From assembly GCA_026706845.1 (NCBI GenBank), contig JAPOXY010000052.1, positions 1 through 32,336 of the forward strand: a stretch of 32,336 nucleotides of DNA, given 5' to 3'. This document shows positions 1 to 32,336 of the stretch, piece by piece. The notes below the pieces were generated by a model. It had not been told where the DNA came from. It searched no databases and saw nothing but the letters and a program-made list of their open reading frames with translations. Each line of letters opens with the position of its first letter. The stretch's first letter is position 1. This stretch comes from Gemmatimonadota bacterium (lineage in GTDB: Bacteria; Latescibacterota; UBA2968). A program made the translations under genes and the position numbers.

Positions 1-140
1 CTATACGGCTTACTCACGGGCTTCTTTTCAACCACTTCAATAAGCGGACCATCTTTGCGATTGCGACGCTTCCAATACCGAACGGCTACCCAACACAGAT
101 AAATCATTGCAGCGATAAAAATCAACAACTGTAGGGTCAT
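1..140 (-). CDS. Small membrane protein, 5' part only (runs off the left edge)
   Basis: An open frame starts at ATG 140-138 and is still open at base 1, giving 46 codons. A good ribosome binding site (GGAGG, 5 nt before the ATG) decides the start, and a TTGACG-17-TATTTT promoter lies just upstream. Residues 3-21 form one hydrophobic segment (MTLQLLIFIAAMIYLCWVAV at the N-terminus). It is followed by a very basic stretch (RYWKRRNRKDG), which predicts an inner-membrane anchor with the remainder in the cytoplasm by the positive-inside rule. The gene is too short to appear in a long-ORF search. I do not recognise the family, and no function can be given from this fragment. Confidence 0.6.
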   Translation of the reverse strand, partial: MTLQLLIFIAAMIYLCWVAVRYWKRRNRKDGPLIEVVEKKPVSKPY

Positions 141-174
141 GTAAGCCTCCATTTGCGCGATTATTTCACTTCAT

Positions 175-203
175 AAAATATCACAAATAATAAGCCGCGT
201 CAA
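175..203 (-). promoter_or_regulatory. Sigma-70-type promoter for the small membrane protein gene
   Basis: On the minus strand TTGACG (203-198) and TATTTT (180-175) are separated by exactly 17 bp. The predicted start near 168 leaves a leader of about 28 nt before the ATG at 140. The same TTGACR-17-TATWTT pattern recurs in other intergenic regions of this window. Confidence 0.6.
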
Positions 204-252
204 GCGGTGAATTGCCATAAATTGAGACATTTTTAAATCTGTAAATAGGGAC

Positions 253-281
253 TTGTCTCACCCTGTAAATTCTCTTACCTT
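253..281 (+). promoter_or_regulatory. Weak promoter candidate before the adenosine-deaminase-like gene
   Basis: TTGTCT (253-258) and TACCTT (276-281) are spaced by 17 bp, about 50 bp before the ATG at 330. Both hexamers are imperfect. The rest of 141-329 is AT-rich and holds no gene that I can see. Confidence 0.27.
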
Positions 282-329
282 TTTCTATTTGCAACAGGCT
301 CAAAACGCGCGAACCCAAAGGAATAATAC

Positions 330-1691
330 ATGTCCCCACTCCACTTGGCCAAAACTTGCGAACTCCACGTCCACCCTGGCGGGTGCTTGACCGCCGAAGA
401 CCTCATAGAACTCGGCAAAGACTTTTACGAAGACATTGACTGGACGCTATTTACAGACGCCTACGAAGAAGCTTATGGTATTCGCCCGGATCCCATCGCA
501 CTCTATCGCGATGCCATTTCCAATCCAACCACAGGATTTACCAAATTTAAGGAACACTACATCTACACAGAAAAAGACGGGGGCGATTTTGGTCGGTTTA
601 AAGCCAAATTCAACCTCATCAGCAGCCTTTTGAGACACCCGCCCAAAAGACGGGAACTTCTGATCAAGGCTTTTTTCAAAGCACATGACCGACATCGCAA
701 AGAAGGTATCACCTTTATCGAATACCGTTGTAGCGGTGGTGGGGAAACGCGAGAGACATTCATCGACTTTCACAGCACAAATGCCCAAATCCTCTCAAAC
801 GCATCGCAAAACAACACGACCGCGCGTTACATCGTCACCCTGCGCCGCTCAGTCGCGCAACAAGACTACGAATGGGTGCAAGAACTCCTGGACGAAAACC
901 CCGAACTCATCCCCACCATCGTTGGCATTGACTTTGCCGACATCGAAGAAGGTTATCCCCCCAAAGACAACCGCGAACTCTTCCAACGCTTACACAAAGA
1001 CAACCAGCAACACCCCGAACGCGCCCTTGAAATCACCTATCATGTGGGCGAAAGCTATTTTGATAAATCGCTCGAAAGCGCGATACGCTGGTGTCACGAA
1101 GCCGCCGAAATGGGCGCCAGGCGATTGGGCCATGCCACGGCACTCGGCCTCGACCCGGCAGTCGCGATCGCGCGCCGCCCCGATGCACACGCAAAAGAAC
1201 GGGTCAGCGAACGCCTCGACCAGATCGCCTACGATCTCTCGCACGCCTCTGAACTTTCGGCCTTCGATATCAAAGTGAACGCCAGCGCGCTCCAAACCGA
1301 ACGACAAACTCTGGAAAATCGAACACCCGAAGAAATAATCGAGCGCCCCTATAATCCCCAACGCCTCGAAGAAATCCGCAACCGCCAGCAATTTGTTCTA
1401 AACCGCCTCACGCAACTCGGCACAGTCATCGAAACGTGCCCCACCTCCAATCTCCGCATCGGCGGTGTGCCCGATCCCGCTCATCACCCCATCCACACAT
1501 TCCTCAAATCAAATGTCAACCTCGTCATCGGCGCAGACGACCCCGGCATCTTCGACAGCCCACTCGCCAGCGAAATCGACTGGGCACTCACCCACACCAA
1601 CTGGACACCAGAAGCTCTGGACAAACGCCTCGGCGATCCCCGCCGGTTTCAACTGGGAAGCCTGCGCCACCACCACAGATCTGACAGTTAG
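330..1691 (+). CDS. Adenosine deaminase-superfamily metal-dependent hydrolase
   Basis: The protein has 453 residues. ATG 330 follows an AAAGGA site. The full zinc-hydrolase signature of the ADA/AMP deaminase superfamily is visible: H-x-H in CELHVHPGG near residue 12, HVGES (H-x-G-E) in the middle, LGHATALG (metal/catalytic His), CPTSNLRIGG, and GADDPGIFDS, where the Asp pair binds metal and activates water. Family members deaminate adenosine, adenine or related amino-purines. This one is about 100 residues longer than housekeeping adenosine deaminase, with extra sequence before HVGES and between LGHAT and CPTSN, so the substrate is open. There is no signal peptide, so it is probably cytoplasmic. 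It stands alone: upstream is a divergent gene and downstream a roughly 300-bp regulatory gap. The family call is firm; deaminase activity on adenosine itself is only a guess. Confidence 0.85.
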   Translation: MSPLHLAKTCELHVHPGGCLTAEDLIELGKDFYEDIDWTLFTDAYEEAYGIRPDPIALYRDAISNPTTGFTKFKEHYIYTEKDGGDFGRFKAKFNLISSLLRHPPKRRELLIKAFFKAHDRHRKEGITFIEYRCSGGGETRETFIDFHSTNAQILSNASQNNTTARYIVTLRRSVAQQDYEWVQELLDENPELIPTIVGIDFADIEEGYPPKDNRELFQRLHKDNQQHPERALEITYHVGESYFDKSLESAIRWCHEAAEMGARRLGHATALGLDPAVAIARRPDAHAKERVSERLDQIAYDLSHASELSAFDIKVNASALQTERQTLENRTPEEIIERPYNPQRLEEIRNRQQFVLNRLTQLGTVIETCPTSNLRIGGVPDPAHHPIHTFLKSNVNLVIGADDPGIFDSPLASEIDWALTHTNWTPEALDKRLGDPRRFQLGSLRHHHRSDS

Positions 1692-1728
1692 ACAAATCGA
1701 TTCTTAAACGCCGAAAAAAGTGTACCAT

Positions 1729-1784
1729 TTTGGAACTTACTCCAAAATAGTTGAACTAATTTGGAACTATCCTCCTAAATAGTT
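1729..1784 (+). repeat. Imperfect tandem repeat, two copies of about 25 bp
   Basis: TTTGGAACTTACTCC... (1729-1752) and TTTGGAACTATCCTCC... (1760-1784) both run into AAATAGTT, with a spacing of 31 bp. ATAGTT (1747-1752) and AACTAT (1765-1770) also form an inverted pair. They lie upstream of the sigma-54 promoter at 1919 and could be further regulator sites or a remnant repeat. Confidence 0.45.
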
Positions 1785-1816
1785 CAGTTTCAAAGCATAG
1801 ATTATTTGTGTGCCAA

Positions 1817-1855
1817 GTGTCCGAAAACGGACACCACTGTATCATTATCGGACAC
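1817..1855 (+). promoter_or_regulatory. Upstream activator site: perfect palindrome plus a second half-site
   Basis: GTGTCCGAAAACGGACAC (1817-1834) is a perfect 7-bp inverted repeat around AAAA. A second TCGGACAC half-site follows at 1848-1855. If that half-site belongs to a degenerate second dyad, the centres are 21 bp apart, two helical turns, on one face of the DNA. It sits about 100 bp before a sigma-54 promoter, the normal distance for a bacterial enhancer-binding protein. The cognate regulator is not in this window. Confidence 0.6.
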
Positions 1856-1918
1856 TTATGTGGGGATGCCAATTTCCCATTTTTATTTAACTTGTTGAAA
1901 AATATACATAAAGAATTT

Positions 1919-1936
1919 TTGGCACGGTTATTGCTT
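1919..1936 (+). promoter_or_regulatory. Sigma-54 (RpoN) -24/-12 promoter
   Basis: TTGGCACGGTTATTGCTT matches the sigma-54 consensus TGGCACG-N4-TTGCW without a mismatch in the conserved positions. GG (1921-1922) and GC (1933-1934) are exactly 12 bp apart. The predicted start is near 1946, about 43 nt before the permease ATG. No comparable TTGACA-type promoter precedes this gene. Confidence 0.82.
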
Positions 1937-1988
1937 TAATCAAAAAATAACACTTGGTAGCCTATCTTATTTTTCTACAGGGGGAGCC

Positions 1989-4370
1989 ATGTTCAAAAAT
2001 CACATCACCGTCGCCATCCGTACACTCTTGCGTCACAAAGTCTATTCTTTTGTCAACATCTCTGGACTCGCCGTTGGTATTGCGTGCTGCATGTTGATCA
2101 TGCTCTTTGTACAGGACGAATTGAGCTATGACCGATTTCACAAAAATGCCGACCAAATCTATCGCGTTTTGTGGAACGGCCGATACGGCGACAACGAATG
2201 GACCATTCCCTATGTTGAAGTTCCCATATCTGAAACCCTGAAAGAGCGATTTCCAGAGGTCATCCACAGCACGCGATTGAGACGAGAAAGTCAAACCATT
2301 CGTCGAGAATCGAATTACGTCATCGAGAAAAATTTCTACTACGCGGAAAACAGCTTTTTCGATGTCTTTACCGTCCCCTTCATCGCGGGGGATCCCGCAA
2401 CAGCACTCAATGCGCCCAACGCCGTCATCCTCACCGAACAAAGCGCACAGCGTTATTTTCCCAATCGCGATCCAATGGGACAAACCCTCGAACTCAACGA
2501 TGGCAAATCGCTTCAAGTCACGGGCGTGGTCAAAGAATTCCCACCCCAGTCCCACTTTCACTTCGACTTTCTCGCCCCCCTCAAAACACTCCCCATTATC
2601 GAGCGCAGAAAATCAGCCTGGGGATCCGCCACTGTTTATACGTATCTCATGTTAAAAGACGGAGCATCCGCCTCGGAATTGCAAACCAAATTTACAACTT
2701 ATGTTCGCGAACACATCTTGAGCAAAATGCCACCAATGCCCGGCTACCACACCAACTACCCCATCCAGCCCCTCACAGACATCCATTTACATTCTAACCT
2801 CAGATATGAAATCACGGCAAATAGCAATATCATGTATATCTATATCTTCTCACTCATCGCAATTTTTGTCCCGCTACTCGCCTGCATTAACTTCGTCAAC
2901 CTCTCCACAGCGCGTTCATCAACCCGCGCCCGCGAAGTCGGCGTTCGAAAAGTCCTCGGCTCTCATCGCTCGCAACTCATTCGCCAATTCTTCTCCGAAT
3001 CCACCATCTGCGTCGCATTTGCAAGTGTTCTCGCAATTGGTATGTGCGAATTGGGGCTGCCACTGCTCAACAGCCTTGCCAACAAACATCTCACAATGGG
3101 CAACCTGATCGCGCCCCATGTGCTCATTGGATTATTTGCTCTCATCATCATCATCGGCCTCTTATCCGGCATGTATCCAGCACTTTATCTCTCCTCATTC
3201 TGGCCTGTTACGGCACTTAAAGGATATATATCATCGGGCAAATCTTATCTTCGCAACGGATTGGTCATCGCACAGTTTTGCATTTCCATCAGCCTTTTGG
3301 TTGGCACACTCGTCGTTCGCAACCAGCTTCATTTCACACAAAATAAACACCTCGGATTTGACAGGGAACACGTCCTCATACTCCGGGAGATACCGCGTAC
3401 CCTGACCTCCCCCAGACAAGCCATGACATTTAGAGATCAACTCGAAACACTGCCACAGGTAGCTACAGCCTCACTCAATACAGGTGTACCGGGGCGTGAT
3501 TTTGATTCCATGCTCTTCGTACCCGAACAACCGGCAAATTATGAAAAAACATCTCTCACATACACATTGGTAGATGAAAAATACGTCGAAGCACTGAATA
3601 TAGAAATTTTAGAAGGCCGCAACTTTTCTCCAATAGAACATGCAACAGATGTCACTGCATTTCTCGTCAACCAATCCGCCGTCAAAGCACTGGGATGGCA
3701 AACTGCACTCGGCAAAAAACTCAAAAGAGGCAGCGGAATCGAAGGCCCGATTATCGGCGTAGTATCCGATTTCCACATCGGCTCACTCAAACAGGAAATT
3801 GAGCCACTCGTATTGCCCTATCTATACCGACTTCCAATGTACCTTGCCATTCGTCTCCATCCCGGCAATGTCGCAGAATCTATATCTGCGGTTGAAGAAA
3901 CCTGGAAAAAACTCGCCCCAAACCAGCCGTTTAGCTACACATTTTTAGACCAAGATTACGCCAGACTCTACAATCGCGAACAACAAATGTCCCACGTCTT
4001 CCAAATCTTCTCCGGCCTCGCCATCCTCATCGCCTGCCTCGGCCTCTTTGGTCTGGCTGCGTTTACCACTCAACAACGCACTAAGGAAATCGGCATTCGC
4101 AAAATCCTTGGCGCCTCTGTCTCAGGCATTGTGTGCCTGCTCTCCAAAGACTTTCTCAAACTCGTCCTCGTCGCCAATCTCATCGCATGGCCAATTGCAT
4201 ACTACGCGATGAACCAATGGCTACAGAGCTTTGCTTACCGCATCAATCTAAGCATCAGCACATTTATCCTGAGTGGTCTCATTGCCTTGTTCATCGCGCT
4301 TCTGACCGTCAGTTATCAAGCCATCAAAGCCGCGCGAGCGAATCCCGTGGAAGCCTTGCGGTATGAGTAA
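1989..4370 (+). CDS. MacB/FtsX-type ABC transporter permease (orphan)
   Basis: The protein has 793 residues. ATG 1989 follows GGGGG. The N-terminus has the typical MacB_PCD start: a basic stretch, a first membrane segment at about residues 20-42 (ending LFVQDELSYD), then a periplasmic core domain. An FtsX block follows at about 280-400, with a membrane helix and then the cytoplasmic coupling motif REVGVRKVLGS. A second periplasmic domain runs to about residue 670, and a second FtsX block contains KEIGIRKILGAS with further helices. It is therefore a double-FtsX permease of the kind involved in export of peptides, macrolides or lipids, or in signalling at the inner membrane. No ATP-binding protein gene lies next to it. 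The sigma-54 promoter and upstream palindrome imply control by an enhancer-binding protein, perhaps in response to envelope stress. The family call is firm; the substrate is unknown. Confidence 0.88.
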   Translation: MFKNHITVAIRTLLRHKVYSFVNISGLAVGIACCMLIMLFVQDELSYDRFHKNADQIYRVLWNGRYGDNEWTIPYVEVPISETLKERFPEVIHSTRLRRESQTIRRESNYVIEKNFYYAENSFFDVFTVPFIAGDPATALNAPNAVILTEQSAQRYFPNRDPMGQTLELNDGKSLQVTGVVKEFPPQSHFHFDFLAPLKTLPIIERRKSAWGSATVYTYLMLKDGASASELQTKFTTYVREHILSKMPPMPGYHTNYPIQPLTDIHLHSNLRYEITANSNIMYIYIFSLIAIFVPLLACINFVNLSTARSSTRAREVGVRKVLGSHRSQLIRQFFSESTICVAFASVLAIGMCELGLPLLNSLANKHLTMGNLIAPHVLIGLFALIIIIGLLSGMYPALYLSSFWPVTALKGYISSGKSYLRNGLVIAQFCISISLLVGTLVVRNQLHFTQNKHLGFDREHVLILREIPRTLTSPRQAMTFRDQLETLPQVATASLNTGVPGRDFDSMLFVPEQPANYEKTSLTYTLVDEKYVEALNIEILEGRNFSPIEHATDVTAFLVNQSAVKALGWQTALGKKLKRGSGIEGPIIGVVSDFHIGSLKQEIEPLVLPYLYRLPMYLAIRLHPGNVAESISAVEETWKKLAPNQPFSYTFLDQDYARLYNREQQMSHVFQIFSGLAILIACLGLFGLAAFTTQQRTKEIGIRKILGASVSGIVCLLSKDFLKLVLVANLIAWPIAYYAMNQWLQSFAYRINLSISTFILSGLIALFIALLTVSYQAIKAARANPVEALRYE

Positions 4371-4405
4371 TAGCAGAGGTGAAAGCCTGCCCTCAACACA
4401 CGCGC

Positions 4406-4434
4406 TTGACATACTGTGTTCAAACCTGTATTTT
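4406..4434 (+). promoter_or_regulatory. Sigma-70-type promoter for the PhyH-family gene
   Basis: A perfect TTGACA (4406-4411) is followed after 17 bp by TATTTT (4429-4434). The predicted start near 4441 leaves a leader of about 15 nt with an AAGGAG site before GTG 4456. It lies just past the permease stop, so the two genes are separately controlled. Confidence 0.68.
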
Positions 4435-4455
4435 CCGCATCAAAAGGAGAACACC

Positions 4456-5205
4456 GTGTTTGAACCCAGTATGAAAACATTTTACGATACCCACGGCTAC
4501 CTCGTCGTAAAAAACCTCTTTGAAAAAGAAGAACTCGCCGACGTCATACATCGCACCGACGAGATTATAGCCGACCCGGATCGGGCACCCAAAGGCATCT
4601 CAATTGGCCTTGAAGGCAATACCGTAACAGACAAATCAGACCCAGAAGCGCGAAATCACAGTGTGCGCGTTCTCGCATTTGTCGTGCGCTTTGACCACAC
4701 CTATCACCCCATTGCCAAACATCCCAAATTACTCGCACTCGTGCGCGGCTTGATCGGACCGCGCATTCGCGTTTTTCGCGACCAGATGCTGCTCAAACCA
4801 CCGGGCGGTCAGGCAAAACCAGCGCACCAGGACCAGAGCTATTTTCGCGTACAACCCATCAACGGTCTCGTCACCGCCTGGATTGCCTTAGACGACGCCA
4901 CAGATACCAATGGCTGTATGCGTTATGTGCCCGGCTCACATACGCACGGCATCTTCGGCATCACCCATGACCCGGACCGCCCCGTGCATCACATACCCGA
5001 TACAAAAAATATCTACCTCCCCGAATCCGTCGCCTGTCCCGTGCCGGCAGGATCCGTCATTTTTCACCACGGTTGCACCCTGCACCACAGCGAAACAAAT
5101 CACACAAACACATGGCGTAAAGCGCTCATCCTCCACTATGCCACAACCGATTCTCGCTCTGAACGCGAACAACTCAACAACGAAATCTCTCTTGAAATTG
5201 ATTGA
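4456..5205 (+). CDS. Phytanoyl-CoA dioxygenase (PhyH) family protein
   Basis: The protein has 249 residues starting at GTG 4456, chosen because AAAGGAGAACACC precedes it and because the promoter lies inside the longer open frame that begins at 4363. The PhyH double-stranded beta-helix fold is indicated by H124-Q-D126 (iron ligands, in PAHQDQSYF), by the distal H-x-S-x-x-N motif with His210 as third iron ligand, and by Arg221 as likely 2-oxoglutarate salt bridge. The segment GCMRYVPGSHTHG is also typical of the family. The enzyme would couple oxidative decarboxylation of 2-oxoglutarate to hydroxylation of a small molecule in the cytoplasm. The substrate cannot be deduced, since the family is large and ranges from lipid to secondary-metabolite hydroxylases. 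Downstream is the phosphatase pair, 91 bp away. Confidence 0.87.
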   Translation: MFEPSMKTFYDTHGYLVVKNLFEKEELADVIHRTDEIIADPDRAPKGISIGLEGNTVTDKSDPEARNHSVRVLAFVVRFDHTYHPIAKHPKLLALVRGLIGPRIRVFRDQMLLKPPGGQAKPAHQDQSYFRVQPINGLVTAWIALDDATDTNGCMRYVPGSHTHGIFGITHDPDRPVHHIPDTKNIYLPESVACPVPAGSVIFHHGCTLHHSETNHTNTWRKALILHYATTDSRSEREQLNNEISLEID

Positions 5206-5296
5206 ATAAAAGTTGCGTTTCGCCTTTTTAATTTGGAACGCATTGTATATCTTTGTAAGAGAAACATCGTTCCCACATCCTCACCAGGAGACCACC

Positions 5297-6610
5297 ATGC
5301 GCCTGATCTATCTCATCCTTCTGACCCTATTCACAGTCCCGGCTTATGCAAACGAGCATTACCGTGCTGCCGTAGATTCCATACCCTCAAAAATTCCCGA
5401 CCGCATTGTACTCAACTGGTCGGAAGACCCCACCACCACAGCATCGATTACATGGCGCACCGATACGAGCATCACACAAGCCGAAGGACAGATCGCAAAA
5501 GCCAATGCCTCGGCCAATTTTACCACATGGTCCTGGAGCAAAAACGCGCGCACTGAAAAATGGGAACACAATGGAAATACTGCACATTTCCATTCGGTCA
5601 CATTCAAGGGTCTCAAATCCAACACCCTCTATGCCTATCGCGTTGGCAGCGGCGACATCTGGAGTTCCTGGTATCAATTTCGCACGGCCTCAGCCGAACC
5701 GGATGAATTCACCTTCATCTACTTTGGCGATGCACAAAACAACCTGCTCGCTCTTTGGGCACGCACCATCCGAACCGCCGTACTCGACGCGCCCCATGCC
5801 GATTTTATCATCCACGCAGGCGACCTCGTCAATCGCGCCAACAGGGACAGTGAATGGCAAGAATGGTTTAAATCTGGCGACTGGATCCATGCAAAAATCC
5901 CCAGCATATCTACGCCGGGGAATCACGAATACTATAAAAATGGAGACAAACGCCATCTATCTGTTCTATGGCGTCCGCATTTCACCCTGCCAGAAAATGG
6001 GCCAGAGGGGTTTGCAGAAACGACCTATTACACAGACTATCAGGGTGCGCGCATCATCTCGCTCAATTCCAATGAACGCCACGAAGAACAGGCATCCTGG
6101 TTGGAACAAGTACTCAAAGATAACCCGAATAAATGGACCTTTGTCACATTCCATCATCCCGTCTATTCGGCGTCTGAAGGTCGCGACAATAAAGACCTGC
6201 GCAAAGCATGGAAACCCATCTTTGACAAATACGCCGTTGATCTGGTGCTTCAGGGTCACGACCACTCGTATGCCAGAGGAAATAACATCGGCAGCGGCGC
6301 AACCGTGCGCGACACAACCAAAGGTACAGTTTATGTCGTATCGGTCAGCGGTCCCAAACAATACAAACTCAGAAAAGACCGCTGGATGACGCGCGGTGCG
6401 GAAAACACACAGCTTTACCAGGTCATCACTGTCTCGGGTGACACCCTGAGCTACCGCGCAATGACCGCAGTGGGTGAACTCTACGATGCCTTTGATCTGG
6501 TCAAACAGATGGGCAAACCCAACAAACTCATCGATCGCGCGCCTCAATCCCCCGAACGCCGTTGGGAAAATACCCTTGAAAAGAAAGACAAAGACGACAA
6601 AGTTTATTAG
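5297..6610 (+). CDS. Secreted purple acid phosphatase-like metallophosphoesterase, copy 1
   Basis: The precursor has 437 residues. ATG 5297 is chosen because CAGGAG stands 7 nt upstream and the start gives a clean Sec signal peptide (MRLIYLILLTLFTVPAYANE, cleavage after about residue 18). Residues 33-131 are a purple-acid-phosphatase N-terminal (fibronectin III-like) domain. The metallophosphoesterase domain follows with every motif present: GDAQ (Asp145), GDLV (Asp175), GNHE (Asn209 metal ligand, His210 proton donor), HHP (286-288) and GHDHSY (His321, His323). Such enzymes hydrolyse phosphate esters in the periplasm or outside the cell with a dinuclear metal centre. It is 34 bp upstream of a close paralogue in the same orientation, so the pair is probably co-transcribed. 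Phosphate scavenging is likely but untested; 5'-nucleotide or phosphodiester substrates are alternatives. Confidence 0.88.
   Translation: MRLIYLILLTLFTVPAYANEHYRAAVDSIPSKIPDRIVLNWSEDPTTTASITWRTDTSITQAEGQIAKANASANFTTWSWSKNARTEKWEHNGNTAHFHSVTFKGLKSNTLYAYRVGSGDIWSSWYQFRTASAEPDEFTFIYFGDAQNNLLALWARTIRTAVLDAPHADFIIHAGDLVNRANRDSEWQEWFKSGDWIHAKIPSISTPGNHEYYKNGDKRHLSVLWRPHFTLPENGPEGFAETTYYTDYQGARIISLNSNERHEEQASWLEQVLKDNPNKWTFVTFHHPVYSASEGRDNKDLRKAWKPIFDKYAVDLVLQGHDHSYARGNNIGSGATVRDTTKGTVYVVSVSGPKQYKLRKDRWMTRGAENTQLYQVITVSGDTLSYRAMTAVGELYDAFDLVKQMGKPNKLIDRAPQSPERRWENTLEKKDKDDKVY
5619..5722 (+). repeat. Segment identical to 6966-7069 (104 bp)
   Basis: Within the tandem phosphatase genes this 104-bp stretch has no mismatch to its partner at 6966-7069, including third codon positions. 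Differences resume on both sides. It codes for the junction between the N-terminal domain and the phosphoesterase domain. Confidence 0.85.
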
Positions 6611-6643
6611 TGGTCTTATAAAAATTCTCCCCCGGAGACCACC

Positions 6644-7963
6644 ATGCGTCTGATCTGTCTCATCTTTTCGCTCCTGTTCACAGCCCCGACTTATGCAAAC
6701 GAATATCACCGTGCAGCCGTAGATCGCGCGCCTAAAAAAATCCCCGACCGCATAGTAATCACCTGGTCGGGAGACCCCACCACCACAGCATCGGTCACAT
6801 GGCGCACTGACACGAGCATCACACAGGCCGAAGGACAGATCGCAGAAGCCAATGCCTCGGCCAATTTTACCACATGGGCCAGAAGCGAAACAGCGCGCAC
6901 TGAAAAATGGAAACGCAACAGACTTGCCGCCCATTTCCATTCGGTCACATTTAAGGGCCTCAAACCCAACACCCTCTATGCCTATCGCGTTGGCAGCGGC
7001 GACATCTGGAGTTCCTGGTATCAATTTCGCACGGCCTCAGCCGAACCGGATGAATTCACCTTCATCTACCTTGGCGATGCACAAAACAACCTGCTGTCCC
7101 TGTGGGCGCGCACTATCCGAACCGCTGTGCTCGACGCACCCCACGCCGATTTCATCATCCACGCAGGCGACCTCGTCAACAATGCCAACAGGGACAGCGA
7201 CTGGCATGAATGGTTTGAATCTGGTAACTGGATCCATGCAAAAATCCCCAGCATTCCTACGCCGGGGAATAACGAATACTCTAACTATCAAGATGTGAGC
7301 AAACGTCGCCTATCTGTTCTATGGCGTCCACAATTCACCCTGCCAGAAAATGGTCCCGAAGGCTTTGCGGAAACCACCTATTACACGGACTATCAGGGCG
7401 CGCGCATTATCTCGCTCAATTCCAATGAACGCCACAAAGAACAGGCTCCCTGGTTGGAACAAGTACTCAAAAACAACCCCAATAAATGGACTTTTGTCAC
7501 ATTCCATCATCCGGTCTATGCGGCATCTGGAGGCCGCGCCAATAAAGACCAGCGCGAAGCGTGGAAACCCATCTTTGACAAATACGCCGTCGATATGGTG
7601 CTCCAGGGTCACAATCACACGTATGCCAGAGGACATAACATTGGTAACGGCGTAACCGTGCGCGACACAACCAAAGGTACAGTTTATGTCGTATCGGTCA
7701 GCGGTCCCAAACAACTCACACTCAGAAAAGACCGCTGGATGACGCGCGGTGCGGAAAACACACAGCTTTATCAGGTCATTACTATCTCGGGCGACACGCT
7801 GCACTACCGCGCAATGACCGCAGTAGGTGAACTCTATGATGCTTTTGATCTGATCAAACAAATGGGCAGACCCAACAAACTCATCGATCGCGCGCCTCAA
7901 TCCCCCGAACGCCGATTTAAAAATACTCTAAAAAAGAAAAACAAAGACGACAAAGTCTTTTAA
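6644..7963 (+). CDS. Purple acid phosphatase-like protein, copy 2; catalytic His replaced by Asn
   Basis: The precursor has 439 residues with a Sec signal peptide (MRLICLIFSLLFTAPTYANE) and a GGAGACCACC ribosome site almost identical to that of copy 1. Domain order and motifs match copy 1: GDAQ (Asp145), GDLV (Asp175), HHP and GHNHTY. The difference is in the GNHE motif, which reads GNNE (Asn209 kept, His210 changed to Asn; codon CAC in copy 1 is AAC here). In purple acid phosphatases the Asn binds metal and the following His stabilises the transition state and donates a proton. This copy may therefore bind metals yet hydrolyse slowly or not at all. Two residues are inserted just after this motif. 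The rest of the frame is intact, which argues for retained function, for example as a binding protein or with altered substrates, rather than simple decay. Confidence 0.86.
   Translation: MRLICLIFSLLFTAPTYANEYHRAAVDRAPKKIPDRIVITWSGDPTTTASVTWRTDTSITQAEGQIAEANASANFTTWARSETARTEKWKRNRLAAHFHSVTFKGLKPNTLYAYRVGSGDIWSSWYQFRTASAEPDEFTFIYLGDAQNNLLSLWARTIRTAVLDAPHADFIIHAGDLVNNANRDSDWHEWFESGNWIHAKIPSIPTPGNNEYSNYQDVSKRRLSVLWRPQFTLPENGPEGFAETTYYTDYQGARIISLNSNERHKEQAPWLEQVLKNNPNKWTFVTFHHPVYAASGGRANKDQREAWKPIFDKYAVDMVLQGHNHTYARGHNIGNGVTVRDTTKGTVYVVSVSGPKQLTLRKDRWMTRGAENTQLYQVITISGDTLHYRAMTAVGELYDAFDLIKQMGRPNKLIDRAPQSPERRFKNTLKKKNKDDKVF
6966..7069 (+). repeat. Segment identical to 5619-5722 (104 bp)
   Basis: This is the partner of the identical stretch in copy 1. 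Offset between copies is 1347 bp. Confidence 0.85.
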
Positions 7964-7988
7964 TCAATAATGACAAACAAGACACTGG

Positions 7989-8060
7989 ATTGCGGCTAAA
8001 AACAAGCCGCAATGACAATCGTTATTCCTGTCGTCACGCCTGCATGCCTTAAGCAGGCGT
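7989..8060. repeat. REP-like intergenic element with two hairpins
   Basis: ATTGCGGCT (7989-7997) pairs with AGCCGCAAT (8005-8013) over a 7-nt loop. ACGCCTGC (8036-8043) pairs with GCAGGCGT (8053-8060) over a 9-nt loop, and the second is followed by CCAGAATGG. The context GTCACGCCTGC...GCAGGCGTCCAGAA resembles the dispersed palindromic repeats found between genes in many bacteria. It lies between convergent genes (7963 and 8084) and could also help end transcription, though neither hairpin has a proper T-tract. Confidence 0.5.
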
Positions 8061-8083
8061 CCAGAATGGGGTGCTTTTAATTT

Positions 8084-9169
8084 TTACTTCCCAATTATTT
8101 TTGCATCTCCCGCTATATCCACTTCACGTCCCTCCTCCTCACTGCGATAAATCCCATCCAAAATCGCCATCACCTGAAGCGACTGCTCAGCAGGTACTGG
8201 TGACGGCTTACCCTCTGCTATCGCCCTGGCAAACGTCATGCATTCCAGCGCGTGCGCTCTGGCGATATCGCCCGTATCTTGCAATGCGTATTTGTGATGT
8301 TGCTGAGTCTTGTAATCCGAATAATAGATCTCACAACTCGGCAAATGCGCTCCACCCTTCGTGCCGTAAAGCCATATCTGCCGTTCTGCTGTGGGACCTT
8401 GATGCAATATCCAGCTCGTCTCCAGAATAAGCGAAGCCCCATTTTCAAACCGCACAAAAGCCGCTGCAAAATCCTCCACATCAAATTCTTTGGGAATCGC
8501 ACCACCACTGCGCCCCATCGTACTGAACGCGCCCTCCTGATGCGCCAACTCCGCCTTTGCCACACCTGTTACAGCTACGGGATTGGGATTACCCATCAAC
8601 CACAGGGTCAAATCCAAAACGTGAACACCAATATCAATACACGGCCCGCCGCCGCTGTGCTTTTTCATAATAAAACCCGGTCGCGCGGGCACCCCTGACC
8701 GCCGCAACATCCAGCATCGCGCGTGATACACATTTCCCAACACCCCGGTATCCAATTCCCGCTTCATCGCCAGAGATGACCCTGCAAACCGCGACGACTG
8801 CGCGCACATCAACAACTTGCCCGATCGATCTCGCGCTGCAATCATATCTTTCACCAATTGAGGGCTGGGTGCCAGTGGTTTTTCGCAAATCACGTGTTTA
8901 CCCGCATCCAGCGCGCCGATAGATAGAGGCGCGTGATAATTATTTGGTGTACACACATCCACAATATCGATCTCTGGATCGGCAAACAAATCTTCCGGAT
9001 TCACATACAGTTTTTTTACATCATATTGCTCGCCCCAACTCTTCAACACATCTTCGCTAATATCGCTTCCAGCCACCAATTCGGCGTGTTCTGAAGCTTG
9101 CCAACCCGGAACATGTGTTCGCGCAATACCTCCCACCCCGACAATCCCCACCTTCAATTTATCTGCCAT
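8084..9169 (-). CDS. Gfo/Idh/MocA-family NAD(P)-dependent oxidoreductase
   Basis: The protein has 361 residues. ATG 9169 is preceded by GAGGAGG. The N-terminal Rossmann fold shows G-x-G-G-I-A at residues 11-16 (KVGIVGVGGIARTH). The second family signature CEKPLA (Glu96-Lys97-Pro98) carries the lysine that usually acts in catalysis. The C-terminal half contains GGGPCIDIGVHVLD with Asp179 and His183 in the usual active-site positions. These enzymes oxidise or reduce a hydroxyl on sugars, inositols or sugar acids in the cytoplasm. The gene is transcribed alone, divergently from the operon at 9374. The family is certain, but the sugar is not identifiable. Confidence 0.9.
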   Translation of the reverse strand: MADKLKVGIVGVGGIARTHVPGWQASEHAELVAGSDISEDVLKSWGEQYDVKKLYVNPEDLFADPEIDIVDVCTPNNYHAPLSIGALDAGKHVICEKPLAPSPQLVKDMIAARDRSGKLLMCAQSSRFAGSSLAMKRELDTGVLGNVYHARCWMLRRSGVPARPGFIMKKHSGGGPCIDIGVHVLDLTLWLMGNPNPVAVTGVAKAELAHQEGAFSTMGRSGGAIPKEFDVEDFAAAFVRFENGASLILETSWILHQGPTAERQIWLYGTKGGAHLPSCEIYYSDYKTQQHHKYALQDTGDIARAHALECMTFARAIAEGKPSPVPAEQSLQVMAILDGIYRSEEEGREVDIAGDAKIIGK

Positions 9170-9294
9170 TTTGCCTCCTCAGTTAAATAGCTATCAGCGG
9201 TCAGCCCACCCTCCCCAGTCTTCGCCTCTCAAATAACAAAACAACCTGCACATTGTCAATGCACTATCGGTGAGATTAACCTATTTACAACCGC

Positions 9295-9323
9295 TTGACG
9301 CCCTTCCCATACCAACGTACATT
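9295..9323 (+). promoter_or_regulatory. Sigma-70-type promoter of the 9374-13740 operon
   Basis: TTGACG (9295-9300) and TACATT (9318-9323) are spaced by 17 bp. The predicted start near 9330 gives a leader of about 44 nt before ATG 9374, whose own ribosome site is poor. Confidence 0.57.
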
Positions 9324-9373
9324 GCCTATTCCCACACAACATCGTCTTTCACCTTGTAATAACAGATATTGCC

Positions 9374-10420
9374 ATGACCATACACGACCTCGACACACCA
9401 GCACTCACCATCGACCTCGATATCCTCGAAAAAAATATTCGGGAAACGCAAGAAGCGTGCGACAAATTCGACATTCCCCTGCGCGTACACACCAAAACGC
9501 ACAAAATCCCCGAAATCGCCAGAATGCAACTCGCTGCGGGAGCCATTGGCATCGTCTGCCAAAAAGTGGGCGAAGCCGAAGCCATGGTTGAAGCGGGCAT
9601 TCCCGACATCCTTATCCCCTATAATATCGTCGGACCCATCAAAGTCAAACGCCTCGCCGCACTGTGTAAACGCGCCACCATGACCGTCGCTGTCGATTCT
9701 GAAATCACCGCGCGCGGTCTATCCGACGGGGCAACAGAAAACGATGTCACCATCAACATCCTCATCGAATGCGACACCGGTGGCAATCGCTGCGGTGTAC
9801 AATCGCCCAAAGCCGCGCTTGAACTCGCGCAGGCAGTTACAACCATGCCCGGCCTTCAGTTCCAGGGCATCATGACCTATCCCAGTCACGAACGCGCCAA
9901 AACCTTCATCGACCAAACGCGCGACCTGCTTCAAAGCGCGGGCATCGCGCTCAACACCATCAGCGGGGGTGGCACGGGCTCTGCCGAAGTTTCCAAAGCC
10001 ATTGGCTGCACCGAAACCCGCATTGGTTCTTACGTCTTTGAAGGCCTGCGCCGCATCAACCGCGAAAACAATCCACCCAACCCCATCACCTGTGCCGAAC
10101 GCATGATAGTCACCATCGTCAGCACACCTGCACCTGACCGCGTCATCATCGATGGCGGGCAAAAAACATTCACCAGTTATGCCCCCACCCCTTATGGATA
10201 CATCGTCGAACACCCCAATGCCAGAATCTACGGCATGTCTGTCGAACACGGACACGTCGATGTATCAGAATGCAACCGCACCTTCACCGTAGGCGACCGC
10301 CTCTCTGTCATTCCCCTGCATCAGGGCATGACCACCAATCTCCACGACGAAGTCTATGCCGTGCGAAATGGCAATGTAGAACACGTATGGAAAGTTGCCG
10401 GGCGCGGAAAAGTACAGTAG
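9374..10420 (+). CDS. D-threonine aldolase / D-serine dehydratase-like PLP enzyme
   Basis: The protein has 348 residues with an alanine-racemase-type N-terminal barrel. The start LDTPALTIDLDILEKNI and the motif HTKTHK (residues 39-44), which carries the PLP lysine, identify the family. Further matches are DTGGNRCGV, SGGGTGSAEV (phosphate binding) and GSYVFEG. Related enzymes cleave D-threonine to glycine and acetaldehyde or dehydrate D-serine, using a metal bound near the C-terminus by His and Cys/Asp (H-x-C or H-x-D). Here the stretch reads PLHQGMTTNLHDEV, so His316 is kept but position 318 is Gly. The metal site may be missing or rebuilt, and racemase or epimerase-type activity on a D-hydroxy-amino acid is possible. 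It heads an operon with a beta-helix protein (22 bp on) and a creatininase-family hydrolase. Confidence 0.83.
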   Translation: MTIHDLDTPALTIDLDILEKNIRETQEACDKFDIPLRVHTKTHKIPEIARMQLAAGAIGIVCQKVGEAEAMVEAGIPDILIPYNIVGPIKVKRLAALCKRATMTVAVDSEITARGLSDGATENDVTINILIECDTGGNRCGVQSPKAALELAQAVTTMPGLQFQGIMTYPSHERAKTFIDQTRDLLQSAGIALNTISGGGTGSAEVSKAIGCTETRIGSYVFEGLRRINRENNPPNPITCAERMIVTIVSTPAPDRVIIDGGQKTFTSYAPTPYGYIVEHPNARIYGMSVEHGHVDVSECNRTFTVGDRLSVIPLHQGMTTNLHDEVYAVRNGNVEHVWKVAGRGKVQ

Positions 10421-10442
10421 AAATTTGACATTCCAAAAAATC

Positions 10443-12806
10443 ATGTCCAAACAACCACATAAATTATCCAGACGCAAAGCAATCGCTGGCATTGGGATCA
10501 GTGGCCTTGTCCTTACACAGCGCGCATTGTCTCAGGAGATCGCCGTGAACACAACAAACAGTGCAACCATAACGCGCTACGCCATCGTTCAAGCTATGAA
10601 ATCCTCGCCCGAAATCCGCGAAGGTGACTGGGTAGAAACCGCGGGCTTTTACATCCCCGGTGACGGCGGCGCAGCCCTGTATCATATCGAAAAAACAGAT
10701 GGGAATATCCAGCCAAACGATGCCGACATCATCGCATTGGACAATGGATTAGTCGCTATCTTGCACGAAAACAAAGCCGTGAACTACAAAATGTTTGGCG
10801 CGATTGGCGATGGTGAAAACGACGATGGCGTACAAATAACCCTGGCGCATCAATACGCCAACGCCCGCAAAGTCCCAATTGTAAATTTAAGCGGAGAATA
10901 TTGGATCTTGCAAACCAACGACATACCCATCAAAACCAGCGTCTCCTGGGGGCAAACAATTTTTCACATCGATGAACAGTACAACAGCCGAAGGGAGCCT
11001 CGCTTTGAAATTCTCAACGATCACCCGTCAAAAAAACTCACGCGAGACAAAACCATCAAAGCCGCTTTACTGGAAAAACTAAAACCCGGTATACAACTCA
11101 TTCCCGAACTGGCACAATATGCAGGCCATCTCATCATCGCCGAAGATGATGATGACCGCATTGGCATTCGGGAAGGCAATTATTCAAAGGCGGGATGGGC
11201 GCGCGAAGAACTGTTCTATGTTGAAGAAGAGGGTCGCATCATTGGCGATATAGCCTGGGAATTCAAAAACTTCACCGACATCACTGCCATACCCTGCAAT
11301 GACAATTACCTCATAGTCGAAGGCGGCGGATTTTACTTTTCTGGCGACAGTGGCAGCGGTGAATCCTGGGGGTATCACCATCACGGCATCTCCATTCGGC
11401 GCAGCCGCACCATCATCCGCGAACAATGGATGGGTCTGGAAAAGGGGAACCGAGATATCTCCATGCACCCCCGTCGCGGCTTTTACGTATTCAGCAGTGT
11501 TTACGACGTCACACTGGAAAACATCCGCGCAATGCCCTGGGAGAAAAATCGCGAAGAAGACGAAAAAGTCCTCAGCGCGGGCACCTACGGCATTGGCGGT
11601 GCACGGATGCTCAATTGCACCTTTCGCAACATCACAGCAGAAGGCGGCTGGGTAGCCTGGGGTGTTTTTGGCACCAACCTCAACAAAAACTTCCGCGTTG
11701 AAAACTGTCGTCTCAACCGCATCGATGTGCATTTTCACTGCTGGAACCTCTACATCAGCAACTGCACCATTGGCTTCAAAGGCATCGCCTTGACAGGAGG
11801 CGGTGAATTGGTAATCGAAAACACCACGCGTCACGGCAATCAATTTGTCAATTTCAGACGCGACTATGGAGCCAAATGGGATGGGCACATACGCATCCGC
11901 GGCTGTCGGTTAATGCCCAGTGGCAATGGCCGCGTTTCTGTCCTATCCTGTCGCCCATCCGATTTCGACTACCAGTATCCCATAGGCTTTGCACGCACGG
12001 TCACAATCGAAGACCTGCTCATCGATTACAGCGCAGCACCCAAATCGAATGCACCGTGCTGGCTCATGGACACAGTCCCCTTTTCCAAAACCAAAAACAA
12101 TACCCGCCTCTTCTTTCCCCATCGCATTGAATTTCGAAACATCACTGTCGAAGGCAGAAAACAGGGCGTTCGCCTCATCCGCATACCCAATCCACACCAC
12201 TACGACCTGCGCCGCAACGGCGGCTACGATGGCACGCAACTCCACGCCAACAGCACCATCATCTGCGACAATATTCAACTCGAAAAATTCACTCAGGAAA
12301 TTGCCGACGATGACGAACAGGTACATATCCTGATCGGTGGAGAATCGGCGACCGACTATGCCGATGCACTCGCCCTCTATCCCAAAATGCGATTTACCGA
12401 CTGTGAAAATATTAGCGCATACCTGGGCAACTGCATTGCCAGTGCGACTTTTGAACGGTGCGGTTTGAATACCATAACCGCACCCAATTTGCGGGGCGAA
12501 CTCGTATTTACCGAGTGCCGCCTCCAGCCCGACGTAAAAAAAGCACCAGAGCAATTTTACATTTTGCAAAGCACACTGGGCACGCGCTTCACCAACTGCA
12601 CCCTTTACGCGCCCATCGTCAACGGCACAAAGAATCCGGACCTTATAAACCGCCTGGGCTTCATCAAAATCAACGAATCTGTACAACACTACCATCTCAA
12701 CACAGCACTTGGGAATGATGTCATAGACCATCTCAAAAACTCGGAAACCACACTCACACCAGAATTTATCGCCCAACTAAAACTGCACCACGATTTGGAA
12801 TCGTAG
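10443..12806 (+). CDS. Tat-exported right-handed beta-helix (pectate-lyase-like) protein
   Basis: The protein has 787 residues from ATG 10443, chosen over the upstream ATG 10395, which overlaps the preceding gene and would bury the signal peptide. The N-terminus LSRRKAIAGIGISG (Arg10-Arg11) followed by a hydrophobic stretch to ALSQ is a twin-arginine signal. Residues 115-130 (YKMFGAIGDGENDDGV) are the start of a Pectate_lyase_3-type beta-helix. Asparagine-rich ladders such as NCTFRNIT, NCRLNRIDVHFHCWNLYISNCTIGF and later FTECRL repeats continue towards the C-terminus. It should act in the periplasm or at the surface on a polysaccharide or glycan. No catalytic residues could be assigned, so lyase, hydrolase or pure binding are all open. 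Confidence 0.75.
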   Translation: MSKQPHKLSRRKAIAGIGISGLVLTQRALSQEIAVNTTNSATITRYAIVQAMKSSPEIREGDWVETAGFYIPGDGGAALYHIEKTDGNIQPNDADIIALDNGLVAILHENKAVNYKMFGAIGDGENDDGVQITLAHQYANARKVPIVNLSGEYWILQTNDIPIKTSVSWGQTIFHIDEQYNSRREPRFEILNDHPSKKLTRDKTIKAALLEKLKPGIQLIPELAQYAGHLIIAEDDDDRIGIREGNYSKAGWAREELFYVEEEGRIIGDIAWEFKNFTDITAIPCNDNYLIVEGGGFYFSGDSGSGESWGYHHHGISIRRSRTIIREQWMGLEKGNRDISMHPRRGFYVFSSVYDVTLENIRAMPWEKNREEDEKVLSAGTYGIGGARMLNCTFRNITAEGGWVAWGVFGTNLNKNFRVENCRLNRIDVHFHCWNLYISNCTIGFKGIALTGGGELVIENTTRHGNQFVNFRRDYGAKWDGHIRIRGCRLMPSGNGRVSVLSCRPSDFDYQYPIGFARTVTIEDLLIDYSAAPKSNAPCWLMDTVPFSKTKNNTRLFFPHRIEFRNITVEGRKQGVRLIRIPNPHHYDLRRNGGYDGTQLHANSTIICDNIQLEKFTQEIADDDEQVHILIGGESATDYADALALYPKMRFTDCENISAYLGNCIASATFERCGLNTITAPNLRGELVFTECRLQPDVKKAPEQFYILQSTLGTRFTNCTLYAPIVNGTKNPDLINRLGFIKINESVQHYHLNTALGNDVIDHLKNSETTLTPEFIAQLKLHHDLES

Positions 12807-12840
12807 CTTCATTCCAATTTTTTAAAAGGAGTACTCCGCC

Positions 12841-13740
12841 GTGAGAGACGTACGCTGGGAGCGCATGTTCCCCGATGAACTCGAAGCCGCATTCAAAGCC
12901 TGTCCAGTCGTCTATTTCCCTTATGGCCTGTGCGAACCACACGGCCCACAAAATGCCGTGGGGCTCGACGCCCTCAAAGCCCACGGCATTGCCGTTCGCA
13001 CCGCGCATAAACACGGCGGCATCGTCGCCCCGCCCGACTACTGGCATATCCACGAAATTGGGGGCTATGCCCTCTGGTCAGAACGCTCGGTTGGACAATC
13101 CAAACGATCCTGGCTAACCTGTATGCCGCCCTGGCAACACTTCAAAAACATCTGCTATCACATTCGTCAGGCCGACACCCTCGGTTTTCACGCGGCCATC
13201 CTCCTCACCGGGCACTACGGCCCCAACTGGCAAGACCTGAAAACCCTGTGCGAACTCATCCAACCCCATGTGGGCATGCGCCTGTATAGCCTACCCGACT
13301 TTGAAGCCAACCAACCCGGCTTTGACAATAACAACAACAGCGGTGGCGACCACGCGGGAAAAGTCGAAACCTCACTTCTTTGGGCCATGGAACCCGACTG
13401 TGTCGATATCTCCCGTTTACCACCCAAAAGTGAACCCGGTCCGCACTTTGCAATGGGCCAAAACGTCCGCGAATCCAATCGCCAAATTGGCGAACGCATG
13501 GTCAATGACGAAACCGAGTGGCTCGGCAACAAAGTTAGGGAATTACTCGCCGCGTATGAATCGGAAAAACCCACACAAAAACTACGCACCTTTGACCAGG
13601 TCGAACACATCTGGGAAACCGTTATCCGCCCCGAACTACCCAACTTCCTCACCATGCAAACAGCCTGGTCGGACGACGCCACGCTCCCGGAAGACTCTAT
13701 CTGGTACGCCAACTGGAAAGTGCCAGACCGCAAATTCTAA
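12841..13740 (+). CDS. Creatininase-family amidohydrolase
   Basis: The protein has 299 residues starting at GTG 12841, with AAAAGGAG upstream. The family metal site is visible near the N-terminus: FPYGLCEPHGPQNAVGLDALK gives Glu32, His34 and Asp43, and TGHYGPN gives His125 in the place of the usual N-G-H-G-G-N. Members hydrolyse cyclic or linear amides (creatinine, formamidopyrimidines, mycofactocin peptide) with a pair of divalent metals. No signal peptide is seen, so it is probably cytoplasmic. It is the last gene of the operon beginning at 9374 and is followed by a hairpin. Members in carbohydrate clusters are often of unknown substrate; I infer processing of a small amide taken up or released by its operon partners. 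Confidence 0.82.
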   Translation: MRDVRWERMFPDELEAAFKACPVVYFPYGLCEPHGPQNAVGLDALKAHGIAVRTAHKHGGIVAPPDYWHIHEIGGYALWSERSVGQSKRSWLTCMPPWQHFKNICYHIRQADTLGFHAAILLTGHYGPNWQDLKTLCELIQPHVGMRLYSLPDFEANQPGFDNNNNSGGDHAGKVETSLLWAMEPDCVDISRLPPKSEPGPHFAMGQNVRESNRQIGERMVNDETEWLGNKVRELLAAYESEKPTQKLRTFDQVEHIWETVIRPELPNFLTMQTAWSDDATLPEDSIWYANWKVPDRKF

Positions 13741-13748
13741 AATAAAAA

Positions 13749-13775
13749 CGGCCTGCGCATTGCCAACGCAGGCCG
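13749..13775. terminator. GC-rich hairpin after the creatininase-family gene
   Basis: CGGCCTGCG (13749-13757) pairs perfectly with CGCAGGCCG (13767-13775) over a 9-nt loop. On the plus strand no T-run follows, while on the minus strand TTTTTATTTT follows. It sits 8 bp after the stop and probably ends or protects the operon transcript, although the T-tract faces the other way. Confidence 0.5.
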
Positions 13776-13809
13776 AATCTCATTGCAGAGTTGTTTTACC
13801 CGATCACAC

Positions 13810-13837
13810 TTGTTGTCAACCGAACATTGTATATATT
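13810..13837 (+). promoter_or_regulatory. Promoter candidate for the TonB-dependent receptor operon
   Basis: TTGTTG (13810-13815) and TATATT (13832-13837) are spaced by 16 bp, about 80 bp before ATG 13919. A similar ACATTGTATAT/GCATTGTATAT sequence also occurs at 5240-5250 before the phosphatase genes. Confidence 0.42.
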
Positions 13838-13918
13838 TAGATTTATCGTAATAACATCGTCCAATACGCCGCACATAGCGTATGTGTCCTGATCCATTTT
13901 CTACTGAGGAGATACAAT

Positions 13919-16588
13919 ATGAAGCAACTGATTATGTTTTTTGCTCTGTTCTTTCTGGCCCATTCAACCTTGTCTGCCGCTGAGTTAAAAGGCAAAGTGC
14001 GCGATGCTGAAACCGGTGAAGCCCTGCCGGGCGCAAACGTGTATTTAGAAGGTGTTGGGCGGGGAACTGCTACAGATCTCGATGGACAATTTGAGATCAC
14101 CAGAGTCGGCGAAGGCAGCTATACACTCGTCATAAGTTTTGTAGGATACAAAGAATATCGCAACGCCATCGTTGTAAAAGCGGATACTGCTGAGTTATTT
14201 ATAGAACTCATACCCGAAGCATTCCGAGGCAAAGAAGTCACCGTCGTTGCCGACCGCGCCAAACTGCGCGAAACACCCGTTGCCTTCTCAGACGTACCAA
14301 AAGCCGATATGGAGCGCAAACTCGGCTCGCGCGATCTCCCGATGATTTTGAATGATACGCCGGGCGTTTATGCAACCGAGCAAGGTGGAGGCCCTGGCGA
14401 TTCTCGCATCAATGTGAGGGGATTCGACCAGCGCAACGTCGCCGTCATGATCAACGGCGTGCCAGTCAACGATATGGAAAACGGCTGGGTCTATTGGTCC
14501 AACTGGGATGGCCTGAGCGATGTCACATCGTCAATCCAGGTACAGCGCGGATTGGGTGCCTCAAATCTGGCAATAGCCTCAGTGGGTGGCACCATGAACA
14601 TTGTCACCGACATCGCCCGCCAACAGCGCGGGTTCAAAATCAAACAGGAGACGGGAAACAACGCTTTTTACAAAACCACAGTCAATTTTTCATCGGGTTT
14701 GATGAACGGCAAAACCGCTTTCACCCTGGGCCTCACGCGCAAAACTGGCGATGGCCTGCCCGATCAGGCCTGGACATCGGCGTGGTCCTACTTTGGTGCG
14801 CTGAGCTTTTTAGCATCTGAGACACACAAAATTGACCTGTTTGTCGTAGGCGCGCCGCAACGCCACGGACACCGCCTCTACAAGCAATCCATCGCAACCT
14901 TTGATGCCGATTACGCCCGATCTCTGGGCATTGATGTTTCGGATGCGAGAAACTACGGCATCGATTACAACCCCAACTGGGGACGCTCGCCATTCTCATC
15001 CTACCAGGAGTACTACAACGGCCAGGTACACGATGCGCGCGACAGTGAAATCATCATGGAACGCGAGAATTTTTACCACAAACCCCAGATCAATCTAAAC
15101 TGGTACTGGACACCCAACGAACAATTCATCCTGTCCAACGTATTTTATTTTTCGCGCGGCAAAGGCGGCGGCACAGGGCGTTTGGGCACCAACCCGCGCT
15201 CGCTACCCGATGGCAGCATCAACTGGCAACGCGTTGCCGATGAATTGAACACCCAAACAGCATCGGAAGCCCATCCCGAATTGGTAGGCGCAGGTGAAGT
15301 AGGTGTCAATGAAATTGCGGCAAGAACCGTCATCCGAAACTCGGTCAACCAGCACTTCTGGTATGGGTATTTGGGCACAGCCGAATACCGTTTGAGCGAC
15401 ATCTATACGCTGGCTTTTGGCATAGACTTGCGCTATTACAGAGGGCAACATTGGCGCGAAGTGCGCAATTTACTCGGTGCCGATTATTACGTCTTTCCCT
15501 GGGACAGAAATGCCACGACCTCCGTGAAGCGACTCGGAGACAAAGTCTCCTACCACAACGACGGCCTCACGCGCTGGGGCGGTGGTTTTGCACAACTCGA
15601 AGGTCGATTTAACAACTTTACGGCATTTTTGAGCACATCGGGATCCATAACTGGTTATAAACGCATCGACTATTTCCGCGCAAAGGTCAACGGCGACTGG
15701 GATCAAACAGACTGGGAAAACTTCAAAGGCTACACCGTAAAAGTGGGCGGCAACTACAATGCAACCCCCGCAGTCAATATGTATGCCAACATCGGCTGGC
15801 TTTCAACAGCCCCCAAATTCGACTCCGTTTATCACTACGACAACAGCCTCTACGACCCCACCTTCAATGAAAAAGTCGCCTCCTTTGAGTTGGGCACCGG
15901 GTATTTCAAACGCGGCGTAGTGACAGCAAACACAAATTTCTATTACACCAGATGGATAGACCGTTCGTGGCCCAAGAGCATTTACAGCGAAAAACTCGAC
16001 CAGCGCTTCCGGTTTTTGCTAAACGGCATTGACGCGCGGCATACAGGTATAGAGTTCGACCTGAAAGCGCGTCCCCATTCCATGCTGGAAGTGCGCGGCA
16101 TGTTATCGCTGGGCAATTGGGAATGGCTCAACGATGCCAATGTCACATTTTCCCCTGAAGAAGACCCATCTGCCATCGGCAACTTTCAGGTCTATGCCAA
16201 AGGGCTAAAAGTGGGTGACTCGGCGCAAAAAACCCTTGCGTTAAGCGGCACGGTATTTCCCACACGAGGCCTCTACGCCTCGCTGAATCTGCGGCGATTT
16301 ATGGATCACTACGCCAAATTCGATCCCGCCAACCGAACAGATGCCAGCGACCGAAAACAGTCCTGGCAGGTCCCAAATTACAACCTGATAAACCTGCATG
16401 TGGGCTACACCTTGCCCGGCAGTACATTTGGCAATGGCAAAGTAAAACTCCAACTGCACGTCTTCAATTTGCTCGACGAACGCTATATATCCGACGCAGA
16501 TGACGGCAACGATCACGACGCAGCAAGCGCTCGCGTATTCCTCGGCCTATCGCGTCGCTGGAATATTTCACTATCGTACGATTATTAG
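13919..16588 (+). CDS. TonB-dependent receptor with carboxypeptidase-regulatory-like domain
   Basis: The precursor has 889 residues. ATG 13919 follows GAGGAG. Residues 1-20 are a Sec signal peptide. Residues 22-100 form a CarboxypepD_reg-like domain (LKGKVRDAETGEALPGANVYLEG, then GYKEYR). The plug domain follows at about 120-235, with RDLPMILNDTPGVYATE, INVRGFDQRNVAVMINGVP and SVGGTMNIVTD. The remainder is the 22-strand barrel, ending in SLSYDY with the aromatic C-terminal residue needed for outer-membrane assembly. It imports a ligand across the outer membrane with TonB energy. The domain order resembles SusC-like receptors, but no SusD gene is adjacent. The partner gene 30 bp downstream is a DHDPS-family enzyme, suggesting that the ligand feeds a keto-acid or hydroxy-acid pathway. 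Confidence 0.9.
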   Translation: MKQLIMFFALFFLAHSTLSAAELKGKVRDAETGEALPGANVYLEGVGRGTATDLDGQFEITRVGEGSYTLVISFVGYKEYRNAIVVKADTAELFIELIPEAFRGKEVTVVADRAKLRETPVAFSDVPKADMERKLGSRDLPMILNDTPGVYATEQGGGPGDSRINVRGFDQRNVAVMINGVPVNDMENGWVYWSNWDGLSDVTSSIQVQRGLGASNLAIASVGGTMNIVTDIARQQRGFKIKQETGNNAFYKTTVNFSSGLMNGKTAFTLGLTRKTGDGLPDQAWTSAWSYFGALSFLASETHKIDLFVVGAPQRHGHRLYKQSIATFDADYARSLGIDVSDARNYGIDYNPNWGRSPFSSYQEYYNGQVHDARDSEIIMERENFYHKPQINLNWYWTPNEQFILSNVFYFSRGKGGGTGRLGTNPRSLPDGSINWQRVADELNTQTASEAHPELVGAGEVGVNEIAARTVIRNSVNQHFWYGYLGTAEYRLSDIYTLAFGIDLRYYRGQHWREVRNLLGADYYVFPWDRNATTSVKRLGDKVSYHNDGLTRWGGGFAQLEGRFNNFTAFLSTSGSITGYKRIDYFRAKVNGDWDQTDWENFKGYTVKVGGNYNATPAVNMYANIGWLSTAPKFDSVYHYDNSLYDPTFNEKVASFELGTGYFKRGVVTANTNFYYTRWIDRSWPKSIYSEKLDQRFRFLLNGIDARHTGIEFDLKARPHSMLEVRGMLSLGNWEWLNDANVTFSPEEDPSAIGNFQVYAKGLKVGDSAQKTLALSGTVFPTRGLYASLNLRRFMDHYAKFDPANRTDASDRKQSWQVPNYNLINLHVGYTLPGSTFGNGKVKLQLHVFNLLDERYISDADDGNDHDAASARVFLGLSRRWNISLSYDY

Positions 16589-16618
16589 CCGTCATCATTT
16601 CTAACACAGGAGACCACC

Positions 16619-17518
16619 GTGAGCGATCCCATCCGCGGTATCTTGCCCGTATTACAAACACCCGTTGCCGAATCCGGCGACTTCGATATCGAAAGCCTTG
16701 AACGGCAAATCGACTTTTGCATCGCCGCTGGTGCGGGTGGCATGGTCTTTCCCGTACTCGGAGGTGAATTTCAATATCTCTCCGACCGGGAGCGACAAAC
16801 CCTGGTCGAAATCGTCGTCAAAAAAACCGACAAACGCATCCCCGTCATCACCGGTGTGGCTGGCACCAACATCTCCACAGCCACCGAGCACGCCGCCCAT
16901 GCCGGGCGCGCAGGTGCCGATGCCGTCATCGCCATGCCACCCTATATGGGCAGCGGTGGACCAGATGAAAATCTCCGCTACTTTGAGGCCATTTCCAGCG
17001 CGGGACAATTGCCCATTTTCATCCAGAACGCAGGTGCTGGCATGCAACCTTCTGCACTCGTTCGCCTGCTCACCGAAGTCGAGCACCTCATCTACGTCAA
17101 AGAAGAAGCCAACCCCAGCGCACATCACATCAGTGCCATTGTCGCCGAAGCAGGTGATCACTGTCAGGGCGTTTTTGGCGGGGCCTGGTGCCGCTGGATG
17201 ATCTCAGAAATGCGACGAGGCGCCAGTGGCTTTATGCCCGGCGCCCCGGTTGTGGATATTCACGTTGATATCTGGGATGCTTTCCAATCAGGCGATGAAG
17301 ACAGAGCACGCGATCTTTTCGATCAACTCCTTCCACTCACCAACCTGATCCAAATCCTCGGTCTCCGCCTGGTCAAAGAAGTACTCATTCGCCGGGGCAT
17401 CTTCAAAACAAGCGGTATGCGCGCGCCTGGCAGCACAAAAATGGATGAAGACGACCACCGAGAACTCGACGCCATCCTCAAAAAACTTCGCCCTCTATTC
17501 CGCACAGAGGCGTCGTAA
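16619..17518 (+). CDS. DHDPS/N-acetylneuraminate lyase-family protein, copy A
   Basis: The protein has 299 residues starting at GTG 16619, with ACAGGAGACCACC upstream. It is a TIM barrel of the DapA/NanA family: the Schiff-base lysine is Lys161 in YVKEEA, and the GVFGGAW segment fits the barrel end. The family tyrosine of the Y-N-x-P motif is replaced: the stretch reads IFIQNAG (Gln136-Asn137). The G-T-T-G-E substrate loop is replaced by LGGEFQYLS. It is therefore unlikely to make dihydrodipicolinate. Retro-aldol cleavage or dehydration of a 2-keto-3-deoxy acid is more plausible. It is co-transcribed with the TonB receptor, and its transcript ends in the strong terminator 17 bp past the stop. 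Confidence 0.85.
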   Translation: MSDPIRGILPVLQTPVAESGDFDIESLERQIDFCIAAGAGGMVFPVLGGEFQYLSDRERQTLVEIVVKKTDKRIPVITGVAGTNISTATEHAAHAGRAGADAVIAMPPYMGSGGPDENLRYFEAISSAGQLPIFIQNAGAGMQPSALVRLLTEVEHLIYVKEEANPSAHHISAIVAEAGDHCQGVFGGAWCRWMISEMRRGASGFMPGAPVVDIHVDIWDAFQSGDEDRARDLFDQLLPLTNLIQILGLRLVKEVLIRRGIFKTSGMRAPGSTKMDEDDHRELDAILKKLRPLFRTEAS

Positions 17519-17534
17519 GCAGGAACGCATCCAT

Positions 17535-17572
17535 AAAAAAACCCCGATAGCTTTGCACTATCGGGGTTTTTT
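17535..17572. terminator. Bidirectional intrinsic terminator
   Basis: CCCCGATAG (17542-17550) pairs perfectly with CTATCGGGG (17558-17566) over the loop CTTTGCA. It is flanked by a run of A on the left and T6 (17567-17572) on the right, so it works in both directions. It ends copy A of the DHDPS family on the plus strand and the long gene run on the minus strand. The minus-strand stop codon (17560-17558) lies inside the stem. Confidence 0.92.
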
Positions 17573-18922
17573 CGTCGTTGCAAAGCATTGTATCATTTCC
17601 CGGCGAAGGCGGAGAATGGCGTTGTTTTCGTCCAATTCGACATCGGATTGGTGTATGGGTTGTCCCGCCGCGATTTTGTGCTTTAGCTTGAGATTGTGAG
17701 CCAGACCGATGGGCAGGGTATTGGATGTACGAGCCTGATCAGATGGTATGAGTTTGCCGTACACGCGGTAGCCGCCTTCGCCGTCCAGGACTTCTCCCTG
17801 AGAGAGATCGCGTTTTGCCGTAGCGACAACGTCTGCATTAAAAACAACGGGCGCGCCACTGGCTTCGCCGCGCAAGCCAGCGCGCAAGACGCTGGTGGTG
17901 AGTTCCATGCCAACCAGGTGGTAGGGGCGATAGATGGCCGTGTAACGTCCAGTGGAATCAGTGGGAAGGCCGTATTCAGAGAAGCAGCGGCGGATGTAGT
18001 CGCCGGGAGCTTCGATGGTGACGTAAACACCCCAGCGTAGATCCCGATCTACAGGAGTTCCATCTCGTTGCAGGCTGGAGACGACTTCGACGGTTCCCTT
18101 GTGAGAAAGCTGCCCCCCATCGCTATGAGGCCGGCAAACATCGGGCAACTGGTCGATGCCGCAGGGCGGGAATTTCAGGCCTTCGGGCTGGGGATTCAGG
18201 CCGGTAGCATTTGAGACAGCGGCCATTTCAATGGCGGATTTTGTACCGTCCAAAAAAGAGTTGAACATACGAGGGTTCAGATCACCCTCTGCAACAGTTT
18301 CTGCATCGAAACCGTAGTGCTCCCAGACAGTATCAGGGGTGGATGTGTGGTACGCGGGCCGGTATTTGGTGCCCTTGCCAGCGCAGACAATGTCGAAGCC
18401 ATTGGTCTGGGCCCATTCAACCAATTCACAGATCAAAGCCGGTTGATCGCCATAGGCGAGGGTGTACACGAGACCAGCAGATGCTGCACGTTGAGCCAGG
18501 AGGGGACCGACCAAAACATCTGCTTCGACATTGACCATGACCAGATGGCGCCCGTGTTCGATGGCTTGAAGGGCGTGGTGGATGCCTGCGAGAGGATTGC
18601 CAGTGGCTTCAACCAGAACGTCCAGACCGTCCGCCCGGATGAGGGCATCGCCGTCATCGGTGAGAAAGGTGGCGCCGGTTTTGAGGGCGTGATCGCAGTG
18701 GGATGCGGCAAATTGTTCGGGCGGCCACTCAGCACGCCTGAGGGCTTCACGCGCCCGGTGCAGGGATAGATCGGCCACACCCAGGACGTGCAGACCCGCA
18801 ACGCGACGAGCCTGGGCTAGGAACATGGTGCCGAATTTTCCAGTGCCGATGAGGCCCACGCGAAGCGGATTTTTAGACTCGGCGCGGGCGGTTAGTAGGT
18901 GTAAGAGTTGACCGTTGGCCAA
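17558..18922 (-). CDS. Homoserine dehydrogenase-like oxidoreductase with C-terminal SAF domain
   Basis: The protein has 454 residues starting at TTG 18922. A GGGGA sits a few bases upstream, and no ATG lies before the Rossmann motif. Residues 20-55 form an NAD(P)-binding fold (PLRVGLIGTGKFGTMFLAQ). The rest of the N-terminal half resembles the predicted homoserine dehydrogenases of COG4091. The last 90 residues form a SAF domain (LSQGEVLDGEGGYRVYGKL, then PIGLAHNLKLKHKIAAGQPI), which in altronate dehydratase and sialic-acid synthase binds sugar-acid ligands. I infer oxidation or reduction of a branched or acid sugar rather than homoserine, since it ends a cluster of enolase- and DHDPS-family enzymes. 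Its last codons and stop overlap the terminator. Confidence 0.75.
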   Translation of the reverse strand: MANGQLLHLLTARAESKNPLRVGLIGTGKFGTMFLAQARRVAGLHVLGVADLSLHRAREALRRAEWPPEQFAASHCDHALKTGATFLTDDGDALIRADGLDVLVEATGNPLAGIHHALQAIEHGRHLVMVNVEADVLVGPLLAQRAASAGLVYTLAYGDQPALICELVEWAQTNGFDIVCAGKGTKYRPAYHTSTPDTVWEHYGFDAETVAEGDLNPRMFNSFLDGTKSAIEMAAVSNATGLNPQPEGLKFPPCGIDQLPDVCRPHSDGGQLSHKGTVEVVSSLQRDGTPVDRDLRWGVYVTIEAPGDYIRRCFSEYGLPTDSTGRYTAIYRPYHLVGMELTTSVLRAGLRGEASGAPVVFNADVVATAKRDLSQGEVLDGEGGYRVYGKLIPSDQARTSNTLPIGLAHNLKLKHKIAAGQPIHQSDVELDENNAILRLRREMIQCFATTKKPR

Positions 18923-18958
18923 AGGATTCCCCGCAAGAGAAAATTATGAGAGGCTCAA

Positions 18959-19717
18959 TCAGGCATTTTCAAAGCAGTCTGCCATGTCGTTAAGAAAATG
19001 ATCCAGATCTACTTTGCGATACTGTTCGACATAACGATGATCGGTCTGTGGATTTTCGAGAACCTGTCGCCGGAGAAAGTGTTGTATTGATAGGCCATCT
19101 ATGTCGGACAGTCTATTGAGGCTCATCTGAAGAAGATCTTGCACGTTTTGTGCGGTATGGATTTCGATATTGGGTTCGGAGGTGTTGTAATAATAGACAG
19201 CTTTCAGGTGAGTACGGAGCATTTTGACCGCATAAGCAGGTAGAGATTTTTCTTCGCGATTTGGGCGGAAGGCTTCGGGCCAGAACAGGCGGTTGATCTG
19301 AAGGTCAAACGCTTTCTTGAGCATGCCGGAAACGCTGCCCTGGGCGGGAATCCATTTTGAGTTGGGCCAGACATCTAAATTGCCCCAGGGACCACCCAGC
19401 GTATTTTTCTCAAGTGGCAGGCGCCCGCATCCCGTATTGACGCCTTCTCTGGTGATGTCCAGGATGGCAAAGTGCTGGGGATAGATAAAAAAATCATTCG
19501 TGCGAGCGCGCCAGATATCGTAAAAGGCAGTGGTCAGTGCCAGAAGTGCATACCCGGTGTGCAGTATGCCGTCTTCGAGATGGGGAGAGATGACACCCGT
19601 GCGGTCCAATTCGTGGTAGTCCGGACAGAAAGTCTCAAAATCGACGCAAGTGAGGCCGTTTTCGCCAGATTGCCAGTATTCAAAGTCCTGAGACACTAAG
19701 AGGGTGCTGGTGTGCAT
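18959..19717 (-). CDS. Conserved-looking protein of unknown function
   Basis: The protein has 252 residues from ATG 19717, 13 nt after the stop of the upstream enolase-superfamily gene. The open frame extends further upstream to 19921, but that part overlaps the neighbour and is low-quality sequence. I do not recognise the family. It is rich in aromatic residues, with a DFEYWQSGENGL segment near the start, a run of Tyr/His in the middle (FFIYPQHFAILDI), GPWGNLDVWPNSKW, and a helical C-terminus. There is no signal peptide or membrane helix, so it is probably cytoplasmic. Its position between an enolase-superfamily enzyme and a SAF-domain oxidoreductase suggests an accessory or catalytic step of the same pathway. 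Confidence 0.72.
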   Translation of the reverse strand: MHTSTLLVSQDFEYWQSGENGLTCVDFETFCPDYHELDRTGVISPHLEDGILHTGYALLALTTAFYDIWRARTNDFFIYPQHFAILDITREGVNTGCGRLPLEKNTLGGPWGNLDVWPNSKWIPAQGSVSGMLKKAFDLQINRLFWPEAFRPNREEKSLPAYAVKMLRTHLKAVYYYNTSEPNIEIHTAQNVQDLLQMSLNRLSDIDGLSIQHFLRRQVLENPQTDHRYVEQYRKVDLDHFLNDMADCFENA

Positions 19718-19730
19718 AATAAGAGACCTA

Positions 19731-20945
19731 CTATTTTTCCATAAACGGACCCTGCTGATCGATGCGTTGCAGGGTTTGTTTGAACTTGTCGGAACCGTCG
19801 TCTTCCCAGACATCCAGGCGAATGCCCCGGATGTTGCCTTCGGGGAAACCAGTGAGGCGAGCAACGTTTGGGAATCCTCTGGTATAGAGCTTGTGGCCAT
19901 CGGGTAGATGCAGGATGCCAATAGTGGGGGGAATAACAGTGGGTTTGTTGGCGGCGCATCTGGTCAGCGCGTCTTCATCAACTTCTACGCCGAGGCCGGG
20001 GCCTTTGGGTACCGGAGAGGAACCGCCTGCGACTTCGATGCGCTGTTTGACAACGTCTTCACCGTACTGGTCGTCCAGGTTGGTAGAATGAGCCACGTTG
20101 GGAATCACGGCGCCCATATGCAGAGCCATGGCTTTGGTGAGGGTACCGCCTGTGAGCTGGATGACAGAGGAGACATTGGCCAGGGCAGTAGCAAATCCAC
20201 GCACGAGGGTAGAGCCAATGCCGCCTTCGCCGATCATGTAGGCATCGGCGCAACCGCGAATAATCTCCTGACCTCCGCCGAGTTGAGGGACATGCATGAG
20301 CAGCGGCAAACTGGTTTTCTCCCTCAGAAAGCGCCAGCCTTCGACATCGGATAAGACCAGGGGATCTTCGATCATACCTACGACGGGAGACTTCTCCAAC
20401 TCCTGCAAAATGCGCAGGACAGCGGCAAGCGGCCGATTGTGATTGAAGTCGTAATGCATCTTGAAACCGGGCGGAGCAACCTCCTCAACAGCTCTGGTTT
20501 GTTCGTACACGTCGTAATAGGCGCAGGTGTGGATTTTAAAGATCATATACCCTTCTTCTACAGCTCGCTGAACCTCTTTGGCCAGGTCTTCCGGGGAGGC
20601 AGGGCGGGTCCAGGCAGCTACGGGTACGCGGTCGCGTATCTTCTGACCCATGAGTTTGTACGCGGGAATTTCAAGGTATTTGCCCATGGCATCGTAGAGT
20701 GCGCCCATCAGGCCACTGTTGAGATCGGCGTTGATAAAGTCAAAAGGATCGCGGTCGATCAGGTGATTTACAGTGGACTTGAGAGGGGACTCACAGCGTG
20801 CATCACCATAGCCCACAATGCCATTGTCAGTCGTAATTTTAAAAATGGTACGATGGTTTATATTGAAAAACCGGGCTTTCTGATCGGCATTCCGGTCGGC
20901 GATTTTGGGGTAGATGGGGATGATGTCGATGTCGATGATTTTCAT
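19731..20945 (-). CDS. Mandelate racemase/muconate lactonizing enzyme-family protein, copy 1
   Basis: The protein has 404 residues. ATG 20945 is preferred to the TTG two codons earlier because the GAGG site is 8 nt upstream of the ATG but too close to the TTG. The enolase-superfamily barrel is recognised by K137-I-H139 (the K-x-K/K-x-H acid-base motif), D166-F-N168 and E193 (metal ligands, in HYDFNHN and MIEDP), and an N-terminal capping domain. The third metal ligand, about 25 residues later, is normally Asp or Glu. Here the stretch reads LLMHVPQ with His218 at that place. Members abstract a proton alpha to a carboxylate (racemisation, dehydration, cycloisomerisation). It is part of the minus-strand cluster, 35 nt after the DHDPS-family gene. 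The substrate is unknown; an acid sugar is likely. Confidence 0.82.
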   Translation of the reverse strand: MKIIDIDIIPIYPKIADRNADQKARFFNINHRTIFKITTDNGIVGYGDARCESPLKSTVNHLIDRDPFDFINADLNSGLMGALYDAMGKYLEIPAYKLMGQKIRDRVPVAAWTRPASPEDLAKEVQRAVEEGYMIFKIHTCAYYDVYEQTRAVEEVAPPGFKMHYDFNHNRPLAAVLRILQELEKSPVVGMIEDPLVLSDVEGWRFLREKTSLPLLMHVPQLGGGQEIIRGCADAYMIGEGGIGSTLVRGFATALANVSSVIQLTGGTLTKAMALHMGAVIPNVAHSTNLDDQYGEDVVKQRIEVAGGSSPVPKGPGLGVEVDEDALTRCAANKPTVIPPTIGILHLPDGHKLYTRGFPNVARLTGFPEGNIRGIRLDVWEDDGSDKFKQTLQRIDQQGPFMEK

Positions 20946-20980
20946 GATCAAATCCTCTTTTAAAGCCTAAATCCTGCCGT

Positions 20981-21901
20981 TCACACCTCGATAGGCCTCG
21001 TAATATCTGCGCCGGGCAGCATTTTGCGCAAGAGTGATTTCAAGTGGTCGGCAGTGGTGGGGTCGATATTTGCGCCGGGATGGCGCACGTAGCTACTGGC
21101 GATAAGGCCGCGCAGGCGGAAAATCTCTTTGCGGATGGCCACTCCCGGCTGCTGTTCGTACACAATGAGCGGCAGGTATCGGTGATAGATGTCGTGTACG
21201 GTATCAAAGTCTCTATTTTCAGCACTCCGAACCAGGGCGAGCAGAACTTCGGGAAAGGCAAAGCCAGTCATAAAACCGTGTGCCCCGCGAGTCAGATCAA
21301 AGGCACCGTAGAGAGCACCGAGGCCGGTGAGAATAGTGACCACACGGTCTCCAATGCCATCCAAGAGGGCAGTAATCCTGGGCGGCGTGGGCACGGCTTC
21401 TTCTTTGATGCAGGCGACGAGCGGAATTTCCCGGACGAGGCGCAGAATGAGGGGAACGGACATGTGGACCTGGGTAGAGGCGGGGTGGTCCTGTACGACG
21501 ATGGGAATGGAGATACCTTCGGCCACCTGCTGGAAAAATTCGAAGATGCGGTCTTCGTTGGGCACGGATTCGCACGAAGGGGTAACCATCACACCGGCGG
21601 CGCCGAGAGATTCGGCCATCCGGCTGAGTTCAAGGGTCGCCCGTGTGCCGCTGTAGCTCGTGCCCACAATAACGGGGATGCGCCCGCCTGCAGCGCCCAC
21701 AGCGGTTTTAATAAGCTGTTCCCGTTCGGCATCCAGCATTCGATTGGATTCACCGAGTACACCAATGATAGTAACGCCGTTTACACCGATGTCGGCCATA
21801 AAGCGTACCGTTCGATCAAAGGATTCCAGATCGAGGTTGCCCTGATCATCGAATGGGGTGACGAGGATGGGAAAGACGCCTTTAAAGGTTACGGATGCCA
21901 T
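20981..21901 (-). CDS. DHDPS/N-acetylneuraminate lyase-family protein, copy B
   Basis: The protein has 306 residues from ATG 21901, with GGGAG upstream. The TIM barrel has Schiff-base Lys166 in ACIKEEA, and the substrate loop reads VLGESNRM in place of the usual G-T-T-G-E. As in copy A, the Y-N-x-P tyrosine is lost: the segment is IVVQDHPAST (Gln137-Asp138). The two copies are clearly different sequences, not a recent duplication. The enzyme would act on a 2-keto acid by imine chemistry, either as aldolase or dehydratase. It lies between two enolase-superfamily genes with gaps of only 35 and 23 nt, an order that fits a dehydratase followed by cleavage of the keto-deoxy product. Confidence 0.85.
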   Translation of the reverse strand: MASVTFKGVFPILVTPFDDQGNLDLESFDRTVRFMADIGVNGVTIIGVLGESNRMLDAEREQLIKTAVGAAGGRIPVIVGTSYSGTRATLELSRMAESLGAAGVMVTPSCESVPNEDRIFEFFQQVAEGISIPIVVQDHPASTQVHMSVPLILRLVREIPLVACIKEEAVPTPPRITALLDGIGDRVVTILTGLGALYGAFDLTRGAHGFMTGFAFPEVLLALVRSAENRDFDTVHDIYHRYLPLIVYEQQPGVAIRKEIFRLRGLIASSYVRHPGANIDPTTADHLKSLLRKMLPGADITRPIEV

Positions 21902-21924
21902 CGATGAGTTCTCCCGGCTTTAAT

Positions 21925-23175
21925 TCACGTCAGAGCGGGTATGGCTGCCTCGCGTTTTGCCAGCGTGGCATGGGCTTTTTTAAAAGTCGCGCTATCGTCG
22001 TCTTCGATGACTTCCAGGGTAACACCGCGTTCAAATCCGGGGATGCTACCTGCGTAGAAGGTCTTCTGGTAGATGGCTTCATCGGTAAATTCCCAGATGC
22101 GTTTCTGTTTGCCCACACCGGGCCACGAAATGCGCAGGATGCGTTTTTTGCCTCGGTAGAGCCTTTTAGGTGTGGGTGTATCGGGATCAACCGTATATTT
22201 TTCGACAGCTTTTTCATCGACTTCAATGCCCAGGCCAGGAGCATCGGAGACCTGGATGTGACCGTCGATCACGTCGAGGCGTTTTTTGAGCAAATCGTGT
22301 TTCCAGAGTTCGTGACAGGTAATATAGGGCAACTGGGCGTGGGAGAGGACAGAGCCGAGGTGTACGGCGAAGGCAGTGGTAATTCCAGTGCCAACCATTT
22401 GTAACCAGAAGGGTTTGTTGAAAGCAGCGGCGAGTGCGGCCTGCCGGCGGACTTCTGTGACACCGCCGCCAATAACAAAGCCATCGCAGGCGTGGGCGGG
22501 CAAATACTCTTCCCTGAAGTGTTCGACGACGGATTTACATACGCGTTCGCGAAGAATCCGCGCGCCGATGAGATCGCCATAAAGGTAGAAGGGACTTTCG
22601 TAGATGCCGACATTGGGGTGATTGTCGAGCTGCTGGAGGATAATCTCCGCTTTTGCCTGATTGAGCAGAAAACCGTTGAAATCTATGTCGAATTTGTAAT
22701 CTGCGGGTACGACTTTGCCGACGGCTTCGACCTGATAGAGGATGTCTCGCCAGGGGCGGGCTTTCATTTTGAAAGAAGTGTACCCGCGTTTGAGAGATTC
22801 TCTGGCCTCTGCGACCCAGTCGGCAGGTGACATATCAATGTCCCACCAGGAAATGGGGCATCGGTCGCGCAATTTGGTGCCGAGCAGGGCATGGACGGGC
22901 ACATCAGCGGCCTTTCCAACAGCGTCCAGAACAGCAAGCTGTGGGCCAAAGCCGATGGCGTCATTGTTCATGATCTGGAAGGGGTTCTGACCGATCAGTG
23001 TATGCACATCGCTAACAGACAGGCTATCTCCATAGCCCACGATCCCCTCATCGGTTTCAATACGGTAGAGATAGACCCGTTCATCGTGAGTCTGAGCGCG
23101 GTGCATGGCGCGTTCGACCCGTTTGCAGTAAAAGGGAATATTGAGGCTACGACGGGTTGCGTTTGCGATTTTCAT
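21925..23175 (-). CDS. Mandelate racemase/muconate lactonizing enzyme-family protein, copy 2
   Basis: The protein has 416 residues from ATG 23175, with a CCGGAG site upstream. Barrel residues are K136-M-K138 (K-x-K), D165-F-N167 and E193 in GIYESPF. Glu218 in VVEHF can serve as third metal ligand, so the magnesium site appears complete, in contrast to copy 1, where His stands at the equivalent position. The N-terminal domain carries the usual YRIETDEGIVGYGDS. It shares the length and register of copy 1 but little sequence, so the two probably act on different intermediates. The gene lies 47 nt after the sulfatase and 23 nt before the DHDPS-family gene on the same strand. Confidence 0.85.
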   Translation of the reverse strand: MKIANATRRSLNIPFYCKRVERAMHRAQTHDERVYLYRIETDEGIVGYGDSLSVSDVHTLIGQNPFQIMNNDAIGFGPQLAVLDAVGKAADVPVHALLGTKLRDRCPISWWDIDMSPADWVAEARESLKRGYTSFKMKARPWRDILYQVEAVGKVVPADYKFDIDFNGFLLNQAKAEIILQQLDNHPNVGIYESPFYLYGDLIGARILRERVCKSVVEHFREEYLPAHACDGFVIGGGVTEVRRQAALAAAFNKPFWLQMVGTGITTAFAVHLGSVLSHAQLPYITCHELWKHDLLKKRLDVIDGHIQVSDAPGLGIEVDEKAVEKYTVDPDTPTPKRLYRGKKRILRISWPGVGKQKRIWEFTDEAIYQKTFYAGSIPGFERGVTLEVIEDDDSATFKKAHATLAKREAAIPALT

Positions 23176-23222
23176 GACGGATTTTCTCCGGGTTTCGGGA
23201 GGAATTGTCCACCGATTAATCC

Positions 23223-24617
23223 CTACTCGCGGCGCAGAGGTTCTGCGGTAGGTGCTTCCACTTTAGGTATCCAGGCTGCGTGCGCATCTATGATGTCTTT
23301 GTACTGAGCATCGCCTGCAAGATTTGTCCATTCAAGGCTGTCATTTTCGTGATCGTAGAGTTCTTCTGTCCCATCTGAATAGCGAATGTATCGCCATCGT
23401 TCAGAGCGCACACTGTGATTGCCCCGAATATGCGTGGTCAGCGCGGGTCGGTCCCATTCTCGGTCGGGCTGCTCCATCAGGGATTTTAAGCTCACACCAT
23501 CCAGACCATCCCTTTTGGGCAAGCCGCAGACGTCAATAAATGTTGGATACAGATCGACCAGACTGACCGTGCGGTCGCATCGTCCAGATGCCAGGCCCGG
23601 TGCTGAAATCATAAGAGGCACGCGCGTGGCCTCTTCCCAAAGAGCAAATTTGCGCCAATGGAGTTTCTCGCCCAGGTGCCAGCCGTGATCTCCCCACAGA
23701 ACAATCATCGTGTTGTCGGCATAAGAACTATTGTCGAGTGCATCCAATAATTCCCCGATCATATCATCGGCAAATCGAATACAGGCGAGATACCCCGCGA
23801 CAGCTCTCCGCCAATTGTCCGTCTCAGTCACTTTTTTGTGATCACCCCGCCGCGCGACAAAGGATCGCCCGATAGGAGGCACATCGTCGAGATCGTTTTC
23901 GTCTATATTTGGCAATGTGATCTCGTCCGAAGGATACAAATCAAAATACTTTCGGGGCACGTACCACGGCAGGTGCGGGCGATAGAGTCCACAGGCCAAA
24001 AAGAAGGGTTTGTCGTGCTTCTTATTCAGCATCTCCTTGCCCCACTGCACCACTTTCCAATCGTCCATTTCCTCCACCGGCACATCTATTGGTCCCCAAT
24101 CAAACCTGCCTTGATCTGGAAGACCATTCAGCGGTGGATTGGGAGGCAGTGGATCCCGTCCCTGGGGAACATAGTCGTGATAGGATACCACATCAGCAGG
24201 TCTCCCTTGCCGCGTGATTTTCCCTCTACCCGCAACATAATATCCATTGCCCATAAAATGCTGCATCAGAGTTACGGCATCTGGATCCTGCTGCCGGAAT
24301 GAATGGGCATTTTCATACACCCCCGTTGTCGTGGGCAATTTGCCAGTCACCAGGCTACCACGCGAGGGATTGCACGCAGGCGCATTGCAATACGCACGGG
24401 TAAATAAAGTACTTCGACTCGCCAGGCGATCTAAATTTGGCGTTACAGAATCCGGGTGTCCCCCCAAACAGCCAATCCAATCATTGAGATCATCCACAGC
24501 AATAAAGAGCACATTGGATTTTTGTTGTGCGAAAAGCGATGAGGGAAAAGCACTTGCGGCGAGTACAGCAGCAGTACTCGTAAAGGTAGTACATAAAAAA
24601 TCGCGGCGCGTTTGCAT
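23223..24617 (-). CDS. Tat-exported sulfatase (iduronate-2-sulfatase-like)
   Basis: The precursor has 464 residues. ATG 24617 follows AGGAG. The N-terminus TRRDFLCTTFTS with Arg4-Arg5 is a twin-arginine signal, ending near FAQQ. The sulfatase signature C82-N-P-S-R86 carries the cysteine that is converted to formylglycine, and V-D42-D43-L-N-D is the first metal-binding motif. FTRAYCNAPACNPSRGSL and later LWGDHGWHLGE are typical of iduronate-2-sulfatase-type family S1 enzymes. It would remove sulfate from sulfated carbohydrates in the periplasm. A formylglycine-generating enzyme is needed elsewhere in the genome. The gene is 9 nt after the TauD-type dioxygenase and is probably co-transcribed with it, linking desulfation with uptake and breakdown of a sulfated compound. 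Confidence 0.9.
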   Translation of the reverse strand: MQTRRDFLCTTFTSTAAVLAASAFPSSLFAQQKSNVLFIAVDDLNDWIGCLGGHPDSVTPNLDRLASRSTLFTRAYCNAPACNPSRGSLVTGKLPTTTGVYENAHSFRQQDPDAVTLMQHFMGNGYYVAGRGKITRQGRPADVVSYHDYVPQGRDPLPPNPPLNGLPDQGRFDWGPIDVPVEEMDDWKVVQWGKEMLNKKHDKPFFLACGLYRPHLPWYVPRKYFDLYPSDEITLPNIDENDLDDVPPIGRSFVARRGDHKKVTETDNWRRAVAGYLACIRFADDMIGELLDALDNSSYADNTMIVLWGDHGWHLGEKLHWRKFALWEEATRVPLMISAPGLASGRCDRTVSLVDLYPTFIDVCGLPKRDGLDGVSLKSLMEQPDREWDRPALTTHIRGNHSVRSERWRYIRYSDGTEELYDHENDSLEWTNLAGDAQYKDIIDAHAAWIPKVEAPTAEPLRRE

Positions 24618-24626
24618 GAGCTACTC

Positions 24627-25475
24627 CTAATTTAACGGCACGCCTTCAATCGTGATGCGGTGCATGAGGCGTCGCTGTCCTTGGTAATCATTGAGAGCGC
24701 AATGCCATGTCGCGCGGTTATCCCAAATAGCGAGGGCATCTTCTTCCCAGCGAATGCGGCATGTAAAATCCGGTTGGGAAGCGTGCTGGTACAAATACTG
24801 AAGCAGAGGTTGAGACTCTTCTTTTTTCCACCCCTCAATTTGAACGGTGAATATGGGATTTACGTAAAGTGCTTTGCGACCCGTAATGGGATGCCTTATG
24901 ATCAGGGGATGAACAGCATCCTGCGTGGCGAGTTCGGGATTGCCAATCCGACCGCTTTGATCGGGTTTTCTGCCTTTCATTACGCCAAAAACATGTCGGC
25001 TGGAGTGCAGAGCATTTAAGCTTTCAAGCGTCTTCCGCATCCCCGGCGAAAGGGTTTCGTACGCTCTGTACATACTGGAAAACATCGTATCGCCACCAAA
25101 CTCGGGAACCTCCCGTGCGTAGAGAATCGAGCCGAGTGCGGGAATGGTATCATAAGAATGATCGGTATGCCAGTTGCGACCGATATTAGTTTCCTGATCG
25201 GGTTCTTTTCGCACCTCGGCAATAATGGGATTTTCCGCTACGCCCGTAAAAAAACGGTTGACATTGATATCCCCCCAGCGTCGGGCAAATGCGATATGTT
25301 GTTCCTGCGTGAGGGACTGATTGCGAAAGAGAATCACACTGTAATCCGCAAAGGCCCGATGAATTTCAGCGAATTGTTCCTCACTGATCTCCGACGCAAT
25401 ATCAACGCCTTCAATTTCAGCGCCGAGTGCCCCAGATAGGGGCTTCACGTCAATGATGCGATATGGTGTGTCCAT
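24627..25475 (-). CDS. TauD/TfdA-family Fe(II)/2-oxoglutarate dioxygenase
   Basis: The protein has 282 residues, almost the length of E. coli TauD. ATG 25475 follows AAAGGA. The iron triad is His103-x-Asp105 in NWHTDHSYD and His258 in ATWHCALNDY, with Arg269 eleven residues on to bind 2-oxoglutarate. Arg273 matches the second conserved arginine. The fold is well supported by WGDINVN, GGDTMFSSM and LAIWDNRATWH. The sulfonate-binding His70 region of TauD (HIHPV) reads INVNRF here, so taurine is not a safe substrate call. Hydroxylation leading to cleavage of a sulfonate, sulfate ester or similar compound is possible next to a sulfatase. It starts a dense minus-strand run but is separated by 74 nt from purM. 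Confidence 0.87.
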   Translation of the reverse strand: MDTPYRIIDVKPLSGALGAEIEGVDIASEISEEQFAEIHRAFADYSVILFRNQSLTQEQHIAFARRWGDINVNRFFTGVAENPIIAEVRKEPDQETNIGRNWHTDHSYDTIPALGSILYAREVPEFGGDTMFSSMYRAYETLSPGMRKTLESLNALHSSRHVFGVMKGRKPDQSGRIGNPELATQDAVHPLIIRHPITGRKALYVNPIFTVQIEGWKKEESQPLLQYLYQHASQPDFTCRIRWEEDALAIWDNRATWHCALNDYQGQRRLMHRITIEGVPLN

Positions 25476-25549
25476 GTATGTCCTTTCTCAATTATCCCAC
25501 GCAAAGGGAACCGCTCGTTCTAAAGTTTTAGATCTCATATCCTATCCCT

Positions 25550-26593
25550 TCACCACCGAACTTTTCCCGTGAACACAACGCCTTCCTGGCCTTTGGCAAT
25601 GCGCCCGATTGGATACACATGGCATCCCGCGCTTTGTAGATGAGCCTTAATCCTCGCCACAGAATTCTGGGCGCACACAAGCGTCATCCCCACACCCATA
25701 TTAAAAGTCCGCAGCATATCGTCTTCTGGCACCAAACCCTCTGCGCGAATCGTTTTGAAGATGGGGAGAATTTGGAGTTGTGAGAGATCAATCACAGCCC
25801 GACAGGTCTCGGGAAGAATGCGAGACAGATTATCCTGGATACCGCCACCGGTAATATGTGCCATCCCCTTCAACCCCTCGTCCTTAAACAGACCCTTCAG
25901 AGGCTGATAATAACACTGATGTGGCCGCAAAATCATATCGAGAAAGGACACCCCCTGAATATCTCGATCTTTCAACTCTGGCTTATTCTTCAACAATGCC
26001 CTGACAAGTGTATAGCCATTGGTATGCAGACCATTGGATGCAAGCGCGAGAACCGCATCTCCATCCTCAATCGCAGAGCCATCAATAATATTATTCCTAT
26101 CGACAACTCCAATAGCCGAAGCACTCAAAATATACACCCCATCTTCGACAACCCCTGGCTGAACAGATGTTTCTCCACCTGTCAATGCACATCCCTGTGC
26201 CTCACAAGCATCGGCAATCCCCCCAACGAGTGCTTTGACAACAGGGGGATCGAGTTTACCGCAGACAATACAATCTTGCAGATAAAAAGGATCAGCGCCC
26301 ATAACGATAATATCATTGATCAAATGATTGACCAGATCATAGGCAATAGACCTGACGCTTCCGTGTTCAAACGCCAACTTTTGCTTTGAACCAGGCTCCT
26401 CGGTTTTCAGCACGAGAATCGGGTGATCATACCCCTCAAAACGGCCATCGACCAGACTGCCGAAGGCCCCTAATTTATTGAGCACTCTCGAATCGCCGCG
26501 CCCGATATCTGAAGCCATATCTTTTTTAACAGCATCTGTTTCATCAATATTGACGCCACTCTTCGAATAAGACAAAGACTCGTTATCCGGCAC
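25550..26593 (-). CDS. purM: Phosphoribosylformylglycinamidine cyclo-ligase (AIR synthetase), divergent
   Basis: The protein has 347 residues starting at GTG 26593, with AGGAGG upstream. It matches PurM throughout: SLSYSKSGVNID, NHLINDIIVMGADPF, CGKLDP, GCALTGGETSVQPG, LASNGLHTNGYTLVR, AHITGGGIQDNLSR and FNMGVGMTLV. The enzyme closes the imidazole ring in purine synthesis with ATP, in the cytoplasm. One conserved loop differs: the usual T-D-G-V-G-T-K is T-E-E-P-G-S-K at residues 64-70, near the ATP site. The middle (from YVL to GVV) remains intact. The gene is 28 nt after cinA on the same strand. PurM is a safe name; a related ATP-dependent enzyme using another substrate is a minor alternative because of that loop. 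Confidence 0.85.
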   Translation of the reverse strand: MPDNESLSYSKSGVNIDETDAVKKDMASDIGRGDSRVLNKLGAFGSLVDGRFEGYDHPILVLKTEEPGSKQKLAFEHGSVRSIAYDLVNHLINDIIVMGADPFYLQDCIVCGKLDPPVVKALVGGIADACEAQGCALTGGETSVQPGVVEDGVYILSASAIGVVDRNNIIDGSAIEDGDAVLALASNGLHTNGYTLVRALLKNKPELKDRDIQGVSFLDMILRPHQCYYQPLKGLFKDEGLKGMAHITGGGIQDNLSRILPETCRAVIDLSQLQILPIFKTIRAEGLVPEDDMLRTFNMGVGMTLVCAQNSVARIKAHLQSAGCHVYPIGRIAKGQEGVVFTGKVRW

Positions 26594-26621
26594 TGCGTTC
26601 CTCCTATTTATTCTATTTCAT

Positions 26622-27806
26622 TTAATCTGCTGGCGAAGCCAACTTGCCCAACACCGCCCGACGCACCAGATCCAAACCCTGAATCACCAACCATCGACGG
26701 ATATGATCTGAATCCTGAAAGCGGCGACTTGCAATACATGTTCGCGCTTGTGGATCAGAGCCATAAACAGCCATAAACGTCGCGCCACCTTCATAAGGAC
26801 CAACCATTGCCAGCCCCACACCATCCTCGGGCGCAACCTCCTGAGCCATCGCTTCGGTCAAAGCGCGAGGGTCATCCTGTCCATCCATATTAGCATCTCT
26901 TTGCGCGGCCACCACATCACCTGCGCCATTCTCCTCGAACTCCCGCACGACCTGACCGTCTGTCAGCGTATCCACCACCCCAATTTTCAACCCTTTTTCT
27001 CGCAACAAATCGCCCACGGCCTCGGCCACTGTCTCTTTCCCCGTACCGTAAATCGCAACCCCTAACCGCTTCCTGATTTCCGCTTCCATCGGCGCGATCA
27101 ACGCATCGGCTTCTTCCTCTGTATCCGCTTTTGCCGTCACGCGCACATCCGTCTGCCCGGCATGTGCTGCCAATCCCACAGTTGGATTGCTCTCAGTCAT
27201 CAAATCCCCAATTGTGCGATCAATATTGCTCTCGCCCACCGCACAGGTTCGCAACACGCGCACCATGGTAATTTTGCGACCGCCCATGCGATCGATCAAA
27301 ATCGGGATCACGACCTTGTGCAACATATAATCCAATTCCCGCGGCACCCCCGGAAGCGAAATCACACAGCCGCGCCCCCTGGCATCTTCACTCAAAAAAC
27401 AAGGCGCCGTGCCCATGGGATTTTCCAGTGGCATAGCGCCTTCGGGAATATACGCCTGTCGCTTGTTATTATCTGCCATCTCACGGCCAAAATTGCGAAA
27501 CCGCGACGCAATCTGATTTTCCAATACCTTACTGTAAACGAGCTTGCGTCCCGTTGCACGCGCCACACATTGCCGCGTCATATCATCCACCGTAGGACCA
27601 ATGCCCCCCGATGTCAGAATTACATCTGATCGATCCAGCGCAATATTCAAAACGCTCGCAATCCGATCTTCGTTATCCCCCACAGTCGTTTTATACAACA
27701 AATCCATTCCAATATCGCGCAGTGCTTTGGCAAACATCGTGGCATTGGTATCTACAATTTCACCCAACAACAACTCCGTTCCAATCATCACAATCTCAGC
27801 TTGCAT
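26622..27806 (-). CDS. cinA: CinA-family protein (MoCF-like domain plus degenerate PncC-like domain)
   Basis: The protein has 394 residues. ATG 27806 is chosen because AGGAGAC lies immediately upstream; open frame extends to 27926 without a better site. Residues 1-165 are the MoCF/COG1058 domain (EIVMIGTELLLGEIVDTNA, TSGGIGPTVDDMTRQ, SLPGVPREL), an ADP-ribose pyrophosphatase in related proteins. The C-terminal half corresponds to the CinA/PncC nicotinamide-mononucleotide deamidase, but its motif E-S-C-T-G-G reads D-T-L-T-D-G (279-284), changing the catalytic Ser to Thr. Activity in NAD salvage is therefore doubtful for that domain. It is co-directional with purM. It is divergent from the ABC exporter genes, with a 135-bp gap holding the rightward promoter. 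Confidence 0.85.
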   Translation of the reverse strand: MQAEIVMIGTELLLGEIVDTNATMFAKALRDIGMDLLYKTTVGDNEDRIASVLNIALDRSDVILTSGGIGPTVDDMTRQCVARATGRKLVYSKVLENQIASRFRNFGREMADNNKRQAYIPEGAMPLENPMGTAPCFLSEDARGRGCVISLPGVPRELDYMLHKVVIPILIDRMGGRKITMVRVLRTCAVGESNIDRTIGDLMTESNPTVGLAAHAGQTDVRVTAKADTEEEADALIAPMEAEIRKRLGVAIYGTGKETVAEAVGDLLREKGLKIGVVDTLTDGQVVREFEENGAGDVVAAQRDANMDGQDDPRALTEAMAQEVAPEDGVGLAMVGPYEGGATFMAVYGSDPQARTCIASRRFQDSDHIRRWLVIQGLDLVRRAVLGKLASPAD

Positions 27807-27824
27807 GTCTCCTCCACTCATTTT

Positions 27825-27853
27825 TTGCACATAATGGAACTCTATGTTATGTT
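27825..27853 (+). promoter_or_regulatory. Promoter candidate for the ybbA-type exporter genes
   Basis: TTGCAC (27825-27830) and TATGTT (27848-27853) are spaced by 17 bp, about 90 bp before ATG 27942. The ATPase start itself lacks a clear ribosome binding site. Confidence 0.45.
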
Positions 27854-27941
27854 TTGAGGTCTCACAAAGGTAAGAATTAGAACCAGAGACGCAAGAGATA
27901 ATCAGCGTACATGCTTTGCTAACCACTAATCACCAATATCT

Positions 27942-28631
27942 ATGAGCCATCCAAACGCAGCACTCGCAGTTCAAAACCTCACCCGTACCTACACGAGTGG
28001 GGGACATCCACTCACCGTTTTGGACAACGTCACGTTCACCATCCCCAAAGGCCAAACCTGTGCCATAGTAGGGCCTTCTGGCAGTGGTAAAACCACGCTA
28101 CTTGGTCTGTGTGCTGGACTTGATCGTCCAACATCGGGCACAGTCACCCTTCACAGCATGGCCCTCGACAGCCTCGACGAAGACCAACGCGCAGCCGTGC
28201 GAAATGAATACGTGGGCTTTGTCTTTCAGAGCTTTCAACTTATCCCCACTCTCACCGCCATTGAAAATGTCGCGGTTCCCCTCGAACTACGCGGTCAAAA
28301 CGGTGTGTTTGGCGAAGCGCGAGAATTGCTCGACCGCGTGGGATTGGGCGACCGCTTGACGCATTATCCCACCCAGCTTTCGGGAGGTGAACAACAGCGC
28401 GTGGGCATTGCACGCGCCTTTATCAACCAACCGAGCATTTTATTTGCCGACGAGCCTACGGGCAACCTCGACGCCGACACCAGCCATACCATTGCCAATC
28501 TGCTCTTTGACCTCAACCGAGAAGCGGGCACAACCCTCATCCTCGTCACGCACGATCACGATATTGCCGCACGCACGCAGCGCATCATCCACCTGCAAGG
28601 AGGCAAAGTGGATCAGGATGTGCAGGATTAA
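27942..28631 (+). CDS. ybbA: ABC transporter ATP-binding protein, LolD/YbbA type
   Basis: The protein has 229 residues. Walker A is GPSGSGKTT (44-52), the Q-loop is FVFQSFQLIPTL (93-104), the signature is LSGGEQQRVGIARAF (146-160), Walker B is ILFADEP (166-172) and the switch His204 is in LVTHDHD. Length and the Q-loop sequence are typical of ATPases that work with FtsX/MacB-type permeases. The partner permease follows 47 nt downstream, although that gene is interrupted. The ATPase would drive extraction or export of lipids, lipoproteins or other molecules from the inner membrane. The frame is intact. Name given by similarity to YbbA of the ybbA-ybbP-tesA neighbourhood in proteobacteria. Confidence 0.88.
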   Translation: MSHPNAALAVQNLTRTYTSGGHPLTVLDNVTFTIPKGQTCAIVGPSGSGKTTLLGLCAGLDRPTSGTVTLHSMALDSLDEDQRAAVRNEYVGFVFQSFQLIPTLTAIENVAVPLELRGQNGVFGEARELLDRVGLGDRLTHYPTQLSGGEQQRVGIARAFINQPSILFADEPTGNLDADTSHTIANLLFDLNREAGTTLILVTHDHDIAARTQRIIHLQGGKVDQDVQD

Positions 28632-28678
28632 AGGATGAACAGGATACCCCTCCCCATTCCTAATTCTTAATCTAATTT

Positions 28679-31238
28679 ATGGATCGAATCACCAGCATCA
28701 AAAACCAGACCTCCAGCCCACTCTTCAACGCCTGGACCTGGCGCATGGCCTGGCGCGATAGCCGCACGTATCGCCGCCGATTGCTGCTCTTTATTTCGTG
28801 CATATTGCTCGGCGTGGGTGGGCTCGTAGCTGTGCGCGCTCTGGGCGATAACCTGCAACGCGTTGTCGAAAACGAAGCGCGCACACTTTTAGGTGCTGAT
28901 TTGCGCGTCAGCAGCCAGCGCGCTTTTGCGCCTGCGGTTGACTCCCTATTCAACTCCTGGGGTGGGGAGCAATCCCGAGAAGTGCGCTTTGCCTCGATGG
29001 TCTTCTTTCCCAAAAACGGCGGGACCCGCCTGGTACAGGTGCGCGCTACAAGGCGACTTTCCCTATTACGGCGCATTTGAAACCAATCCATCAGAAGCGG
29101 CGAAGACCTTTCAGCACACCCATCACGCGCTACTCGACGACGGCTTGCTCGTCCAATTTGGCGTTCAGGTCGGCGATTCCGTGCGAATTGGCAACCACAC
29201 CTTTATCATAGGCGGACGCATCACAAAAATATCGGGCGAGGCCATGGCCTTTGCCACAGTGGCACCGCGTGTGTACATCCCCTTATCACATCTCGATAAA
29301 ACGGGCCTCATCAAATTTGGCAGTCTGGCGTCTTATGTGGCCTATTTTAAGTTTGATAGCAGCACGAGAATCGGATCTATCCAGCGCGAACTTCGCCCCT
29401 ATCGAGGGGATCAAAATTTGCGTACCGAAACCGTTGCCAGCCGTCAAAGACGCCTCAACCGCATATTGGACAATCTCTACATATTCCTCAGTCTGGTCGC
29501 CTTTGCCGCCCTCTTGCTCGGATGTATCGGCGTTGCCAGTGCCATTCACGTTTACACGCGCCAAAAAATAACAACCGTCGCCATCTTGCGCTGCATGGGA
29601 GCACAATCTAATCAGGTCCTCTGCATTTACGCCATCCAGGCCATCGCACTGGGCCTTATTGGCACGGGATGCGGTTCTCTTCTCGGTGTGGGTATTCAGT
29701 ATCTCCTGCCCGGTGTTCTCGCACAAATCCTGCCCATTGAACTCGATATTCAGTTTTCCTATTGGGCGATTATTCAGGGCACTGGCATTGGCCTGAGCCT
29801 ATCGCTGCTCTTCGCCCTGCTTCCCCTATTGCCGATACGTCGCACATCGCCCCTGCACACCTTGAGGGCATCTTTTGAAAATGTGCGATCCAAAATAGAC
29901 CCCCTGCAACTGATGACCATCGGCGGGATTTGCCTCATTGTCGCGGGATTGGGCATTTTGCAAACCAGCAGTATCCTCATTGGAATTGGCATTGCCATCG
30001 GGTTTGGCATTGCCTTTGGACTGCTCGTAGGCGCATCGTGGCTCATCGTCAAAACCGTTCGCCGCTTCTTTCCCACAACCTGGCAATACGTATGGCGACA
30101 GGGCCTGGCCAATCTCTACCGTCCGTATAACCAGACCGTAATTCTTATGCTCGCACTGGGCCTCGGCACCTTTCTCATCACCACGCTCTATATTGTGCAA
30201 CACGCCCTGCTCGCTCAAATTGCCATCGCAGGGGGTGACAACCGTCCCAACTTTGTGCTCGTCGATGTGCAAACTGATCAAATTGAAGGTGTGAGCGCGT
30301 TGCTTCGCAAACAGAATCTGCCCGTCATCCACCATGCCCCCATCGTAACCATGCGCCTGAAGAGCATCAAAGGCCAGGAGGCGCGTTCCTACGGTAGAAT
30401 ACACGACGTGCGGCGCTGGGCAATACAACGCGAATACCGCTCGACCTATCGCGATCACCTCTTTGATTCAGAACGCCTCGTAGGCGGCACATGGATCGAT
30501 GCAACATGGACAGAAGAACCCATCCCCATTTCTTTTGAGCGCGACATTGCCCGTTCGCTTCGCGTCTCGCTCGGCGATACCCTGACCTTCGACATCCAGG
30601 GTGTGCCCGTTCAGTCCACAGTACAAAGCCTGCGAGAAGTTGACTGGCAGCGCATTCAGCCAAACTTTTTTATAGTCTTTCCCAAAGGCGTACTCGAAAC
30701 CGCTCCCCAGTTTCACGTCTTGACCACGCGCATCAACACAACGGAACAATCCGCTATGTTGCAACGCACGCTGGTTCAACAATATCCCAATGTCTCGGCT
30801 GTTGACCTCGGCCTCATTCTCAAAACCGTTGACGATGTACTCTCACAAATCGCCTTTGTCGTGCGCTTCATGGCACTCTTTAGTGTGATTACCGGACTCA
30901 TTGTGCTAACTGCCGCAGTCACCACCAGCCGCTATCAACGCATTCGTGAAGCCGTTTTGCTGCGTACTCTGGGAGCATCTCAAAAACAAATTCGCCGCAT
31001 ACTCTTGCTGGAATACACCTTCCTGGGCGCACTCGCTACCCTGACGGGACTCATACTCTCTATTGGCGGTGCCTGGGCGGTCACCGTCTTTATTTTCGAC
31101 ATCCACTTTGCCTTGCCCACTGCGGCCATTGCCGGCGTCTTTGCTCTCGTCACTGCGCTCACTATCTTTGTCGGCATGCTCAACAGCCGCGGCATAGCCG
31201 ACCGCCCTCCACTCGAAATTTTGCGAGGCGAAGTGTGA
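28679..31238 (+). pseudogene. ybbP: YbbP-type FtsX permease, frameshifted by a 2-bp contraction
   Basis: Reading from ATG 28679 gives 133 residues (N-terminal membrane segment LLLFISCILLGVGGLVAVR, then a periplasmic part) and stops at 29080. The protein continues in another frame to 31238 with the expected sequence LQGDFPYYGAFETNP. The switch lies at a GCGCGC run (29041-29046): restoring one GC unit yields ...VQVRALQGDFPYYG and one frame of about 853 residues, the usual length. Two FtsX blocks follow, with TTVAILRCMGAQSNQ and REAVLLRTLGASQKQ as cytoplasmic coupling motifs and about eight further membrane helices. The product would be the exporter permease for the upstream ATPase. Either the gene is truly broken, or phase-variable, or this is an assembly error in a GC repeat. 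The rest shows no other damage. Confidence 0.85.
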
Positions 31239-31250
31239 TTTTCTCACTTC
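31230..31250 (+). terminator. Weak hairpin with T-run between convergent genes
   Basis: GAAGTG (31230-31235) pairs with CACTTC (31245-31250) over a 9-nt loop and is followed by TTTT. It overlaps the ends of both ybbP-type and tesA-type genes, whose stops are 5 nt apart. Confidence 0.33.
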
Positions 31251-31864
31251 TTTTCCAGAACCGGTTTAAGCACGCGCCACACGGTTTCTCCTATAATCCG
31301 ATGCCCTTCAGCATTGGGATGAATGCGGTCTGGCAGATTCAGTTCCGGAATTCCACCAACCCCTTCCAATAAAAAGGGTATCAAAGGCACGCGATTCTTT
31401 TCAGATAGAACAGGGAACACCGCACGGAAAGCCGTCGTATATATATCTCCCAAATTTGGCGGCGCTTCAATACCCATAAGTATGATCTGAATATCTGGAT
31501 ACTTCTCTTTTGCGCGATCTATAATCCCCTGCAAATTTTGCTGCATTTCAGTCGTGGGAATCCCCCGCAAGCCATCGTTGCCACCCAATGCCAGCACCAG
31601 CACATCGATTTTTCGCCGCAGCAACCAGTTGACCCGCCGCAATCCTCCCGCCGATGTCTCGCCACTCAGTCCGCCATTGATTACATCAAACCCCCACCCG
31701 AGCGAATCGATCTTTGCCTGAATCAGCGCGGGAAAAGCCTGCGTTTTATCCAGGCCATAACCCGCGGTCAGGCTATCTCCCAAAAACAAAATCGTCTTGC
31801 GGTCTTCTTCCGCCTGAGCTGTCCATATCAATCCGAGTAAAATAACGATGAGAAACCGCTTCAT
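31244..31864 (-). CDS. tesA: SGNH-family arylesterase / lysophospholipase, TesA type
   Basis: The precursor has 206 residues, ATG 31864. Residues 1-18 form a Sec signal peptide (MKRFLIVILLGLIWTAQA). The catalytic residues of GDSL/SGNH hydrolases are visible: FLGDSLTAGYGL with Ser31, GGLSGETSAGG (second block), LALGGNDGLRG with Asn96, and LPDRIHPN with Asp179 and His182. All match E. coli TesA in order and length. It would hydrolyse acyl esters, such as lysophospholipids or aryl esters, in the periplasm. In proteobacteria tesA neighbours ybbA-ybbP divergently; here the same three genes occur but tesA converges on ybbP. The family is certain; thioesterase versus lysophospholipase activity is not resolved. 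Confidence 0.92.
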   Translation of the reverse strand: MKRFLIVILLGLIWTAQAEEDRKTILFLGDSLTAGYGLDKTQAFPALIQAKIDSLGWGFDVINGGLSGETSAGGLRRVNWLLRRKIDVLVLALGGNDGLRGIPTTEMQQNLQGIIDRAKEKYPDIQIILMGIEAPPNLGDIYTTAFRAVFPVLSEKNRVPLIPFLLEGVGGIPELNLPDRIHPNAEGHRIIGETVWRVLKPVLEKK

Positions 31865-31909
31865 TTTTTATCCTCATTCATATCTACCAGCCCCAATCCA
31901 TTTTCTCCC

Positions 31910-31938
31910 TTGACCCCAAATATAAGATTGGCTATATT
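31910..31938 (+). promoter_or_regulatory. Strong rightward sigma-70-type promoter without a following gene
   Basis: TTGACC (31910-31915) and TATATT (31933-31938) are separated by exactly 17 bp and point away from tesA. Predicted start is near 31945. No credible coding frame follows; instead there is a hairpin-rich segment that ends in T-runs. Confidence 0.65.
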
Positions 31939-31944
31939 TTTTGC

Positions 31945-32086
31945 CGACTGGCCGGAGAAAAAAACAATATTTTCGAAACGCACAGCGTTTCAGCAGCGTT
32001 GCCATACCAGTCCACGAGGCACCTGCTTGTTCCTTGCGTCAAATTTGGCGATTTGGTGAAGGGACGGGTAGGTGCTTTTTGTTTTT
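31945..32086 (+). ncRNA. Candidate small RNA of about 142 nt with intrinsic terminator
   Basis: The segment follows the promoter at 31910-31938. Domain 1: GACTGG (31946-31951) pairs with CCAGTC (32007-32012) and encloses a hairpin GAAACGC-ACA-GCGTTTC (31975-31991). Domain 2: GCACCT (32019-32024) pairs with AGGTGC (32070-32075). It encloses TGTTCCTT/AAGGGACG (32028-32035 with 32059-32066, including G-U pairs) and a small CGTC/GGCG tip. TTTTTGTTTTT follows at 32076-32086. Promoter, two closed domains and a terminal hairpin with a T-tract together look like an independent small RNA gene. It does not match RNase P, tmRNA, SRP or 6S RNA motifs that I know, and its function is unknown. Open frames across the region have no ribosome sites and no protein-like sequence. 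Confidence 0.45.
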
Positions 32087-32108
32087 CGGGAAAATTTCAA
32101 TTTGTGAC

Positions 32109-32241
32109 ATGGTTGGCCCGAAGGCAACCATTTCGTGTACTAAAAAGAAAGGCCCTCGCGCGAGTTCTTGGCGGGACGGCGCGAGGACCCCAGATCACAC
32201 CGACAGGTACATGCGGTGTGTCAACAGCTTTTGGGCCAACC
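32109..32241. ncRNA. Second foldable element: closed multi-branch structure, strand unclear
   Basis: GGTTGGCCC (32111-32119) is perfectly complementary to GGGCCAACC (32233-32241). Between them are CCTCGCGC/GCGCGAGG (32154-32161 with 32179-32186) and CACACCG/CGGTGTG (32196-32202 with 32214-32220). The left end can instead form a local hairpin ATGGTTG/CAACCAT (32109-32131) whose minus-strand version has a cUUCGg tetraloop. Such stacked pairing in 133 bases suggests an RNA or a processing site, either the continuation of the transcript from 31945 or a separate leftward RNA. I could not assign a family. In 32242-32336 I see only AT-rich sequence with no feature I can support. Confidence 0.36.
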
Positions 32242-32336
32242 TCTTTTACGTTGTGACGTAGCCGTTAAATGTTGTGTTTCATTGACGTACTCCCAAATCT
32301 AAAGCATTGGGATTCTAAAACCTTGTTGCTTCAGCA

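Follow-up and report, generated by a model that had tools for sequence, protein, structure and literature searches.

The window, the whole 32,336-nt contig C52 of a Latescibacterota genome of 5.46 Mb in 279 contigs, encodes a 793-aa ABC permease (1989-4370, + strand) that no ATPase gene adjoins, and this raises the question of how such a gene is controlled and which ATPase would serve its product. The protein contains two matched stretches each of MacB_PCD (PF12704) and FtsX (PF02687), all above the cut-off, and was described as ADOP/DarB-like from Pfam, NCBIfam and solved MacB relatives. The original prediction had placed it in a sigma-54 regulon, on account of a -24/-12 promoter and an upstream palindrome. 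Here, we argue that the DNA upstream of the gene is a control region and that the gene belongs to a dispersed sigma-54 regulon, in which a histidine kinase and a response regulator would act through an enhancer and DNA looping on permeases powered by a shared ATPase, a reading to which we assign a probability of roughly 0.85. The material consists of sequences, mostly from fragmented metagenome-assembled genomes, from which one can read the architecture, its conservation, the targets, and how the regulator is linked to and co-occurs with the enhancer. Two purple-acid-phosphatase-like genes are located in tandem 3' of the permease gene (5213-7963).

A direct reading of the window located the motifs exactly where they had been noted. 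The sequence TGGCACGGTTATTGCT at positions 1920-1935 fits TGGCAC-N5-TTGC, and its GG (1921-1922) and GC (1933-1934) are 12 bp apart, as stated. The -24/-12 promoter itself (TGGCACGGTTATTGC, 1920-1934, + strand) is an exact consensus and the sole match with zero or one mismatch within the window. Judging from the geometry of sigma-54 promoters, transcription is predicted to start at position 1946 on the same strand, about 12 nt after the GC of the -12 element, and a ribosome-binding site (AGGGGGAG, 1979-1986, + strand) was read directly from the sequence. The enhancer had been described as one palindrome plus a half-site, both of which are there, but the site is better described as two imperfect dyads within a 43-bp composite (AAGTGTCCGAAAACGGACACCACTGTATCATTATCGGACACTT, 1815-1857, + strand). 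The first dyad (GTGTCCGAAAACGGACAC, 1817-1834, + strand) reads GTGTCCG-AAAA-CGGACAC and is a perfect palindrome in the window copy and its orthologues, and in a phylum-level relative (L298) as TGTCCGCTGACGGACA, while in most copies it reads GTGTTCATTTTCGGACAC. The second dyad (TGTATC-ATTAT-CGGACA, 1838-1854, + strand) is imperfect, and its TGTATCA and CGGACA are kept in nearly all copies; the distance from the CGGACAC half-site of the first dyad to the second one, at 1849-1855, is 21 bp. Between the enhancer and the promoter there is an IHF-like bend site (TAACTTGTTGAAA, 1888-1900, + strand) with one mismatch to the consensus YAANNNNTTGATW. A similar element is present at the same place in paralogues, the genome contains four HU/IHF-family genes, and it is plausible that IHF would bind at this site. 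Immediately 5' of the enhancer, at 1718-1790, there are two imperfect 32-bp tandem units (TTTTGGAACT..CTCC.AAATAGTTGAACTA), of which some orthologues contain a single unit only.

The palindrome TGTCCG-N4-CGGACA had been proposed as a signal by which further members could be found, but it is not enriched in the genome. The exact form occurs a single time in 5.46 Mb, and the ten sites with one mismatch are fewer than in the control and carry no significance alone; this search signal was rejected and replaced by the composite site. Comparison with another sigma-54 site, on contig C189, revealed a longer shared block, which defines the composite enhancer as GTGTYC-N6-CGGACAC-N3-TGTATCA-N4-CGGACAC, 43 bp in length. 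Searched as CGGACAC-N4-GTATCATT-N2-CGGACAC with at most three mismatches, it gave nine sites in the genome versus none in the reversed control, which is highly significant. The nine aligned sites give AAGTGTTCATTTTCGGACACCACTGTATCAAAATCGGACACTT, followed by the IHF-like element TAAC-N3-TTG, and in eight of them the -24/-12 promoter is located at a fixed distance from the enhancer; the exception is the copy on C267, where a TGGCACG starts some 180 nt beyond that position, at the end of the displayed sequence. Exact TGGCACGNNNNTTGCW sites number 24 genome-wide, versus 0 for the reversed control. A permease paralogue on C134 (L128, about 6005-6020, - strand) has a near-consensus sigma-54 site and no recognisable enhancer, which is a point against the proposed reading.

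The genes that follow the nine enhancers are mostly of one kind. Permease paralogues, including the window gene, follow six of them (C52, C30, C85, C89, C100 and C267), while the enhancer on C141 precedes a gene for a six-bladed propeller protein and two permeases, that on C11 a gene for a TPR/GWxTD protein, and that on C189 a single ABC ATPase gene. The recurrence of the motif upstream of similar permeases supports the proposed membership in a sigma-54 regulon. The genome contains 48 stretches that match the permease. In the complete genome of a congener (G007), a permease gene starts at most 1.7 kb, and usually no more than 200 bp, downstream of all 13 enhancers, and 29 of the 38 permease genes, counted after merging fragments by hand, are located on the same strand as an enhancer and no more than 13 kb downstream of it. 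By these sequence criteria, about nine scattered operons in the genome studied here and at least thirteen in the complete congener appear to be under the control of the same regulator. Genes for ECF-like sigma factors are located beside or inside enhancer-led operons in relatives (L241:6377-6958 and L247:6835-7416), and a regulatory cascade is possible.

With the 21-bp spacing, about 110 copies were identified in 20 of 119 genomes, all of them Latescibacterota, with no matches in the control; these include all 11 genomes of the genus to which the window belongs as well as other families, and in further, more distant families the spacing is 1 bp longer. A scan of public genomes gave 74 matches, all but one consistent with Latescibacterota or relatives. 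Some of the records are filed under older labels (Gemmatimonadetes, Poribacteria), and for at least one of these a match to a genome in the order of the window was seen. The match in Lachnospiraceae (L244) was dismissed as an apparent chance hit in a GC-rich, apparently coding stretch that has no promoter. A contig labelled “Ekhidna” (L228, JAPPDO010000209.1) was likewise rejected as an occurrence in Bacteroidota, as a protein that it encodes shares 94.5% identity with a Latescibacterota locus, and it is probably a misbinned contig of Latescibacterota origin. Among the exact copies in the public scan with room to look, 64 of 75 have a sigma-54 promoter, and the distance from CGGACAC to the -24 element is 90-94 nt in 63 of these 64 and 102 nt in the remaining one. 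Of the 58 copies with enough downstream sequence, 54 lead to genes for MacB/ADOP-like permeases, ABC ATPases or membrane-fusion (adaptor) proteins.

Both motifs were also kept in the orthologous upstream regions. Orthologues of the window permease, with 90-95% identical proteins, are present in eight genomes, and in the alignment of nine sequences 39 of 41 enhancer columns, 18 of 19 promoter columns and 14 of 18 columns in the IHF-like region are invariant, compared with 11 of 28 in the spacer that precedes the IHF-like site and about 33-49% in the flanks. Hence, the three elements are nearly invariant while their surroundings diverge. The repeats could nevertheless belong to a repetitive element or to a mobile promoter cassette that is spreading, associated with permeases only by descent from duplicated loci, since the permeases form a large paralogous family and duplication together with the upstream DNA would copy the enhancer. 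However, the interval between the enhancer and the promoter is highly diverged among paralogues, whereas both ends and the 90-94-nt spacing are kept, and orthologous flanks diverge where the sites do not. Moreover, the same enhancer precedes unrelated genes, for an ATPase, a propeller protein, a TPR protein and an adaptor, and neither conserved flanking boundaries nor transposase genes were seen around the copies. We therefore regard a cassette or plain duplication as very improbable and retain the reading of a maintained sigma-54 control region.

A sigma-54 regulon needs both the sigma factor and an activator. The genome contains rpoN (PF04552, 198.5 bits, C43:4808-5281, open frame of 496 aa) and about 20 enhancer-binding proteins. 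The expected link to the gene for such a protein was found in relatives, where the enhancer adjoins one. In at least ten outgroup genomes from several families (G014, G016, G034, G046, G015, G017, G037, G041, G044 and G060), a gene for an NtrC-type response regulator precedes a histidine kinase gene and is divergent from an enhancer-led operon that encodes either adaptor, ATPase and permease or a permease. The regulator in G014 has receiver, sigma-54 AAA+ and Fis-type HTH domains and an adjacent histidine kinase, and the regulator is single-copy in every genome that has it. Regulator and enhancer co-occur in 27/29 versus 3/35 genomes (Fisher p = 2e-12 overall, 9e-9 when the genus is left out), p-values that overstate independence because the genomes are related. 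Presence of the two agrees in 59 of 64 genomes, mixed genera included (27 with both, 32 with neither, 2 and 3 discordant); in G019, G020 and G043 the enhancer is matched weakly and the regulator is absent, which counts against the proposed reading. Among the orthologues of the regulator the recognition helix is almost invariant, and it is distinct from those of the other enhancer-binding proteins of the genome studied here.

The orthologue in this genome is cut at the start of contig C167, where the C-terminal 191 residues are assembled, with the beginning of the kinase gene after them; the fragment is 70-76% identical to the linked regulator over 179-191 residues. A protein of the NtrC family on C238 was set aside as a paralogue, with 41-42% identity versus 70-76% for the C167 fragment. 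Because the regulator gene adjoins no enhancer in the genus of the window, and only these 191 residues are available here, its identification as the activator relies on the linkage in the outgroups, the co-occurrence and the shared recognition helix. The same position in the genus, along with the presence of about 20 enhancer-binding proteins, would also fit a regulon that is real but in which another of these proteins binds the site and the linked regulator controls something else. We consider this unlikely, as the linked regulator is divergent from the enhancer in several families, co-occurs with it across genomes, and has a recognition helix whose conservation goes with that of the site and which is unlike those of all paralogues in its own genome. 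Thus, the NtrC-type response regulator and its histidine kinase are the probable activator system, and linkage, co-occurrence and HTH conservation together suggest that the regulator binds the enhancer. The location of the regulator gene away from the enhancers in the genus, where the regulon has grown, suggests that an ancestral linked operon was followed by dispersal, which we consider the likely history.

Other sigma-54 activators of about 1,050 aa are encoded on C200 (L094:9848-13045), with similar ORFs on C121, C93, C119 and C130; they combine an N-terminal two-component-regulator propeller and Y_Y_Y with AAA+ and Fis HTH domains, as seen in the one that was domain-scanned and, for the others, from N-terminal similarity, and an exact sigma-54 promoter is located just 3' of the gene on C200. 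Two proteins of about 1,500 aa (L098 on C174 and L099 on C233) are partial at contig edges, and the one scanned, on C174, fuses protein kinase, AAA, TPR, GAF and sigma-54 activator domains. Downstream of both there is an exact sigma-54 promoter that precedes an acidic ORF of 64-69 aa, alike in the two.

The permease had been described as lacking an ATPase neighbour, and it does, but it is an orphan by position only: an ATPase gene with the same enhancer and promoter is located elsewhere in the genome. This LolD/MacB-like gene (C189:7147-7821) forms a single-gene unit, and its product is 97-99% conserved in members of the genus and 82% in G014, which belongs to another genus. Most of its orthologues have kept the enhancer and the promoter, including the one in G014. 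In G007, the region upstream of the ATPase gene (L355) has lost one dyad, as expected from recombination between 21-bp direct repeats, leaving GTGTTCATTTTCGGACAC with the IHF-like site and the promoter intact, and in G008, a genome with two enhancers and few permeases, the ATPase gene has neither enhancer nor promoter. The C189 gene may supply the missing ATPase in trans; the conservation of its product together with the enhancer and promoter suits a shared ATPase without proving it. On the other hand, the window permease could have a dedicated function with another MacB/LolD-like ATPase, or with none. Other ABC ATPases are encoded in the genome, including one at C242:22354-23019 that is beside a permease gene and 63% identical to the C189 ATPase, and some operons in relatives have an ATPase gene of their own. 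Against this, the C189 gene is a single-gene unit with the same enhancer and promoter in several members of the genus and in G014, and its product is strongly conserved within the genus. We consider a dedicated function a serious contender, a little short of an even chance, and continue with the shared ATPase.

The steps that we infer, from phosphorylation and binding to looping, ATPase sharing and the substrate, would be as follows. The histidine kinase would sense a signal, probably from the envelope, and phosphorylate the NtrC-type response regulator, encoded in this genome at the edge of C167. The regulator would oligomerise on both dyads of the enhancer (1815-1857), and a bend at the IHF-like site (about 1888-1900) would loop it onto the RNA polymerase-sigma-54 complex at 1920-1934, where its AAA+ domain would open the promoter. 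The same regulator would drive other permease operons, some with a gene for a beta-propeller protein or HlyD-type adaptor, and here also the separate ATPase gene on C189. The permeases would probably be type VII (MacB/Lol-like) exporters, or else transporters for envelope stress, powered by the shared ATPase. The role of the regulon is likely to be export or envelope defence, in line with the “stress or export” role that had been surmised. In its broadest form, which we put forward tentatively and at distinctly less than even odds, one two-component sigma-54 system co-induces dozens of orphan MacB-like permeases and a single shared ATPase encoded elsewhere, a mix-and-match fleet that grew within the lineage from a regulator-linked adaptor-ATPase-permease operon. 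None of the adverse findings that were looked for, such as a genome lacking rpoN or orthologous loci lacking both motifs, was made, and the core of the original prediction is supported.

The permease, ATPase and adaptor resemble components of the Dar, Mac and Lol systems, although no equivalog cut-off was reached. The window permease matches the ADOP family profile (TIGR03434) over its full length and shares with that family the duplicated MacB_PCD/FtsX domains and the many paralogues without an adjacent ATPase, but its score of 340.6 bits versus a cut-off of 622.3 does not make it a member. The permease, ATPase and adaptor match DarB, DarD and DarC of the darobactin exporter DarBCD, respectively, and MacB is the nearest solved permease, as in MacAB-type type VII exporters; however, all scores are below the equivalog cut-offs (164 vs 700, 242 vs 375 and 172 vs 450 bits), the permease and ATPase are encoded apart here, and no darobactin context was seen. 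Assignments of the permease to ADOP or DarB were rejected on these scores. With NtrC-type two-component regulons (NtrC, AtoC/ZraR and PEP-CTERM PrsR), the system shares the activator with Response_reg, AAA+ and Fis HTH domains, the histidine kinase, the paired dyads about two helical turns apart, the IHF-like site and the -24/-12 promoter. It differs in that the regulator falls below every NCBIfam equivalog cut-off (best TIGR02915, PrsR, 391 vs 502.6 bits) and in that its enhancer sequence and targets could be matched to no described regulon.

Sigma-54 has been argued to control the bacterial exterior (PMC3162934), and our search of the literature for Latescibacterota with sigma-54 found no report. 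An in silico study described sigma-54 promoters before FtsX/COG0577 permeases and COG1136 ATPases in Bacteroidia, Opitutia and gamma-proteobacteria (PMC12316311, PLoS One 2025). The same permease and ATPase families are thus preceded by sigma-54 promoters in both cases, but that study does not mention Latescibacterota, and the portions compared gave no matching enhancer or activator. The regulon is new and well-delimited, while sigma-54 control of FtsX permeases had already been reported in silico for other phyla. For an uncultured phylum, it makes available a concrete regulon that is defined by sequence, has a predicted regulator, enhancer and set of targets, and apparently began as a single linked operon before spreading to a dozen dispersed ones. 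Why large permease families without ATPase neighbours persist would find a testable answer in their co-regulation with an ATPase in trans, and the 2025 report is extended by naming a probable enhancer and activator.
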